From Streptomyces europaeiscabiei (lineage in GTDB: Bacteria; Actinomycetota; Actinomycetes; Streptomycetales; Streptomycetaceae), in the NCBI RefSeq assembly GCF_036346855.1, contig NZ_CP107841.1:1178001-1242000 (forward strand): 64,000 nucleotides of DNA, in the 5' to 3' direction. The notes under the pieces were generated by a model that saw only the letters and a list, made by a program, of their open reading frames with translations, was not told the DNA's origin and searched no databases. Within the stretch, counting starts at the first letter, position 1, and every line of letters starts with the position of its first letter. This document shows positions 1 through 64,000 of this stretch, one piece after another. A program made the translations under genes and the position numbers.

Positions 1-736
1 AGTACAGCCAGTCGCCCGACGTCGGATTGACCGCGGCGCGCATCGCCGCCTCGCCCGGGTTGGCGATCGGGGTGGGCGGCAGGCCCATGCGTCGGTACGA
101 GTTGTAGGGGCTGTCGATCTTCGTGTCGTCGGCGGCGGTGTCCAGCGTGGAGCGGTTCAGCGCGTAGTTGATGGTGGAGTCCATCTGCAGCGGCATACCG
201 CGCTCCAGGCGGTTGAAGACGACCCGGGCCACCCGGCCCATGTCCTTCTCGGTGGCCGCCTCGGCCTGGATGATGCTCGCGATGGTGACCGCCTGGTAGA
301 CGTTCATCGCGTTGCGCTGGGCCCCGGCCGTGACCTGGCCGCCGTTGAACTTCTTGTTCGCGGTCTCGACCATGGACGACAGCAGGGACTCGGGAGTCGA
401 CTTCTCCCGCAAGGGATACGTCGCCGGGAAGAGGTAGCCCTCCGGGTTGCCCTCGGCGTCGGCCGGGAGCGTCAGTTTGGCCTTGGCCAGGGACTTCTTG
501 GTGGATCCGGCGGGCAGGGCGAGGGCCTTGTCGACGGCTTCGTAGACCTGTCCGGAGCGCCAGCCCTCCGGGATCACCAGTGACGTCGGGCGTTCGGCGA
601 CGCCGCCATCACCCTGAACGCTCAGCAGCGGCACCGCCACGGCGGTGGCCGCCACGACGGCTCCGGTCGCGATGAGGGCGGCCCGGCCCCTGCGCGTCAG
701 TCGAATCGTGCTCCGTGGCGGAGTGTTCATCTGCAT
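1..736 (-). CDS. MltG/YceG-like endolytic transglycosylase, partial (C-terminus beyond window)
   Basis: The reading frame runs off the left edge, so only the N-terminal ~245 residues are present. A short basic N-terminus is followed by one hydrophobic membrane anchor (about residues 15-40), then a LysM-like region (LVIPEGWRSGQVYEAVDKAL) and the YceG catalytic region. The segment ASIIQAEAA carries the Glu expected to be catalytic, followed by RVVFNRLERGMPLQMDST and NYALN, both typical of the family. MltG enzymes cleave nascent peptidoglycan glycan strands at the outer membrane face and set glycan length. An alternative start lies two codons downstream at 730. Streptomycetes often carry more than one YceG-like gene, so I do not assign it as the main mltG. 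Confidence 0.85.
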   Translation of the reverse strand, partial: MQMNTPPRSTIRLTRRGRAALIATGAVVAATAVAVPLLSVQGDGGVAERPTSLVIPEGWRSGQVYEAVDKALALPAGSTKKSLAKAKLTLPADAEGNPEGYLFPATYPLREKSTPESLLSSMVETANKKFNGGQVTAGAQRNAMNVYQAVTIASIIQAEAATEKDMGRVARVVFNRLERGMPLQMDSTINYALNRSTLDTAADDTKIDSPYNSYRRMGLPPTPIANPGEAAMRAAVNPTSGDWLY

Positions 737-779
737 GCGGGCACGGTAACCCGCATATCACCTCAAACCCGGCATATCT

Positions 780-2648
780 TCATCTTGTCGGTTCCAGTTT
801 CGGTGCCTCGATCACCTCGCGGTCCGGAGTCAGCCGCGTGTCCCGCCGTACGAGCGCCGCGTACCGCCCTCCGCGCTCCAGCAACTCCTCGTGCGTACCG
901 CGTTCCACTGCGCGACCGGAGTCCAGTACGACGATCTGATCGGCTTCCCGGACGGTGGAGAGCCGGTGGGCGATGGTGACGGTGGTGCGGTTGGCGGACA
1001 GCGCGTCGATGGCCTGCTGCACCGCGTGCTCGGTACGGGTGTCGAGGGCGCTGGTCGCCTCGTCGAGGATGAGGACGGGCGGGTCGCGCAGGATGGTGCG
1101 GGCGATGGCGAGGCGCTGCTTCTCGCCGCCGGAGAAGCGGTGGCCGCGTTCGCCGACGACCGTGTCGTAGCCGTCGGGCAGGGCCGCGATGTGGTCGTGG
1201 ATCTGGGCCGCCCGCGCCGCCGCGTGGAGTTCCTCGTCGGTGGCGTCCGGCTTGGCGAAGCGCAGGTTGTCGGCGACCGAGGCATGGAAGAGGTACGTCT
1301 CCTGGGAGACGACGCCGATGCCGCGGGCCAGGGTGTCGAAGTCCAGGTCACGTACATCGACCCCGTCGAGAGTGACCCGGCCGCCCGTGACGTCGTACAG
1401 CCTCGGCACCAGACAACCGAGCGTGGACTTGCCGGCGCCGGTCGGCCCGACGACGGCGAGGCTGCCGCCGGCCGGGACGGTCAGGTCGATACCGTCGAGG
1501 ATCGGGCGTGCCTTGGCATCGCTGCCGGGGCTGCCGTGGCCGTCGCCGTCGTAACGGAACTCGACGTTCTCGAAGCGGACCTCGCCCTTGACCTGGTCGA
1601 GGTGGACCGGGCGCTCGGGTTCGGTGATGTCGATGGGCAGGTCGAGGTACTCGAAGATGCGCTGGAAGAGGGCGAGCGAGGCCTGGATCTGGACGCCGGT
1701 GGACAGCAGGCTCACGGTCGGCCGGAACAGGTTCTGCTGGAGCGAGACGAAGGCCACGAGCGTACCGACCGAGACGGACGGGCCACCGAGCTGGAGCGCG
1801 ACGCCTGCGGTCCAGTAGATGACGGCGGGCATGGCGGCCATGACGACGGTGATGACGGCCATGCGCCAGCGCCCGGCCATGTTGACCCTGACCTCCAGGT
1901 CGACGAGCCGCTCGGACTCCCCGGCGAAGGACTTGGTGAGCGAGTCGGCGCGGCCCATCGTGCGGCCGAGCAGGATGCCGCTGACGGACAGCGACTCGGT
2001 GACCGTCGCGGCCATGGCCGCCATCTGGTTCTGGCGCTGGGTGGTGATCTTCTTGCGCTCGTTGCCGACCCGGCGGCTTATCCACACGAACAGAGGCAGC
2101 AGGAGCAGGGTGACCACGGTGAGCCGCCAGTCCAGGGCGACCATGGCGACGACCGTGGCGACCACGCTGGTGGTGTTGGAGACCAGGGACGTGGCCGTGG
2201 AGGTGACGGTCGCCTGCATGCCGCCGATGTCGTTGGCGATGCGGGACTGGACCTCGCCGGTGCGGGTCCGGGTGAAGAAGGCGAGCGACATGCGCTGCAG
2301 TCGGCCGTAGACGGAGGTGCGCAGATCGTGCATGACGCGCTGGCCGACGGTCGTGGAGATCAGCGTCTGCAGGACGCCGAAAATGCTGGTGAGCACCGCG
2401 CTCAGGATCATGCCGAGCGCGAGGAGGCTCAGCAGACCGGTACGACCCTCGGGGATCGCGGTGTCGAGTATCTCCTTGAGGAGGAAGGGCGTGGCGACCG
2501 ACGCGAGCGACGCGGCGCCGACGAGCAGGCCGACGATGGCGAGCCGGCCGCGATAGGGGCGGAAGAGTTCCAGGATGCGGCGTACCTGTCGGGGCTGTTC
2601 CTGAGAGTCGCCGGACGGCCCCCAGGTGGGTTCGTGGTCGGGATGCAT
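780..2648 (-). CDS. ABC exporter, fused membrane and ATPase domains
   Basis: This 622-residue half-transporter has an N-terminal six-helix membrane domain (about residues 35-330) and a C-terminal nucleotide-binding domain. Walker A is GPTGAGKSTL (near residue 404), the signature is FSGGEKQRLAIART (near 503) and Walker B is VLILDEATSALD followed by an H-loop (IAHRLSTV). All catalytic motifs are intact, so a homodimeric exporter is plausible. The gene is divergent from a MarR regulator 111 bp away with an inverted repeat between them, the usual arrangement for a drug or lipid exporter controlled by its neighbour. The substrate cannot be read from the sequence. Confidence 0.93.
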   Translation of the reverse strand: MHPDHEPTWGPSGDSQEQPRQVRRILELFRPYRGRLAIVGLLVGAASLASVATPFLLKEILDTAIPEGRTGLLSLLALGMILSAVLTSIFGVLQTLISTTVGQRVMHDLRTSVYGRLQRMSLAFFTRTRTGEVQSRIANDIGGMQATVTSTATSLVSNTTSVVATVVAMVALDWRLTVVTLLLLPLFVWISRRVGNERKKITTQRQNQMAAMAATVTESLSVSGILLGRTMGRADSLTKSFAGESERLVDLEVRVNMAGRWRMAVITVVMAAMPAVIYWTAGVALQLGGPSVSVGTLVAFVSLQQNLFRPTVSLLSTGVQIQASLALFQRIFEYLDLPIDITEPERPVHLDQVKGEVRFENVEFRYDGDGHGSPGSDAKARPILDGIDLTVPAGGSLAVVGPTGAGKSTLGCLVPRLYDVTGGRVTLDGVDVRDLDFDTLARGIGVVSQETYLFHASVADNLRFAKPDATDEELHAAARAAQIHDHIAALPDGYDTVVGERGHRFSGGEKQRLAIARTILRDPPVLILDEATSALDTRTEHAVQQAIDALSANRTTVTIAHRLSTVREADQIVVLDSGRAVERGTHEELLERGGRYAALVRRDTRLTPDREVIEAPKLEPTR

Positions 2649-2710
2649 GGGCTCCTACGGGAGGTGAGGCGGATGAGGTGGATGCCTGGCGCGGATTTCC
2701 GGAGCCTAGC

Positions 2711-2735
2711 TCATTGTTACCTATGCTCACAATGA
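2711..2735. promoter_or_regulatory. Candidate MarR operator in divergent promoter region
   Basis: A perfect 7-bp inverted repeat, TCATTGT (2711-2717) and ACAATGA (2729-2735), is separated by 11 bp. It lies between the divergent ABC exporter and marR-like gene, 25 bp before the regulator's start codon. Symmetric AT-rich sites of this size are typical MarR operators. Its use as an operator is inferred from position. Confidence 0.55.
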
Positions 2736-2759
2736 ACATGGTCCTGATATTGTTCCCGT

Positions 2760-3215
2760 ATGACCACCCCCGACGCCGACGGGCTGCTCGCCGAACAGTT
2801 GTTGCGGCTCACCCGCCGTGTGCACCGCATCCAGAAGCGCCACCTCCAGCAGAGTGGGTTGGACATCACCCCGGCGCAGTCCCGGCTGCTGCGCACCCTC
2901 GCGCACTACGACACACCGCCACGCATGGCCGATCTGGCGGCGCGGCTGGAGGTCGTGCCCCGGGCCGTGACGACCCTGGTCGACGCGCTGGAGGAGAGCG
3001 GCCGGGTGCGCCGGGCGCCCGATCCCACCAACCGGCGGGTGATCCGGATAGAGGTCACGGACGAGGGCCGCAAGGTGCTGCGGGAGCTGCACCATGCTCG
3101 ACGTGCGGCGGCGGAGGAGATTCTGGCGCCGCTGCCCGACGATCAGCGGGGGGTGCTCGGGGGGCTTCTCGACACACTGATCGACGGGGCACCGGCGGCA
3201 GAGCGGCGCTGCTGA
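2760..3215 (+). CDS. MarR-family transcriptional regulator
   Basis: The 151-residue protein has the MarR winged-helix fold order: N-terminal dimerisation helix (LLRLTRRVHRIQKRHL), helix-turn-helix (TPAQSRLLRTLAHYD then RMADLAARLEVVPRAVTTLV), the beta-wing (RRAPDPTNRRVIRIEVTDEG) and a C-terminal dimerisation helix. Such proteins are ligand-responsive repressors. The divergent ABC exporter and the intervening inverted repeat suggest it represses the exporter and itself. There is no clear Shine-Dalgarno sequence before the ATG. Confidence 0.92.
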   Translation: MTTPDADGLLAEQLLRLTRRVHRIQKRHLQQSGLDITPAQSRLLRTLAHYDTPPRMADLAARLEVVPRAVTTLVDALEESGRVRRAPDPTNRRVIRIEVTDEGRKVLRELHHARRAAAEEILAPLPDDQRGVLGGLLDTLIDGAPAAERRC

Positions 3216-3239
3216 GCGGCGCTGCTCCGTGGGCGCGAG

Positions 3240-3277
3240 CGAAGGGCCCGGCGCAGAGTGCTGCGCCGGGCCCTTCG
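3240..3277. terminator. Bidirectional hairpin terminator
   Basis: A perfect 17-bp inverted repeat (3240-3256 with 3261-3277) around a 4-nt loop lies between the convergent marR-like gene and the dicarboxylate symporter gene. It has no T-tract, as is usual in Streptomyces. Confidence 0.85.
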
Positions 3278-3302
3278 TCATGGGGGTTTGGAGACGGAAT
3301 GG

Positions 3303-4757
3303 TCAACTCGCTTCAGGTGCGGGTTCCTTCGCCTCGGCCTTGGAGAGCGCGGGGGCCTCCGCCTTCGCGGGTGTCTCGGCAGTCTTCGCGGGGGTCCCGG
3401 CAGTCGTGACGGGGGTCTCGGCAGGCCGGTCCCCGTCTTCGGCGGGCTCGTCCTCCTCCACGAACTGGATCTCCCCGTCGAGCATCTTCTTCGCCCGTTC
3501 GGTGTCCAGTGCGCCCTCCCACTTCGACACCGCGAAGACGGCGACGCAGTTGCCGAGAAGGTTGGTGACAACGCGCATCGAGTCCATGATGCGGTCGACG
3601 CCGAGGAGAAGGGCGACGGCTCCGGCCGGGATGGCTCCGAGCGAGGACGCGGTCGCCGACAGGGCGAGGAAGGCCGAACCGGGGATGCCGGCCATGCCCT
3701 TGCTGGTCAGCATCAGGACCAGGATGACGGTGATCTGCTGGCTGAGGCTGAGGTCCACACCCACGGCCTGCGCGATGAACAGCGTGCCGATGGAGAGGTA
3801 GATGGACGCGCCGTCGAGGTTGAAGGAGTAGCCGGTGGGCAGCACGAGACCCACGGCGTCGTCACGGGCGCCCGCCTGCCTCAGCTTCTGCATCATGCGC
3901 GGCATGACGCTCTCGCTGGAGGCGGTGCCCAGTGCGAGCAGCATCTCCGCGCGGGTGTAGCGGACGAATTTCCACAGGCTCAGCCCGGTCACCAGCTTCA
4001 GCGCGACGCTGAGCAGCACGAGGAAGACGAGGGCTACGGCGTAGCAGAGGATGATCAGTTTGGCGTAGGTCTTCATCACGCCGAGGCCGTACTCGCCCAC
4101 CAGGTGGACCATCGCGCCGAACACGGCGAGCGGGGCCAGCTTCATGACGAAGCCGACGATCGCGAAGATGACCTCCTGGGCCTGCTCGATGGCGGGCAGG
4201 ATCTTGGGCACCTTGGTGTGGCCGAGGTGCAGCAGCGCGGCGCCGACGAGGCAGGCGAGCACGAGCACCTGGAGCAGCGAGTTCTCGGCGAACGCGCCGA
4301 TCGCGCTCTGCGGCAGCGCGTTCAGGATGAACTCGCCGGTCGTCGGCAGCTCACCGCCGGCGGTCTTCGCGTCGACCGCCGAGGTGTCGAGCTTCGAGGG
4401 GTCGACGTTCATGCCCGCGCCGGGGCCGACGACGTTGGCGGCAATCAGACCGATGAGCAGCGCGGCCGTCGAGGCGACCTCGAACCAGATCAGGGCCTTG
4501 AGCCCGATCCGCCCGAAGGCCTTCAGATTGCCGGCCTTGGCGATGCCCACGACGACCACGCAGAACACCAGGGGCGAGATGACCGTCTTGATGAGGCGGA
4601 TGAAACCGTCGCCGAGCGGTTGGAAGGTCGTGGCCGTGTCCGGCCACAACCTTCCGACGACGATGCCGAGCACAAGCGCGACGGCGACTTGCGTGAACAG
4701 TGAGGTACGCAGCATGCGTGCGACGCGTCGCGGCAGGGACGGTACGGACTGCGGCAC
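3303..4757 (-). CDS. Dicarboxylate/amino acid:cation symporter (DctA/GltP family)
   Basis: The 484-residue integral membrane protein belongs to the DAACS family, which imports C4-dicarboxylates or acidic amino acids with protons or sodium. The N-terminus (FTQVAVALVLGIVVGRLWP) and the family segments PLVFCVVVVGIAK and LPTGYSFNLDGASIYLS are recognisable; the serine-rich re-entrant loop is present as LGTASSESVMPRMM. The C-terminal 60 residues are a hydrophilic tail rich in Ala, Pro and Glu with PAKTAETPAK-type repeats, outside the transport domain. I chose the GTG at 4757 because GGAGGA precedes it by 6 nt; longer frames to 4814 lack this signal. Confidence 0.92.
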   Translation of the reverse strand: MPQSVPSLPRRVARMLRTSLFTQVAVALVLGIVVGRLWPDTATTFQPLGDGFIRLIKTVISPLVFCVVVVGIAKAGNLKAFGRIGLKALIWFEVASTAALLIGLIAANVVGPGAGMNVDPSKLDTSAVDAKTAGGELPTTGEFILNALPQSAIGAFAENSLLQVLVLACLVGAALLHLGHTKVPKILPAIEQAQEVIFAIVGFVMKLAPLAVFGAMVHLVGEYGLGVMKTYAKLIILCYAVALVFLVLLSVALKLVTGLSLWKFVRYTRAEMLLALGTASSESVMPRMMQKLRQAGARDDAVGLVLPTGYSFNLDGASIYLSIGTLFIAQAVGVDLSLSQQITVILVLMLTSKGMAGIPGSAFLALSATASSLGAIPAGAVALLLGVDRIMDSMRVVTNLLGNCVAVFAVSKWEGALDTERAKKMLDGEIQFVEEDEPAEDGDRPAETPVTTAGTPAKTAETPAKAEAPALSKAEAKEPAPEAS

Positions 4758-4901
4758 GGGCACTCCTCCGAGGTGGCTTTCTGGCATGCGGAAAAGTGCT
4801 TCCGCGCCGATCACTATCGGGGAGTTCTCGCTCGCGGGGAAGACCGCCGCGTTTCGTCGATGTAAATCATCGAACAGACGTCACATCGCACGCATTCGGC
4901 C

Positions 4902-6512
4902 TCAACAGCCCATCCGGTCCTCCGTCAGCACTCCCTGTACGGAGACCAGCGAACGGTCGTAGCACCCGCCCGATCCGTGCGTTCGGTAGCGCTCACTCGT
5001 CGTCCCGACCGCATGCCGCTGGTCACGCGGCACGTTCGCCGTGTACGTGGCGTCACCCGTGTAGGTGTCGTCGAGCCAGGACCACGCGGTACGTCGTCCG
5101 CCCCGCGTCTCGGTGACCGTGGCCCGGTCGCCGAGCGTGAGCACGGTCCGCAGCCGGTCGCCCGCGCCGAGCGTCGTCGTTCCGTCCATCGTGTACGACC
5201 GCTTGACGCGCGCCGTCCGGGCGGGTCCGCGGCCGTCGACGGTGACCGTCTCGTCGTCGCTCCACCTCGCGTCGAGCGCGTCGGGGTTCTCGCCGTCCGA
5301 CCACGTGTGCGTGGAGGTGTTGACGAGGCTCCGACGCACGGTCGTCGTCACCCGGCCGTGCGAGGTGTCCACGTACCCGGCGACGGTCAGCCGGTGGTTG
5401 CCCTCGGTGTCGAGGCGGTGCTCCGCGCCGGGCGTGTATGTGGACGAGGTCGCGAGGCCGCCCGCCTGGACCTTGGTCAGGGCGCCGGTGACATGCGCTC
5501 TCTCCGCGTCCTGCCACACGAGGACGTTGACCGGGGTGCTCCAGCCGGTCTGCCCTTCGGGCACGCCGACGACGGAGACCTCGATCCGGTGCGGGCGGCC
5601 GTCGTTGAGGAGGCCCGCGAAGGGGGTCAGGTCATAGCGGAGGGGTTGGATGTCGAAGGCGCGGGGTCCGGGGACGACGTACCAGAGGAAGGGGTTGGAC
5701 CAGCCGCCGGTCCAGACGTTCGGGAACGGGGCGGCGATTCCGGCCAGTTGCCCGTCCACCGCGATCTGCACCTCCCGGTACGGCCCCTCGTCCGCCTTGC
5801 ATGAGTACGGAGCCTCCTCGGGCACCGTCAGATACCAGTACTCCTCGCAGCCGCCGCCGGAACCGGTCGCGTACACCTCGGCGACGACGCGCTCGCTGTT
5901 GCGCGGGGTGGTGAGGGTGTTGCCGTCCTGGAGGGTGAGGACGCGGTCGGGGACGGTCTTCGCCGTCTCGGCGTCGGGCCTGCCCGCGTAGAAGGTCAGG
6001 GTGACCTTGACATCGAGGATTCCGGTGTACGTGTCGTCCACGACGTTGCCGATGAGCATCTCGACCGGCTGTGCCGTGCGCAGGGTGTCGCCGTAGCGAG
6101 TGACGTCCTTCTCCACGGACCACTCGATCCCGTCGGGCGAGGGCTGCGGTGTGGACGTCCGGAACACCTCGACGCCGCCGATGTGCAGATGGCCGAGGCG
6201 GTCGAACTGGCGGCCCTTCACCTTGCCGTCGAGCCGCAGGACGACCTTGCTCCACCTCTTGCCGCAGCCCTGCGGCGGCGCATAGGTACCCCGGTACGGC
6301 GTGAAGTCCCTGAACTGCGCCTCGGCGACCGTCACTTCGCACGACTTGGCGTGGTCGGGTCGGGTGACGGGCGGGGCTGCCGTGATGGGGTCGTGCCAGT
6401 CGGTGCCGAACTCTGCGGGGATGTCGGCGGATCGGGCTGGGGCGGCCCCGAGGAGGGTACTCACCAGGAGGGCCGCTCCGGTGAGCACGGACATGATGAT
6501 CCGACTTCTCAT
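4902..6512 (-). CDS. Secreted PNGase A-like protein (peptide N-glycosidase A family)
   Basis: The 536-residue protein starts with a clear signal peptide (hydrophobic core VLTGAALLVSTLLGAAPA, predicted cleavage after ARS near residue 28). The mature part resembles the N-terminal domain of plant and fungal peptide-N4-(N-acetyl-beta-glucosaminyl)asparagine amidase A: FRDFTPYRGTYAPPQGCG, WSKVVLRLDGKVKGRQFDRL and IWW-type stretches such as WTGGWSNPFLWYVVPGP. Characterised family members remove N-glycans from glycoproteins. An extracellular deglycosylase fits a saprophyte. The start at 6512 gives the best signal peptide, although its ribosome-binding site is weak and an upstream GTG exists. Confidence 0.8.
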   Translation of the reverse strand: MRSRIIMSVLTGAALLVSTLLGAAPARSADIPAEFGTDWHDPITAAPPVTRPDHAKSCEVTVAEAQFRDFTPYRGTYAPPQGCGKRWSKVVLRLDGKVKGRQFDRLGHLHIGGVEVFRTSTPQPSPDGIEWSVEKDVTRYGDTLRTAQPVEMLIGNVVDDTYTGILDVKVTLTFYAGRPDAETAKTVPDRVLTLQDGNTLTTPRNSERVVAEVYATGSGGGCEEYWYLTVPEEAPYSCKADEGPYREVQIAVDGQLAGIAAPFPNVWTGGWSNPFLWYVVPGPRAFDIQPLRYDLTPFAGLLNDGRPHRIEVSVVGVPEGQTGWSTPVNVLVWQDAERAHVTGALTKVQAGGLATSSTYTPGAEHRLDTEGNHRLTVAGYVDTSHGRVTTTVRRSLVNTSTHTWSDGENPDALDARWSDDETVTVDGRGPARTARVKRSYTMDGTTTLGAGDRLRTVLTLGDRATVTETRGGRRTAWSWLDDTYTGDATYTANVPRDQRHAVGTTSERYRTHGSGGCYDRSLVSVQGVLTEDRMGC

Positions 6513-6612
6513 GGCCGGAGTTCTACGGGGAGTCGGCACCCCTCCGCAATGAGATCTCCGGCCACAAGAGTGCACGCACGTGCCCGGCGAGCGTGCGGCG
6601 GTGCCTGGTGGG

Positions 6613-7362
6613 TCAGGCCTTCAGCTCCGCCCTGTCTCCCATGACGATCACCGGGTGCCGGGCCGGGTCGAGGGTACGCAGCAGGTACTCCATACCTGAC
6701 TTGGACAGACTGACGCAGGCCGAGGTGCCGCTGCCGTGGTCCATATGCAGCCAGATGCTGCCGCCCTTCGACTGGCCCTCGGGGCGCGTCGGGTCGATCG
6801 GCGAGGTGCCCTTGACTCGGTTGTAGTCGATGGCGATCACATAGTCGAAGTCGTGCCAGTGCGACTTGGCCCAGTAGTGCGGCGCCTGGAACGACGCCGA
6901 CCGACTGTACGGGAGCTTGGCACCCGGGTCGGCGAGGACGCCTCCCGCGTCGCTGAGCGTGAACACCCCCACGGGGCTGCGCCGGTCGCCCTCCCGATGG
7001 TCGGCCGTCCAGCCCTTCTTGCCGTTGTGCCCCTCCCAGCTGCGGGCCTTCTTCCAGGTGGATCCACTCTTCGTGTACAGCACGACCGTGGCGTCGGCGT
7101 CGTTCTCGCCCTCCCCGTAGACCGCCACGACCTGGCGGGACTCGGCGGGGATCTGCTTCTGGAGACGGTCGCCGACGTCCGGGATACGGGTCGGGTCCTC
7201 GGTTCGCGCCTCGGAACGGTCGCTCCTGTCCCCTGACTTCGTGGCGCCCGTGTCGGCCTTGGCTCCGCCGTTCGTGCCGCCCGAACCGCCGCACGCCGCC
7301 AGGGGCATCACCAGCGCACCACAGACCACCGCCGCGAGCCGGACGCGAGCCGTGCCCCTCAC
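6613..7362 (-). CDS. L,D-transpeptidase (YkuD-type) lipoprotein
   Basis: From the GTG at 7362 the protein has a lipoprotein signal (LAAVVCGALVMPLAAC, lipidated Cys at residue 24) and a Gly/Asp-rich linker. The C-terminal YkuD-like domain ends with HMDHGSGTSACVSLSKSGM, which contains the catalytic His, Ser-x-x-Cys and Val-Ser-Leu of the family. L,D-transpeptidases make 3-3 cross-links or attach proteins to peptidoglycan; this member probably acts at the outer face of the membrane. The GTG is preceded by AAGGGTGGG. A longer frame back to 7467 would put 58 residues ahead of the lipobox Cys, which is unlikely. Confidence 0.82.
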   Translation of the reverse strand: MRGTARVRLAAVVCGALVMPLAACGGSGGTNGGAKADTGATKSGDRSDRSEARTEDPTRIPDVGDRLQKQIPAESRQVVAVYGEGENDADATVVLYTKSGSTWKKARSWEGHNGKKGWTADHREGDRRSPVGVFTLSDAGGVLADPGAKLPYSRSASFQAPHYWAKSHWHDFDYVIAIDYNRVKGTSPIDPTRPEGQSKGGSIWLHMDHGSGTSACVSLSKSGMEYLLRTLDPARHPVIVMGDRAELKA

Positions 7363-7658
7363 CCCACCCTTGCTGTTCGCACAGCCCGCATCCACATCGC
7401 CCACCACGCCGGTTCGTCCCCGCCTCGTACCGCCTATTCGCATACGGTCCATCGTCGCACCGTGCACCGGACGAATGCGCCCGCCGCCCCGCCGGCCGGG
7501 CCTCGCACGGATGGTCCAGGCCGAAACTTTGCCCGGCGCCGGAAAACCGTTTGCTTCCGACCGCGCTGCGACGCGAACCTTTCACGGCCGGTCGTCGACC
7601 CTCGCCACCCTATTTCTCCCCACTTCTCCCCCACTCTGACACGAGCATCTGGGACGTC
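7363..7658. other. Divergent intergenic region
   Basis: About 300 bp between the L,D-transpeptidase and the ABC exporter operon. Promoters for both must lie here, but I see no convincing -35/-10 pair or inverted repeat. Confidence 0.5.
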
Positions 7659-9692
7659 ATGCAGATTCAAGACCTTCCGTACAAGGACCCTGGTGTGCCG
7701 GACGCACGCTCGGGTCCCCGATTCCTGTGGTGGCTCGGCCGGAATCAGCTAGGCGGACAGTTCAAGGCGCTGGCATGGGGGTTGTTGCACTTCACCTCCG
7801 TGGCCGGACTCCCGTTCTGCGTCGGCTCCGCCATCCAGGCCGTGGTCGACCGCTCCGGCTCCCGGCTCGCCCTCGCGGGCGTGCTGCTGATGCTGTGCGG
7901 GTTCACCATCGCGTTGGGCGACACCTTCCTGCACCGGTCGGCGGTCACCAACTGGATCACCGCGGCCGCGCGCGTCCAGCAACTGCTGGCGCGCAAGACG
8001 GCCCAGCTCGGCTCGGCGCTGACTCGGCGGGTGGCGGCCGGTGAGATCGTCGCGGTCTCCACGGGCGACGTCGAGAGGATCGGCTGGTTCGTCGAGGCCG
8101 TCTCCCGGTTCACCGCGGCGGCCCTCACCGTGGTGCTGATCTGTGTCGGCCTGGTCGTCTACCAGCCCGCGCTCGGCATCATCGTCGCCGTCGGTGTCCC
8201 CGTCCTCGCCCTCTCCGTGCTGCCGCTGCTGCCTCGCGCGACCCGGCGTGCCGACTTCCAGCGCGAGAAGGCGGGCCGCGCCACCGAGCTGGCCTCCGAC
8301 ACCGTCGCGGGCCTGCGCGTCCTGCGCGGCATCGGTGGCGAGGAGCTCTTCCTCGAACGCTACCGCCGGGCCTCCCAGGAGGTCCGCCACGCCGCCGTCC
8401 GCAGCGCCCGTATGTGGGCCCTCATCTCCGGCGTCCAGGTCCTGCTGCCGGGCCTGCTGATTATCGCGGTCGTCTGGCACGGCGTGGGTCTCGCCCGCGA
8501 GGGACGGATCACGATCGGCGAACTGGTCACCGTGTACAGCGCGGTCATGCTGCTGGCATACCCCCTCCGGCACTTCGAGGAGATCGCGATGGCGTACTCC
8601 TTCTCCCGTCCGTCCGCCAAACGGGCCGCCGGGGTGCTGTCTCTGGAACGGGCCACGGACACGGAAGGGTCCCGCGAGGCCGCCGTGCCCACCGGGGACC
8701 TGTACGACCCGGCGACCGGGCTGCTCGCTCCCGCCGGGTGTCTCACCGCCGTGGTGTGCGGCGACCCGGACGCGGCCGGACGACTGGCGGAACGGCTGGG
8801 CGGCCATGCCACCGAGGAGGGCACCTCCGTGCTCCTCGACGGCGTTCCGCTCGACGAACTGCCCCTCGACTCCGCCCGCACGGCCGTCCTCGTCCAGGAC
8901 AAGGACCCCGTGCTGCTCTCCGGCACGCTGCGCGAACTCCTCGACGTCCCCGCCTCGGGCGAGGTCACCACCGAGGAGGCGCTGGCCGCCGCACAGTGCG
9001 GTGACGTGCTGGAAGCCCTGATCCAGGGGTCGCTCGGCGCCGAGGACGCACTGGACGCACGGATCACCGAGCGCGGCCGGTCCCTGTCCGGCGGCCAGCG
9101 CCAGCGGCTCGCACTGGCCCGGTCGCTGATCACGGACCCGGGTGTACTGGTCCTGGACGAGCCGACCTCGGCCGTCGACTCGCACACCGAGGCCCGGGTC
9201 GCCGACGGCATCCGGTCACTGCGGGCGGGCAGCACAACGATCGTCCTCACCTCCTCACCCCTCCTCCTGGACCTCGCCGAGCACGTCGTCCTGGTACACG
9301 AGGGCAAGGTCACGGCGGTCGGCCTGCACCGCGACCTCATCCACAAGGAACCCCGATACCGAGCCGTCGTCACCCGCGAGACCGACGAGGAGACCGCCCC
9401 GGCCGACGGGCCCGAGAGGCAGGCGGCAACGACCGGCGAGGCGGACGCGGAACCCACAAGGGTCAGCGGTGCGGAAGCGAAGGCCGTGCCGGGAGGCGGG
9501 CCGGAGCCGAAGGAGACCGCGACGGCTGCTGGGCCGGAGGCGAAGGACGCGTCCGCAGGCGGGCCCGACGGTAAGGCCGCTCCGGCTGCCGGGCCCGCCA
9601 GGAGGGCTGCCTTCGCGGGTCGGCCGCCTGACCGCAAGACCGCCCTCAGCGACGTGCTGGACGAACTGGAAGAGATCGAGGAGACCGCATGA
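7659..9692 (+). CDS. ABC exporter subunit with degenerate Walker A and a low-complexity tail
   Basis: This 677-residue half-transporter has six membrane helices and an NBD. Where Walker A should be (near residue 364) the sequence reads VVCGDPDAAGRLAERL, lacking the GKS/T needed to hold ATP. The signature LSGGQRQRLALARS (near 475) and Walker B VLVLDEPTSAVD (near 495) are canonical. A C-terminal extension of about 100 residues is rich in Ala, Gly, Pro and Glu with loose GPEAK/GGPDGKA repeats. The next gene overlaps by 4 nt and supplies the complementary half. The ATG at 7659 is chosen; a GTG at 7692 with AAGGA upstream is an alternative. Confidence 0.9.
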   Translation: MQIQDLPYKDPGVPDARSGPRFLWWLGRNQLGGQFKALAWGLLHFTSVAGLPFCVGSAIQAVVDRSGSRLALAGVLLMLCGFTIALGDTFLHRSAVTNWITAAARVQQLLARKTAQLGSALTRRVAAGEIVAVSTGDVERIGWFVEAVSRFTAAALTVVLICVGLVVYQPALGIIVAVGVPVLALSVLPLLPRATRRADFQREKAGRATELASDTVAGLRVLRGIGGEELFLERYRRASQEVRHAAVRSARMWALISGVQVLLPGLLIIAVVWHGVGLAREGRITIGELVTVYSAVMLLAYPLRHFEEIAMAYSFSRPSAKRAAGVLSLERATDTEGSREAAVPTGDLYDPATGLLAPAGCLTAVVCGDPDAAGRLAERLGGHATEEGTSVLLDGVPLDELPLDSARTAVLVQDKDPVLLSGTLRELLDVPASGEVTTEEALAAAQCGDVLEALIQGSLGAEDALDARITERGRSLSGGQRQRLALARSLITDPGVLVLDEPTSAVDSHTEARVADGIRSLRAGSTTIVLTSSPLLLDLAEHVVLVHEGKVTAVGLHRDLIHKEPRYRAVVTRETDEETAPADGPERQAATTGEADAEPTRVSGAEAKAVPGGGPEPKETATAAGPEAKDASAGGPDGKAAPAAGPARRAAFAGRPPDRKTALSDVLDELEEIEETA

Positions 9693-11470
9693 TCGGCGTA
9701 GCGCCCCCGGCCTACGACCCGTCCGCCCCGACGACCGCGAACACCCTGCCCGTCGGCGCCCCCGCGACCGTACGCGCCTACGTGGCCGAACTGTTCCGCC
9801 GGCACCGCAGGGCCTTCGTCCTGCTCATCACCGTCAACACGATCGCCGTAGTGGCCTCGATGGCGGGCCCCTACCTGCTCGGCGCCCTCGTCGAGCGCGT
9901 CTCCGACGGGGCGCGCGAACTCCATCTGGAGCTCACGGCGACGGTGTTCGTCGTCGCCCTCGTCGTCCAGGCCGTCTTCGTACGGGAGGTGCGGCTGCGC
10001 GGCGCCATGCTCGGTGAGCGGATGCTGGCCGACCTCCGCGAGGACTTCCTCGTACGGTCGGTCGGGCTGCCGCCGGGCGTCCTGGAACGCGCCGGCACGG
10101 GTGACCTGCTCTCCCGCATCACCACGGACATCGACCGGCTCGGCAACGCCATGCGCGAAGCCGTGCCCCAGCTGGCGATCGGCGTGGTGTGGGTGGCCCT
10201 GCTCATCGGCGGGCTCGCCGTGACCGCACCCCCACTGGCCCTCGCCGTACTGCTGGCCCTGCCGCTGCTGGTGCTCGGCTGCCGCTGGTACTTCAAGCGT
10301 GCCCCCTCCGCCTACCGCTCGGAGTCCGCCGGGTACGCCGCCGTCGCCGCCGTGCTCGCGGAGACCGTGGACGCCGGCCGCACGGTCGAGGCCCACCGTC
10401 TCGGCACGCGCCGCATCGACCTGTCGAACCAACGCGTCCGGGAGTGGACCGCCTGGGAACGGTACACACTGTGGCTGCGGTCGGTGCTCTTCCCGGTCAT
10501 CAACCTCACGCACACCACGGTCCTCGGCTCGGTCCTGATCATCGGCGGGGTGTTCGTCCTGCAGGGCTGGATCGGGCTCGGCCAGCTGACCACGGGCGCG
10601 CTCATCGCCCAGATGCTCGTCGACCCGGTCAACCTGATCCTCCGCTGGTACGACGAGCTGCAGGTCGCCGAGGTGTCGCTGGCGCGCCTGGTCGGTGTGC
10701 GGGACATCGAACCGGACGCGGGTGACCCGGCCGTGACCCCCGAGGGACGCCATGTCCACGCCGACCGGGTGCGCTTCGGGTACCGCGAAGGCGTCGACGT
10801 GCTGCGCAAGGTGTCCCTGGAGGTCGCGCCCGGCACCCGGCTCGCCCTCGTCGGTCCGTCCGGCGCGGGCAAGTCGACCCTGGGCAGGCTCCTGGCCGGG
10901 ATCTACGCACCCCGCGACGGCCGCATCACCCTGGGTGGCGCGGAGCTGTCCCGGATGCCCGCCGAGGACGTCCGCTCCCATGTGGCGCTGGTCAACCAGG
11001 AACACCATGTGTTCGTCGGCTCCCTGCGCGACAACCTGCTCCTCGCCCGCACGGGTGCGCGGGACGCCGAGCTGTGGGCGGCTCTGGGGGCGGTCGACGC
11101 CGACACCTGGGCACAGGCACTGGACGAGGGGCTGGACACCGAGGTCGGCTCCGGCGGGTTCGCGCTCACGCCGGCGCAGGCCCAGCAGATCGCGCTGGCC
11201 CGGCTGGTCCTCGCCGACCCGCACACGCTGGTCCTGGACGAGGCGACCTCGCTGCTCGACCCACGTGCGGCCCGCCATATGGAACGCTCCCTGGCCCGCG
11301 TCCTCGACGGCCGCACCGTCGTCGCCATCGCCCACCGTCTGCACACCGCCCACGACGCCGACGTCATCGCCGTCGTCGAGGAGGGCCGTATCAGCGAACT
11401 GGGCAGCCATGACGAACTGGTCGAGGCGGACGGCGCGTACGCCGCCCTGTGGAGGTCGTGGCACGGCTGA
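9689..11470 (+). CDS. ABC exporter subunit with intact Walker A and degenerate signature
   Basis: This 593-residue half-transporter overlaps the previous gene by ATGA and has GAGGAG five nt before its start, so the two are translationally coupled. Six membrane helices precede an NBD with canonical Walker A (GPSGAGKSTLGRLLAG, near residue 389) and Walker B (TLVLDEATSLLD, near 514). The signature is LTPAQAQQIALARL instead of LSGGQ. In a heterodimer, its Walker A faces the partner's intact signature, giving one competent ATP site and one dead site, as in other asymmetric heterodimeric exporters. Drug, peptide or lipid export is likely; the substrate is unknown. Confidence 0.92.
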   Translation: MIGVAPPAYDPSAPTTANTLPVGAPATVRAYVAELFRRHRRAFVLLITVNTIAVVASMAGPYLLGALVERVSDGARELHLELTATVFVVALVVQAVFVREVRLRGAMLGERMLADLREDFLVRSVGLPPGVLERAGTGDLLSRITTDIDRLGNAMREAVPQLAIGVVWVALLIGGLAVTAPPLALAVLLALPLLVLGCRWYFKRAPSAYRSESAGYAAVAAVLAETVDAGRTVEAHRLGTRRIDLSNQRVREWTAWERYTLWLRSVLFPVINLTHTTVLGSVLIIGGVFVLQGWIGLGQLTTGALIAQMLVDPVNLILRWYDELQVAEVSLARLVGVRDIEPDAGDPAVTPEGRHVHADRVRFGYREGVDVLRKVSLEVAPGTRLALVGPSGAGKSTLGRLLAGIYAPRDGRITLGGAELSRMPAEDVRSHVALVNQEHHVFVGSLRDNLLLARTGARDAELWAALGAVDADTWAQALDEGLDTEVGSGGFALTPAQAQQIALARLVLADPHTLVLDEATSLLDPRAARHMERSLARVLDGRTVVAIAHRLHTAHDADVIAVVEEGRISELGSHDELVEADGAYAALWRSWHG

Positions 11471-11807
11471 CCGGCACGGGGCCACGGCCGTCGCGGGTGC
11501 GGTGGCTCTCGCCGGGGAGCCGGCCTGAACCAGGGCCACGAGCGGTCGCGGGACCGCACGGGACATGCCGTGCCGCCGGGCCCGGAACGGACATGACCAG
11601 GACGGGCGGCGGCCTGGTGGTCCGGCGGTCTCCCGCCCCCTGCCGTTGCGCGGTGCCGAACGCGAGTGGAAGGCTGGTGGTGGGCACTGATTCGGGGGAC
11701 GCCCGTGAGCCGCCCGGTTCGCGGGGTTCGGGCCGTCGCCCAGCGGTCCGCGCGCCCACCGTCGCCGAAGCGGTGGCACCGGGCCCGTCCCACCACTGGA
11801 GGTACCC
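11471..11807. other. Intergenic region without a recognised gene
   Basis: 337 bp between the ABC exporter operon and the DUF5709-like gene. No open frame here has convincing codon bias with a start signal. A promoter for the downstream gene is expected, but I cannot place one. Confidence 0.5.
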
Positions 11808-12278
11808 GTGGACAGAGCCGGCGGTTGGGGAGACGACGTCTACCAGCCAGACGGATCCGAGATCCAGGACGACGCGGGGCTGCTGGACGCCGAGGACACC
11901 CTGGTCGCCGACGGTGTGGCCGACCCCCTCGACCGGGGCTGGTCCCCACCGGAGCGGCCATGGGCGGTGGAGCACACCGGTGTGACCGCGGCGGAGCGGC
12001 TGCGCGGCGAGACCCTGGAGCAGCGCCTCGCCGAGGAGCTTCCGGACATCGCCTACCCCGACGGGGACGGCATCGGCGATTCCCAGGACACCGACGGCGA
12101 GCCCCTGGACAACGAGGTGGGCAACCTCCGCTCCGGCCGTCTCGTCGCTCCCGACGAGGGCGCGCACGAGGACGAGGAGAGCGGGCTGATCGCCAGCGAC
12201 GTGGGCATCGACGGGGCGGCCGCCTCCGCCGAGGAGGCGGCGATGCACATCGTGGACGAGGGTTCCCCGTCCGGCTGA
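11808..12278 (+). CDS. DUF5709-like acidic protein
   Basis: A 156-residue, strongly acidic protein without membrane segments. The GTG start has GGAGG five nt upstream. The segments DDVYQPDGSEIQDDAGLLD, DPLDRGWSPPERPW and GVTAAERLRGETLEQRLAEE match the actinobacterial DUF5709 family as I remember it. The family has no known function. An 18-nt hairpin follows the stop codon. Confidence 0.75.
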   Translation: MDRAGGWGDDVYQPDGSEIQDDAGLLDAEDTLVADGVADPLDRGWSPPERPWAVEHTGVTAAERLRGETLEQRLAEELPDIAYPDGDGIGDSQDTDGEPLDNEVGNLRSGRLVAPDEGAHEDEESGLIASDVGIDGAAASAEEAAMHIVDEGSPSG

Positions 12279-12292
12279 CCTGGTTTCGAAGG

Positions 12293-12310
12293 GCTCGGCC
12301 GGGGCCGAGC
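12293..12310. terminator. Short GC hairpin between convergent genes
   Basis: GCTCGGCC (12293-12300) and GGCCGAGC (12303-12310) form an 8-bp inverted repeat between the convergent DUF5709-like and membrane hydrolase genes. Confidence 0.5.
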
Positions 12311-12316
12311 GGCGCG

Positions 12317-13111
12317 TCAGATGAAGTTCAGCGCTGCCGCCGCGCCCACTCCCCCGAGCACCATGAACACCGGCATCAGCACCCGCAGCTCCACCCAGCT
12401 GCCGGCCCGGAACCGCATGGCCTTCGGCGGGCCGATGGGGTACCAGCGCTTGCGCCCGATCGGTATGGGCCACAGGACCGGGCAGCCCGACACGGTCAGC
12501 GAGTCCCCGATGTCGTGCACCAGGGCGCCGAGCACGATCGGCAGCCCGAGCCACAGATACTCCTGGCCCGGCTGTGTGAACAGCCAGTCCGCCCCATTGC
12601 CCGGCTTGTCCAGGACACCCGCGAGGATCCAGGCACTGGTCGCGGCCAGCAGCCACACCAGCACATCGCTGCTCGAGCCACGGGCCGCCCGCCACAGCAG
12701 ACCCTCGATGGCCAGCACCATGTGCACGAAGAGGATGGCCAGCACCGCCCAGCGTCCGCCCGTGATGGCGATGGCGGAGGCCCCGGCGCCGAGCAGTGCA
12801 GCCCACAGCCAGGTGTGCGTGAGCGTGCGATGCCCGCCCGAGCGGCGCGGGTCGCCCTGCTTCTTCGTCGCCTTGTAGACGGCGTACGAGAGCTTGTCGA
12901 CGATCTCGCACACCCAGCGTGACAGGGGACCGAAGGAGCGCGAGATCGTGGCCGCCTTGTGGTCCAGGTCCGGGGCGAGCGCGGCACCCGCGCAGATCAG
13001 CGCACCGACCAGGAGGACCGGCCAGGGCATCGTGTGCCCGGCGGCGGCCGCTGCCGCCCCTACGCCGAGCCAGGCCGCGGCTCCCGACAGTGAGTGTGCT
13101 GGTCCCATCAT
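12317..13111 (-). CDS. Membrane-bound metal-dependent hydrolase (YdjM/DUF457-like)
   Basis: From the ATG at 13111 the protein is 264 residues with several hydrophobic segments. It starts MMGPAHSLSGAAAWLG and has the family features: an early His (GPAHSL), CAGAALAPDLDHKAATISR with the Asp-Leu-Asp-His motif, RTLTHTWLWAALLG and GALVHDIGDSLTVSG. Proteins of the YdjM/LexA-regulated membrane hydrolase family carry these conserved His and Asp residues; their substrate is not established. The gene is divergent from the helicase with about 165 bp between them. The frame extends upstream to 13288, but the family-like N-terminus begins near 13111. Confidence 0.8.
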   Translation of the reverse strand: MMGPAHSLSGAAAWLGVGAAAAAAGHTMPWPVLLVGALICAGAALAPDLDHKAATISRSFGPLSRWVCEIVDKLSYAVYKATKKQGDPRRSGGHRTLTHTWLWAALLGAGASAIAITGGRWAVLAILFVHMVLAIEGLLWRAARGSSSDVLVWLLAATSAWILAGVLDKPGNGADWLFTQPGQEYLWLGLPIVLGALVHDIGDSLTVSGCPVLWPIPIGRKRWYPIGPPKAMRFRAGSWVELRVLMPVFMVLGGVGAAAALNFI

Positions 13112-13277
13112 GGCCCTGCCCCGTCCCATTCCGTTCGTGCCGCTGTCCAGGCGCCTTGTGCCGCTGTCCAGTTGTCCAGGTGCGCTGACGTTCCGTCGGC
13201 GCCACAGCGTAGCGTTCGCGATCTTCGGTCCGGCATCCGATTCCCCCATCGGCCGCGCGGGCAGGCAAGATGGGGGC

Positions 13278-15791
13278 GTGACCCTCATCGATCAGCTGCC
13301 GCGGACCGCCGACCCCGATGCCCTCTACGAAGCCTTCGAGTCGTGGGCCCAGGAACGCGGTCTCACCCTCTACCCGCATCAGGAGGAGGCGCTCATCGAG
13401 GTGGTCTCCGGCGCGAACGTGATCGTGTCGACGCCCACCGGCTCCGGGAAGAGCATGATCGCGGCGGGCGCGCACTTCGCGGCCCTCGCCCGGGACGAGG
13501 TCACCTTCTACACGGCCCCGATCAAGGCTCTGGTCTCGGAGAAGTTCTTCGAGCTGTGCAAGATCTTCGGCACCGAGAACGTCGGCATGCTCACCGGCGA
13601 CGCCTCCGTGAACTCCGACGCCCCCGTCATCTGCTGCACCGCCGAGGTGCTGGCGTCCATCGCGCTGCGCGACGGCAAGCACGCGGACGTCGGCCAGGTC
13701 GTGATGGACGAGTTCCACTTCTACGCGGAGGCCGACCGCGGCTGGGCCTGGCAGATCCCGATCCTGGAGCTGCCGCAGGCCCAGTTCATCCTGATGTCGG
13801 CGACGCTCGGCGACGTCGCGATGTTCGAGAAGGACCTCACCCGGCGCACCGGCCGCCCCACCTCCGTGGTCCGCTCGGCGACCCGCCCGGTGCCCCTGTC
13901 CTACGAGTACGTGCTGACCCCGCTGACGGAGACGATCACGGAGCTGCTCGCCACCAAGCAGGCTCCCGTCTACATCGTGCATTTCACCCAGGCGCAGGCC
14001 GTTGAGCGGGCGCAGGCGCTGATGAGCATCAACATGTGCACACGGGAGGAGAAGGACCGGATCGCCGCGCTGATCGGCAACTTCCGCTTCACCACCAAGT
14101 TCGGCCGCAACCTCTCCCGTTACGTGCGGCACGGCATCGGTGTGCACCACGCCGGCATGCTGCCCAAGTACCGGCGGCTGGTGGAGAAGCTGGCCCAGGC
14201 CGGTCTGCTGAAGGTCATCTGCGGCACGGACACACTCGGCGTCGGTGTCAACGTCCCTATTCGCACCGTGCTGTTCACCGCCCTCACCAAGTACGACGGC
14301 AACCGGGTGCGGACGCTGCGCGCCCGTGAGTTCCACCAGATCGCGGGCCGCGCCGGGCGGGCCGGCTTCGACACGGCGGGCTACGTGGTGGGGCAGGCGC
14401 CCGAACACGTCGTCGAGAACGAGAAGGCGCTCGCCAAGGCAGGCGACGACCCGAAGAAGCGCCGCAAGGTGGTCCGCAAGAAGGCGCCCGAGGGGTTCGT
14501 CGGCTGGACCGACAGCACCTTCGAAAAGCTCATCGCCGCCGACCCGGAGCCCCTCACCTCCCGCTTCCGTGTCACCCACACGATGCTGCTGTCGGTGATC
14601 GCCCGGCCGGGCAACGCCTTCGACGCGATGCGCCATCTGCTGGAGGACAACCACGAACCGCGTAAGCAGCAGCTGCGGCACATCCGCCGGGCGATCGCGA
14701 TCTACCGGTCGCTCCTCGACGGCGGCGTCGTCGAGAAACTCGACGAGCCGGACGCCGAGGGCCGCATCGTGCGGTTGACGGTCGATCTCCAGCAGGACTT
14801 CGCGCTCAACCAGCCGCTGTCCACCTTCGCGCTGGCCGCGTTCGAACTGCTGGACCCGGAGTCCCCGTCGTACGCACTCGACATGGTCTCCGTCGTCGAG
14901 TCCACGCTGGACGATCCGCGCCAGATCCTCGCCGCTCAGCAGAACAAGGCGCGCGGTGAGGCCGTCGCAGCGATGAAGGCGGACGGGGTCGAGTACGAGG
15001 ACCGCATGGAGCGGCTCCAGGACGTCAGCTACCCCAAGCCCCTGGAGGAGTTGCTCTTCCACGCGTACAACACGTACCGCAAGAGTCACCCCTGGGTCGG
15101 TGACCATCCGCTGTCGCCGAAGTCGGTGATCCGCGACATGTACGAACGAGCCATGTCCTTCACTGAGTTGACGTCGTACTACGAGCTGGCGCGCACCGAG
15201 GGCATTGTGCTGCGCTACCTCGCCGGCGCCTTCAAAGCCCTCGATCACACCGTCCCCGACGACCTCAAGTCGGACGACCTGGAGGACCTGATCGCCTGGC
15301 TCGGCGAGATGGTGCGCCAGGTGGACTCCAGTCTCCTCGACGAGTGGGAAAAGCTGGCCAACCCCGAGGAGATGACGGCCGAGGAGGCCCAGGAGAAGGC
15401 GGACCAGGTCAAGCCGGTCACCGCCAACGCACGCGCGTTCCGGGTTCTCGTCCGCAACGCCATGTTCCGCCGTGTCGAGCTCGCCGCCCTCGATCACGTG
15501 GGCGAGCTGGGTGAGATGGACGCCGAGTCCGGCTGGGACGCCGAGCGGTGGGGCGAGGCGATGGACAAGTACTGGGACGAGTACGAAGAGCTCGGCACGG
15601 GCCCCGACGCCCGTGGCCCCCGGCTGTTGATGATCGAGGAGGAGCCGCAGAACGGGCTGTGGCGCGTCCGGCAGACCTTCGCCGACCCGAACGGCGATCA
15701 TGACTGGGGCATCAGCGCGGAGATCGACCTCGCGGCCTCCGACACAGAGGGACGAGCCGTCGTCAAGGTCACCGACGTCGGTCAGCTGTGA
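13278..15791 (+). CDS. Ski2/Mtr4-like DEAD/DEAH-box helicase (DUF3516-type C-terminus)
   Basis: The 837-residue protein starts at GTG 13278 (VTLIDQLPRTADPDAL). Helicase motifs in order: motif I TPTGSGKSMIAAG, Ia TAPIKALVSEKF, motif II DEFHFYAEADRGWAW, motif III MSATLGD, motif IV region YIVHFTQAQAVERAQ, motif V GTDTLGVGVNVPIRTV and motif VI QIAGRAGRAGFD. The second half is the long helical region found in actinobacterial DUF3516 helicases. These are superfamily 2 3'-5' RNA or DNA helicases related to Ski2/HelY; a role in RNA metabolism is likely but not proven. The thioesterase gene follows after 19 bp, suggesting co-transcription. Confidence 0.93.
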   Translation: MTLIDQLPRTADPDALYEAFESWAQERGLTLYPHQEEALIEVVSGANVIVSTPTGSGKSMIAAGAHFAALARDEVTFYTAPIKALVSEKFFELCKIFGTENVGMLTGDASVNSDAPVICCTAEVLASIALRDGKHADVGQVVMDEFHFYAEADRGWAWQIPILELPQAQFILMSATLGDVAMFEKDLTRRTGRPTSVVRSATRPVPLSYEYVLTPLTETITELLATKQAPVYIVHFTQAQAVERAQALMSINMCTREEKDRIAALIGNFRFTTKFGRNLSRYVRHGIGVHHAGMLPKYRRLVEKLAQAGLLKVICGTDTLGVGVNVPIRTVLFTALTKYDGNRVRTLRAREFHQIAGRAGRAGFDTAGYVVGQAPEHVVENEKALAKAGDDPKKRRKVVRKKAPEGFVGWTDSTFEKLIAADPEPLTSRFRVTHTMLLSVIARPGNAFDAMRHLLEDNHEPRKQQLRHIRRAIAIYRSLLDGGVVEKLDEPDAEGRIVRLTVDLQQDFALNQPLSTFALAAFELLDPESPSYALDMVSVVESTLDDPRQILAAQQNKARGEAVAAMKADGVEYEDRMERLQDVSYPKPLEELLFHAYNTYRKSHPWVGDHPLSPKSVIRDMYERAMSFTELTSYYELARTEGIVLRYLAGAFKALDHTVPDDLKSDDLEDLIAWLGEMVRQVDSSLLDEWEKLANPEEMTAEEAQEKADQVKPVTANARAFRVLVRNAMFRRVELAALDHVGELGEMDAESGWDAERWGEAMDKYWDEYEELGTGPDARGPRLLMIEEEPQNGLWRVRQTFADPNGDHDWGISAEIDLAASDTEGRAVVKVTDVGQL

Positions 15792-15810
15792 GCACAGGAG
15801 AGGCCCGTAC

Positions 15811-16686
15811 ATGACCACCAACCCCGCCGAGCGGCTCGTCGACCTGCTCGACCTGGAGCAGATCGAGGTCAACATCTTCCGTGGGCGCAGCCCGCAGGAG
15901 TCCCTGCAGCGGGTCTTCGGCGGCCAGGTCGCCGGCCAGGCGCTGGTCGCCGCCGGACGCACCACGGAGGGCGACCGGCCGGTGCACTCGCTGCACGCGT
16001 ACTTCCTGCGCCCGGGGCGTCCGGGGGTGCCGATCGTGTACCAGGTCGAGCGGGTCCGCGACGGGCGGTCGTTCACCACACGCCGGGTCACCGCCGTGCA
16101 GCAGGGCCGCACGATCTTCAATCTGACCGCCTCCTTCCACAAGCCTGAAGAGGGGAGCTTCGAGCACCAGCTGCCGCCGGCCCGGAAGGTTCCGGACCCC
16201 GAGTCGCTGCCGACGGTGTCGCAGGAGATCACCGAGCATCTGGGCGCGCTCCCCGAGCAGTTGGAGCGCATGGCCCGGCGCCAGCCCTTCGACATCCGGT
16301 ATGTCGACCGGCTGCGCTGGACCCCCGAGGAGGTCGAGAACGCCGAGCCGCGCAGCGCGGTGTGGATGCGGGCCGTGGGACCTCTGGGGGACGACCCGCT
16401 GGTGCACACCTGTGCGTTGACGTACGCCAGCGACATGACCCTTCTGGATGCCGTCCGTATCCCGGTCGAGCCCCTCTGGGGGCCCCGTGGATTCGACATG
16501 GCGTCGCTGGACCACGCCATGTGGTTCCACCGGCCGTTCCGCGCGGACGAGTGGTTCCTGTACGACCAGGAGTCGCCGATCGCCGTGGGTGGCCGCGGGC
16601 TGGCCCGTGGCCGCATCTACGACCTGGAGGGACGTCTGCTGGTGTCGGTCGTCCAGGAAGGGTTGTTCCGCAAGCTCGGAGCCTGA
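15811..16686 (+). CDS. tesB: Acyl-CoA thioesterase II
   Basis: The 291-residue protein has the double hot-dog fold of TesB. Features include VFGGQVAGQALVAAGRT, HSLHAYFLRPGRPGVPIVY, VERVRDGRSFTTRRVTAVQQG and the C-terminal MASLDHAMWFHRPFRADEWF with the Asp used for catalysis, followed by GGRGLARGRIYD. TesB hydrolyses medium- and long-chain acyl-CoA to free acid and CoA in the cytoplasm. AGGAGAGG lies before the ATG at 15811. It is 19 bp downstream of the helicase gene. Confidence 0.94.
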   Translation: MTTNPAERLVDLLDLEQIEVNIFRGRSPQESLQRVFGGQVAGQALVAAGRTTEGDRPVHSLHAYFLRPGRPGVPIVYQVERVRDGRSFTTRRVTAVQQGRTIFNLTASFHKPEEGSFEHQLPPARKVPDPESLPTVSQEITEHLGALPEQLERMARRQPFDIRYVDRLRWTPEEVENAEPRSAVWMRAVGPLGDDPLVHTCALTYASDMTLLDAVRIPVEPLWGPRGFDMASLDHAMWFHRPFRADEWFLYDQESPIAVGGRGLARGRIYDLEGRLLVSVVQEGLFRKLGA

Positions 16687-16696
16687 TCGGTTCAGG

Positions 16697-17722
16697 TCAG
16701 TGGTGTCTGCGCCGGAGCCAGCCCAGCATGCCGCGTCGCCCCTCGGGAGCCGTGCCGGCCGTCGGCTGCTGGTTCCCGGGACGCCGCCCGCCCTGGGGTG
16801 GGTGCGGCGCCGGTCCCACTGCCACCACCGGAGTCTCGTGCCGGGCGGCGGCGCTCGACGCCGGCACCTTCCGGCGGGGCCTCGGTGCCAGTCGGTGGGC
16901 GCGGGCCTCGGCGAGGGACTGCCGGAGGTCCGTTTGCAGCCATTCGATCTCATCGGGGTCGTCGGCCGTCATGATCCGCGCGGTGATCTGCGCGGCGGGC
17001 GAGTCGGGCGGCCCGTGGTCGGCCCGTGCGGGCCGGTGGCGGTTCAGGTGGGCGCGCTCGTAGGGGTCCCCGACGATCTCCGCGACCTGGATCGGATCGA
17101 GCAGGGCGGCCGGGGCTGCGGCACGCCTCCAGGAGTCGTCGGCCTGCCGCAGCAGGAATCCGAGATACCGCCCTCGCCAGTTCCGGGGGCGCAGGTCCAG
17201 CCCCGCGTCCAGCTGACGCCTCCGGTCCTCCGGCATACGCCCCGTCAGCCATCGGGCGTTCTTCCCGTCGGCCGCGAACCGTCGCAGTTCGGCCGCCAGA
17301 TAGAGCCAGACCACGGCGCGGTAGCGGTTCAGGGAGAACGTGACCGGCGTGAGCAACCCCAGCCGTGCGAGGCGCATGAACCGAGAATGCGGCACGCCCA
17401 GGATCTCGGCGGCCGCGTGGGAACCCACGGCGTCGACCCGTCCCCGCAGCGCTTCCGGGAAGCCCTCCTCGGCACGGAGCCGGTCGATCTCCGCCCGCGT
17501 GATCCGACGGCCTCGGCCTCGGTCGTCGACTACTGTTCGCAGGCATCCCAGTTGTACGGCGAGGTCCAGTTCGCTTCGTTTCAGGCCCAGCTCGCGGGCG
17601 GCGCGGCTCAGTGCGAGGGTCCGGCCGGTCGCTCCGGCCGCGGCGACGCTCGGCGTGGTGAGCGTGGCGGGCTCGATGATCGTGGCGGGTGTGGCGGACT
17701 GTGTGACGGTGTCGCCGGACAT
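16697..17722 (-). CDS. Actinobacterial hypothetical protein with possible DNA-binding N-terminus
   Basis: From ATG 17722, preceded by GGGGGAGAA, the protein is 341 residues. The N-terminal half contains LALSRAARELGLKRSELDLAV, then RRITRAEIDRLRAEEG and SHAAAEILGVPHSRFMRLAR. Both read like MerR/excisionase-type helix-turn-helix units with an adjacent recognition strand. The C-terminal 80 residues are basic and low-complexity. It resembles a Streptomyces-specific family (possibly DUF6397, from memory). It is convergent with tesB, 10 bp between stops. The function is unknown; DNA binding is inference. Confidence 0.75.
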   Translation of the reverse strand: MSGDTVTQSATPATIIEPATLTTPSVAAAGATGRTLALSRAARELGLKRSELDLAVQLGCLRTVVDDRGRGRRITRAEIDRLRAEEGFPEALRGRVDAVGSHAAAEILGVPHSRFMRLARLGLLTPVTFSLNRYRAVVWLYLAAELRRFAADGKNARWLTGRMPEDRRRQLDAGLDLRPRNWRGRYLGFLLRQADDSWRRAAAPAALLDPIQVAEIVGDPYERAHLNRHRPARADHGPPDSPAAQITARIMTADDPDEIEWLQTDLRQSLAEARAHRLAPRPRRKVPASSAAARHETPVVAVGPAPHPPQGGRRPGNQQPTAGTAPEGRRGMLGWLRRRHH

Positions 17723-17815
17723 GACGGTTCTCCCCCGTGTGGTGCGGTGCTCGCGCCGGTCTCGCGCTCGCCTCGGGAAAAACCGTAGCCCGTTCGCCGA
17801 AAGTCGTGGCGGGCC

Positions 17816-17824
17816 TGTGGATAA
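17816..17824 (-). promoter_or_regulatory. Single DnaA-box-like nonamer
   Basis: TGTGGATAA, the complement of TTATCCACA, lies just upstream of the hypothetical gene starting at 17722. A single box has no necessary meaning. Confidence 0.3.
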
Positions 17825-17852
17825 CTCTGTCCGCAACCATGAAACCAGCAGG

Positions 17853-18266
17853 TCAGCGGTCTATCGTGGCCGAGCGTTCGGGCTGGCGGGCGTCCACTCG
17901 GAGGTGCTCGCCCACGCGATTCACCAGCAGCGTCATCTCGTAGGCGATCTGCCCGATGTCCGCCTCCGCGGCGCTGAGCACGCACAGGCAGCTACCCGGT
18001 CCGGCCGCGGTGACGAAGAGCACCGCGTCGTCGAACTCGATCATCGTCTGCCGTACGCCACCGGCTCCGAAGTGGCGGCCCGAGCCCTTGGCGAGGCTGT
18101 GCAGTCCCGACGAGACCGCGGCAAGGTGTTCGGAGTCCTCGCGCCGCAGGCCGGTGCTCGCCGCGGTGACGAGCCCGTCGTTGGACAGCACCAAGGCGTG
18201 CCGTATGGGGTCCACGCGCTCGGTCAGGTCGTCCAGCAGCCAACCGAGTCCCGCGTTCTGCACCAT
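17853..18266 (-). CDS. Roadblock/LC7 protein, second CvnB-like copy of the conservon
   Basis: The 137-residue protein (ATG 18266, GGAGTAGGAACG upstream) is a Roadblock/LC7 domain protein. It shares long stretches with the other CvnB-like protein of this locus: LGWLLDDL, RHALVLSNDGL, REDSEHLAAVSSGLHSLAKG, GRHFGAGGVRQTMIE and IGQIAYEMTLLVNRVGEHL. In conservons such proteins associate with the small GTPase and sensor component at the membrane. It lies about 225 bp downstream of cvnD on the same strand, so it probably has its own promoter or is at the end of the operon. Confidence 0.88.
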   Translation of the reverse strand: MVQNAGLGWLLDDLTERVDPIRHALVLSNDGLVTAASTGLRREDSEHLAAVSSGLHSLAKGSGRHFGAGGVRQTMIEFDDAVLFVTAAGPGSCLCVLSAAEADIGQIAYEMTLLVNRVGEHLRVDARQPERSATIDR

Positions 18267-18491
18267 CGTTCCTACTCCCCGTTTCGTCGTTCCCCCCTGG
18301 CAAGGAGGATCCGACGATTCAGCCTTCCCCACTGCTGCCGTCGGAGCAAGCAGAAGGGGGACATGGCAAGGAAGATGACCGACAAGGCACGGCGGCTCTT
18401 CTTCCCGAACGGCGACAACAGGTGCTTCCCCAACCGAAACAGCGGTGTCAAGGGACGGAAACCGGCCAGGAACGGGCGTGTTGACGCCGGT

Positions 18492-19097
18492 TCAGCCCAC
18501 GGAGTCGAGCAGCCGGGCCGTGTGCATCCGTCCGGCGTATTCGACGAGCCGTATCAGTACTTCCTTCCCCGAGTCTCGGTCCCGGGCGTCGCAGAGGACC
18601 ACGGGGGTGCCCTGGTCGAGGTCGAGGGCGCGGGAGACGTCGGGGGCGTCGTGCGCGCGGGCTCCCGAGAAGCAGTTGACGGCGACCACGAACGGGATGT
18701 GGCGGTGCTCGAAGTAGTCCACGGCCGGGAAGCAGTCCTGCAGTCGCCTCGTGTCGGCGAGGACGACGGCACCTAACGCTCCTTGTGCCAACTCGTCCCA
18801 CAGGAACCAGAACCGGTCCTGGCCCGGTGTGCCGAACAGGTAGAGCGAGAGCCCGGACCTGATGGTGATGCGCCCGAAATCCATGGCGACGGTGGTGGTG
18901 ACCTTCTGATCCACCCCGTCGGTGTCGTCCACCGACTGGCCCACCTCGCTCAGGAGTTCCTCGGTGCGCAGAGGCCTGATCTCGCTGACCGCGCCGACCA
19001 GGGTGGTTTTGCCGACGCCGAATCCACCGGCGACGAGGATCTTCAATGCCAGGGCGCCCGTGTCGCCCTGTGTCTCATCGGAGTGCTCGGAGACCAT
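18492..19097 (-). CDS. cvnD: Conservon GTPase (CvnD-like, ATP/GTP-binding protein)
   Basis: The 201-residue P-loop protein has G1 GGFGVGKTTLVGAVSEI (near residue 25), followed by RTEELLSEVG, KVTTTVAMDFGR, the G3-equivalent LFGTPGQDRFWFLWDEL and VAVNCFSGA in place of NKxD. This is the standard CvnD sequence pattern. In Streptomyces these Ras/MglA-like switches act with the kinase-like CvnA and the Roadblock and DUF742 proteins in a membrane-associated signalling complex linked to development and secondary metabolism. About 200 bp separate it from cvnC, whereas the other genes of the locus overlap. Confidence 0.92.
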   Translation of the reverse strand: MVSEHSDETQGDTGALALKILVAGGFGVGKTTLVGAVSEIRPLRTEELLSEVGQSVDDTDGVDQKVTTTVAMDFGRITIRSGLSLYLFGTPGQDRFWFLWDELAQGALGAVVLADTRRLQDCFPAVDYFEHRHIPFVVAVNCFSGARAHDAPDVSRALDLDQGTPVVLCDARDRDSGKEVLIRLVEYAGRMHTARLLDSVG

Positions 19098-19298
19098 CGA
19101 TCACTTCTCTCGGGAGTGTCGGCCGCGGTCGACATCGGTACGGCTGCATCCGTACGGCTGTGAGGAGTCAGCATCATGGCAACTGCCACTCCTTCGCGTG
19201 GCGTTGGACCGTTTTTTCATATCAACGACCGCTTTGTTCATGTTCGGTACCGGGTGGAGGCACAACTCGGTACGTGCTGGACCCGACTGCTCGTTCAT
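19098..19298 (-). other. Gap between cvnC and cvnD with a 65-codon open frame
   Basis: On the minus strand an ATG (19298) directly follows the cvnC stop codon and its frame ends (19101) three nt before the cvnD start, filling the gap exactly. The predicted peptide has 65 residues and includes NMNKAVVDMKKRS. Its third-position GC is low for this genome and it resembles nothing I know. It could be a leader, a coupled small ORF or chance. An internal AT-rich stretch could also hold a cvnD promoter. Confidence 0.25.
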
Positions 19299-19739
19299 CT
19301 ACAGCGCCCGCAGCCCCTCGATCACCTCACGCAGGATCCGTTCGTCCGGCAACTGCGCGGGCGGTACGGGGCGGCTGACGGTGACGCGGCCCAGTTCCAG
19401 GAGGTCGCCGAGGAGTACCCGCACCACTCCGACGGGCAGATCGGCGCCCGCGGCAAGTTCGGCGACCGACTGGGTCTCGGTGCGGCACAGTTCGGCGAGT
19501 GCGCGGTGTTCCGGGCCGAGCGAGGTGTCAACGTCGGCACCGGGTGCACCGCTGTCGAGCGAGACCAGTGCGATCAGGTCGAAGTGGGCCCCGTTCGGGC
19601 CGGGCCGGGTACGGCCGCCCGTCATGGCGTAGGGGCGGACGAGGGGTCCGGCCTCGTTGTCGTACCACCGGCTGCCCGGCGGCTCGTGCGAAGCGCCTGT
19701 GCTTCCTTCGGTCATGAGCACGGCCCGTCCCTGGTTCAT
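19299..19739 (-). CDS. cvnC: DUF742 protein (CvnC-like)
   Basis: The 146-residue protein has the DUF742 hallmarks: SRWYDNEAGPLVRPYAMTGG at the N-terminus, then FDLIALVSLD, LGPEHRALAELCRTETQSVA, AGADLPVGVVRVLLGDLLEL and the end DERILREVIEGLRAL. The central part looks like a winged helix-turn-helix. In conservons this protein works with the Roadblock protein and GTPase. Its ATG overlaps the cvnB stop by 4 nt. Confidence 0.92.
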   Translation of the reverse strand: MNQGRAVLMTEGSTGASHEPPGSRWYDNEAGPLVRPYAMTGGRTRPGPNGAHFDLIALVSLDSGAPGADVDTSLGPEHRALAELCRTETQSVAELAAGADLPVGVVRVLLGDLLELGRVTVSRPVPPAQLPDERILREVIEGLRAL

Positions 19740-20173
19740 CCGGCCGCGGGCGGACGCGCGCCGGAGCGGGTCGGTGTGTAGAGGTGCTCCCCGACGCGTT
19801 TCACCAACCGCGCCATCTCGTAGGCGACCAGCCCGATGTCGGCCGTGACCGAGGTCAGGACGGCGAGGCAGGAGCCGTCGCCGGCTGCGGCCACGAAGAG
19901 GAAGCCGTCGTCCATTTCCACCATGGTCTGACGTACGCCGCCGGCACCGAAGTGGCGGCCCGTGCCCTTGGCGAGGCTGTGGAAGCCGGAGGCGACGGCG
20001 GCCAGGTGCTCGGCGTCCTCGCGCTTGAGGTCGCTGGAGGCGCCGACCGCAAGTCCGTCGTTGGACAGCACCACGGCGTGCCGTACCTCGCGTACGCGCA
20101 GTACCAAGTCGTCCAGCAGCCAGTCGAGTTCACCGGACCGCTCGGTGGCCCTGGTGCTCGGGTCCTGGATCAT
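19736..20173 (-). CDS. cvnB: Roadblock/LC7 protein (CvnB-like)
   Basis: The 145-residue protein begins MIQDPSTRATERSGELDWLL and contains the Roadblock/LC7 signature (VVLSNDGLAVGASSDLKRED, HFGAGGVRQTMVEMDDGFLF, DIGLVAYEMARLVKRVGEHL). AAGGAGA precedes the ATG by 6 nt and the start overlaps the cvnA stop (ATGA). It is expected to bind the CvnD GTPase. The open frame continues upstream antisense-free through cvnA, but that is a GC-rich artefact. Confidence 0.92.
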   Translation of the reverse strand: MIQDPSTRATERSGELDWLLDDLVLRVREVRHAVVLSNDGLAVGASSDLKREDAEHLAAVASGFHSLAKGTGRHFGAGGVRQTMVEMDDGFLFVAAAGDGSCLAVLTSVTADIGLVAYEMARLVKRVGEHLYTPTRSGARPPAAG

Positions 20174-22704
20174 GCGGGGTCTCCTTCGCTGCTGTCGCTG
20201 CCCGTCGCAGGGCCGCGGGTGACGCCTGAGCCGGGTGCTCTGCCGCCGCCTCGTACCCAGCCGTCGCGGTAGGCCGCCATGCGGTCCCGTACGAGTTCCG
20301 GGGTGCGTTCGTCGTCGGCCCGGGAGGGTGCCGTCGACGTGGGTTGACCAGCGCGCTGTTCGCGCAGCTGGGGTGCGAGGTGCGCCTGGCGTACGCGCCG
20401 CGGCAGTTCGTCGGTGCGTTCCGGTTCCGGCGGGTGGCGGTGCGGCCGGAGAGCGGTGACGCCGGGCGGCGGCTCGGGCGGGCCGTCGGCCGTGGTCCGC
20501 CCGGCGGAGGCGACCGGGGCCATGAGGGCGCGCCGGTCGGCGGACCGTTCGACGGGTTCCTGGTGCGGGACGGCGGCCACACGCGCGTACTCGCGTTCCT
20601 CGGGCTGCGGCCGTGCTTCGGCGGTGGCGCCGGGGGAACGTTCCGGCAGGCCGCTGTGGAGCAGGGGGGTGGGGAGGAGGACCACCGCGGTGGTGCCGCC
20701 GTAGGGCGAGGTCCGAAGGTGGACCTTGATGCCGTGGCGGGCGGAGAGGCGGCTCACCACGAACAGGCCGAGCCGGTCGCTGTCGAAGAGGTCGAGCGCC
20801 TCGGACTGTTCGATGCGGCGATTGGCTTCGGCGAGGGTCTCCTTGCCCATGCCGAGCCCCCGGTCCTCGACCTCCACGGCGTATCCGTTGCCGACCGGTT
20901 CCCCGGTGATTCGCACGCGCGTGTGGGGTGGCGAGAACTGAGCGGCGTTCTCCACGAGTTCCGCCAGGAGGTGGGTGAGGTCGGCGACCGCGGTGCCGAC
21001 GATCTTCGCCTCGGGGAGTTGCCGTACCTCCACGCGCGCGTAGTCCTCGATCTCGGAGACGGCCGCGCGGACCACGTTCGTCAGGGAGACAGGCAGGCGC
21101 CAGGCGCGTCCAGGAGCGGCTCCGGAGAGGATGATCAGGCTCTCCGCGTGGCGTCGCATACGCGTGGTGAGGTGGTCGAGGCGGAAGAGGTCGCTGAGTT
21201 CGTCGGGGTCGTCGGAGCGTCGTTCCATGCTGTCGAGCAGGCTCAGTTGGCGGTGCACGAGGACCTGGCTGCGGCGTGCGAGGTTGACGAAGACGCCGGA
21301 GATGCCGCCTGCGAGTTCGGCGCGCTCGACCGCCGCTCTCAGGGCCGCTCGGTGCACGGTGCCGAGGGCCTCGGCGACCTGACCGGTCTCGTCCTCCGCG
21401 AGGGGTCCCGACGGGGCCTCGCCGTCGATGTCGATCTCCTCTCCGGCGCGCAGTCTTCGCATGGCGTGGGGGAGTTTGCGGCGGGCGATCTCCAGGGCGT
21501 CGTTGCGCAGGCTGACCAGCTCGACGACCAGTCCGCGTCCGATGCGTACGGAGATGACGAGGGAGGCTGCGACGGCGGCAAGGCCCAGGAGCACCGCGGC
21601 CCCCGCCGGGGTCAGCAGGGCGCGGGTGAACGGGTCGGCGCGGTCGGCGACGTCTCGTCCGGCGTCGGACTCGATGGCGCGCATGTCGTCCCGCACGCGC
21701 GCGTGGGCAAATTTCCAGGCTGCCTCGGGAGCGGCTTGGAGCGCCTGGGCTCCGGGGTGGCTCGCGAGTACCTCGTCCTCGACGGCGCGCAGGTCGGCGT
21801 AGGCGCTTCCTCCGGCGAGTTCCTGCCAGGCGGCACGTTCGGGGCCGCGCAGATCGACACCGGCGGCTTCGGTCAGAGTGCGACGGGTGTCGACGGCGCC
21901 GGTGAACAGGCGCAACCGTTCGCGGTCGAGGGTTCCGGCCAGGTGGGCGCCGGCCAGGACCGCGTCCTCCTGGGCCAGTGCCTCTCCCGCGCGGGAGAAC
22001 TCGAGCAGCACGCGCGCGTCGGAGCCGAGGTCGGCGTCCTGGATGCCGGTGAGCGCGCCGCCCACACCGAAGGCCGTGGAGATGGTCTTGCTGTACCGCT
22101 CGTAGGTCTCGGTCCAGCTGCTGCTGCGGTCGAGCACCGCCGTTCGCAGCACTCGCAGTTGTCCGGCTCCGGTCACGAAGCCGGTGAGGCGTTCGGCCAC
22201 TCCTGGGGGCAGGTCGGTGCCGTCGGCGATGGTGTGCCGGTCCCCCAGGCGCAGGGCGTCGACCGCCCGGTCGGTACGTCGCGCCAGTTTCCGCAGCACG
22301 CTCTCCCGCTCGGCGGAGGGCCCGGTGGCGTAGCGTACGGCGGCCACACGCTCGGCCTGGAGCGCCGCGACGGCGTCGGCGACGGGGCCGCGCACGGAGG
22401 CGTCGACGCGCTGCGACTGCCGGATGCGGGCGACGTCCTGGGCGGTGGTGACGGTGGCGTACGCCCACAGGGCGAGCAGGGAGACGACGGGCACCATGAG
22501 CAGGCAGACGATCTTGGCCCGGACGGTGCGGGGGCGTATGTGCCATCGTCCCGCGCGTGTGGGCGGCCCGATCGTCGGGGCGCCACTCTCGTCAGGGTCG
22601 ATGCGCTCGTCGGCGGGAGGTCCGGCATGGGCGCGGCGGCCGCGTATCGCGGGCTGGGGCGGCGTCTCGGCGCCGGCTGTCGGGGTCCTGCGGGGTGTAC
22701 GCAT
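20170..22704 (-). CDS. cvnA: Conservon sensor, nitrate-sensor-type histidine-kinase-like protein (CvnA)
   Basis: The 844-residue membrane protein has a first membrane segment near residues 65-85 (IVCLLMVPVVSLLALWAYA) and an extracytoplasmic NIT-type helical sensor (about 90-330). A second membrane segment (AAVLLGLAAVAASLVISVRIG) precedes a HAMP-like region and a histidine-kinase-like module. LDHLTTRMRRHAESL takes the dimerisation-box position; the N-box is HLLAELVENAAQFSPPHTRV and the G-box DRGLGMGKETL. The last 200 residues are a Pro/Arg/Glu-rich tail typical of CvnA. It heads the overlapping cvnA-B-C unit, 61 bp after the MHYT gene. Confidence 0.92.
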   Translation of the reverse strand: MRTPRRTPTAGAETPPQPAIRGRRAHAGPPADERIDPDESGAPTIGPPTRAGRWHIRPRTVRAKIVCLLMVPVVSLLALWAYATVTTAQDVARIRQSQRVDASVRGPVADAVAALQAERVAAVRYATGPSAERESVLRKLARRTDRAVDALRLGDRHTIADGTDLPPGVAERLTGFVTGAGQLRVLRTAVLDRSSSWTETYERYSKTISTAFGVGGALTGIQDADLGSDARVLLEFSRAGEALAQEDAVLAGAHLAGTLDRERLRLFTGAVDTRRTLTEAAGVDLRGPERAAWQELAGGSAYADLRAVEDEVLASHPGAQALQAAPEAAWKFAHARVRDDMRAIESDAGRDVADRADPFTRALLTPAGAAVLLGLAAVAASLVISVRIGRGLVVELVSLRNDALEIARRKLPHAMRRLRAGEEIDIDGEAPSGPLAEDETGQVAEALGTVHRAALRAAVERAELAGGISGVFVNLARRSQVLVHRQLSLLDSMERRSDDPDELSDLFRLDHLTTRMRRHAESLIILSGAAPGRAWRLPVSLTNVVRAAVSEIEDYARVEVRQLPEAKIVGTAVADLTHLLAELVENAAQFSPPHTRVRITGEPVGNGYAVEVEDRGLGMGKETLAEANRRIEQSEALDLFDSDRLGLFVVSRLSARHGIKVHLRTSPYGGTTAVVLLPTPLLHSGLPERSPGATAEARPQPEEREYARVAAVPHQEPVERSADRRALMAPVASAGRTTADGPPEPPPGVTALRPHRHPPEPERTDELPRRVRQAHLAPQLREQRAGQPTSTAPSRADDERTPELVRDRMAAYRDGWVRGGGRAPGSGVTRGPATGSDSSEGDPA

Positions 22705-22765
22705 GGCCTCCTCGCTCGGAGTGGTTCGGGGGCGGGCCTCGAAGGCCGCCGCGCGCGGCTAGCGG

Positions 22766-23542
22766 CTAGTGGGCGGCGGCGCTCTCGACCGGCCGCTGGG
22801 CCGACTCGGATGCCTCGCGCTCGCCGGCCGTCGGCGACAGAGCGACGAACGCCGAGGTGAGGAAGAGGTAGGACCCGAGGCCGACGGCGAGGGGGAAGAT
22901 GAACTGCATCGCCGTGGCCCCGGGCAGGACCGCCCCGGACGGAGTGACCTCCACACGCACCGCCCACATCGCGGTGTAGTGCATGCTGCTCACCGCCGCA
23001 CCCATGACCAGGGACGCGACGGTGACCGCGATGGGCGACTTGATGTTGAGTGCCGCCCAGAGGGCGGCGGTCGCCGCGACCACGGCGATCACGACGGACA
23101 GTGCGACGAGTGCCGGGTCGTAGGTCACGTCACCGTGCAGCCGAACGGCCGCCATGCCCAGGTAGTGCATGCTCGCGACGCCCAGGCCGGTGGTCAGCCC
23201 GCCCAGGAGGAGCGCTCGTGCGCGGTCCTGGCTGTAGCCGACGGCGAAGACTCCGGCACAGACCACGATCATGGCGACGAGGAGGCTCAGGATGGTCAGC
23301 GGCACGTTGTAGCGGATCTCGGTGCCGCTGACGCCGAAGCCGAGCATCGCCACGAAGTGCATGGTCCAGATGCCGGTGCCGATCGCCGAGGCAGCGGTCA
23401 CGAGCCAGTTGCGGCGGGACCTGCCGGTCGTGCCGAGCGCGCGGACCGTGCAGCGCAGGCCGAGCGCGGCGCCGATGGAGGCCATGACGTACGACAGTGC
23501 GGGGGTCAGCCAGCCGAAGGTGGCGTGGTCCAGGTGTCCCAT
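22766..23542 (-). CDS. MHYT-domain membrane sensor protein
   Basis: The 258-residue protein has seven predicted membrane helices and three MHYT-type repeats: MHFVAMLGFG, MHYLGMAAVRLHG and MHYTAMWAVRVE, each with the conserved Met and His thought to bind copper or sense diatomic gases. It has no cytoplasmic output domain. Standalone MHYT proteins are found next to conservons, and here the gene is 61 bp upstream of cvnA on the same strand, so it may provide an input to that complex. Confidence 0.9.
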   Translation of the reverse strand: MGHLDHATFGWLTPALSYVMASIGAALGLRCTVRALGTTGRSRRNWLVTAASAIGTGIWTMHFVAMLGFGVSGTEIRYNVPLTILSLLVAMIVVCAGVFAVGYSQDRARALLLGGLTTGLGVASMHYLGMAAVRLHGDVTYDPALVALSVVIAVVAATAALWAALNIKSPIAVTVASLVMGAAVSSMHYTAMWAVRVEVTPSGAVLPGATAMQFIFPLAVGLGSYLFLTSAFVALSPTAGEREASESAQRPVESAAAH

Positions 23543-23685
23543 GGCTCCGGGACGCTAGTGGGGGCACGGGAGCACGGAGGGGGCGCATTTCGAAAGGTGC
23601 CGGAATGTGGCGCATATATGCACTGCAACGATCGCCTGCCGTCCGAACGTGTACGTCGTTTCCCGGACCTTTCCGGTGAGAGATC

Positions 23686-24294
23686 ATGCGGAGCATGAGC
23701 GACGACCACACACACGTCCAGGAGTTCTTCACAGCACGAGCGGCCCACTGGGACGCCCGGTTCCCCGACGACGGACCCCCCTATGCCGCAGCGGTCGCCG
23801 AGCTCGGTCTGGGCACGGGTGACCGGGTGCTCGACGCGGGGTGCGGTACGGGACGGGCCCTGACGCCGTTGCGCGCCGCCGTGGGGCCTTCCGGAGTGGT
23901 GCTCGGTGCCGATCTGACACCCGCCATGCTGGAGGCCGCCGTACGGGCCGGACGGGACCGCGACGGGCAACTGCTGCTCGCCGACGTGGCCGGGCTGCCG
24001 CTGCGTGACGAGTCACTGGACGCGGTGTTCGCCGCAGGGCTCGTCGCGCATCTCCCGAACCCCACCGAGAACCTGCGGGAGCTGGCGAGAGTGGTCCGGC
24101 CGGGCGGCACTCTGGCGCTCTTCCACCCCATCGGCCGCGCGGCACTCGCGGCGCGTCAGGGGCGGCAGATCACCCCGGCCGACCTGCGCGCCGAGGCGAA
24201 CCTCGGCCCACTGCTGACCGCTTCGGGCTGGCACATGACGTCGTACGTCGACGAGGACACCCGTTTCCTAGCGCTCGCCGCGCGCGTCGGCTGA
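23686..24294 (+). CDS. Class I SAM-dependent methyltransferase
   Basis: The 202-residue protein has the Rossmann methyltransferase motifs: motif I VLDAGCGTGRALTPL, motif II region GVVLGADLTPAMLEAA, motif III LLLADVAGLPLRDESLD and motif IV AAGLVAHLPNPTENLRELARVVRPGG, as in UbiE/Methyltransf_11 enzymes. The acceptor is unknown. A second ATG at 23695 (MSDDHTHVQEFF) is an equally good start. It is divergent from the MHYT gene. Confidence 0.88.
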   Translation: MRSMSDDHTHVQEFFTARAAHWDARFPDDGPPYAAAVAELGLGTGDRVLDAGCGTGRALTPLRAAVGPSGVVLGADLTPAMLEAAVRAGRDRDGQLLLADVAGLPLRDESLDAVFAAGLVAHLPNPTENLRELARVVRPGGTLALFHPIGRAALAARQGRQITPADLRAEANLGPLLTASGWHMTSYVDEDTRFLALAARVG

Positions 24295-24447
24295 GCCCCG
24301 GCACCGTCCGGGAGGGTCCCGCCACGCCGCGTCCTGAATGCGCCGTTCGCAGGGCTTCACCCCACCCTTCCCTCTTCTGCGGCCGCAGCTCCGTCTCTAC
24401 GTTGAGTAGGACGGCTGTGATACCGACGCGGGGGGTAGGTAGTCCGT

Positions 24448-24744
24448 ATGTTCGACAATGCTCGCAAGTCCTTCGGTAGATTTTTCGACTCGTTGCGCAC
24501 GGAGAGCACCGCACAGGAGGCGAAGCGCACGCACAACCTGTTCGAGGCAGCCGCCGCCTACATCTCGGCGTGCGCCGAGGACGACCAGGAACAGATCGAC
24601 GAGGCCGTGACCTGGGTGTCGCCCGAGGCCCTGTCGTTCGGGGTCAGCGAGCTGGCGTGCCGGGCGGTCATCGCGCTCGCACGGGAGCGGGACGAGTCGC
24701 CGCAGACGGTCGCGCGGTCACTTCTGGGGCTGCCCGCCGCCTGA
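24448..24744 (+). CDS. Small conserved-looking hypothetical protein
   Basis: A 98-residue soluble helical protein (MFDNARKSFGRFFDSLRTES, then TWVSPEALSFGVSELACRAV and ARERDESPQTVARSLLGL). Codon bias is normal for the genome. I do not recognise a family; the C-terminal SPQTVARSLLG pattern is seen in short streptomycete proteins of unknown function. Confidence 0.65.
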   Translation: MFDNARKSFGRFFDSLRTESTAQEAKRTHNLFEAAAAYISACAEDDQEQIDEAVTWVSPEALSFGVSELACRAVIALARERDESPQTVARSLLGLPAA

Positions 24745-24881
24745 ACGAATGAGGATCTCCGGCCGATTCGCCCCGGTCCACCCGGTCACCGCAGCTCCGC
24801 ACGGGGTTCGCACCCGTGACAAGGGCCCGTCGGGCGCATTAGGGTGCGCCGACGAACGAGCGAGAGCCAGGGGAGGCCGGC

Positions 24882-25748
24882 ATGGCCGGGACGGACGACG
24901 ACGCCGTCACCGCCGGGGACGACGACGCGCTGTATGTGCTGACGGCGGTACTGCTCACGCCCGCGAACTTCCCCAGCGTGCTGGGCGACGACTATCCGGA
25001 GGCCTGCGCGGCCCTCGGCCTCGCACCGCTCGCCGACGGGTACGGAATCGTCCTGGGGCAGGACGGCGAGGGTGCCAGGTGGACTGTGGCGGTGGACGAC
25101 GTGTCGCTGGTGGCCGTGGCCATCGCGTCGTGGGACTGCGGCATGGAGTACGACCTGTCACCCGACGAGGACTCGGTCGTGGCCGCGCTGCCCGGCTGGC
25201 CCCTCGCGGTCGCGGTCGCGGCCCCCGGGGTGCCCGCCCCGCACGACCCCGATCCGGAGGTCTCGGACCTGCCACCGCTGAGCCCACCGGACACCGGCAC
25301 CTGGGGTCCCGCCCAGCGGCGTCTGGGCGCAGACGAGATCGCGCTGCAGTGGGCCAGGTGGCGGGAGCAGATCGACGACTCCGCGTTCGCCGGGCAGGAC
25401 GGGGCGAGCCGGTCGGCGACCGGTGACGCGACTGATTCGGGGGTGGCGACGGACTCCGGTGAGGGAGACCGGGGCGTTCCCCGCACGGGCATCCGGCGCG
25501 TTCTCGCGGAGGCACGCGCGTACGTGGAGTCCCCTCCGCCCCTCGGGCGGGTGCGCTCCTCGTTCGCGCCGGGCGACGCCCGGACCCTCCGTGCCGACGG
25601 TCCCGGCTGGTCGCTGGTGGCCAGGACCGATGACATCGCGTTCGTCCTTCTCGACGACGAACCCGGCGAAGTACTGCCGGTGGGCCGAGGGCCGGAGCTG
25701 CCCGGTCTCCTGGAGTCCCTCGACAAGATCGCCGTACGCCCGAACTGA
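24882..25748 (+). CDS. Hypothetical acidic protein
   Basis: The 288-residue protein starts with an ATG preceded by GGGGAGG at 5 nt. It is acidic, without signal peptide or membrane segments. The N-terminal 120 residues look like a compact alpha/beta domain (ALYVLTAVLLTPANFPSVLG, RWTVAVDDVSLVAVAIASWD). A Pro/Asp-rich linker leads to a C-terminal domain ending WSLVARTDDIAFVLLDDEPG and GRGPELPGLLESLDKIAVRP. I do not recognise the family. Confidence 0.7.
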   Translation: MAGTDDDAVTAGDDDALYVLTAVLLTPANFPSVLGDDYPEACAALGLAPLADGYGIVLGQDGEGARWTVAVDDVSLVAVAIASWDCGMEYDLSPDEDSVVAALPGWPLAVAVAAPGVPAPHDPDPEVSDLPPLSPPDTGTWGPAQRRLGADEIALQWARWREQIDDSAFAGQDGASRSATGDATDSGVATDSGEGDRGVPRTGIRRVLAEARAYVESPPPLGRVRSSFAPGDARTLRADGPGWSLVARTDDIAFVLLDDEPGEVLPVGRGPELPGLLESLDKIAVRPN

Positions 25749-25763
25749 GCCGATGTGCCGCCG

Positions 25764-25789
25764 CACCGGCCCGCACACGCGGGCCGGTG
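25764..25789. terminator. Bidirectional hairpin terminator
   Basis: Perfect 11-bp inverted repeat (25764-25774 with 25779-25789), 4-nt loop, between convergent genes ending at 25748 and 25796. Confidence 0.8.
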
Positions 25790-25795
25790 GCACCT

Positions 25796-25984
25796 TCAGC
25801 GACCGAGCTCCTTGCGGCCGACCCGACGCAGCCTGCGCCGCTGCGAGGGGTCCAGCGCGAGGTACGCGGCCGTGGGGATCCCCAGGACTATCAGGAGATT
25901 GGCCCAGAAGGGGAAGGGCAACAGGATCAGCAGGACGATCCCGATTGCCGCACCCCCCGCGACGATCTTCGTGCTCTTCGACAT
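25796..25984 (-). CDS. Small membrane protein
   Basis: The 62-residue protein starts at ATG 25984 with AAGGAGG nine nt upstream. It has a basic N-terminus (MSKSTK), a long hydrophobic stretch of one or two helices (IVAGGAAIGIVLLILLPFPF, then WANLLIVLGIPTAAYLAL) and a strongly basic C-terminal tail (DPSQRRRLRRVGRKELGR). The function is unknown. Confidence 0.7.
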   Translation of the reverse strand: MSKSTKIVAGGAAIGIVLLILLPFPFWANLLIVLGIPTAAYLALDPSQRRRLRRVGRKELGR

Positions 25985-26229
25985 CTCCGTCGCCTCCTTC
26001 GCGGCCACTGCCGCTCTCTGTCCTGAAAACGGGAGCGAGCCCCCCGCAGTTCCGGACCACGACCCTGACACGTCCCTGAGTCGAACCCCCGTACAACCCT
26101 GAGATGCCCCCGCCACCGAGCGAGAAAAGTGACTCACATCACCCCACGGCCGGCCGGTCAGAGGTTTGAAGTGATGCACCTTCGGCGATCCTGGGTACGG
26201 TAGTCAAATTTGAGGAGTCCAGTATCCCT

Positions 26230-29091
26230 GTGCCGACGATTTCAGTGGCAGCCCCCTCCGAAGTCTCCGAACTGATCCGCTGCCGCGCCGTGTTCGTGGC
26301 CGCCGACCCTGCCCGCGCCGGCCACGTCGCCTTCTGGCGGTCGGACGGCTCGGCACCGCCCCTGGTCGCGCCCGGCTCCCCCGGGGAGCTGACGGTCGTC
26401 CTGCCCGGCGGTGAGGGCGTCGAAGAGGTGACGGTGCCAGCCGTGTCGCTCCCGGTGCGCGCCGCGCTCCCGGTGCTCACGCGTGCGCGTGCCGCCGCGA
26501 TCGCCGACCGGTCGACGGCGTTCTGGGGCGCGGCCGCCGTACTGGCGCTCCAGTTCGCCGCGCGCGGACTGCTGTTGCCCGGTGTGACCGCGAGCGGCCA
26601 TGACGCCTGGCGAGCGGGGCCGCTGCGGGCGGAGGACGTGGACCGGGTCAGGGACCTGGCCGCCGCGATGCCGCCCGAGGCACATGCGGTGCCCGTCGAC
26701 CACTGCGAGCCGTTGCGACTGCCCGGCCCGGAGCGGCTGCTGCGCGATTTCCTCGACGCCGTCATGGACTCGCTGCCCCGCTCCCCCGCCGCGGGCGTCG
26801 CGGCGGGCGGCCCTGCCTTCGCCGCACCGGAACCCCAGTACGTGCCCGAGCAGCGCGCCTGGGCCGCCGATGTCGCCTCCGGGCACGACGCGGGGGTCCG
26901 CGTCTCGCTGCGGGTCGAGATTCCCGGACTCGCTTCGGTCCGCGCCGACGACTCGGGCGGGACGCAGCCGGCGTTCCGTGTCGTCCCGCAGGTGCACAGT
27001 GTGAGCGATCCCGCGCTCGTCGCGGACGCCTCCGCCGTGTGGGCCGGCGCCGAGCACTTCGACCCCCGCGCGCGGATGGACGCCCTGCTGGCACTGCGCC
27101 GCGCGGCCCGCGCCTGGGCCCCGCTCACCCCGCTGCTCTCGGCAGCCGTGCCCGACGCCGTGGAGCTCGCCGACGAGGAGGTCACCGACCTGCTCGGCGA
27201 GGGCGCCCGGCTACTGGCGGCGGCCGGCGTCGACGTGCACTGGCCGAAGGAGCTGGCGCGCAAGCTGACCGCCCGCGCGGTCATCGGCCCACCGGACGAA
27301 GAGCAGGGCCCTGACAAGGCCACGTCGGACACGCCGTCGTATCTGTCGTCCGACGCGCTGCTCGCCTTCGACTGGTGGTTCGCACTGGGCGACCAGCGGC
27401 TCACCCGCCAGGAGCTCGACCTGCTCGCGGAGGCGAGCCGCCCCATGGTGCGACTGCGCGACCAGTGGGTCCTGGTGGACCCGGAGGAGATCCGTCACGC
27501 CCGAGCGCAGCAGGACCGCAAGGTGTCGCCCGTCGACGCACTCAGCGCCGCGCTGACGGGCTCGACGGAGGTCGACGGCCGGATGGTCGACGTGCGGCCC
27601 ACGGGGTGGCTGGCGACGCTTCGGGAGCAGCTTGCGGACCCTGAGGGCCAGGAGCCGGTCGGGCAGCCGTCCGGGCTCGCCGCGACACTGCGGGACTACC
27701 AGTTGCGCGGCCTCGACTGGCTGGCCCGGATGACCTCCTTGGGGCTCGGCGGCTGCCTCGCCGACGACATGGGCCTCGGCAAGACCATCACCCTGATCGC
27801 CCTGCATCTGCACCGGCAGGCGGACACCTCGTCGGCGGGGCCCACCCTCGTGGTCTGTCCGGCGTCCCTGATGGGCAACTGGCAGCGGGAGATCGAGAAA
27901 TTCGCGCCAGGAGTGCCGGTGCGCCGCTTCCACGGGGCCGGGCGCAGCCTGGACGGGCTCGCCGACGGGGAGTTCGTCCTCACCACGTACGGCACGATGC
28001 GGCTCGACGCGCCCCGCCTGGCCGACGTGTTCTGGGGCATGGTCGTGGCGGACGAGGCCCAGCACGTGAAAAACCCCTACTCGGCCACGGCGAAGGAACT
28101 GCGCACGATCGGGGCACGCGCGCGCGTGGCGCTCACCGGCACGCCGGTGGAGAACAACCTGTCCGAACTGTGGGCGATCCTCGACTGGACCACTCCGGGC
28201 CTCCTCGGCAGGCTCGGCACCTTCCGGACCCGGTACGCGCAGGCCGTCGAGGGCAGGCGGGATCCCGTCGCGGCGGAGCGGCTCTCCCGTCTCGTACGGC
28301 CGTTCCTGCTGCGCCGCCGCAAGTCGGACCCGGGCATCGCGCCGGAACTCCCGCCGAAGACCGAGACCGACCGGGCCGTGTCGCTCACCGGGGAACAGGT
28401 GGGGCTGTACGAGGCGTTGGTCCGCGAGACCATGGCGGAGATCGCCGATGCCGACGGCATGGAACGGCGCGGACTGATCGTGAAGCTGCTGACCGGGCTC
28501 AAGCAGATCTGCAACCACCCCGCCCAGTTCCTCAAGGAGGAGCGGCCCCGGATCCCGGGCAGATCAGGGAAGTTGGAGCTGCTGGACGAGCTGCTGGACA
28601 CCATCCTCTCCGAGAGGGCGAGCGTCCTGGTGTTCACGCAGTACGTCCGCATGGCACGCCTTCTGGAACGCCACCTGGCGGCGCGTGGCGTGCCCACACG
28701 TTTCCTGCACGGCGGGACACCGATCCCCGAGCGCGAGGCGATGGTCGAACGCTTCCAGGACGGCGAAGTGCCCGTCTTCCTGCTGTCGTTGAAGGCCGCC
28801 GGCACGGGTCTGAACCTGACCCGGGCCGAGCATGTCGTGCACTACGACCGCTGGTGGAACCCGGCCGTCGAGGCGCAGGCCACGGACCGGGCGTACCGCA
28901 TCGGTCAGACGCGGCCGGTGCAGGTGCACCGGCTGATCACGGAGGGAACGATCGAGGACCGCATCGCGGACATGCTGCTGCGCAAGCGGGAGCTCGCCGA
29001 CGCGGTGCTGGGTGGCGGCGAGTCGGCGCTCACCGAGTTGTCCGACGCCGAACTGGCCAACCTGGTGGAGCTTCGAGGGGGCGCACGATGA
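26230..29091 (+). CDS. SNF2-family DEAD/DEAH helicase
   Basis: The 953-residue protein (GTG start) has an N-terminal bacterial SNF2-associated region and a C-terminal Swi2/Snf2 ATPase core: motif [18 protein letters not shown], Ia [20 protein letters not shown], motif [14 protein letters not shown], motif [18 protein letters not shown] and, in the second RecA lobe, [41 protein letters not shown] and [20 protein letters not shown]. These enzymes move on double-stranded DNA and remodel protein-DNA complexes. The next gene, a SWIM zinc-finger protein, overlaps by 4 nt, a widespread bacterial pairing that implies one complex. Confidence 0.95.
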
Positions 29092-30383
29092 CAGAACGTA
29101 CGGAGCATGACGACGAGCGCACGTTCGCGGCGTCGACTCCAGTCAATACGCGGGGTTTCGCGCAGACGTGGTGGGGCCGGGCCTGGTTGAAGGCGCTCGA
29201 GGACGCGGCTTTGGACGGGCAGCAGGTGAAGGCGGGGCGCAGGCTCGCCCGCGCGGGAGCCGTGGGCGCGATGTCGGTGCGCCCCGGGCGCGTCACCGCC
29301 GTCGTCCAGGACCGCGACGGCACCGCCCATCGCGCCGACGTCCTGCTCCAGGAGCTTTCCGAGGACCACTGGGACCGCTTCCTGGGCATGGCTGTCGAGC
29401 GGGCCGGGCACATTGCCGCCCTGCTCGACCGCGAGATGCCGCCGCACCTGGTCGAGGACGCAGCGACCGCCGGAGTCGAGCTGTTGCCCGGCCTCGGTGA
29501 TCTGGAGGCGGAGTGCGACTGCGGCGCCTGGGACCACTGCGGTCACACCGCGGCCCTGTGCTACCAGGTGGCCCGGCTGCTGGACCAGGACCCGTTCGTC
29601 CTGCTGCTGATGCGGGGCCGCGCCGAGCGCGCGCTTCTGGACGCACTCCAGGTACGCAGCATCGCTCCCGTGGCGGACTCGGACGGGGAGATGGCGCCGG
29701 AAGGTCTGCGGGACAGGCGCCGGGACGGGGTGGACGCCGCAGAGGCGTTCGCGGCGGGCGAGATCCTTCCGCCGCTCCCCGAGCCGCCCCGGCCTCCGGT
29801 GGAACCCGGTCTGGCGGCCTCGCTGGAGACCGAGGCCCCGCCCGCGCCCGGGGTGGATCCGACCGCGCTCGAGTTCCTGGCGGCGCAGACAGCCGGGGAG
29901 GCCCACCGAATGCTGTCCGAGGCTCTCCGCCCCGGACACGAGCAGCAGCCACTGGACGACGAGTTGACGCTCCATCAGGACACGGTGCGGCTGGCCTCCG
30001 GTGAGCCGGGGCCGAGCATCGGGGCCCGGCTCGGCCGGGGTTCCGAGCGGGGCATGGAAGGGCTGGCTCTGGCCGTCCGTGCCTGGCGGTACGGCGGGGT
30101 GGCGGGTCTCTCCGTGCTGGACGAGGAATGGCACATGCAGGCGGAATCGCTCGCACGCGCGCGTGCCGCTCTGGACACGGCCTGGGACGAGGACGAGCGG
30201 CCCGTGCTTCGGTCCGCGCACAACCGCTGGACCGTGGCCGACGGCTCGGCCCAGCTGCGCCTGGGACGGGACGGCCGCTGGTGGCCCTACCGCAAGGAGC
30301 GGGGCCGGTGGGCGCCCGCCGGCCCGGCAGCGCACGATCCGGCGACGGCGCTGGCTTCGGTCGGCGCCGAAACCGACGCCTGA
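29088..30383 (+). CDS. SWIM zinc-finger protein, partner of SNF2 helicase
   Basis: Start ATG 29088 overlaps the helicase stop (ATGA), giving 431 residues. The N-terminus [12 protein letters not shown] is typical of SWIM partners of SNF2 helicases. The SWIM finger CxCxnCxH is at Cys143, Cys145, Cys151 and His153 ([18 protein letters not shown]). The C-terminal half is hydrophilic with a Pro-rich hinge ([15 protein letters not shown]). SWIM domains are zinc-binding modules predicted to contact DNA or proteins. Strict co-translation with the helicase supports a shared role in DNA repair or remodelling. Confidence 0.92.
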
Positions 30384-30532
30384 AGCCGGTCCCGGGCGAG
30401 TGAGACCACCGTCCTGGGCGTGCGGGCCGGATGCCGTACGCGCGTGAGCCGACATGCGGTCCGCGCACAGCCACATTCGGTCCACGCGCGCGTGGGCGTC
30501 CTCACCTCAGCCCGGCGGTTCGGTGGCCTTCC
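30384..30532. other. Convergent intergenic region with a palindrome
   Basis: Between convergent genes. It holds a 14-bp perfect palindrome, CCACGCGCGCGTGG (30482-30495), and no recognisable terminator with a long stem. Confidence 0.4.
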
Positions 30533-31108
30533 TCACCCGGCGTCGTCGGCCGGGGCCGGAAAGAGCGAGCCGAGGTCGCTGGGGATCTCGCTCGGGAACT
30601 CGCTGGGCAGGTCACTCGGCAGAGTGCTCGGGATGCCCGAGGGCAGCGTCGGAAGGTCGCTGGGCAGTGAGGACGGGAGGCTCGGGGACGGGGTGGGCGA
30701 GGGGCTCGATCCACGGCCGGTCTCGCCCGGCGCCTTCTCGTCCGGCGATCCCTCGCCCCCGGTGGCCGCGAGTACGACGGCGACGACGGCGCCCAGGGTG
30801 ATGATCACGGCAAGCACCATGAGCGCGACCTTGCGACGCCCGCCGGGAGGTGGTCCTTCGGGCGGATCGGGTGGTCGGCAGCCCCCGCCCTGACCCGGGG
30901 GCTGCCGGCCACCACCCTGCCCCGAAGGAGGCAGGCCACCACCCTGTGAAGGCGGGCCGAAGCCCCCGGGCGGTGGTGCGTGTGCCCCGGTCGGATCACC
31001 CGGCGGCGGGCCGTAGCCCCCTGATGGCGGCCCGAAACCACCGCCGCTGGACGGCGGTGTGCCGTCCGGCGGCCGGGGCGGACGGGACGGTGACGGCGGC
31101 ATGCCCAT
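30533..31108 (-). CDS. Pro/Gly-rich membrane protein with SLPSDLP-type repeats
   Basis: The 191-residue protein has a cytoplasmic N-terminus of about 90 residues rich in Pro and Gly (PPSGGYGPPPGDPTG, PPGQGGGCRPPDPP). One membrane helix follows (KVALMVLAVIITLGAVVAVV, near 93-113), then an outer tail of Ser, Pro, Leu and Asp repeats (LPSDLPS, LPSGIPS, FPSEIPS). It is a single-pass protein with two disordered sides. I know no function; wall-spanning or scaffold roles are possible. Confidence 0.75.
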   Translation of the reverse strand: MGMPPSPSRPPRPPDGTPPSSGGGFGPPSGGYGPPPGDPTGAHAPPPGGFGPPSQGGGLPPSGQGGGRQPPGQGGGCRPPDPPEGPPPGGRRKVALMVLAVIITLGAVVAVVLAATGGEGSPDEKAPGETGRGSSPSPTPSPSLPSSLPSDLPTLPSGIPSTLPSDLPSEFPSEIPSDLGSLFPAPADDAG

Positions 31109-31265
31109 ACGACCAGAGTCGCCGCGAAGCGGCCAAGGCGCGAGCCCTGCGCGGGGGTTGATACGGACTCATGCCACGGATCGCATGATTCCGGAGAATT
31201 CCGCGCAGGGATCGAACGGAAGAGGCGCAGGAGGCGGCCGAGACCGGAGCCCGGCCGGGGCAGGA

Positions 31266-31299
31266 GGAGGCCCCTGCCCCGTCAGCGGCAAGGGCCTCC
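31266..31299 (-). terminator. xylA terminator hairpin
   Basis: GGAGGCCC (31266-31273) pairs with GGGCCTCC (31292-31299); a smaller TGCC/GGCA pair lies inside. It is just beyond the xylA stop on the minus strand. An overlapping GGGGCAGG/CCTGCCCC repeat (31257-31280) offers an alternative fold. Confidence 0.7.
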
Positions 31300-31313
31300 C
31301 CCGGCGCGAGTGA

Positions 31314-32510
<1,197 letters not shown>

Positions 32511-32518
32511 TCATGGCG

Positions 32519-32528
32519 ATTTACAAAT
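32519..32528. promoter_or_regulatory. AT-rich palindrome in xylA/xylB control region
   Basis: ATTTACAAAT (ATTT-AC-AAAT) stands out in the GC-rich 144-bp divergent region, 39 bp upstream of xylA. It is a candidate operator for the ROK repressor encoded at 34163, or part of the xylA promoter. Position is the only evidence. Confidence 0.4.
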
Positions 32529-32624
32529 TAGTATGCGGACGCGTCTCCGGGAAGGCAAGATGTCGCCGGACAGAGGCGCGGCCGCATCAGCGGCAGTCAC
32601 GAGCCGCGTGAGAGGGAGAGCCCG

Positions 32625-34070
32625 ATGTCAGCAGCCGAGGGTCCGCTCGTCGTCGGTGTGGACTCGTCCACACAGTCCACCAAGGCCCTGGTCGTCGACG
32701 CGACGACCGGACGGGTGGTGGCGAGCGGGCAGGCGCCGCACACCGTGTCCTCCGGTGCGGGCCGGGAGAGCGATCCCCGCCAGTGGTGGGACGCGCTGCG
32801 CGAGGCGCTGCATCAGTGCGGGGAGGCGGCGCGAGAGGCCTCGGCGGTCTCGATCGGTGGCCAGCAGCACGGCCTCGTCACCCTCGACGCCCAGGGCGAG
32901 CCGGTCCGTCCGGCGCTGCTGTGGAACGACGTGCGCTCGGCACCGCAGGCCGCCCGTCTGGTGGAGGAGCTGGGCGGCGCGAAGGCCTGGGCGGAACGCG
33001 CCGGCAGTGTGCCGGGCCCGTCCTTCACCGTCACGAAGTGGGCCTGGCTGGCCGAGAACGAGCCCGAGGCGGTCCGCGCGACCGCCGCCGTACGCCTGCC
33101 GCACGACTACCTCACCGAGCGCCTCACCGGTCAGGGCACGACCGACCGCGGCGACGCCTCCGGCACGGGGTGGTGGGCATCGGCGACCGAGGCGTACGAC
33201 GCGGAGGTCCTCGACCGGGTGGGGCTGGACCCGGCGCTGCTGCCCCGTGTGGTCCGGCCGGGCGAGGTCGCCGGGACCGTACGGGACGCCCACGATCTGC
33301 CCTTCGCCAAGGGCACCCTGGTCGCCGCCGGTACCGGTGACAACGCGGCCGCCGCGCTGGGGCTCGGGCTGCGCCCCGGCACCCCGGTGCTGAGCCTAGG
33401 CACCTCCGGCACGGTGTACGCCGTCTCCAAGCACCGCCCCGCGGACCCGACCGGCACGGTGGCGGGCTTCGCCGACGCGCACGGGGGCTGGCTGCCGCTG
33501 GCCTGCACGCTGAACTGCACCCAGGCCGTCGACCGGGTCGCCGCCCTGCTGGGCCTGGACCGCGAGGCCGTCGAGCCCGGCACGAGTGTCACCCTCCTCC
33601 CCTACCTGGATGGCGAGCGCACCCCGGCTCTGCCGCACGCCTCCGGCCTGATGCACGGGCTGCGGCACGACACGACCGGCGGACAGCTGCTCCAGGCCGC
33701 TTACGACGGCGCCGTCCACTCGCTGCTCGGCGCCCTCGACCTGGTGCTCGACGCCGGCGCGGACACCTCCGCGCCGCTGCTGCTCATCGGCGGGGGCGCG
33801 CGCGGCACGGCCTGGCAGCAGACCGTGCGTCGTCTGTCGGGGCGCACCGTGCAGGTGCCCGAGGCCAAGGAACTGGTCGCGCTGGGCGCCGCCGCGCAGG
33901 CCGCCGGGCTGCTCACCGGCGAGGACCCGGCCGCGGTCGCCCGCCGCTGGGACACCGCCCGGGGGCCGGTGCTGGAGGCCGTGGAGCGGGACGAGGAGAC
34001 ACTCGCCAGGATCTCCGGGGTACTGTCCGACGCGGCACCGCTGCTGGAGCGTGAACCGGGCGGCAGCTGA
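32625..34070 (+). CDS. xylB: Xylulokinase
   Basis: The 481-residue FGGY-family kinase phosphorylates D-xylulose to xylulose 5-phosphate, completing entry of xylose into the pentose phosphate pathway. N-terminal phosphate-binding motif VVGVDSSTQSTKALVVD, substrate region SIGGQQHGLVTLD and LLWNDVRSAPQA, the Asp-containing GTGDNAAAALGLG and the C-terminal LLIGGGARGTAWQQTVRRLS are all present. The gene is divergent from xylA and 92 bp upstream of the ROK regulator, forming a complete catabolic locus except for a transporter. Confidence 0.96.
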   Translation: MSAAEGPLVVGVDSSTQSTKALVVDATTGRVVASGQAPHTVSSGAGRESDPRQWWDALREALHQCGEAAREASAVSIGGQQHGLVTLDAQGEPVRPALLWNDVRSAPQAARLVEELGGAKAWAERAGSVPGPSFTVTKWAWLAENEPEAVRATAAVRLPHDYLTERLTGQGTTDRGDASGTGWWASATEAYDAEVLDRVGLDPALLPRVVRPGEVAGTVRDAHDLPFAKGTLVAAGTGDNAAAALGLGLRPGTPVLSLGTSGTVYAVSKHRPADPTGTVAGFADAHGGWLPLACTLNCTQAVDRVAALLGLDREAVEPGTSVTLLPYLDGERTPALPHASGLMHGLRHDTTGGQLLQAAYDGAVHSLLGALDLVLDAGADTSAPLLLIGGGARGTAWQQTVRRLSGRTVQVPEAKELVALGAAAQAAGLLTGEDPAAVARRWDTARGPVLEAVERDEETLARISGVLSDAAPLLEREPGGS

Positions 34071-34162
34071 CCGGGCCAGGGGGTGTCCGACGTGGGAAAA
34101 TCCGATTCCGGCATGATCTACAGGACACCCACCAGGACACATCGACGGGAGCCGGGGGAGGC

Positions 34163-35371
34163 ATGACCGCACCACTGCACGAGACCCACACGGGCGGTTC
34201 CGGCCGTCACCTGCCCGACAACCAGCAGGGCATGCGGCGCCGCAACCTCTCCCGGGTCATGCATTCCGTCAACGCCGAGGGACCGCTGTCCCGGGCCGCC
34301 GTGGCCTCGCGCATCGGCCTCACCCGGGCCGCCGTGTCGACTCTGGTGGACGAGCTGATCCGCTCGGGACTCCTGGAGGAGCTGGGTCCCGAGCGCCCCG
34401 GCCGGGTCGGGCGGCCCGGCTCGGCGCTCGCCCTCAGCGGGCGCGGGCCCGCGGGAATCGGCGCGGAGATCGGTGTCGACCACCTCGCGGTCTGCGCCGT
34501 GGACCTACGCGGTGAGGTACGGGCTCGGGCGGTACGGCACGGCACCAACCGCGGCCGGTCGCCCGAGCCGGTCATCGACGACCTGACCGAGCTCGTCCGG
34601 CGGGTCGTCGCCGAGGCGGAGAGCGACGGCCTGTGGCCGGCGGGGCTCGCGGTCGCCGTGCCCGGGCTGGTGGCGCGCGACGCCCGAACCGTGGTCCGCG
34701 CCCCCAACCTCGACTGGCACGACACGGACCTGGGCGCGCTGTTGCCCGGCGGTCTGCCGGTGACCGTGGACAACGAGGCCAACTTCGGCGGCCTCGCCGA
34801 ACTCTGGCTCGGCGACGGCACACCACCGGACTTCCTGCATGTCTCCGCGGAGATCGGCATCGGTGGCGCGGTGGTCGTGGACGGCCGGCTGCTCCGCGGG
34901 ACGCATGGTTTCGCGGGCGAGCTGGGGCATGTGCCCGTGCGCCCTGAGGGCCCCGCCTGCGCGTGCGGTGGACGCGGCTGTCTGGAGCAGTACGCCGGTG
35001 AGGAGGCCGTGCTGCGCGCGGCCGGCCTGGAACCGGGCGAGCACCGTGTCGAGTTCCTCGCGGAGCGGGCCGCGGCCGGTGACGAGGACGTGCACCGGGC
35101 CCTGCGCGGCGCCGGCACGGCACTGGGCATCGCACTGACCGGCGCCGTCAATCTGCTGGACCCCGAGACCGTGGTGCTGGGCGGCGCCCTGGCCGCACTC
35201 GCGCCCTGGTTGCTGCCCTCGCTGGAGCGGGAGTTGGCGCGCCGGACGGCCGGTCCGGCATGTGCCGTGACCGTGTCCCGGCTGGGCTCCGAGGGACCAC
35301 TGCTGGGTGCGGCCCACTCGGTGGTGCGGGCTGTGCTGGACGATCCGGCGACGGTCGGGGTACGGCCGTAA
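34163..35371 (+). CDS. ROK-family transcriptional regulator, probable XylR
   Basis: The 402-residue protein has an N-terminal winged helix-turn-helix (NLSRVMHSVNAEGPLSRAAV then IGLTRAAVSTLVDEL) and a C-terminal ROK sugar-binding domain. The ROK zinc motif is CACGGRGCLEQYAG with its preceding HVPV. LAVAVPGLVARDARTV and VDNEANFGGLAELWLGDGT are further ROK landmarks. It lies just after xylB and next to xylA, so it is probably the xylose-responsive repressor of both. It is not a kinase in this architecture. Confidence 0.9.
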   Translation: MTAPLHETHTGGSGRHLPDNQQGMRRRNLSRVMHSVNAEGPLSRAAVASRIGLTRAAVSTLVDELIRSGLLEELGPERPGRVGRPGSALALSGRGPAGIGAEIGVDHLAVCAVDLRGEVRARAVRHGTNRGRSPEPVIDDLTELVRRVVAEAESDGLWPAGLAVAVPGLVARDARTVVRAPNLDWHDTDLGALLPGGLPVTVDNEANFGGLAELWLGDGTPPDFLHVSAEIGIGGAVVVDGRLLRGTHGFAGELGHVPVRPEGPACACGGRGCLEQYAGEEAVLRAAGLEPGEHRVEFLAERAAAGDEDVHRALRGAGTALGIALTGAVNLLDPETVVLGGALAALAPWLLPSLERELARRTAGPACAVTVSRLGSEGPLLGAAHSVVRAVLDDPATVGVRP

Positions 35372-35439
35372 CGCAGCCGACGCGCGACACCGTTCAGGGG
35401 CTGGAGCCACTTCCCCCTTCCCCCTTCCGGGTGACGAAG

Positions 35440-35476
35440 TTATCCACAACTCACTGCTTTTCCACCGTTTTCCACA
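35440..35476 (+). promoter_or_regulatory. Cluster of three DnaA-box-like nonamers
   Basis: TTATCCACA (35440-35448, perfect), TTTTCCACC (35458-35466) and TTTTCCACA (35468-35476), all in the same orientation, lie in the 240-bp region upstream of the amidase gene. They could bind DnaA and titrate it or regulate the gene; they are too few for an origin. Confidence 0.4.
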
Positions 35477-35611
35477 CACTCGGACAGCCCGATCGGTAAT
35501 CGCCGTACCGTGATTCACGTGAGGCGCAGCCATTCGACCCGCGGACGCGTCTTCGAGTGACGACGTCCGAGTGGAATCCGATCGATCCCATCCCCTGAAA
35601 GGCGGACCCAG

Positions 35612-36211
35612 ATGGAGCGAGCCAGGCCGCTGCCGAGCAGGCGACGGCTGTTGCAGGGCGCCGCCCTCGCCGCGATCCCCTACACGTTGCTCCCGAGCCC
35701 GCAGGCCGACGCCCGACCTCCGGCTGTCGACCACACCCCTGCCCGATGGGATCCGGCGAGCGCGGCCAACTACACCGCGGCCGACCGTCCGACCGGCCAA
35801 CCCGTCGACCTGGTGATCATCCACGTGACACAGACGACGTACAAGAACACCATGCCCGTCTTCTGGAACCCGGCGAGACAGGTCTCCGCGCACTACGTGC
35901 TCCGGTCGGCCGACGGGCGGGTCACCCAGTGCGTCCGTGAGCGCGACATCGCCTGGCACGCGGGCAACTGGGAGTACAACGCGCGGAGCATAGGTATCGA
36001 GCACGAGGGCTGGGTGGACCGGCCCGAGTACTTCACCGGCGCCATGTACGAGCAGTCGGCGGCTCTCACCTCGGCGATCTGCGACACGTACGGCATGCCG
36101 AAGACGCGCGCCCACATCATCGGCCACCACGAGGTGCCGGGCACCGATCACACCGATCCGGGGCCGCACTGGGACTGGGACCGCTACATACGCCTGGTCA
36201 ACGCCGTCTGA
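35612..36211 (+). CDS. Tat-exported N-acetylmuramoyl-L-alanine amidase
   Basis: The 199-residue protein starts with a twin-arginine signal (PSRRRLLQGAALAAIPYTLL) and has a single Amidase_2 domain. Zinc and catalytic residues are visible in LVIIHVTQTTY, ARQVSAHYVLRSADGRVTQC, IAWHAGNWEYNARSIGIEHEG and the end IIGHHEVPGTDHTDPGPHWD. It cleaves the amide bond between muramic acid and the stem peptide. The protein is short, with no separate cell-wall-binding domain. It is probably a secreted autolysin or lytic enzyme. Confidence 0.93.
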   Translation: MERARPLPSRRRLLQGAALAAIPYTLLPSPQADARPPAVDHTPARWDPASAANYTAADRPTGQPVDLVIIHVTQTTYKNTMPVFWNPARQVSAHYVLRSADGRVTQCVRERDIAWHAGNWEYNARSIGIEHEGWVDRPEYFTGAMYEQSAALTSAICDTYGMPKTRAHIIGHHEVPGTDHTDPGPHWDWDRYIRLVNAV

Positions 36212-36362
36212 CGTCGTCCGGACCGACGCCGCCCCAGGCGGCGGGGCCGACGCGATCCGAGGCCGTCCGCGCTGTCCCGCGGGGTCGCGTGGCTTGTCGG
36301 GGCGTGTGTTCGGCGGTGACGATGGTCCCAGCTGCGCATGCATGCTTTCCGGGGAGGCCGAG

Positions 36363-37640
36363 TTGAGCGATCCGTGGGTGGCTCTGGAGCCGGGAGCCGA
36401 CCCCGTCGAGCGGGTGCGGGTGCTGCGCCGCGCCCATGAGACGTTCACGCAGCAGGGCACGGTGGCACGACCGGTGCGGTCCGTGGTGGCGGACTCGTGG
36501 CGCCGTTCGGCGAGGGCAGGTGTCGGGCCCGAGGGCACCGCGCGCGTGGAACTGACGGACGGCGACCTCTGTTCCTACCGCGCGGAGCATCCGCTGGCCC
36601 GGGTGATGCCGTTGGTCCGCGAGTTGCTGGGCACGTTCGCCTCGGACGGCGAGCATCTGCTGGCCGTGTGCGATGCGCAGGGCAGGCTGCTGTGGGTGGA
36701 GGGGGATGCCGCGACCAGACGGCGGGCTGACCGGATGAACTTCGTGCCGGGGGCGCGCTGGGCGGAGTCCGCGGTCGGGACGAACGCGCCGGGCACCGCG
36801 GTCGCGTTGGACCGGTCGGTGCAGGTCTTCGCGGCCGAGCACTTCATACGGCGGGTGCAGCCGTGGACGTGCGCGGCGGCGCCGGTGCACGATCCGCGCA
36901 CCGGGCGGGTGCTCGGCGCCATCGACATCACGGGCGGCGACGGCCTGGCGCATCCGCACAGTCTCGGCTTCGTCCAGGCGGTGGCGAGGGCAGCCGAGTC
37001 CCAGCTCGCGCTGCTCACCCCACCCGGGGCTTCGGCCGACGCACTCGAACTGGCGGCTCTGGGCCGCGACGAGGCCCAACTGGTCGTCGGCGGACGAAAA
37101 ATCAGGCTCAGCCGCCGGCACAGCGAGATTCTGGTACTGCTCGCCCGGCACCCGGAGGGACTGTCCGGCGACGAGTTGCTCTGCGCGCTGTACGAGGACG
37201 AGTCGGTGACGCCGGTGACACTGCGGGCCGAACTGGCCCGGTTGCGGCGGCTGCTCGGGCCGGGGTTGCTGGGGTCACGGCCGTATCGGCTCACGGTGCT
37301 GGTCGAGTCCGATGTGTCTGTCGTGGAACGGAGGTTGGAGACGGGCGCGGTGACGGCGGCCGCGTCGGCGTACGGAGGTCCGCTGCTGCCGGGCTCCCAG
37401 GCCCCGGCCGTCGTACGACTGCGGCACAGGCTCGCCGACGGGCTGCGCACCGCCCTGATAGCCCGCCGCGATCCCGACCTGCTGGCGGACTGGGCACACT
37501 CCCCCTGGGGCGAGGACGACCTGGAGGTGTGGCGGGCGCTCGCCACCGTACGACCGACACCGGCGGTACGGTCCAGGCTGCGCGAGCTGGAATCGGAGCT
37601 GTCGGCACCACCGGGGTGGGGGCACCTTCGGTGTCCCTGA
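36363..37640 (+). CDS. GAF-domain transcriptional regulator upstream of aldehyde dehydrogenase
   Basis: From TTG 36363, with GGGGAGG five nt upstream, the protein is 425 residues; ATG 36342 is the alternative. The N-terminal half is an AcoR-like GAF sensor ([80 protein letters not shown]). The C-terminal half is a winged-helix domain ([38 protein letters not shown]) instead of the sigma-54 AAA domain of true AcoR. Its position 200 bp before the aldehyde dehydrogenase suggests it activates that gene in response to an alcohol or aldehyde. Confidence 0.88.
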
Positions 37641-37703
37641 GGAATGCCCTCAGGTGACGGCCGGGACTGCCGGTACGGCGCCCCGCAGTTGGTCGGCGGG
37701 CGC

Positions 37704-37754
37704 GGGGCGGGGCGGGGCGGGGCGGGGCGGGGCGGGGCGGGGCGGGGCGGGGGC
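37704..37754. repeat. Tandem (GGGGC)n tract
   Basis: Nine perfect GGGGC units (37704-37748) followed by GGGGGC (37749-37754), between the GAF regulator and the aldehyde dehydrogenase, ending 85 bp before the ALDH start. Runs of four G at 5-nt spacing could form a G-quadruplex on the coding strand, and copy number could change by slippage. Confidence 0.95.
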
Positions 37755-37770
37755 GCAACGTCGTTGCAAC
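37755..37770. promoter_or_regulatory. Palindromic candidate operator upstream of ALDH
   Basis: GCAACG-T-CGTTGC (37755-37767) is a perfect inverted repeat, overlapped by the palindrome GTTGCAAC (37763-37770). It directly follows the GGGGC tract, 73 bp before the ALDH start, and is a good candidate site for the adjacent GAF regulator. Confidence 0.55.
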
Positions 37771-37839
37771 ATTCGGGTTTCTAGCCTCTTCGCGAGAGCC
37801 GCCCAACGGCGGGTGGCGCTTCTCGGGAGGCAGGCATTC

Positions 37840-39363
<1,524 letters not shown>

Positions 39364-39374
39364 AGCCTGAAGTC

Positions 39375-39409
39375 GGTTGCCTGGAGGCATCGTTGCGCTC
39401 CAGGCAACC
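39375..39409 (+). terminator. Hairpin terminator after ALDH
   Basis: 12-bp perfect stem GGTTGCCTGGAG (39375-39386) with CTCCAGGCAACC (39398-39409), 11-nt loop, no T-tract. It starts 12 bp after the ALDH stop. Confidence 0.8.
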
Positions 39410-39838
39410 CGACACGATAGCTACCCAATGTATTGAGTTGGATTCTTCTCGTTATTCTATGGCGTCCCGTGGAGTTCCACCCGGACCAGTCGCGGACCAA
39501 TTGGCGCCGGAGAACATCACCCCGCGAGCCGTCGGCTCATGAGCGCGGCGACCCGACGAATACCCGTGGGCAGCACTCGAACCACCGACGCCGCTGGGAG
39601 AGGTCTTCGACCTCTTGGCGGCCCTGAACTAATCCGTATCGCCAGCGAAGGCTCCTCGCGGCGGCAGGAGCGGGCCTGGCGACGTTTCCGAGCTGCCGGG
39701 AAGACAGCAGCTCGGAGACGGCCGGGCAAGAAAGCCGCCGCGAGTACGCCCGCCCCCAAGCTCCAGACGTGAACAAGGCCGTTGTCAGTGCCGCGTGCGA
39801 TCCTCACCTCGGAAGTGGGCACTGCAGAAGGAGGCCGC
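39410..39838. other. Intergenic, relatively AT-rich at its left side, no recognised gene
   Basis: About 430 bp. The first 60 bp are AT-rich for this genome. A 77-codon plus-strand frame (39539-39772) encodes an Arg/Lys/Ala-rich peptide ending PGKKAAASTPAPKLQT, but lacks a convincing ribosome-binding site, so I do not call it a gene. Confidence 0.45.
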
Positions 39839-40765
39839 GTGGCGACGGGACGCCCGCGGAAGGATCCACGTGATCCGGTGCTGACTATGCGGGATGCCGG
39901 ACTCGAACCACTGAAGCCCTATCCAGGAAGTGATAAGCCCTGGCGTTGCCGCAATGAAGCGTGTGGGAGCGAAGTGACACCGCGGCTGGGCGACATTGCT
40001 GCGGGCCGGCAGGGCGGCTGCGGCTACTGCTCAGGCACGGCGCCGATTCCTCCAGAGGAGGCGGTGGCGTTGATGCGCTCGGCAGGCCTGGAACCGCTGG
40101 AGCCGTATCCCGGTGCGACACTCCCTGGGCTCTGCCGGCACGTGTCGTGCGGTCGGGAGGTCAAGCCACGCTGCTCGTACACCAGGCGCGGAGGGAGCCC
40201 GTGCAGATGGTGCGCGCATAACGCTCCGGTCGATCCCGACCAGGCCACCGCGCTCATGAGGTCGGCGGGTCTGGAACCACTGGAACCCTATGCCGGCACC
40301 GACGTCCCCTGGCGGTGCCGCTGCACAACCTGCGGAACGATCGGGACCCCCACTCATGGGTCGGTCAAGCGCGGACAAGGCGGCTGCGGCCCGTGCGGAC
40401 GCAAGAACGCCGGGCGGGGCATCAGCCGGGCATGGTCGCGTCGCCGCGAACTGCCCCGCACGGACGGCGACCGGGCCGCAGCTGAGGCGAAGGATTTCGA
40501 CCTGGAGCCCGCTGCAGTCCTACCCGGGACCGAGCGGGCTGTGACACTGCCGCCACCTCGCCTGCGGCCGAGACGTCGAGATCAGGTTGAGCAACCTCAG
40601 GCGCGGCCTTCGGGCCTGCCGGTACTGCTCTCCCTCCCCGGATGGCCGACGCCGCTGGCCCGCGGACGAAGCCGAGGCCCTCGTGCGCGCCGCCGACCTG
40701 GAACCGCTCGAACCGTACGCCGGGCGTCGCGACAAGGCGTGGCGGTGCCACTGCAACGGCTGTGA
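39839..40765 (+). CDS. Zinc-finger repeat protein, frameshifted after third module
   Basis: GTG 39839 has an excellent AAGGAGG four nt upstream. Three modules of about 60 residues follow, each with the pattern AxxLMRSAGLEPLEPYPG, then WRCR, Cys-x4-Cys or Cys-x2-Cys and a closing GGCxxC, e.g. RSAGLEPLEPYAGTDVPWRC then GQGGCGPC. They look like treble-clef zinc ribbons related to those of DUF4379-type proteins. An extra G near 40511 shifts the frame in the fourth module, so the last 90 residues up to 40765 are Arg/Pro-rich out-of-frame translation. The intact part may still be made. The function is unknown; nucleic-acid binding is likely. Confidence 0.6.
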   Translation: MATGRPRKDPRDPVLTMRDAGLEPLKPYPGSDKPWRCRNEACGSEVTPRLGDIAAGRQGGCGYCSGTAPIPPEEAVALMRSAGLEPLEPYPGATLPGLCRHVSCGREVKPRCSYTRRGGSPCRWCAHNAPVDPDQATALMRSAGLEPLEPYAGTDVPWRCRCTTCGTIGTPTHGSVKRGQGGCGPCGRKNAGRGISRAWSRRRELPRTDGDRAAAEAKDFDLEPAAVLPGTERAVTLPPPRLRPRRRDQVEQPQARPSGLPVLLSLPGWPTPLARGRSRGPRARRRPGTARTVRRASRQGVAVPLQRL

Positions 40766-41100
40766 GCGTGAGACGTCACCGACGTCTGAGCGGCATTCTG
40801 GCGGGCCAGGGCGGCTGTCGGCACTGTGCCGACGTGAAGGCTGGAGCGGTGTCGGCTCGCGGACGAGCCCGAGCCAGGAATGCGCGCGTTGTGGGAACTG
40901 GCGGAAACGGCCTGGAGCCGACGCACCGCGATCCGTGTGCTTCCCCCGGCAGACGGGGTGCGGGAGGCGCCGCGATCCACGGCTTCGAGCGGCGCGGACT
41001 GGGCCGGGGCAGCCGCACCGCCCGTACCTGCGGCTCCGGTCGCGGCACCGGCCTGGAAGTTCCGCAGGCGACTCATGGTGTGTGCGGCCGTCGCCGTTGT
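40490..41100 (+). pseudogene. Decayed further zinc-finger modules
   Basis: Beyond the frameshift at about 40511, the module sequence continues in the next frame: LQSYPGPSGL, then TGA at 40542-40544 where other modules have Trp, then HCRHLACGRDVEIRLSNLRR and ACRYC. A fifth module follows (VRAADLEPLEPYAGRRDKAW, RCHCNGCE) and shifts frame again near 40780 before LAGQGGCRHC. At least three lesions are therefore visible. After about 40850 only traces (NGLEP) remain. The ancestral protein had five or more modules. Confidence 0.7.
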
Positions 41101-41322
41101 CGTTGTCGTTCTGCGCACCCGACAACACCGGTCCGTTCATCTGCACCGACCTGGCCGCCGTGCCCGGGCAGGGCCCCGACATGAAGGCATGCGCGACACC
41201 TGGCCCAGGCCACGGGGCCACGTGCTACACAGCGCCCCAGCCGTGACGAGGCTTGGAAGAGATCGGCCATCCGGTAGGCCTCCCGCAGAAGTTGGGACAT
41301 CTTGGGGTCTCCGTCGGCTTGG
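40766..41322. other. Region without an intact gene
   Basis: Its left half holds the decayed zinc-finger modules described separately. From about 41100 to 41322 I see no gene-like frame on either strand. Confidence 0.5.
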
Positions 41323-41784
41323 TCACAGCACTACACGGAACAGGTTCCCGGACGGGTCGACCACGGCGTCGAGGCGGAGGCCCACACGGAGGGCGGGATG
41401 CTGCGAGCGCTTCCAGGTGGCCTCGAACGTCCGGAAGCCCAACCCGCTGACCCGCAGGACGACCACGGCACCGCCGTCGTCCCCGGTGTCCCATTCGGTC
41501 AGCTCGGTGATCTCCGCGGTCGCCGGAACCCCGAAGGCGTCGAGCCGCCGGTTGTGCCTCCGTTCGGCGGCGACGGTGAGCCCCACCACGAAGCCCAGGG
41601 GAACGAGGACCACCGTGCACACCATGCCGGTGACCACCAGGCCTTGGCCGACGAGGACGCCGAGGACCATCAGGAACGGTCCCAACAGCCCGATCGCCAC
41701 GAGAAAGAGGTATGTCCAGGCGGCCGCCCAGGGACCGACCTTCGACACCTGTGTCGGCGCGGGGCCGTTCTCCCCGTCGCTCAC
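41323..41784 (-). CDS. DUF3592-like membrane protein
   Basis: The 153-residue protein (GTG start one base after the previous stop) has two hydrophobic helices (AAAWTYLFLVAIGLLGPFL and LVVTGMVCTVVLVPLGFVVG). A cytoplasmic beta-rich domain follows: FGVPATAEITELTEWDTGDD, VVVLRVSGLGFRTFEATW and RVGLRLDAVVDPSGNLFRVV. This resembles the small barrel of DUF3592 proteins and the second such protein at 48119. It is the last gene of a three-gene minus-strand operon. The function is unknown. Confidence 0.7.
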   Translation of the reverse strand: MSDGENGPAPTQVSKVGPWAAAWTYLFLVAIGLLGPFLMVLGVLVGQGLVVTGMVCTVVLVPLGFVVGLTVAAERRHNRRLDAFGVPATAEITELTEWDTGDDGGAVVVLRVSGLGFRTFEATWKRSQHPALRVGLRLDAVVDPSGNLFRVVL

Positions 41785-41785
41785 G

Positions 41786-42067
41786 TCAGAGCCGCGGTCT
41801 CTCGGCCACGCCCCGCGCCAGCCGCGCCGCGAAGGCGCGCAGGGCGTCGAGGCGCTCCGGGTCGTAGGGGAAGGAGTGTCGGTGCACTCCCGGCCGCTCG
41901 ATGACGATCTCCGTCCTGGGCTTGCGGCCGGTGCCGAACTCCAGCCGGGGTTCCTGCCAGATGTGCAGGCGGTGCGCGTCGCCGAAGCCGAACAACTCCA
42001 GCACCCGGCCGTCGAAGGTGAGCAGGGTGGTGTCGTTCGCCAGCACTTCGTACGGCGGTGACGTCAC
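41786..42067 (-). CDS. Small hypothetical protein
   Basis: A 93-residue beta-rich protein (LANDTTLLTFDGRVLELFGF, RLHIWQEPRLEFGTGRKPRT, then a C-terminal helix DALRAFAARLARGVAE). Its start overlaps the preceding gene's stop by 4 nt, so the two are coupled. The strand pattern suggests a PH-like barrel. No family is recognised. Confidence 0.7.
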   Translation of the reverse strand: MTSPPYEVLANDTTLLTFDGRVLELFGFGDAHRLHIWQEPRLEFGTGRKPRTEIVIERPGVHRHSFPYDPERLDALRAFAARLARGVAERPRL

Positions 42068-42489
42068 GGCGTCTCTCCGTCTCCCGCGTAGAGATAACCG
42101 CCGGGGTTGGCGGGGTCCGCGATCAGTAGCACCTGATCACCGGCGCGGGGGACGCGCAGTTTCGAAACGATGGTCTGGAGGGTGAACGGGTCGGCGGTGA
42201 CCCCGGTCAGCTGGAGGACCAGGTCGACGACCGGGTCGAAGTTGACCAGCTTGCCGGTGTCACTGATCGACACGACGACGGCGGGGACCGTCGGTACGCC
42301 CATGGCGAGCAACTGCCGCACGGTGGCACCGGAGTGGTACGCGCCGAGCGACTGCTGGAGCTTGGCGTAGTCCTCGCCGCCGAGTGTCGCGCGCGTCATA
42401 CGGCCGTAGAAGCCCTTGCCGCCGGCCACCTGCTCCGCGATCTTGGCGGCCTTCTCCTCGCGGCTCTTGCCCTTGCCGAAGATTCCCAT
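42064..42489 (-). CDS. Hypothetical protein, first gene of a three-gene operon
   Basis: The 141-residue soluble protein starts at ATG 42489 with GGAAGGG upstream. It has a basic N-terminal helix (MGIFGKGKSREEKAAKIAEQ) and a domain containing LAMGVPTVPAVVVSISDTGK and VNFDPVVDLVLQLTGVTADP, which look like the variable-strand barrel of small DUF3592-associated proteins. It is divergent from the CHAT/TPR operon with 113 bp between them; that region carries a 16-bp sequence repeated upstream of the 48119 gene. Confidence 0.7.
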   Translation of the reverse strand: MGIFGKGKSREEKAAKIAEQVAGGKGFYGRMTRATLGGEDYAKLQQSLGAYHSGATVRQLLAMGVPTVPAVVVSISDTGKLVNFDPVVDLVLQLTGVTADPFTLQTIVSKLRVPRAGDQVLLIADPANPGGYLYAGDGETP

Positions 42490-42550
42490 GCTGTGCCTGC
42501 CCTTCCGGTCCGTTCTGCCTGGTGGTGTGGACGTTAGGAGGCGGGCAGCG

Positions 42551-42566
42551 CCTACCGATCCCAGGT
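42551..42566 (-). promoter_or_regulatory. Repeated 16-mer promoter-like element, copy 1
   Basis: On the minus strand it reads ACCTGGGATCGGTAGG, 62 bp before the start of the gene at 42489; an identical copy stands before the minus-strand gene at 48994. TAGG could be the start of a -10 element. It also lies 37 bp upstream of the plus-strand CHAT operon. Confidence 0.45.
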
Positions 42567-42602
42567 TCGACCGCCAGTTCCCCCAGGACGTACGCTCTGC
42601 CC

Positions 42603-43979
42603 ATGCCGTCCCCGAGCCAGCCGTCGACCGGCGAGCGCCGTCCGCGCGCCATGGTCATCGACACGGCTTGGCGCGGCCTCGGGCCGGGTCCCCAGGCGCT
42701 GAGCGGGCCCGGTGGCGCGCCGCTGACCCGGACGGTCAAGCTGATCGTGCTGCCGCTGATCGTCCGGCCCGCGCTGCGTCCGGAGCTCGCCGCCGACTTC
42801 CTCGACGCGCGGCAGGCGGAGCGACTCGACGCGCTGATACGGGAGTCCGGTGCGGTTCTGGACGCGACGGCACGGTGGTTCACGCTGCTGAAGAAGACCC
42901 GCCGGGCACTGGGGATCGTGGCGGGCAACCCCCAGGACCTGTACTTCCAGCGGTGCTTCGAGCTGGCGATCGAGCACGGGGCGCCGGGGCCCGGCGCGGA
43001 CGCGGTGGCGAGGGCGGTACTCGAAGACGTCGTGGACGCTTCCGGCGGACGGACAGTGGAGGCGCTGAAGGAGTATCTGGCGGACGCCGCCCGGCGCGCC
43101 CGGCTCGACGCCGAGCTGGTGGCGGCGTGGGACGGACGTGAAGCGATACCGCTACCGGGCGCCGCCGATACAGGGCTGGCGGCCGAGGTTCTCGACGTCT
43201 GCGGTGCGGCGGGGACGGCGGGAGCTGATTCGCCGGCCTTCGCCACCATGGTCCGCGCCGGGCACGGCAGCCTGCTCGGGCGAGCCCTGTGGGCGGCGCA
43301 CCCGGCCGATGTCTGGGACTGCGCCGACGTACCCCCGCACCTCGGACTGACCGCGCACCGCGTGCCGCCGCGCCCCGAGGTCGGCCGGAGCGCCTCGACC
43401 GCCACGCTTCCCGCGCCGTTCGACCGCACGCTCTTCGAGCGGCTCTTCACCGTGCTCCAGGCGTCGACCCACCGCGAGCAACTGGCGACCGTGCCGGAGC
43501 TCGTGCGGCGGGAGGCCGGCCGCAGCTGCGCCCCGCTGGGCCTGTACGACGAGAGCCTGCGCGTCGCCGTCGTGCTCGGCGGCCGACTCGCGGTGGGCCT
43601 CGATCCGCTGGGCGCCGGGACCTCCGTGGCGGGGTCGACGGCGGCACACCGCATCGTCAACAGCCGCTGGCAACGGGAGGCTTCGGTCCTCCGGGCCCGC
43701 AGGATGACCGTCTCCCCCCGCCCCGACCCGGACGGCGGTGTGCTGAACGCTCTCGCCCAGGACCTGCGCACGCCGTGGGCCGCGTACATGCGGCGCCTTT
43801 GGGTACGGCTGCACGGGCGCGACGTCCGCGACGCGGCACTGCCCGACGCGGCATCGGCCTGGGGCGTGCTCGACGGGGTCGCCCGCTCGGTGATCATGGA
43901 CCACCGTGCACGAGTCCGTACGGCACTGCGCACCCTGTCGGCGACCACCGAGCCCGCCGCCGAGCCGAGGAGTGCGTGA
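42603..43979 (+). CDS. Unknown protein, first gene of CHAT/TPR operon
   Basis: The 458-residue protein starts at ATG 42603. It has no signal peptide or clear membrane helices. Early segments are KLIVLPLIVRPALRPELAAD, SGAVLDATARWFTLLKKTRR and NPQDLYFQRCFELAIEHG. A later alpha/beta-like part has SLRVAVVLGGRLAVGLDPLG, and the C-terminus is helical (WAAYMRRLWVRLHGRDVRD). I recognise no family. Its stop overlaps the next ATG (TGATG), so it is translated with the rest of the operon. By context it may be the sensor, effector or regulator of a caspase-like conflict system. Confidence 0.8.
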   Translation: MPSPSQPSTGERRPRAMVIDTAWRGLGPGPQALSGPGGAPLTRTVKLIVLPLIVRPALRPELAADFLDARQAERLDALIRESGAVLDATARWFTLLKKTRRALGIVAGNPQDLYFQRCFELAIEHGAPGPGADAVARAVLEDVVDASGGRTVEALKEYLADAARRARLDAELVAAWDGREAIPLPGAADTGLAAEVLDVCGAAGTAGADSPAFATMVRAGHGSLLGRALWAAHPADVWDCADVPPHLGLTAHRVPPRPEVGRSASTATLPAPFDRTLFERLFTVLQASTHREQLATVPELVRREAGRSCAPLGLYDESLRVAVVLGGRLAVGLDPLGAGTSVAGSTAAHRIVNSRWQREASVLRARRMTVSPRPDPDGGVLNALAQDLRTPWAAYMRRLWVRLHGRDVRDAALPDAASAWGVLDGVARSVIMDHRARVRTALRTLSATTEPAAEPRSA

Positions 43980-45190
43980 TGCCTGAACGGCGCTGTGCCA
44001 TCACGCGAGCCGAGGGCCGCGCCGTACGCATCGCGGGACCCTCCGCCGGTCCCCCCTTCACCCGGGCCGTTCTCGAAGTCGCGGGCGCCGTCCTGACCTG
44101 GCCCGTCCTCGGCCCGACAGGTCTTCCGGCAGCGGAGATCCACGATGTGGGGCAGGCCCAGCAGTGGCTGTGGGCGGTCTACGGCGAGCGTACGGCCGCC
44201 GCTGTCGACGCCGTCGCGTCGGGAACCCCGGCCGCCGAGCTGACGCTGCCCGAGCAGCCGACCGCCCTCGCCGAGGCTGCCGCCCGCCTCGCCCTCGGGC
44301 TCTGGGCGTCCCGCTGGTGGCCGACGTCGTACCTGGACGGGATCCCCGCGCTCGACCCAGACGTACTGGGGCTGGAGTTGGCCACGCTGACTCACGAATG
44401 CCAGCAACTCCTCGACGAGTCGGGCGAGTTGGAGGGTGCCGAACTGCTGGAGGAGCACCTGGCCGCGCTCGACCCGCTGATCCGTTGGCGGCAGTCGGCG
44501 GCATCGCCTCGCCAACTGGACCGTGTCCTACGGCTGATCGATGACACGGCCGACAACGTCGGGCTGGACGGGGAGGCACTACGGCGCCTCCGGTCGGCGC
44601 TGGAACCGGACCGCAGGCCGACCGCTACGCCGCTCGACGTCGCCGAACTCTTCGTACGGCAGCAGCAGGAGTTCGCCCTCGCGGCAGGTGGCCTCCGCAC
44701 CGCGACCGGCCGCGTGATCGCCCGGGGCCCGGGGACCAACGACTGGTGCCGCTATCCTCCAGGCTTCGTGGACGCGGCCGAGGACGCCGTGTCCTGGACG
44801 GCGTACGCGCTCGGCGCCGGGCGGCGGATCGAGGTCGAGGTCGTCGCCGACATCGCGGCCCCCGTGGGCGGGGCGCACCTCGCGGCGGAGGTCCACGTGG
44901 ACGGCAGTCCGCCGAACCGCGTTCCGCTGGCCAGGCGGGACGACGTGTGGACCGGCCGGGCGGACCTGGACATCCCGGCCTCGACGACACCGGGCATCGA
45001 GGTCGGCATCCTGCTGCCGGGGTTCGACCCGGGACCGGGTGCCGATGACCGTGCGGCACGTGAGGCGGTACGAGCCCTGGCCCGGCACCGGCTCGGCGTC
45101 GCGGCGGCGCCGCACGACAGCGAGGCCGCACGCCAGGACCCGTTCCTCGCCGAGATCGCGGCCGCCGCTGCCGTGGAGGAGGACTTCTAG
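43979..45190 (+). CDS. Unknown protein, second gene of CHAT/TPR operon
   Basis: The 403-residue protein starts at ATG 43979, overlapping the previous stop by one base. The N-terminal two thirds look helical (ALDPLIRWRQSAASPRQLDR, LRLIDDTADNVGLDGEALRR). The C-terminal third is beta-rich (RRIEVEVVADIAAPVGGAHL, AEVHVDGSPPNRVPLA, TPGIEVGILLPGFDPGPG). No known family is apparent. Co-translation with its neighbours suggests a subunit or adaptor of the same complex. Confidence 0.8.
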   Translation: MPERRCAITRAEGRAVRIAGPSAGPPFTRAVLEVAGAVLTWPVLGPTGLPAAEIHDVGQAQQWLWAVYGERTAAAVDAVASGTPAAELTLPEQPTALAEAAARLALGLWASRWWPTSYLDGIPALDPDVLGLELATLTHECQQLLDESGELEGAELLEEHLAALDPLIRWRQSAASPRQLDRVLRLIDDTADNVGLDGEALRRLRSALEPDRRPTATPLDVAELFVRQQQEFALAAGGLRTATGRVIARGPGTNDWCRYPPGFVDAAEDAVSWTAYALGAGRRIEVEVVADIAAPVGGAHLAAEVHVDGSPPNRVPLARRDDVWTGRADLDIPASTTPGIEVGILLPGFDPGPGADDRAAREAVRALARHRLGVAAAPHDSEAARQDPFLAEIAAAAAVEEDF

Positions 45191-45193
45191 CCC

Positions 45194-46864
45194 ATGCCGG
45201 AAGACCCGGAAGACCCGAAAGGCCCGGAAGGCGCGGAAGGCGCGGCGGAACAGGGGGAACAGGAGGAACAGGCGGCGGGGCTCAGCTACGGCGAGCCCTT
45301 CGACAGCGGCTTCGCGCTCGCCGAAGACCATCAACTCATCCCGGATCTCCCAGCAGCGCTGGCCGTCTACGGCGAACTCCTCGCCGTGGCCGAGTCGTTC
45401 GAGGACTCCCCCGACGTACGACTTCTGCGCGGGCACCTGTTGTCCGACATCGGGACGGTTCAGCTCACGGCCACGGATCTGCCCGGGGCGGCCCTGTCCA
45501 TCGAGCGGTCCCTCGATCTGGTGCGGGGCGTCGCGTCCGTGCCGATGGGACCGAACGGCCGCCGACTGTGGCTGGAGATCCTGCTGAAGACAGTGCTGGC
45601 CAGGGTCGAACTGCTGCGCAGGACCGGGCGGTTCGACGAGGCGCAGGAGGCGATGGACGAGGCGACGGCCCTGTTGTCGGAGTTCGACGACCCCGAGGGG
45701 CTGCGCACCGCCGAGATCGGCCTGAGCCGGGTGCATCTGCTGATGGACCGCAGCGCGTGGGGCGCGGCCGAGGAACTGGCCTCCGCGCTGGTGGCCGACG
45801 CGCCATTGGCCGAGCCGTATCTGCTGGACTGCCTGGGGGTCGTCTGCGCCTCGACCGTGCGGTTCGAGCAGGCGGAGGACTACTTCGCCCGCGCGGAGGA
45901 GGCCTATCTGGCGCTGGGCCACCACGCGGGGCGCCAACAGGTGCTCTCCCACCGAGCGTACGCGGCGCTGCGGGCCGGCGACCTCGACCGCGCGGAGGAG
46001 TTGTACGCGGAGGCCGCCGAGATCTTCGAACGGCAGGGCCAGGCCGAGGACTTGGCGGTCTGCGAGCAGGCCCGTGCCGCCATCGCCGCACACCGCGGGG
46101 ACGCGGCCGGCGCTGCCGCTCTGACGGCGTCCAGCCTGGCCCGCTTCCAGCAGGTCGGTGCCGCGATCGCCGCCGCCGACACCATGCTGATGGGCGCCCG
46201 GCACGCGTACGAGCGGGGCGACATCGACGAGATGAAGCGGCTCGCCCAGGGCGCGCGGGACGTGTACCAGGAGCGCGGGGTGTACGAGCGGTGCGCCCAG
46301 GTGGACCTGATGCTCGCGCGAACCCTTGAGGACAACCTGAGCCGGACCGACCACGGCGTCCACGAACGCACCTCGCTCGCAAGCGCGCTCTCCCTCGCTC
46401 TGCCCGCCGCCCTGACACTGGAGGCGGCCCGCTACGACTTCGCCACCGCCCACGCCCGCAGCCAGTGGCTTCAACTGGCCGACGAAGCCATGCAGTTGGT
46501 CTTCCGCCTGGCTCTCCGCAGCAACGACCAGGGGTTGATCTTCGAGCTGGTGGAACACCGGTGCGCGGGCGCCTCCCTGGCGCTGAGCCGTACGTCCACC
46601 GCCGACAAGGCAGCGGCGGTCTTCCCGGACGCCGCCATGAAGACGTACGCCCCCGATGACGACGCTCCCCTGACGCTGGGCGGCATCGCGGCCGAGGCCG
46701 CCGCCTGTGTCGGCCTGCGGGTCGCACCGCCACCGAGGATCGTCATGTCGGCGGAGGCGGGCGGCCGTACCGCGCTCCAGGAGTACGTCCAGGCAGCCGA
46801 GTTCCGCTATCACCGGCGGATCGTGAGCGAGGAAGAGGTGCCGTTCTGTCCGCCGACGATCTGA
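45194..46864 (+). CDS. TPR-repeat protein, partner of CHAT protease
   Basis: The 556-residue protein begins with an acidic tail (MPEDPEDPKGPEGAEGAAEQ) and then consists of repeated helix pairs of TPR type across about residues 40-460. Examples are LRRTGRFDEAQEAMDEATAL, VRFEQAEDYFARAEEAYLAL, LRAGDLDRAEELYAEAAEIF and VGAAIAAADTMLMGARHAYE. The C-terminal 90 residues form a separate region (GGIAAEAAACVGLRVAPPPR). TPR proteins often bind and regulate CHAT proteases; the CHAT gene follows directly, so this is the likely scaffold or substrate of that protease. Confidence 0.85.
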   Translation: MPEDPEDPKGPEGAEGAAEQGEQEEQAAGLSYGEPFDSGFALAEDHQLIPDLPAALAVYGELLAVAESFEDSPDVRLLRGHLLSDIGTVQLTATDLPGAALSIERSLDLVRGVASVPMGPNGRRLWLEILLKTVLARVELLRRTGRFDEAQEAMDEATALLSEFDDPEGLRTAEIGLSRVHLLMDRSAWGAAEELASALVADAPLAEPYLLDCLGVVCASTVRFEQAEDYFARAEEAYLALGHHAGRQQVLSHRAYAALRAGDLDRAEELYAEAAEIFERQGQAEDLAVCEQARAAIAAHRGDAAGAAALTASSLARFQQVGAAIAAADTMLMGARHAYERGDIDEMKRLAQGARDVYQERGVYERCAQVDLMLARTLEDNLSRTDHGVHERTSLASALSLALPAALTLEAARYDFATAHARSQWLQLADEAMQLVFRLALRSNDQGLIFELVEHRCAGASLALSRTSTADKAAAVFPDAAMKTYAPDDDAPLTLGGIAAEAAACVGLRVAPPPRIVMSAEAGGRTALQEYVQAAEFRYHRRIVSEEEVPFCPPTI

Positions 46865-46881
46865 CCGACCCGAACCGTCCG

Positions 46882-48126
46882 GTGGTCCAGGTCCGCCTCG
46901 CCGACGCCGGTGACCTGCACATGACCTGGACGTGGACCCGTGGGGCCCAGGGCTTCGGCACCGGGTACACCCCGGGGCCGGACGTGGACGAGGCCGTCCG
47001 CGCGCTGGCCGCCGAACTGCCGGGCGGCGGCACGGAAGGCATGCGGCGCGCGTTCGAATCCGGCGCGCTGGCCACGTACGAGGAAGAGCGCCGCCTCTCC
47101 CGCATGCTGGCCGAGGTGCTGTGGCCGCCGGGCCTGACCGACCAGATCCGCCAGGTGTCCGCCCACCTGGGCCGTCCGCTGATGCGGCTCCAGCCGTCGC
47201 CCCGGGTCGCCCAGGTCCCGTGGGAGCTGCTCGCCGTGGACGGTGACGACAGCGACGTACGGCTGCTCGACCTCGTGGACATCGCCACCACGGCACCGGC
47301 ATCGCTGCGCCGGGCAGGTACCACCCCGACCGATCAAAACCCGGACTCGGACGCCGTGGTTCTCGTCCTGGACCCCCGCGTCCCCGGCTTCCGCGCCGAC
47401 TCCCCGCTCGGCTCGGTTCTGGGGCAGCCCGGCTCGGACCCGGCGCTGCTGTCCCTCGTAGAACGGAGGCTCGACGCGGGCTCCGTCGTACCGTCCGTCG
47501 CCGCCCCCGCCGAGGCCTTCCGCCGCACCGACCTCGACCGCGACTGGCTGGGCGAGGCGCTGCGCAAGGGTGCCCGTCGCCTGATGTACGTCGGTCACGT
47601 CAGCGGCGCCCCCGTCGAGGGCGGGCAGAGCGAGGACGTCACCCTCCACCTGTGCTGCGGCCCGGAGACCACCGGGATGACCGAACCGGTGCGCACCCAC
47701 CGCCCGTTGTCCGCAAAGGACCTTCTCCTGGGCACGCTCCCGCTGCGCGCGGACGGAGTACCGGGCGCTCGACTCTGGCCCGCACCGCCGCGCGTCGCGC
47801 TGATCGCCTGCGAGAGCGGCGGCGATCTCCGCTTCGCCGAGTCCTTCGGCCTGGCGACGGCAATGATCCACAACGGCGCCCAACTGGTCACCGCCACCCG
47901 CTGGGTGCTCCCCACCAGCTTCGCCTTCCACCGCCTGGCCGGTCTGCCGGAGTCCGTACGTCCGCTCACGGAGGCCGTGGTCGCCGTGGACGCGGCCCAC
48001 GAGGACCACGACCCGGTCCGCCGTCTCGGCGCCTGGCAACGACAGCGGCTCGACCAATGGCGCGCCGACCGCCGGATCGAGCACTCGCCCCTCCTCTGGG
48101 CGGCCCTGACCTGCATCGTCAGGTGA
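46882..48126 (+). CDS. CHAT-domain (caspase-like) protease
   Basis: From GTG 46882 the protein is 414 residues. The CHAT pattern is clear: PRVAQVPWELLAVDG, strand VVLVLDPRVPG, the catalytic His239 in RRLMYVGHVSGAP, and the catalytic Cys310 in PRVALIACESGGDLRFAESF followed by IHNGAQLVTATRWVLPTSFA. CHAT proteins are cysteine peptidases related to caspases and separase and occur in bacterial conflict systems, usually with TPR partners. The GTG lacks a ribosome-binding site; a CTG at 46846 has GGAAGAGG seven nt upstream and would overlap the TPR gene. It ends a four-gene operon. Confidence 0.85.
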   Translation: MVQVRLADAGDLHMTWTWTRGAQGFGTGYTPGPDVDEAVRALAAELPGGGTEGMRRAFESGALATYEEERRLSRMLAEVLWPPGLTDQIRQVSAHLGRPLMRLQPSPRVAQVPWELLAVDGDDSDVRLLDLVDIATTAPASLRRAGTTPTDQNPDSDAVVLVLDPRVPGFRADSPLGSVLGQPGSDPALLSLVERRLDAGSVVPSVAAPAEAFRRTDLDRDWLGEALRKGARRLMYVGHVSGAPVEGGQSEDVTLHLCCGPETTGMTEPVRTHRPLSAKDLLLGTLPLRADGVPGARLWPAPPRVALIACESGGDLRFAESFGLATAMIHNGAQLVTATRWVLPTSFAFHRLAGLPESVRPLTEAVVAVDAAHEDHDPVRRLGAWQRQRLDQWRADRRIEHSPLLWAALTCIVR

Positions 48127-48994
48127 AGGGCCAGGGGTGGTGGAGGCAGTAACCGCCCAGTCCGATCAAGGCGATCCCGGTGGCCAGCAGGGTGGCGACG
48201 AACCTGATGTGCGCCGTGCGCTCACGGCGTTCGTGGTCGGGGTCTGCGGTGAGGAGGGACGGGTCGGCGGGGGCGTAACGGAGGGGGATGTCACGGCCGA
48301 GGGACTTGGCGACGTCCCGGATGCCCTGCGCACACAGCGCGGTGACCTCGACACCCTCGTGGGTGGTGAAGGCAACGACGGAGGCGTGGCTGACGCTCTC
48401 GCCGCCTTCGCCGTCGGAGTGGACGTCCCTGGTGACGGCGACCACGCGGCCCTGGACGGGGACGCCCGCGGCCAGTTGAGCGGCGCGGGCGCGGGCGTAC
48501 TCGCCGTCCCGGCTCAGCGCGACGACGAGGAGCAGCAGGCCGCCGACGCAGATCAGCCCCCACTGCCAGCCCCACGCGAAGAACGACTGGACGACCAGCC
48601 CCAACACCAGCAGGATCACCATGCAGGTCGGCCCGCCGGCCCCGGAGGTCCGCCCTTCGCTGTCCAGCATGAGGTAGAACCGCTCCGGCCGCCGCCGCGG
48701 AAACCGGACCGGGAACTCCTGCCCCACCCAGGCCACTTGCACCCGGTCGCCACGCTTGTTCTCGTGCCGCATCCTGAACTCCCGCCCGGTGCCGGGGTCC
48801 TGGTACGCGATCGTCACCGGTATCCCGCGATCCCCCGGCTCACCGTGTCCCGGCGGATGCACCTCCACGACCCGAGCCGTCACCCACACCGCCCGCTGCG
48901 GCCGGGTCAGCCCGGCCAGCGAACACGCATAACCCAACAACGCCAGCCCAGCGGGCACCGTCCACCACAGCCCGAGCATCTTCTGCAGGTCCAT
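48119..48994 (-). CDS. DUF3592-type membrane protein
   Basis: The 291-residue protein has an N-terminal membrane helix (LALLGYACSLAGL), an extracytoplasmic or cytoplasmic beta domain (VTARVVEVHPPGHGEPGDRG, IPVTIAYQDPGTGREFRM, GQEFPVRFPRRRPERFYLM), two central helices and a second beta domain with the GRVVAVTRDVHSDGEGGESV and YAPADPSLLTADPDHERRER features of DUF3592. A final helix closes the chain. It converges on the CHAT gene with an 8-bp stop overlap. It resembles the shorter protein at 41323 on the other side of the operon. Confidence 0.78.
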   Translation of the reverse strand: MDLQKMLGLWWTVPAGLALLGYACSLAGLTRPQRAVWVTARVVEVHPPGHGEPGDRGIPVTIAYQDPGTGREFRMRHENKRGDRVQVAWVGQEFPVRFPRRRPERFYLMLDSEGRTSGAGGPTCMVILLVLGLVVQSFFAWGWQWGLICVGGLLLLVVALSRDGEYARARAAQLAAGVPVQGRVVAVTRDVHSDGEGGESVSHASVVAFTTHEGVEVTALCAQGIRDVAKSLGRDIPLRYAPADPSLLTADPDHERRERTAHIRFVATLLATGIALIGLGGYCLHHPWPFT

Positions 48995-49020
48995 GCGGCG
49001 AGGCTCTCGCTGCCGGGACT

Positions 49021-49036
49021 CCTACCGATCCCAGGT
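49021..49036 (-). promoter_or_regulatory. Repeated 16-mer promoter-like element, copy 2
   Basis: Identical to 42551-42566 and in the same orientation relative to the gene it precedes, 27 bp upstream of the start at 48994. Confidence 0.45.
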
Positions 49037-49237
49037 CCGGGTCGGGCCGGCCATCTCTTTCGACCCGTGGGGGATCCCATGCGTGTCCGTGCGTTCGCCG
49101 TCTTCGCGTGCCTTGTGGACAGCCGCCATCACGCGGGCGCCGAAGCGACGATCAAGATCCGGACCATGCCCGGGCCGACGTCTGCCGCCCACCCTCCGTG
49201 GTCCGCATCGCCGCTGGTCAGAGACACACTGACGGCA

Positions 49238-49300
49238 CACCACCAGCAGACGAAGAACCTTCTGGTGTCGTATTCGCCGAAGAAGCTGGGCTTCTCCTAA
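49238..49300 (+). pseudogene. Detached 3' end of an aldehyde dehydrogenase gene
   Basis: The frame ending at TAA 49300 reads [20 protein letters not shown]. This matches the C-terminus of the ALDH at 37840 ([18 protein letters not shown]). Codons are ordinary for the genome and nothing ALDH-like precedes it. It is followed at 12 bp by a strong terminator, as expected for a true gene end. I read it as the original ALDH 3' end, separated by insertion of the 9.9-kb segment. Confidence 0.8.
49242..49258 (+). repeat. att-like core, right copy
   Basis: ACCAGCAGACGAAGAAC, identical to 39305-39321 and in the same phase within the ALDH coding end. Confidence 0.7.
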
Positions 49301-49311
49301 AGGCACGAAAA

Positions 49312-49349
49312 AAGGCGCCTGACCTGGGCTTTTGCCCGCCAGGCGCCTT
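49312..49349 (+). terminator. Strong two-stem terminator after ALDH remnant
   Basis: AAGGCGCCTG (49312-49321) with CAGGCGCCTT (49340-49349), perfect 10 bp, enclosing GGGC-TTTT-GCCC (49326-49337). It is preceded by an A-run. Confidence 0.9.
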
Positions 49350-49539
49350 CCTCTCGGCCCGCCCAGAGCAGGGACCGACTTACGTCAAAACTCCCGGTTC
49401 CTCCCACCGCTGTCCCGCTCCTGACCAGTACTTCCGGACCAGTCGGTCACGTCCGCCGACACCACTTCATGGGACGCGATCAGGCACTGGACAGACGGGT
49501 GCAGCGGAACGGTGTTTCGGCCGAGTGATATGCCGTCAA

Positions 49540-49567
49540 GGCCAGGCAGGGTTGCTCACGCCTGGCC
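49540..49567 (-). terminator. Hairpin overlapping the hydrolase stop codon
   Basis: GGCCAGGC (49540-49547) with GCCTGGCC (49560-49567), 12-nt loop, at the end of the minus-strand hydrolase gene. Confidence 0.6.
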
Positions 49568-50398
49568 CTCCCGCTTCGCAAAGTGCTCGTCCACCAATCT
49601 GCGGACGAGGCGCGAAACTTCCTCCGGGCGATGCCCGAAGAGCGAGCCGTGCCCCATACCCGCCAGCTCGTGATATCGGGCCCGTGGCGCGAGGCTCGCG
49701 ATTTCGGCGCTGAAGGCCGGGGGTGCGCACACGTCCTCGGAGAAGCTCACGACTTCCAGCGGCACGGTCGACTCAGGAAGCCGGTCTGACACGTCGAAGT
49801 CGATGCAAGGCTGCCACTGGGTGAGGACGGTGGACTCGCTGTTCTCCACGACTGCTGGCGATTCGAGTCCCTCTCGCAGGGTTGACCAAAGCGCTTCGTC
49901 CTGCAGCGCCTTGGCTGGGTACATCATGGCGGCGTAGTGGACCGCGGAAAAGGCGGGCTCAAGATGCCCTCCGCCTTCCCGAAGGGCCACTTCGGCCCGC
50001 ATGTAGTCGCCAATCCATCCTCGGTCGCCGCGGGCCGCACCAGCGAGCGAGATGCCCAATTCGACCAGGTCGGGCCGGTCCACCGCGAGCTGCAGCATGA
50101 TGAGCGCCCCCAAGGAGTGGCCGACCACCACGGCGGGGCCGTCGCAGAACTTGGTGATGACCTCGGCGGCATCACCAGCCATGTCGGCCACCGACCAGGG
50201 TCCCGGCTCGGAACAGCTTGTGCCCATCGAGCCACGGTTGTCGAAGGCGAGAGACCGGTAGTGGTCGGCGAACGGCGTGATGTAGTCCGGCTCCCAGTCG
50301 ATGGCACGACAGCCTCCTCCGGACAGCCACAGGACGGCCGGGCCGATTCCTGCCACAACGCAGTTTGTGCGCAACGCGCTCAACTCGATGTGTGGCAT
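49556..50398 (-). CDS. Alpha/beta-fold hydrolase in permease operon
   Basis: Start ATG 50398 (MPHIELSALRTN) has AGGAG ten nt upstream and lies 4 bp after the permease stop, giving 280 residues. The alpha/beta hydrolase elements are VLWLSGGGCRAIDWE (oxyanion region), the nucleophile elbow VVGHSLGALIM, the acid in SFSEDVCAPPAF and the catalytic His in GMGHGSLFGHRP. It could hydrolyse an ester, lactone, amide or C-C bond. Its operon with an NCS1-type permease suggests it acts on the imported compound. Confidence 0.88.
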   Translation of the reverse strand: MPHIELSALRTNCVVAGIGPAVLWLSGGGCRAIDWEPDYITPFADHYRSLAFDNRGSMGTSCSEPGPWSVADMAGDAAEVITKFCDGPAVVVGHSLGALIMLQLAVDRPDLVELGISLAGAARGDRGWIGDYMRAEVALREGGGHLEPAFSAVHYAAMMYPAKALQDEALWSTLREGLESPAVVENSESTVLTQWQPCIDFDVSDRLPESTVPLEVVSFSEDVCAPPAFSAEIASLAPRARYHELAGMGHGSLFGHRPEEVSRLVRRLVDEHFAKREGQA

Positions 50399-50402
50399 CG
50401 GA

Positions 50403-51926
50403 TCACAGCTCCTGTCGCTGCTGGGCATGCTCGTGCGTATCTACAGTCACGTCTATTTCTGGCTCTGGGGTCACATCCAGGGCCGACTCTGTGGTCGCTT
50501 CGAGATCCGCATCAGCGATCGCGATGAGCTCTCGTTCACCATCGAGATCCATTCCTTTGGCAAGTACGAGGTAGACCAGGGCAGAGACGGCCATGCCCAC
50601 GAAGGGCGCTATGTCATACCCGAGCTGGCGTGCTAGAGAACCGGTCCACCAAGCGGTGACGGCAAACGGTGCCATCGCGGCGAACGCTGCGATGTAGGCA
50701 GCGTAGCCTCGCCAGTTCCACCGGCCGTACATGCCATCGGGATTGAAGATCTCGCGAACCGAGTAGTGCCCGCGCCGGACGAAGAAGAAGTCGGTCAGGT
50801 TCGTGGCGGTCCACGGCGCAAGCGCGTAGAAGAGGATCGTCAGGAAGTTCGAGAAGTTCTGCAGCAGGGCGCTCGAGGCCCGGAAGGCCAGGAACAGCGA
50901 AAGCGCTCCGAAGGCCACCGCGATCATCGGGCGGACGAGCGGTCGCGGCTCCGACGGGCGGAACGAGTCGGCTACGCTCATCAAGGTGAGCGAGGCCCCG
51001 TAGGTGTTCATCGACACCAGCAGGGCGGTACCGAAAAGCGTGACGCCCAGAGCGATCGCACCGAAACGAGGAAACACGTCGTTGCCGACAGCATAGAGCG
51101 CCGACACGATGTCTCGACCGGGAGTCCCAGCGGTGATCACGGCGGCAATGCCTGAAACGGCCACTGCGGTCAACGCCATCCCGAGATACGTGCCGAAGAA
51201 GGACGCGCGCGTGCTCAGATGAGGCAGGTACCGGGTGTAGTCGGACACGTAAGGCGCCCAGGAGAGGGTGGCGACGGCCATCGTGCTCGCCTGCAGCATG
51301 AAGCCGACGATCGTGAAATGTCCCGTACTCACGCTACCCGCCGGCAGGTGCAGAACGATGGGCGCGGCGACTCCCAGGACCGTGAGCACGACAACGAAGG
51401 CGATCGTCGAATACCGCGAGACCCTGTGCACGAGATCGTATCCGCCTATTGCCAAAGCGATGGCGAGGACCGAGATGACCACCATCCCCGCGGACGTCGG
51501 GACGTTGAGCAAGATCGCGACGGCCTGGCCGGCCAACACGATGGCGAAGATGTTGATCCCCAGGTAGGCGATGATCGCGACGACGTAGATCAACGCGGCA
51601 CCGCGATAGCCGTACTGCGGCCGCGACTGGATCATCTGCGGGATCCCCATCTGGGGCCCCTGGGAAGCGTGAAACGCTGCGAAGAACGTGCCGAACAGGG
51701 CGCCTACGACGATCGCGACGAGCGACCACAGCAGATTCAGCCCGCTGATCAGCCCGATGCTGCCGACCGCCAGCCCGGTGAGGTTCGAGGAACACGCGAT
51801 CCAGACGGGTGTGACGTGCCACGGCCTACCGTGGCGCTCTCGGAGCGGAATGTATTCGATGGCCCGTTTCTCAATGAGACCCCCGAATTCCGCGCCCCCC
51901 GACAGCAAATTCTTCCGACCAGCCAT
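50403..51926 (-). CDS. NCS1-type nucleobase:cation symporter (cytosine/purine permease family)
   Basis: The 507-residue membrane protein starts at ATG 51926 with AAAGGAG seven nt upstream. About 12 helices are evident. The N-terminus RAIEYIPLRERHGRPWHVTP, then SSNLTGLAVGSI, GPQMGIPQMIQSRPQYGYRG and SWAPYVSDYTRYLP are diagnostic of the NCS1/CodB superfamily. APWTATNLTDFFFVRRGHYS is a second family landmark. Members import cytosine, purines, allantoin, hydantoins or thiamine. The unusual C-terminal tail has Asp/Glu/Thr repeats. The substrate is unknown. Confidence 0.92.
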   Translation of the reverse strand: MAGRKNLLSGGAEFGGLIEKRAIEYIPLRERHGRPWHVTPVWIACSSNLTGLAVGSIGLISGLNLLWSLVAIVVGALFGTFFAAFHASQGPQMGIPQMIQSRPQYGYRGAALIYVVAIIAYLGINIFAIVLAGQAVAILLNVPTSAGMVVISVLAIALAIGGYDLVHRVSRYSTIAFVVVLTVLGVAAPIVLHLPAGSVSTGHFTIVGFMLQASTMAVATLSWAPYVSDYTRYLPHLSTRASFFGTYLGMALTAVAVSGIAAVITAGTPGRDIVSALYAVGNDVFPRFGAIALGVTLFGTALLVSMNTYGASLTLMSVADSFRPSEPRPLVRPMIAVAFGALSLFLAFRASSALLQNFSNFLTILFYALAPWTATNLTDFFFVRRGHYSVREIFNPDGMYGRWNWRGYAAYIAAFAAMAPFAVTAWWTGSLARQLGYDIAPFVGMAVSALVYLVLAKGMDLDGERELIAIADADLEATTESALDVTPEPEIDVTVDTHEHAQQRQEL

Positions 51927-52909
51927 CAGACCGCTCCTTTGCGTTTGGAATGCTCCTGGCACCGAACTGCGCTCAACCGAAAGAAGCGGTGAACTTTCGA
52001 GTGCCAAGCCTGCCTGGTGGGCCGTTAGTGTTCCACAAACCCACGAAGCCCCCATCCTGACGGTGTCGGAAATTCGCTCCCAATATTCCTACTGGTTGAG
52101 GAAGCGAAGGAACCCACTCACTCGCGCTCCCCACTCGGCGGTGACCTGCCTCGACTCGCATGCCGGTCTTGCCCGGTCATGCGTCGCGCCTGGTTCCCAG
52201 TTATGGAAGGGCGCGCAGACAGGCGGCCGAAGGCAATCGTCCACGCACACCAGGGTGCGACAAGACCCGCAGGTGCGCGGAGGTGCGGTGACGTTGTCGG
52301 TCGGTCAGCGCCGGATGAGGGGACTCGACAGCGGCAGCCGACGAGGCTGAACTGCGCGACCGCTGAGAACACCCGCGGGTATCCGGATCCCAGCAACCGA
52401 CGGGCCAGTCCTGGGAGTTTCGACGTCGAGACCAAGGTGCCCGAAATGCCCACCCTGAACCCGCTCATCGCCACCATCTGCACTCCCGCCTCGATGCCCG
52501 CGTACGGGCCGGCCAGAAGGGCAAGCCCTCTCCATGGGGCGGCGAAGCCGGAACGATTCCATGTCGGGCAGGCTCCACCAGCCCAACCGTCACCGAGAGC
52601 AGTAGCCCGTCAACCAACAGAAGCCAAGGTCACGGGGCTCGCCTCGCCTGCACCACGTTGAAGGGCCAACGCCCTCTCGTGAACGCAGGAGGCACCCGCT
52701 GCCATTGGCGATGCTACCTGGAACGTCCCGAGCCTCACCGTGGCCGCAAGGCCGGCGGAACGAAAGCCACCCTTGCGGGCCGCTCGGGAGTCTCACTGAC
52801 GATCACCGCCCCTGCGGCGGCGCTGCTCCAGTGACTCCATTCTTCTCGGAGAGAACCAGCTCCCCGCGATACCGTGGTCGTCAAGGTCGCAGGGAGCAGG
52901 TGAAGACAG
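51927..52909. other. Long divergent region without a recognised gene
   Basis: 983 bp between the permease and the PucR-like regulator. Open frames of 100-160 codons exist on both strands (e.g. 52179-52661 plus, 52118-52483 minus), but none has the third-position GC bias or a start signal, and none resembles a known protein. It may hold a decayed gene together with the two promoters. Confidence 0.5.
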
Positions 52910-54142
52910 ATGTACGAAGTTCAACGCCTCACAGACGCTCTCGCCCAGCGGCTGCGGCGCTCCGTCGAAGTGGATGACCTGAACCTGCACCCGTTGGCCA
53001 TCAGCGAGCAGTTCGAGCCCGTCGACGAGGTGCGGGTGCGCTCGGTGCTAGCGCGCCGGTCCTCCGACGACGTCATCGCGTTCGCGTTCTCCGCTGACAT
53101 CGCGCATGCGACCCACCCAGTCCGGTACCAGGCCAACTCCGGCCTGGGAACCCTCCCCCGCATCTGCATCCCCCTGCTTGCCGACGACAAGCGCTTCGGC
53201 TACCTCTGGCTGATCGACAGCCCGAGCGTGTTGGACGACGAACTCGATGACGCCCGCCGCACTGCGGCTGAGATCGCGACACTCCTCCATGACAGCGCGA
53301 GCCACGAGCTGAACTCCCTCGACCACGAAATCGAACTGACGGCAAAGCTGGCTTCCGGTGAGAGTCCGGGCTCGGAGCTGCTGGGAAAGGTTCCGGCAGC
53401 GGAGATCCTCACTGGCGGGAAACAGCTCGTGGTGGTCGCCGTACGCATGCTCGCGACCGAGGCAGACGTCGGGGGGGACCAGATACGGCGTCTCCTGCAC
53501 GAGGTCACGTGGGCCCGCCCGACCGGAAGATCGCTGCTGGGTCACTCCGCCGGCACCGTCACCCTAGTGTTGCCGGACAATGGTCCGGTCGGCGACCGAG
53601 TGCGGTCGTTCATCCGCGCTGTGACCGACGCCGCACTGCACCATGGCTGGTCGGCACACGGAAGCGGCATTGGTCCTGTCGTACGCAGCGCTCTGGAACT
53701 CGCCGACGCCAGAGCGAAGGCGGCCTACGCGGCAGCCGTCGCGAACGGCCGCGGCGAGGAACTACTGATATGGGACTGCCTCGGCAGCGATGCGGCCTTC
53801 TACGGCCTCCCCTGGGACCGAGCGACCGTGCTCGTGTTCCACCCCGGCGTCGGTCCCCTGCTCGAGCCGCGAAACCGGCAACTCCGCGAGACCGTTGAGG
53901 TCTACCTCGCCTCCGGTGGTGACACCCAGGCCGCGGCGAAACAGCTGGCGATCCACCGCACAACGCTCTACTACCGCCTCAATCGCGCGAACGATCTCCT
54001 CGGCGCGGACTGGTCAACCAGCGGCGACCGGGTGGGGCTGCACCTCGCACTCCGCCTGGATCACCTGATGCGCAACAGTTCGAGGGCGCCGGACTCGGTG
54101 CGCACTGCGGCCGTCCTACAGAAAGATAAGCCGAGGACGTAA
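52910..54142 (+). CDS. PucR/CdaR-type transcriptional regulator
   Basis: The 410-residue protein (AGGGAGCAGG upstream of ATG) has a GAF-like N-terminal sensor (CIPLLADDKRFGYLWLIDSP), a central GGDEF-like CdaR region (VVVAVRMLATEADVGG, LVLPDNGPVGDRVRSFI) and the C-terminal PucR helix-turn-helix (VEVYLASGGDTQAAAKQLAI then HRTTLYYRLNRANDLLG). Regulators of this type control purine, amino acid and sugar-acid catabolism. It is divergent from the permease-hydrolase operon and upstream of the lyase-like gene, and probably regulates both. Confidence 0.92.
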   Translation: MYEVQRLTDALAQRLRRSVEVDDLNLHPLAISEQFEPVDEVRVRSVLARRSSDDVIAFAFSADIAHATHPVRYQANSGLGTLPRICIPLLADDKRFGYLWLIDSPSVLDDELDDARRTAAEIATLLHDSASHELNSLDHEIELTAKLASGESPGSELLGKVPAAEILTGGKQLVVVAVRMLATEADVGGDQIRRLLHEVTWARPTGRSLLGHSAGTVTLVLPDNGPVGDRVRSFIRAVTDAALHHGWSAHGSGIGPVVRSALELADARAKAAYAAAVANGRGEELLIWDCLGSDAAFYGLPWDRATVLVFHPGVGPLLEPRNRQLRETVEVYLASGGDTQAAAKQLAIHRTTLYYRLNRANDLLGADWSTSGDRVGLHLALRLDHLMRNSSRAPDSVRTAAVLQKDKPRT

Positions 54143-54690
54143 TCCTTCGAATCCGCGAGGATGACGAGCCCCCGTCATGGCCACTAACGTTTCACTGCAT
54201 CCAGCGTCACGTTTTCGGCATGTTTATGTCGCATGTCATGGCAATTCCGTAAGGATTCAATGGGAGCTGAATCTCTCCTCAATGATGCGAAATGGTCAAG
54301 GTTTCATCTCAAGACTGCGTCGTATGGCACCAACGGCCATTCTGTGACGGCCCGCGACACCGTCTGACCAAATGAATTTTCCCAACAGAGGTTCGCGCCA
54401 ACGCGACAGGCATCTGCGTCTCGGTGAGCCGTACAGGAACGGCGGCAGGAACACTGCTCCTGCCGGTGGGTATCGACCGATTCGGTACTTACGGTGTCAC
54501 ACTGTGCACCGCCGCCTCGCCTTCGTTGGGCTTGTGCACCCCTTCGCCTGGGTGCCCGAAACGGCGAACCTCCCCCTTGCTCAGGCCGGCGGCAGTGAGC
54601 CCAGCCCGTTTCCGGTGATGGGCCCCGCGTTCACCGTCAGCGCTTCCGAGCCGTCCTACCATCGCCCATCGAAAGAGGAGTCGCGGTCGC
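54143..54690. other. Upstream region of the lyase-like gene, AT-richer than its surroundings
   Basis: 548 bp. The left 230 bp are clearly less GC-rich than the neighbouring genes (e.g. around 54200-54320), consistent with control DNA or foreign origin. No gene with codon bias is present. AAAGAGGAG at the right end is the ribosome-binding site of the lyase-like gene. Confidence 0.5.
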
Positions 54691-56091
54691 ATGATCAACG
54701 TCATCAGCACCGTCAGCGATCTTGATCTTGATCTAGTCGCCCGTGTCGCCTGGAACGGCGAACCGTGTGAACTCGGAGAGCAAGCGCTCGACGCGCTCCG
54801 CCTGCGCCGTGCAGAATTCGAGAACTTCGTCGCTGCCAACCAGGACCGCCGACTGTACGGCATTACCACCAAGCACCACCTCGGGGCCAAAACGCTCCTT
54901 GAATCCGACGCCCGCGCGGAGTTCTCGCTGCGGCTTCCTTCGACACCGGCGACGGTCGGGGAACCTCTTCCTGAACGACTTGTCCGCACCATTGTGCTGA
55001 CGCGTCTGTCTGACGTCCTGAACGGAACGGCGTGCCTGCGCCCTGAAACCGCTGTGCGCCTGGTGCGGATGCTCGACTCCAAGATGCCGACGGTACCGAC
55101 GCGCGGGCACGGGGAGCCCGGCGACATCATCGCCCTGGGTCACTTGTTCCGTGCTCGTTTCGATGGCACCCTGCAGCTCGGCGAAGGAATGGCGCTCATC
55201 AACGGCTCCCCTGTCGCTGCTGCGGCCCTGACCGACGCGGCCCTGGCCGGGCGCCGCCGCGTCACCGTCGTCGAGCGGTCCCTGGCACTTGCAGCAGTCG
55301 CAGCGGAGGCCCCCGCCGACCACTTCGCCCCGGAGCTCGGTGCGCTGTGGAAGGACGAACATCAAGAGGCCGCTCTTCTTTCCGTTCACCGTCTCATCGA
55401 GCGTGATCGGAGTTCCCGTTACACGTCCTACCAGGCACCTGTGTCGTTCCGGAGCGGGCCAAGGGTGGCCGGATGGGTGCGTCGCGCCCAGGCAGCCGCC
55501 GAGGAGTGCGTCCGCATCGCGTTGCAGGCATCCTCGAACAACCCTGTCTTCGTCGGACCGGATGTCTTTCCGCCGGACGGCGCCGTCCTCTCCAACGGCG
55601 GCTACCACAATCCGATGATCGCCGCGACGCTGGACTCCCTCGCTCGCGCCTGGGCGGACGCCAGCCAGCTGGTGGCATCGCAGGTGAACCGCCTGGTCGA
55701 GGACCCGGCGGGACTGGCCGCAACGGAGCCTGAGGCTCAGGTCAGCCTGCTGTACATGACTTCGGCCGGCTGGGCGGAGGAGGCACGGGCCGCAGCCGGC
55801 AGTGCATCGCTGATCGGACTCGGCTGCGGCGGACAGACCGACACGGGTACGCCCGACCTGCTGGCCTGGAAGAAGGCTACGACCGCAGGTGAGGCCCTCG
55901 ACGTCAACCTTTCTGTCCTGAGCATCGTCGCGGCGCACACTATCGCCAGCAAGGGTCTCGACGTACCGCCGAATCTCTCCGGCTTCTGCGCAGAGGTGCT
56001 CACCGCTTTCCCGGTCGGGACCGCGCCCGTCGATTTCGCTGGTCGGACGAGCGACGTTATCAAGGTCCTGGATCAGGACGCCTGGCAGTAA
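54691..56091 (+). CDS. Histidine/phenylalanine ammonia-lyase homologue without MIO triad
   Basis: The 466-residue protein belongs to the aromatic amino acid lyase superfamily: catalytic Tyr56 in LYGITTKHHLGA (YGxNTGFG in HAL), LINGSPVAAAALTDAAL, SSNNPVF, VLSNGGYHNPMIAATLDSLA and SQVNRLVED. The segment that forms the MIO cofactor, GASGDLAPLAHL in HAL, reads GEPGDIIALGHLF, with Glu142-Pro143-Gly144 in place of Ala-Ser-Gly. Autocatalytic MIO formation as known should be impossible. The protein may catalyse a different elimination or isomerisation, or bind without catalysis. Context is a PucR regulator, an NCS1 permease and a hydrolase. Confidence 0.85.
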   Translation: MINVISTVSDLDLDLVARVAWNGEPCELGEQALDALRLRRAEFENFVAANQDRRLYGITTKHHLGAKTLLESDARAEFSLRLPSTPATVGEPLPERLVRTIVLTRLSDVLNGTACLRPETAVRLVRMLDSKMPTVPTRGHGEPGDIIALGHLFRARFDGTLQLGEGMALINGSPVAAAALTDAALAGRRRVTVVERSLALAAVAAEAPADHFAPELGALWKDEHQEAALLSVHRLIERDRSSRYTSYQAPVSFRSGPRVAGWVRRAQAAAEECVRIALQASSNNPVFVGPDVFPPDGAVLSNGGYHNPMIAATLDSLARAWADASQLVASQVNRLVEDPAGLAATEPEAQVSLLYMTSAGWAEEARAAAGSASLIGLGCGGQTDTGTPDLLAWKKATTAGEALDVNLSVLSIVAAHTIASKGLDVPPNLSGFCAEVLTAFPVGTAPVDFAGRTSDVIKVLDQDAWQ

Positions 56092-56363
56092 GGATGGGGC
56101 CATGGGCATGGCCCGGAGGTCCGACTCTCCGCCTGACTGGTGCTCCGGCTGTCCTTGTGGTGGATCGTCGGCGCGCCGGAATGTGAGCTTTTCCAACCTC
56201 ACGCTCATGCGTGGTGAAGGACGAGGACGGCCTTGACCAGTCCACGGTTGCTGCTCGGAGGATGAGTCGCAGGCCGGACCACCGACTCCGGGTACACAAC
56301 GCGGACTCTACTCACGCAGTAGAGCTGTACGACTCCCAGGAAAAGCGCGATCTCCCCTCCTGA
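56092..56363. other. Region between lyase-like gene and IS3 OrfA remnant
   Basis: About 270 bp where the IS3 OrfB should begin. No OrfB-like (DDE integrase) coding is visible on the minus strand, so the element is truncated here. I could not identify terminal inverted repeats. Confidence 0.5.
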
Positions 56364-56708
56364 TCACCAGTTCGTCTCTCCGGCGAAATACTTGGCCGCC
56401 TTGCGGAGGATGTCCCGCTCGGTGGCGAGCTTGCGCTCACTCGCCTCGAGTTCTGCCACCCTCACCTCCAGCTGCCGGACCCGCTCGTCCGGATCAGCCG
56501 ACGGCACCGCCTTCCGAGGCGGGCCGCCCGGCTTCGCAGCTGCGGCGGTGACGCCACGGTGTTCACGGTCCCTCAGCACCCACTCCCGCAGGGTCGCCCG
56601 GTTGACGCCCAGGTCGGCGGCGATGCTCTTGTAGGTCGCCCCGGGTGTGGACTCGTACAGGGCCACGGCATCGGCCTTGAACTCGTCCGAATAGTCCTTC
56701 ATCGCCAT
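56364..56708 (-). pseudogene. IS3-family transposase OrfA, OrfB missing
   Basis: The 114-residue OrfA from ATG 56708 has the helix-turn-helix KDYSDEFKADAVALYES, YKSIAADLGVNRATLREWVL and a leucine-zipper-like coiled coil (RVRQLEVRVAELEASERKLA), ending DILRKAAKYFAGETNW, the usual IS3 OrfA end. In complete IS3 elements OrfB overlaps this end through a frameshift; it is absent here. The remnant marks the right side of the region with the lyase-like gene. Confidence 0.8.
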
Positions 56709-56854
56709 CGGCGGTCTTCTCGCTTCCTCCGGATCAAGCAGATCCAGTATCAGCGTGTCCACCACCACTCAGGGGGAGGCCCCATCACCGAGTGGCCGTC
56801 GATACACCACGCCAGCGGAACGTGACCAAAGGTAGTTCACAGTGGCAACGATCC

Positions 56855-58024
56855 TCATGCGTCCAGACCACCGCGTTTGACGAGCTGGCTCGCGATGACG
56901 TTCCGCTGAATCTCGTTGGTGCCCTCGCCGACGATCATCAACGGAGCGTCACGGAAGTAGCGTTCGACGTCGAACTCCGTGGAGTAGCCGTAACCGCCAT
57001 GGATGCGCACGGCGTTGAGGGTGATCTGCATGGCGGTCTCGGAGGCGAACAGCTTCGCCATCCCGGCCTCCATGTCCACCCGACGTCCGGCGTCCGCCTC
57101 CCGGGCCGCGTACAGGGTGAGCTGGCGGGCCGCCGTCAACGAAGTGGCCATGTCCGCGAGGTAGTTGCCGATCGACTGGTGTCTCCAGATCGGCTTGCCG
57201 AACGACTCCCGCTCCTGGGCGTAGGAGAGAGCGTCCTCGAACGCCGCCCGGCCGACGCCGAGCGCGCGGGCGGCGACCTGGAGGCGGCCGGTCTCCAAAC
57301 CCTTCATCATCTGCGCGAAGCCCTTGCCCTCCGCACCGCCGAGTACGGCGTCGGCCGGGGCCCGGTAGTCCTCGAAGGACAGCTCGCAGCTCTCCACCCC
57401 CTTGTAGCCGAGCTTGGGCAGGTCACGGGAGACGGTCAGCCCCGGACCGTGCTCCACGAGCAGGATCGAGATGCCGTGGTGAACCGGCGTGGCGTCCGGG
57501 TCGGTCTTGCACAGCAGGGCGATCAGGCCGGACCGGCGGGAGTTGGTGATCCAGGTCTTCGCCCCGTCGACCAGGTATCCGCGAGCGCCGTCCTTGTGGG
57601 CGACCGTGCACATGGCCTGCAGGTCGGAGCCGCCGCCCGGTTCGGTGAGGGCCATGGTCGCGCGAATCTCGCCGGTGGCCATCTTCGGCAGGTACCGGCG
57701 CTTCTGCTCCTCGGTCCCGAAGTGCTGCAGCAGCTTGGCGACCACGGTGTGGCCGCCCATCGCGCCGGCCAGGCTCATCCAGCCGCGCGCCAGTTCCTCG
57801 GTGATCAGGACATAGCACGGGGTGGAGACGGGGGTGCCGCCGTACTCCTCGGGGACGGCGAGGCCGAAGACGCCGAGCCGCTTCATCTGCTCGATCAGAG
57901 CCTCGGGGTAGGTGTTCGCGTGCTCCAGTTCCCGGACGACCGGTTTCACCTCCTTGTCGACGAAGTCGCGCACCGTTCGGACGATGAACTGCTCGTCCTC
58001 GGACAGGATGTCGAGGGTGCTCAT
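56855..58024 (-). CDS. Acyl-CoA dehydrogenase
   Basis: The 389-residue flavoprotein has the family elements in order: ALTEPGGGSDLQAMCTVAHK, TWITNSRRSGLIALLCKT, RGLQVA-type substrate helix (GLETGRLQVAARALGVGRAA), FGKPIWRHQSIGNYLADMAT and HGGYGYSTEFDVERYFRD. The catalytic Glu lies in VGEGTNEIQRNVIA. It would form an alpha-beta double bond in an acyl-CoA using FAD. It is 43 bp downstream of the CoA transferase gene, probably in one operon, and would act on the CoA ester made by that enzyme. Confidence 0.94.
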   Translation of the reverse strand: MSTLDILSEDEQFIVRTVRDFVDKEVKPVVRELEHANTYPEALIEQMKRLGVFGLAVPEEYGGTPVSTPCYVLITEELARGWMSLAGAMGGHTVVAKLLQHFGTEEQKRRYLPKMATGEIRATMALTEPGGGSDLQAMCTVAHKDGARGYLVDGAKTWITNSRRSGLIALLCKTDPDATPVHHGISILLVEHGPGLTVSRDLPKLGYKGVESCELSFEDYRAPADAVLGGAEGKGFAQMMKGLETGRLQVAARALGVGRAAFEDALSYAQERESFGKPIWRHQSIGNYLADMATSLTAARQLTLYAAREADAGRRVDMEAGMAKLFASETAMQITLNAVRIHGGYGYSTEFDVERYFRDAPLMIVGEGTNEIQRNVIASQLVKRGGLDA

Positions 58025-58067
58025 TGGGCGGGGCTCCTTGCTGAACTGGCGGGTGGCGAAGGGCGGT

Positions 58068-59267
58068 TCAGATGACGCGTTCGGCCCTCAGGCTGTCGAT
58101 GTCGGCCGTGTCGTACCCCAGCTCGGCCAGGACCGTCTCGGTGTGTTCGCCTGCCGCGGGGACGGGATCCATACGCGGCGCGAGGCCCGCCAGGTCCGTC
58201 GGCGGCAGCAACGCCGGCACCGTGGCTCCGCCGGGAATCCGTACGTCCCGCCAGCGGTCCCGGCCGCTGAGGACCGGGTGCTCCAGGAACTCCGTCACGT
58301 CGTTCACCCCGGCGTTGGCGATGCCCGCCGCGTCCAGCAGCTTCATCACCTCGTCGCCGTCCAGCTCACCGAACCGCTCGGCCACGATCGCGTTCAGCTC
58401 CTCGCGGTGGGCGACCCGGGAGGAGCCGCCGGCGAAACGTGGATCGGCGGCGAGCCCTGGCAGACCGAGGAACCGGTCACACAGTGCAGCCCATTCGCGC
58501 TCGTTCTGGACGGAGAACAGCACCGCCTTGCCGTCGGCGGTGGTGTAGGTGCCGTACGGGGCGATGGTGGCGTGCTGGGTGCCGAGGCGCGGGGGCTGGG
58601 TGCCGCCGAAACGGGTGTAGTAGGCGGGCTGGTTCAGCCACTCGGCCAGTGCCTCGAACAGCGAGACCTCCACGGCACGGGCGATGCCGGTGGTGGCGCG
58701 CGTGAGCAGCGCGGTAAGGATGCCGGAGTAGGCGTACATGCCTGCGGCGATGTCGGCGATCGAGACGCCGACACGGGCCGGGCCGTGCTCGTTGCCGGTG
58801 AGCGAGACCAGGCCGGTCTGGCACTGCACCAGCAGGTCGTAGGCCTTGCGGTCGGCCCACGGGCCGCTGGAACCGTAGCCCGAGATGGAACACGGGATGA
58901 GAGAGGGAAAGCGTTCGGCGAGCGCATCAGCGCCCAGGCCCATGCGTGCGGCTGCGCCGGGGGCGAGGTTCTGCACGAACACGTCCGCGTCTGCGAGGAG
59001 TTGCTCCAGGACGGCTCTTCCCGCGTCCGACTTCAGGTCGAGCGTGACGGACTCCTTGGACCGGTTGAGCCACACGAAGTAGCTGGACTCGCCGTGCACG
59101 GTGGTGTCGTAGCGGCGGGCGAAGTCGCCTCCGCCCGGCCGCTCCACCTTGATGACCCGGGCGCCGAGGTCGGCCAGCTGGCGGGTGGCGAAGGGGGCGG
59201 CGACCGCCTGTTCGAGGCTGACGACGGTGAGGCCGGCCAGCGGCAGCGCTTCGGCGGGCTCGGTCAT
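58068..59267 (-). CDS. CoA transferase, class III (CaiB/BaiF family)
   Basis: The 399-residue enzyme starts at ATG 59267 with GGAGGT five nt upstream. N-terminal GLTVVSLEQAVAAPFATRQL and LGARVIKVERPGGGDFARRY, WLNRSKESVTLDLKSDAG and GYGSSGPWADRKAYDLLVQ with the catalytic Asp are classic for the family. It moves CoA between carboxylic acids, typically from succinyl-CoA or another donor to the pathway acid. It is divergent from the LysR gene, with a LysR-type box between them, and forms an operon with the acyl-CoA dehydrogenase. Confidence 0.94.
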   Translation of the reverse strand: MTEPAEALPLAGLTVVSLEQAVAAPFATRQLADLGARVIKVERPGGGDFARRYDTTVHGESSYFVWLNRSKESVTLDLKSDAGRAVLEQLLADADVFVQNLAPGAAARMGLGADALAERFPSLIPCSISGYGSSGPWADRKAYDLLVQCQTGLVSLTGNEHGPARVGVSIADIAAGMYAYSGILTALLTRATTGIARAVEVSLFEALAEWLNQPAYYTRFGGTQPPRLGTQHATIAPYGTYTTADGKAVLFSVQNEREWAALCDRFLGLPGLAADPRFAGGSSRVAHREELNAIVAERFGELDGDEVMKLLDAAGIANAGVNDVTEFLEHPVLSGRDRWRDVRIPGGATVPALLPPTDLAGLAPRMDPVPAAGEHTETVLAELGYDTADIDSLRAERVI

Positions 59268-59306
59268 GGGTGACCTCCAGGGGGATGCGGGTCCCGAACC
59301 GGGGCT

Positions 59307-59327
59307 ACCATCATGAATGCTTATGGT
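59307..59327. promoter_or_regulatory. LysR-type T-N11-A box
   Basis: ACCAT (59307-59311) and ATGGT (59323-59327) form a perfect 5-bp inverted repeat with the 11-bp spacing of LysR recognition sites. It lies 40 bp from the CoA transferase start and 71 bp from the LysR start. Confidence 0.7.
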
Positions 59328-59397
59328 GGTGCCAGTGAAATAGCATTGCGTGATACCCCCATGCACACACCGGATGGCTGCGGAAGGAAGGCCCCTC

Positions 59398-60348
59398 TTG
59401 GACGTCAAGCAGCTCAAGGCGATCGTCACGGTCGCCGAGGTGGGCAGCGTCACGCGTGCCGCGGCGCTGCTGCATCTGGTGCAGCCCGCGGTGACCCGGC
59501 AGATCCGCACCCTGGAACAGGAACTCGGCGTCGACCTCTTCGAGCGGACCGGGACGGGCATGCGCCCCACCGAGGCGGGCTCGATCATGGTCGACCGTGC
59601 CCGGCGGGCCCTGAACGAGCTGGAGCGGGCCCGCGCCGAGGTGCAACCGGCCCCGGGCGAGGTGTCCGGCATCGTCACCGTCGGCCTGCTGGAGAGCACC
59701 AGCGACCTGCTTTCCGAGCCGCTGGTGACCGCTGTCGCCCGCAGCCATCCCGGCGTCGAGCTTCGACTGATGACCGCCTACTCGGTCCACCTCCAGCAGT
59801 GGCTCGACGACGGCGACCTGGATCTGACCCTGCTCTACAACCTGGACAGCACGCCCTCGCTCAACGCCCACCCACTGGTGCGCGAGCGTCTGTGGGCGGT
59901 CGCTCCGCCCTCGGCCGGCCTGCGTGCCGACCGTCCGGTGCCGTTCGCGGAGGCGGCGGGGCATCGGCTCGTCATGCCCGCCTCGGGGCATGCGCTGCGC
60001 CGGCTGATCGACGCGGCGGCGGTGCGCGCCGACTCCGCCCTGGACGTCGTCGTGCAGACCAACTCCATGCGGGTGCAGAAGCAGCTCGTCCGTGCGGGGC
60101 ACGGCTGGACGGTGCTGCCCGGCGTGGGCATCGCCGAGGACGTCGCACAGGGCATCCTGAGCGCCGCGCCGCTGTGCGAGCCCGACGTGTGGCGGTCGAT
60201 CGTCCTCGGCACTGCGCGGTCCGGGCGCACCCCGCCCGCCGTGGAGGTCGTCGCGCGTGAGCTGGTCCGCAGGATCAACTCGGCGGTGGCCCAGGGCAGA
60301 TGGCCGTCCGCCCGGATCCAGGGCACTGACGTCGCCGAGGACGAGTGA
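59398..60348 (+). CDS. LysR-family transcriptional regulator
   Basis: From TTG 59398, with GGAAGGAAGG six nt upstream, the protein is 316 residues (LDVKQLKAIVTVAEVGSVTR). The helix-turn-helix is SVTRAAALLHLVQPAVTRQI, followed by RTLEQELGVDLFERTGTGMR. The rest is the periplasmic-binding-protein-like effector domain (GIVTVGLLESTSDLLSEPL, DLTLLYNLDSTPSLNAHPL). It probably senses an intermediate and controls both the divergent CoA transferase operon and the downstream hydrolase-decarboxylase genes. An ATG at 59350 is less likely. Confidence 0.92.
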   Translation: MDVKQLKAIVTVAEVGSVTRAAALLHLVQPAVTRQIRTLEQELGVDLFERTGTGMRPTEAGSIMVDRARRALNELERARAEVQPAPGEVSGIVTVGLLESTSDLLSEPLVTAVARSHPGVELRLMTAYSVHLQQWLDDGDLDLTLLYNLDSTPSLNAHPLVRERLWAVAPPSAGLRADRPVPFAEAAGHRLVMPASGHALRRLIDAAAVRADSALDVVVQTNSMRVQKQLVRAGHGWTVLPGVGIAEDVAQGILSAAPLCEPDVWRSIVLGTARSGRTPPAVEVVARELVRRINSAVAQGRWPSARIQGTDVAEDE

Positions 60349-60385
60349 CGCGCTGCACCCCGAGAACACCGTCGAAGGAACCTCC

Positions 60386-61198
60386 ATGAACGACACCGGC
60401 CCCCGGTCGACCGCCATCGCCCGCGCCCAGGACGGCATCGCGCTGTCCTACCAGCGCCAGGGCTGCGGATATCCGCTCGTCCTCCTGGCCGGGCAGGCGA
60501 ACAATCACCACTGGTGGGACGCCGTACGCGGGGACTTCCACGCCACGCACTCCACCATCACCCTCGACCAGCGCGGCACCGGTGACAGCGACAAGCCACG
60601 AGGGCCCTACTCCACGCAGCAGTTCGCCGAGGATGTCATCGCCGTCCTCGATCACGCGGGCGTCGAGCGGGCCGACGTCTACGGCACCTCCATGGGTGGC
60701 CGCGTGGCCCAGTGGGTGGCCGCCCGCCACCCGGACCGCGTGCGGCGGCTCGTCCTGGGCTGCACCTCGCCAGGCGGCCCGCACGCCGTCGAGCGCGACA
60801 GGTCCGTACGACGGGCCCTGGCCCAGCCGGACCCGGAGGCCGCCCGGCAGGCGCTGACCGACCTGATGTACTCCCCCGCCTGGCGCGCCACCCACCCCGG
60901 CCCGTACACCACCCTCGGCGATTCCGGCATGCCCCCGCACGCCCGCCACGGCCATCTGATCGCCAGCAACGGGCACGACGCCTGGGAGGCCCTTTCCCTC
61001 ATCGCCGCGCCCACCTTGATCCTGCACGGCGACCAGGACCGGCTCACTCCGCCGGACAACCTCCCCCTGCTCGCCGCCCGCATACCCGACGCCCGGACGC
61101 ATCTGTTCCCTGGCGCCCGCCACGCCTACTTCGAGGAATGCCGCACGGAGGCCGGTCCGCTCGTCGAGGCGTTCCTCGGCGAAGGCGAACGGTCGTAG
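60386..61198 (+). CDS. Alpha/beta-fold hydrolase of catabolic cluster
   Basis: The 270-residue enzyme starts at ATG 60386 (GAAGGAACC upstream), 37 bp after the LysR gene. Elements: LVLLAGQANNHHWWDAVRGD, LDQRGTGDSDKPRGPYST, the nucleophile elbow YGTSMGGRVAQWVAARHPDR, the acid in ILHGDQDRLTPPDNLPLLA and the catalytic His in FPGARHAYFEECRTEA. It resembles enol-lactonases and C-C bond hydrolases such as those in aromatic degradation. It could liberate the 2-oxo acid used by the ThDP enzyme encoded next, but the substrate is unknown. Confidence 0.9.
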   Translation: MNDTGPRSTAIARAQDGIALSYQRQGCGYPLVLLAGQANNHHWWDAVRGDFHATHSTITLDQRGTGDSDKPRGPYSTQQFAEDVIAVLDHAGVERADVYGTSMGGRVAQWVAARHPDRVRRLVLGCTSPGGPHAVERDRSVRRALAQPDPEAARQALTDLMYSPAWRATHPGPYTTLGDSGMPPHARHGHLIASNGHDAWEALSLIAAPTLILHGDQDRLTPPDNLPLLAARIPDARTHLFPGARHAYFEECRTEAGPLVEAFLGEGERS

Positions 61199-61247
61199 CC
61201 GAACCACGGGCCATCGAGGCCCGCGGCTCCAGCTATGCGAGCAAGGC

Positions 61248-61264
61248 ATGCGGATATCACGCAT
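61248..61264. promoter_or_regulatory. Inverted repeat upstream of decarboxylase genes
   Basis: ATGCG (61248-61252) and CGCAT (61260-61264) flank GATATCA in an AT-richer part of the 143-bp gap between hydrolase and ThDP genes, 78 bp before the start at 61342. It may be a second control site. Confidence 0.4.
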
Positions 61265-61341
61265 TTCTATTGTCCAACCTCATCCATCAGCATCCATGAT
61301 GTGTGGCACCTTGAGCCGACCGATCAGCGGAGTCGCTACGG

Positions 61342-61878
61342 ATGAGCCAGACACATGCCCCGGCACCCTCCTGGCAGGAGGACGTGTTCACCGCGCTGAA
61401 GAAGCACGGAGTCCAGCAGATCGCCTACGTCCCGGACTCCGGTCACTCCCACACCATCCGTGAGGCCCGACGCGATCCCGCCATCCACGACGTGGTACTG
61501 ACCACCGAGGAGGAGGGGGTCGCCGTGGTCAGCGGGGCGTGGCTGGGCGGTCAGCGGGCGGTGCTGCTGATGCAGAGCAGCGGCGTCGGCAACTGCGTCA
61601 ACATGTTCTCCCTGCCGCAGATGGCCCGGTTCCCCTTCCTCACGCTGGTGACGATGCGCGGCGAGTACGCCGAGTTCAACCCGTGGCAGAGCCCCATGGG
61701 CCGCACCACCCAGCAGGCACTCGAACTCATGGGCATCACCGTCCTGCGGGCCGACGACCCCGAGGACGTCGCGGAGACCGTCGAGGCCGCCCTGGACTCG
61801 GTGTTCGAGGCCGGTGAGCGCGTCGCCGTGCTCCTCGGACAGAAACTGATCGGCCGCAAGAAGTGGGAGCGCAACTGA
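61342..61878 (+). CDS. ThDP-dependent decarboxylase, alpha (pyrimidine-binding) subunit
   Basis: The 178-residue protein is the PYR domain of a split thiamine-diphosphate enzyme, like the ComD-type sulfopyruvate decarboxylase alpha subunit. The N-terminal VFTALKKHGVQQIAYVPDSG, the catalytic Glu in VVLTTEEEGVAVVSGAWLGG and the loop MQSSGVGNCVNMFSLPQMAR are visible. FPFLTLVTMRGEYAEFNPWQ is a further family segment. Its stop overlaps the beta-subunit start (TGATG), so the two are made together. The substrate is likely a 2-oxo acid; sulfo- or phosphonopyruvate, or an aromatic or branched 2-oxo acid, are possible. Confidence 0.88.
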   Translation: MSQTHAPAPSWQEDVFTALKKHGVQQIAYVPDSGHSHTIREARRDPAIHDVVLTTEEEGVAVVSGAWLGGQRAVLLMQSSGVGNCVNMFSLPQMARFPFLTLVTMRGEYAEFNPWQSPMGRTTQQALELMGITVLRADDPEDVAETVEAALDSVFEAGERVAVLLGQKLIGRKKWERN

Positions 61879-62471
61879 TGACCGCCGCTCCCCCCCGCCT
61901 CGACCGGCGCCGCTTCGTCGCCGACCTGATCGGCCGCCTCCCCGAGGACGCCCTGATCGTCACCGGCCTCGGCTCGCCCAGCTACGACGTGTTCGCCGCC
62001 GGCGACCGCCCCGGCACGTTCTACCTCTGGGGCGCGATGGGCGCTGCCGCCCCGCTCGCCCTCGGCCTCGCCCTGGCCCGGCCGGACCGCCCGGTCGTCG
62101 CCATAACCGGCGACGGCGAACACCTCATGGGCATCGGCGCCCTGGCCACCATCGGGGCCGTACTCCCGCCCAACCTGACGGTCGTGGTGCTGGACAACGC
62201 CCACTTCGGCGAGACCGGTATGCAGCCCAGTCACACCGGGCTCGGCACCGACCTCATGGCTGTCGCCCAGGGCTTCGGCATCCGCGATGTCGTGCGGATC
62301 ACCGACGCCGACCGGACGGAGGACCTCGCCCTGCGGATCAAGGCGCGCGCGGCGACGACGTACGCGCAGGTGCTGATCACCACCGACGAGCCGCCGCGCG
62401 CCCTGCCGCCCCGCGACGGCGTCGCCAACAAGAACTCCTTCCGCGCCGCACTCGGTCTGAGCACCTTCTAG
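61878..62471 (+). CDS. ThDP-dependent decarboxylase, beta (pyrophosphate-binding) subunit
   Basis: The 197-residue protein is the PP domain. The ThDP/Mg motif starts ITGDGEHLMGIGALATIGAV and ends with VVVLDNAHFGETG, matching GDGx(22-28)N. LIVTGLGSPSYDVFAAGDR and FYLWGAMGAAAPLALGLALA resemble ComE-type and phosphonopyruvate decarboxylase-type C-terminal domains. With the alpha subunit it should decarboxylate a 2-oxo acid to an aldehyde, which the ALDH encoded 15 bp downstream can oxidise. Confidence 0.9.
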   Translation: MTAAPPRLDRRRFVADLIGRLPEDALIVTGLGSPSYDVFAAGDRPGTFYLWGAMGAAAPLALGLALARPDRPVVAITGDGEHLMGIGALATIGAVLPPNLTVVVLDNAHFGETGMQPSHTGLGTDLMAVAQGFGIRDVVRITDADRTEDLALRIKARAATTYAQVLITTDEPPRALPPRDGVANKNSFRAALGLSTF

Positions 62472-62486
62472 CTGACAGGACTCTCC

Positions 62487-63953
62487 ATGCAGCGCTACGA
62501 GATGTTCATCGACGGGGAGAACCGGAAGCCCGGCGCGGGTGAATGGTTCCCCACCGACAACCCCTACCTGGGCACCCCATGGGCCGAGATCGCCAAGGGC
62601 ACCGCGGAAGACGTCGACGACGCCGTCCGAGCTGCCCACCGCGCCCTGCACAGCGGCCCCTGGTCCGAACTCACCGCCGGCGCCCGCGGCTCGCTGCTCC
62701 GGCGGCTCGGCGACACCATCGCCGCGAACGCCCGCCGCCTCGCGGAGACCGAAGTCCGCGACAACGGCAAGCTGTTCACGGAGATGTACGGCCAACTTAC
62801 CTACGTGCCGCAGTGGTTCCACTACTACGGCGGGCTCGCCGACAAGATCGAGGGCACCGTCCCCCCGTTGGACAAGAAGGGCTACTTCGCCTACACGAAG
62901 AAGGAGCCCGTCGGGGTCGTCGCGGTCATCACCCCGTGGAACTCCCCGCTGTTGCTGCTTGCCTGGAAGATCGCCCCGGCCCTGGCCGCCGGCTGCACGG
63001 TGGTGGTCAAACCGTCGGAGTTCGCCTCGGCCTCCACCCTCGAACTGGTCCGGCTCCTCCACGAGGCGGGACTGCCGCCCGGCGTGGTCAACGTCGTCAC
63101 CGGCTTCGGCGAGGACGTCGGCGCCGCCCTCGTCGAGCACCCCCTCGTCCGCAAGATCACGTTCACCGGCTCGGACACCACCGGCCGCCGCATCAACGAG
63201 GCCGCCGCACGCGGCTTCAAGCGCGTCAGCCTCGAACTCGGCGGCAAGTCGCCCAACATCGTCTTCGCCGACGCCGACCTGGACGCCGCTGTGAACGGCG
63301 CCGTCTCCGGCATCTTCGCCGCCACCGGGCAGACCTGCATCGCCGGCTCCCGGCTCCTGGTGCAGCAGAGCGTGCACGACGAGGTCGTGGGCCGCCTGGT
63401 CGACCTCGCGCGCACCGCCCGGATGGGTGACCCGATGGACGAGGCAACCCAGGTCGGACCCATCACCACTGCGGCCCAGTACGCCAAGGTCCTCGACTAC
63501 ATCGACATCGCTCAGCGCGAAGGCGCCCGGCTCGCCCTCGGCGGCAAGGCCGCGGACGACGGAGGCCGGTTCGTCGAGCCGACCGTCTTCACCGGCGTAC
63601 ACAACAGCATGCGCATCGCCCAGGAGGAGGTCTTCGGTCCCGTCCTCGCCGTGATCCCCTTCCACGACGAGGACGAGGCCGTCACCCTCGCCAACGACAG
63701 CCGCTACGGCCTCGGCGCCGGCGTCTGGACCAGCGACATCGGCCGCGCCTTCCGCATGACCGACCGCATCCGCTCCGGCACCGTCTGGGTCAACACCTAC
63801 CGCGCGGTCAGCTACCTGACGCCCTTCGGCGGCTTCAAGGACTCCGGCATCGGCCGCGAGAACGGCATCGGCGCCGTCACGGCGTACCTGGAGGACAAGA
63901 GCGTCTGGATCAACACCGGCGCGGCCAGCGGCAATCCGTTCGTCCTGCGCTGA
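62487..63953 (+). CDS. Aldehyde dehydrogenase of catabolic cluster
   Basis: The 488-residue enzyme has [60 protein letters not shown] with the general-base Glu, and the nucleophile Cys284 in ATGQTCIAGSRLLVQ. EEVFGPVLAVIPFHDEDEAV and TVWVNTYRAVSYLTPFGGFK complete the family pattern. It lies 15 bp after the ThDP beta gene and presumably oxidises the aldehyde released by that enzyme to a carboxylic acid, the likely substrate of the CoA transferase. It is only distantly related to the ALDH at 37840. Confidence 0.95.
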   Translation: MQRYEMFIDGENRKPGAGEWFPTDNPYLGTPWAEIAKGTAEDVDDAVRAAHRALHSGPWSELTAGARGSLLRRLGDTIAANARRLAETEVRDNGKLFTEMYGQLTYVPQWFHYYGGLADKIEGTVPPLDKKGYFAYTKKEPVGVVAVITPWNSPLLLLAWKIAPALAAGCTVVVKPSEFASASTLELVRLLHEAGLPPGVVNVVTGFGEDVGAALVEHPLVRKITFTGSDTTGRRINEAAARGFKRVSLELGGKSPNIVFADADLDAAVNGAVSGIFAATGQTCIAGSRLLVQQSVHDEVVGRLVDLARTARMGDPMDEATQVGPITTAAQYAKVLDYIDIAQREGARLALGGKAADDGGRFVEPTVFTGVHNSMRIAQEEVFGPVLAVIPFHDEDEAVTLANDSRYGLGAGVWTSDIGRAFRMTDRIRSGTVWVNTYRAVSYLTPFGGFKDSGIGRENGIGAVTAYLEDKSVWINTGAASGNPFVLR

Positions 63954-64000
63954 AAGGCCCCACAAAGACATCTCCCCGGCGGCACGAGCAACGGAGCTTC
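63954..64000. other. Right edge of window
   Basis: The 47 bases after the ALDH stop hold no recognisable feature; any following gene lies outside. Confidence 0.5.

Follow-up and report, generated by a model that had tools for sequence, protein, structure and literature searches.

A four-gene operon of Streptomyces europaeiscabiei, found in the window (the whole stretch of DNA that we analysed, 64,000 nucleotides), may encode a protease-based signalling core that uses a single dedicated promoter box to control a small regulon of envelope and secreted proteins, a reading towards which we lean, if narrowly. The four-gene set recurs in actinobacteria alongside a promoter signal that flags exported-protein genes, and for this reason looks more like cell-surface control than like an antivirus system. 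In actinobacteria, caspase-like CHAT proteases are generally classed as agents of defence or cell death. The case described here combines a widespread CHAT module, two of whose families have no Pfam entry, with a box specific enough to expose its own candidate regulon of lipoproteins, membrane proteins and small secreted proteins, so that it becomes directly testable whether CHAT proteases of bacteria have a physiological role. The module also gives a context to exported families of unknown function (PF05481, DUF3592, DUF4232, DUF4870 and unnamed ones) and could bring to light a transcription regulator of a new type.

The four-gene operon and its families

The open reading frames confirmed the layout that an earlier note on this DNA had described. 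The genes for P1 (42603..43979, 458 codons), P2 (43979..45190, 403 codons), a TPR protein (45194..46864, 556 codons) and its partner, a CHAT (caspase-like) protease (46882..48126, 414 codons), form a single operon on the + strand at 42603-48126. The P1 and P2 frames overlap by TGATG; P2 is followed by TPR after 3 bases, and TPR by CHAT after 17. The note had also called the third protein TPR and the fourth a CHAT protease with His239 and Cys310, and both assignments were borne out by profile searches: the third protein scored 38.3 bits against Pfam TPR_12 (cut-off 30.1), and CHAT (PF12770) was recognised in the fourth at 38.4 bits (curated cut-off 24), showing that the domain is real by profile. 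PF12770 was matched by 30/30 members of the CHAT alignment (E <= 0.001), and the predicted catalytic His239/Cys310 dyad is kept in 106/106 aligned CHAT rows (the window and 105 loci). Judged by its sequence, the CHAT protein is a putative protease that uses this dyad. TPR and CHAT share one frame in 33/106 loci.

P1 and P2 belong to no recognised family, as the note had held: neither matched Pfam, NCBIfam or PADLOC at E up to 1, and no Pfam family was found in 55 P1 rows. Searched against the PDB (E up to 1), the P1 profile found no chain and the P2 profile a single one, at chance level. P1 is basic (pI 9.5) and predicted to be all-helical, its predicted structure matched no solved fold, and it is a candidate DNA-binding or adaptor component. 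P2 is acidic. It comprises a predicted alpha/beta N-terminal part, a linker (residues ~211-243) that is modelled with low confidence, an Ig/CBM-like beta-sandwich at residues 244-354 (a weak match) and a conserved acidic-aromatic C-terminal tail that ends with F or Y in 90/99 cases. Across loci, median pI values were 8.9 for P1, 4.6 for P2, 4.9 for TPR and 5.7 for CHAT, P1 being the sole typically basic protein among the four. Simple hydropathy detected no clear signal peptide or membrane segment in any of the core four (17-residue maxima 1.07-1.55).

The co-occurrence across genomes to which the note had pointed was found and exceeds chance: all four genes lie together, on the same strand and with centres <=7 kb from P1, in 106/106 complete loci, which were themselves found through P1 and served to build the gene profiles. 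P1 is present in 98/148 inferred Mycobacterium genomes and in 82/98 Nocardia genomes, and the module is thus common in these two genera; in Streptomyces, P1 is present in 12/150 genomes. Among the same 150, the 12 P1 carriers also have P2, of which a fragment is present in G079 as well; CHAT relatives were found in the 12 carriers and in six other genomes (G007, G013, G067, G079, G121 and G125), all six being fragments or weak matches only. This occurrence, tied to the module in Streptomyces, rules out that P1 and P2 are housekeeping families found alone, which the note had raised against its own reading. One Streptomyces homologue is plasmid-borne, by its name. The patchy presence in Streptomyces, the fragments and the plasmid-borne homologue would also suit a defence system.

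Several accessory genes flank the operon in the window. F5 (42064..42489, - strand), which is divergent from P1, encodes a 141-aa protein of the MGIFGK type (cluster of n=46 in the mapped loci). F15 (41786..42046, - strand) encodes an 86-aa accessory protein with no Pfam match, and F10 (41323..41784, - strand) a 153-aa accessory membrane protein with Pfam matches below cut-off only. On the other side D7 (48119..48994, - strand), a DUF3592 membrane protein of 291 aa, is convergent with CHAT and has its own box. The accessory proteins BAR6, D7, F5, F10 and F16 might share one DUF3592-like domain, but in hhalign comparisons the best E was about 0.002, at a probability under 15%. Among the neighbours annotated in the gene maps, only families of lipoproteins, membrane proteins and small accessory proteins recur next to the core. 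A PADLOC scan of 80/212 neighbours (L065-L104, mostly Streptomyces; run without a control set) matched 41 families; the 25 listed have one member each, and no defence family has more than one member among the matches listed. The four core proteins matched 0 PADLOC families at E <= 1.

These neighbourhoods bear on the conflict system proposed in the earlier note. Its description stands in that CHAT and TPR keep company with two families that are not recognised; its assignment to defence or programmed cell death is not supported, as we found nothing pointing there. In such a system, an invader signal would act through TPR-CHAT so that the cell is killed or arrested. A TPR-CHAT protease does work in type III-E CRISPR, according to a passage of PMC10028731, and the idea would also fit the small share of Streptomyces carriers with fragments elsewhere, as well as L064, one genome of another family, in which an emptied site retains a P1 remnant. 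However, the module is common in two genera, the recurring annotated neighbours and the PADLOC results are those given above, and extra box sites precede exported-protein genes (see below). As annotation covered a minority of the neighbours, we call the anti-phage reading less supported, and consider it distinctly unlikely.

The promoter box at the module

The box TGGGATCGGTAG sits in the stretch that separates the operon from its divergent neighbours. Within the window, TGGGATCGGTAGG is found at 42551..42563 on the - strand, between F5 and P1; it reads toward F5, and a -10-like TAACGT (42531..42536, - strand) follows 14 nt downstream in that direction. On the + strand, a -10-like TACGCT (42591..42596) lies 6 nt before the P1 start codon, within a block conserved among 43 Streptomyces-type intergenic regions. 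A second box (49021..49033, - strand) lies 26 nt before the start codon of D7 and has a poor -10, GAGCCT.

The exact 15-base form of the box has two copies in the 10.95-Mb host genome, both at the module locus. With two mismatches allowed, the host genome contains 27 matches versus 16 for the reversed control, and in the window alone the two matches obtained with up to one mismatch were also reached by 4/100 shuffles. Across 108 distinct loci (1.87 Mb), CCTACCGATCCCA, which is the box read on the opposite strand, occurs 88 times in exact form, while 30 letter permutations over the same loci had a mean of 0.03 copies and a maximum of 1. A box site lies <=450 bp from the P1 start in 91/108 loci; 17/108, among them truncated or divergent loci, have none within this distance. 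In three loci of Nocardia (L128, L131 and L137) the box is found 5-7 kb from P1, alongside a displaced lipoprotein gene, and regulation of the core operon is therefore less certain than regulation of the accessory genes.

The variant GTGATCGGTAG, found in L043 and L046-L048, tracks the P1 clade and not the host genus; this covariation concerns one clade of four loci, and L043 was flagged as a long branch by the tree tool. The box lies 14 nt before a -10 that, over a pool of 145 sites, is TAnCnT-like (T in 95, A in 90, C in 115 and T in 124). A canonical ECF promoter was one reading of the box, with CGTC recurring at one offset in 32/38 Streptomyces F5 sites and ACT at one offset in 23/37 inferred-Mycobacterium sites. 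The pooled -10 disfavours this reading and, for the same reason, favours a regulator that overlaps the -35.

Box sites elsewhere and the candidate regulon

We scanned 60 chosen genomes, 29 with and 31 without the module. Box sites were found in 29/29 module-bearing genomes (84 in total) and in 7/31 module-less genomes (8 in total), and a reversed-pattern control gave 6 sites in the same 60. The count of sites at the module partly reflects how the pattern was made, namely from the module loci of 22/29 genomes; this does not apply to the 42/84 sites outside the module, of which 38 are from inferred Mycobacterium, 4 from Nocardia and 0 from Streptomyces. Nine Streptomyces genomes were tested and showed no site outside the module locus. 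Among tested genomes without the module, the box is scarce.

Could the box be the site of a general regulator of actinobacteria that has no tie to the module, with the module and the envelope genes both being part of its regulon? No DNA-binding domain was recognised in the four-gene set by Pfam or by the P1 structure comparison, and in inferred Mycobacterium the extra sites lie far from the module, as would be expected of such a regulator. However, sites are few in the tested genomes of the same genera that lack the module, and 7/8 are in a chance-like context, lacking both the A-rich left flank and a -10 (at one Nocardia site, L245, the context before a gene partly matches). Moreover, in a host from the same genus as the window, the box variant agrees with the clade of the module. 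We regard a general regulator as unlikely.

The genes that follow the extra sites share features. Start codons cluster at 25-26 nt (n=13) or 65-75 nt (n=15) after the box. A hydrophobic 17-mer is encoded at 35/41 fetched sites versus 70/165 background genes, and a stricter hydrophobicity test restricted to called genes retained 15/29 targets versus 34/170 background genes. By hydropathy, most targets in inferred Mycobacterium and Nocardia are small exported proteins or membrane proteins; coding scores are low or negative for several target frames.

The box is common to genes of lipoprotein (PF05481), DUF3592, DUF4232, DUF4870 and small secreted proteins, and this would also be expected if the module acted in quality control, degrading or processing lipoprotein, DUF3592 and small secreted precursors with which it is co-regulated, with no control of transcription. 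Quality control of exported proteins would leave the scarcity of the box without the module unexplained, however, and the core four carry no clear export or membrane segment by simple hydropathy. We hold it to be more improbable still than defence.

A proposed mechanism and known systems

In the envelope-regulon reading that we prefer, the products of the four genes would be the cytoplasmic core of a signalling module, in which TPR and CHAT would make up one protease complex. P2, with its two parts on a loose linker, could be a tethered substrate or inhibitor of TPR-CHAT, its acidic-aromatic C-terminus serving as a docking tail. A signal, probably the state of the envelope, would switch CHAT on; active CHAT would then cut P2 (or P1), and cleavage would free or inactivate a regulator sitting on the box. 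P1 is a candidate box-binding partner, whose binding to DNA we infer. It would be the best candidate for the regulator or its carrier, because no DNA-binding domain was recognised in the set and P1 alone is typically basic; since the P1 model matched no solved fold, the regulator could be encoded elsewhere. More boldly, P1 might be the first of a new class of helical, sequence-specific regulators at the -35 region TGGGATCGGTAG, switched on or off by TPR-CHAT cutting P2, and the whole a caspase-type relay over the actinobacterial secretome, mycobacteria included. This we put forward as conceivable, though rather doubtful.

A passage on TPR proteins in PMC13118837 does not concern the module. 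In the literature searched we found no description of this module and no publication on the CHAT domain with Mycobacterium smegmatis; by title, the matches for the CHAT domain with Streptomyces were on fungi and picocyanobacteria, and the string gggatcggta had no match on bacterial regulation.

The CATRA ternary conflict systems, reportedly described by Burroughs and Aravind in 2020, also have a CHAT/caspase-like protease with TPRs in actinobacteria. They are named in a passage of PMC8195603. The module's profiles match TPR-CHAT proteins of CATRA loci (hhalign 95.5% for TPR, 80.5% for CHAT). CATRA-N (PF20269) is absent from the host genome, as judged with a model that detects it in 13/246 other genomes, and P1 and P2 align with CATRA-N proteins at an hhalign probability under 1%; together these results rule out CATRA membership. 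No CATRA family was found in 50 P2 rows. In 7/12 fetched CATRA loci there are large proteins of the TPR-CHAT type (about 1070-1420 aa when complete), and the CATRA-N proteins are 425-839 aa, some with C-terminal parts that we label glycosyltransferase-like. The module differs from CATRA by its fixed partners and its promoter box.

HetF of filamentous cyanobacteria has another architecture and comes from another phylum, and we know of no P1, P2 or box there. It is nevertheless a CHAT-domain protein with a physiological and not a defensive role, as we propose for the module: a passage of PMC8406250 assigns it a role in division and heterocyst development. DegS-RseA-sigmaE, cited for regulated proteolysis in envelope stress in a passage of PMC10028731, would be a functional analogy, in that proteolysis frees a transcriptional regulator of envelope genes; the proteins are unrelated, and no sigma/anti-sigma pair was recognised in the module. 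Type III-E Craspase/CASP (Cas7-11, the TPR-CHAT Csx29, Csx30 and CASP-sigma) also has a TPR-CHAT protein with a His/Cys dyad. In the part of PMC10028731 concerned, Csx29 cleaves Csx30, an inhibitor of an ECF-like sigma factor, and the system thus resembles the module in its two-domain, loose-linker partner and in a transcriptional output, which for the module is proposed. In contrast to type III-E, no Cas7-11, CRISPR array or sigma gene is among the recurring neighbours in the module gene maps, and the output proposed for the module is a set of exported and envelope genes.

The four-gene operon and its proteins

As the earlier note had described, the window carries a tight operon of four open frames; all lie on the + strand. 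The genes for P1 and P2 (42603-43979 and 43979-45190) share a TGATG overlap; TPR (45194-46864) and CHAT (46882-48126) follow after gaps of 3 and 17 bases. Pfam confirmed the third protein as TPR and the fourth as CHAT, and His239 and Cys310, already singled out in CHAT, are kept in 106/106 aligned rows. The placing of P1 and P2 outside recognised families also held: a Pfam search of both found no match, a scan of 55 P1 relatives found no family, and 50 P2 relatives gave one chance-like match and otherwise none. A PADLOC search of all four proteins returned no match, and NCBIfam gave three weak matches, all in TPR and far under cut-off. CHAT has one match in the 10.95-Mb host genome. Streptomyces supplies most source-named relatives of P1 and P2 among the matches listed (120 each).

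The predicted model of P1 is helical throughout and has no PDB match. P1 has a pI of 9.5 (family median 8.9, range 5.7-10.7), and the median pI of the P2, TPR and CHAT families is acidic. In the P2 model a linker of low confidence joins two parts, and the protein ends in a tail, a candidate docking tail or degron. F or Y is the last residue in 90/99 P2 proteins; the ends of P1, TPR and CHAT differ. In P2 C-termini (45130-45190 in the window), a FLAEI-like segment and an acidic stretch precede this residue.

Conservation, neighbours and hosts

We mapped 112 loci with P1 as search key: the window, 31 others (L034-L064) and the 80 named loci that ranked best among 461 relatives. We excluded six: L064 holds only a P1 remnant, and L051, L081, L093, L097 and L130 are truncated by contig ends. 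The four genes lie on one strand, with centres within 7 kb of P1, in 106/106 remaining loci, a count whose profiles were derived from the same loci and which includes four pairs of duplicate records (102 distinct loci). In 93 loci the genes run P1-P2-TPR-CHAT, whereas 13 have TPR-CHAT-P1-P2; TPR and CHAT form a single reading frame in 33/106. In a divergent module from the window's genus (L043, genome G037) the box is a variant, and an extra TPR-like protein of 835 aa separates P2 from TPR.

At least one of the beta-rich or membrane families BAR6, F5, D7, F10 and F16 stands beside the core in 96/106 loci, and accessory genes run on the opposite strand to it in all orders listed. The window has F5 (42064-42489) and the DUF3592 protein D7 (48119-48994), together with F15 and F10. 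A lipoprotein family adjoins the core in 47/106 loci; both members tested match PF05481. Elsewhere in the window, 17853-22497 holds a putative roadblock/GTPase/sensor-kinase "conservon" cluster, judging from sequence beginnings.

Named carriers include Streptomyces, Kitasatospora, Actinacidiphila, Kutzneria, Streptomonospora, Phytomonospora, Nocardia, Rhodococcus and Antrihabitans; from the PF05481 lipoprotein neighbour we infer Mycobacterium as a further genus. P1 occurs in 12/150 genomes of the window's genus, in 98/148 of the inferred Mycobacterium (a few as fragments only), in 82/98 of Nocardia (a genus named from one member, 100% identical to an N. brasiliensis protein) and phylum-wide in 10/346, 3 of the 10 being marginal. 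Branching in the P1 tree tracks the families of the hosts, L043 and L045 being among the exceptions. Groups of Mycobacterium loci, like groups of Nocardia loci, have flanking genes in common. Some Streptomyces genomes keep only fragments. At L064 (G265) the module has been lost: a short P1 remnant lies between flanking genes that hold the full module in L046-L048, and which we read as glnA-like, RDD-like and DUF4191-like.

A promoter box at the module and beyond

Aligned divergent intergenic regions (43 Streptomyces-type and 31 Nocardia-type) have one block in common, the box, which reads TGGGATCGGTAG[GC] toward the accessory genes. Its exact 13-base complement has 88 copies in 108 distinct loci (mean 0.03 for letter permutations), and a slightly degenerate site lies within 450 bp of P1 in 91/108. 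The exact 15-mer occurs twice in the host genome, at 42551 in the F5/P1 gap and at 49021, 26 nt ahead of the D7 start codon. Looser matches mean little, because with two mismatches allowed the box has 27 in the host genome and its reversed control 16; in the window alone, the two matches found with one mismatch were also reached by 4/100 shuffles. Across 145 sites, in which the letters of the box itself were fixed by selection, a TAnCnT-like -10 lies 14 nt downstream; the box therefore overlies the -35 region of sigma-70-like promoters. The window has a second candidate -10, on the other side, for P1.

Among 60 genomes hand-picked from tables, the box was found in 29/29 with the module (84 sites, those at the module partly by construction because the pattern was drawn from loci of 22 of the 29) versus 7/31 without it (8 sites); the reversed pattern gave 6 sites in the same 60. 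At seven of the 8 sites in module-less genomes both the A-rich left flank and the -10 are missing; the eighth, L245, keeps partial context. Outside the module there were 42 sites, 38 in 10/13 inferred Mycobacterium genomes and 4 in 4/7 Nocardia genomes, and none in 9 Streptomyces genomes.

We examined 41 of these extra sites, 37 of the 38 from Mycobacterium (one near a contig end was omitted) and 4 from Nocardia. A frame of at least 60 codons begins within 130 nt of the box in 40/41, although such frames are easily found in GC-rich DNA and several score poorly for coding. Start codons fall 25-26 nt after the box in 13 cases, fitting leaderless transcripts, and 65-75 nt after it in 15. A hydrophobic 17-mer is present in 35/41 targets, with frames picked by coding score, versus 70/165 background genes; under stricter criteria, applied to called genes, the figures were 15/29 versus 34/170. 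By eye, about a dozen targets fall into an uncharacterised family of small secreted proteins that share the pattern WCPG...CH; the two members searched had no Pfam match. Further targets are DUF4232, DUF4870 and F5-like proteins, and a cluster of 8 small membrane proteins of the MKLVPA type. The WCPG...CH family recurs among the small genes that follow the box in L211-L236, with several copies in inferred Mycobacterium genomes.

A candidate reader and known systems

No DNA-binding domain was recognised in any of the four module proteins. Four loci, L043 and L046-L048, carry the variant box GTGATCGGTAG. Their P1 proteins and that of L051 form one clade (support 99 in a quick tree that flags L043 as a long branch), despite the L043 host belonging to the window's genus. 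Judged from these sequences, and in this one clade only, the box tracks the module and not the genus of the host; this speaks for a reader that would be encoded within the module.

In the mechanism we propose, modelled on Csx29-Csx30-CASP-sigma (PMC10028731), an envelope signal would lead TPR-CHAT to cut P2 or P1, and this cut would change box occupancy. Every step beyond genes and box belonging together is inferred.

Like the CATRA conflict systems, the module has CHAT and TPR proteins; unlike them, it was negative in the test for CATRA-N. Twelve actinobacterial CATRA loci (L161-L172) have large TPR-CHAT-type proteins beside CATRA-N proteins in 7/12 and WD-repeat-like proteins in some; by our reading, some of their CATRA-N proteins have a glycosyltransferase-like C-terminal half. 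While claiming membership of neither, we liken the module to the type III-E CRISPR protease system Craspase and to DegS-RseA, as protease-gated control of transcription.
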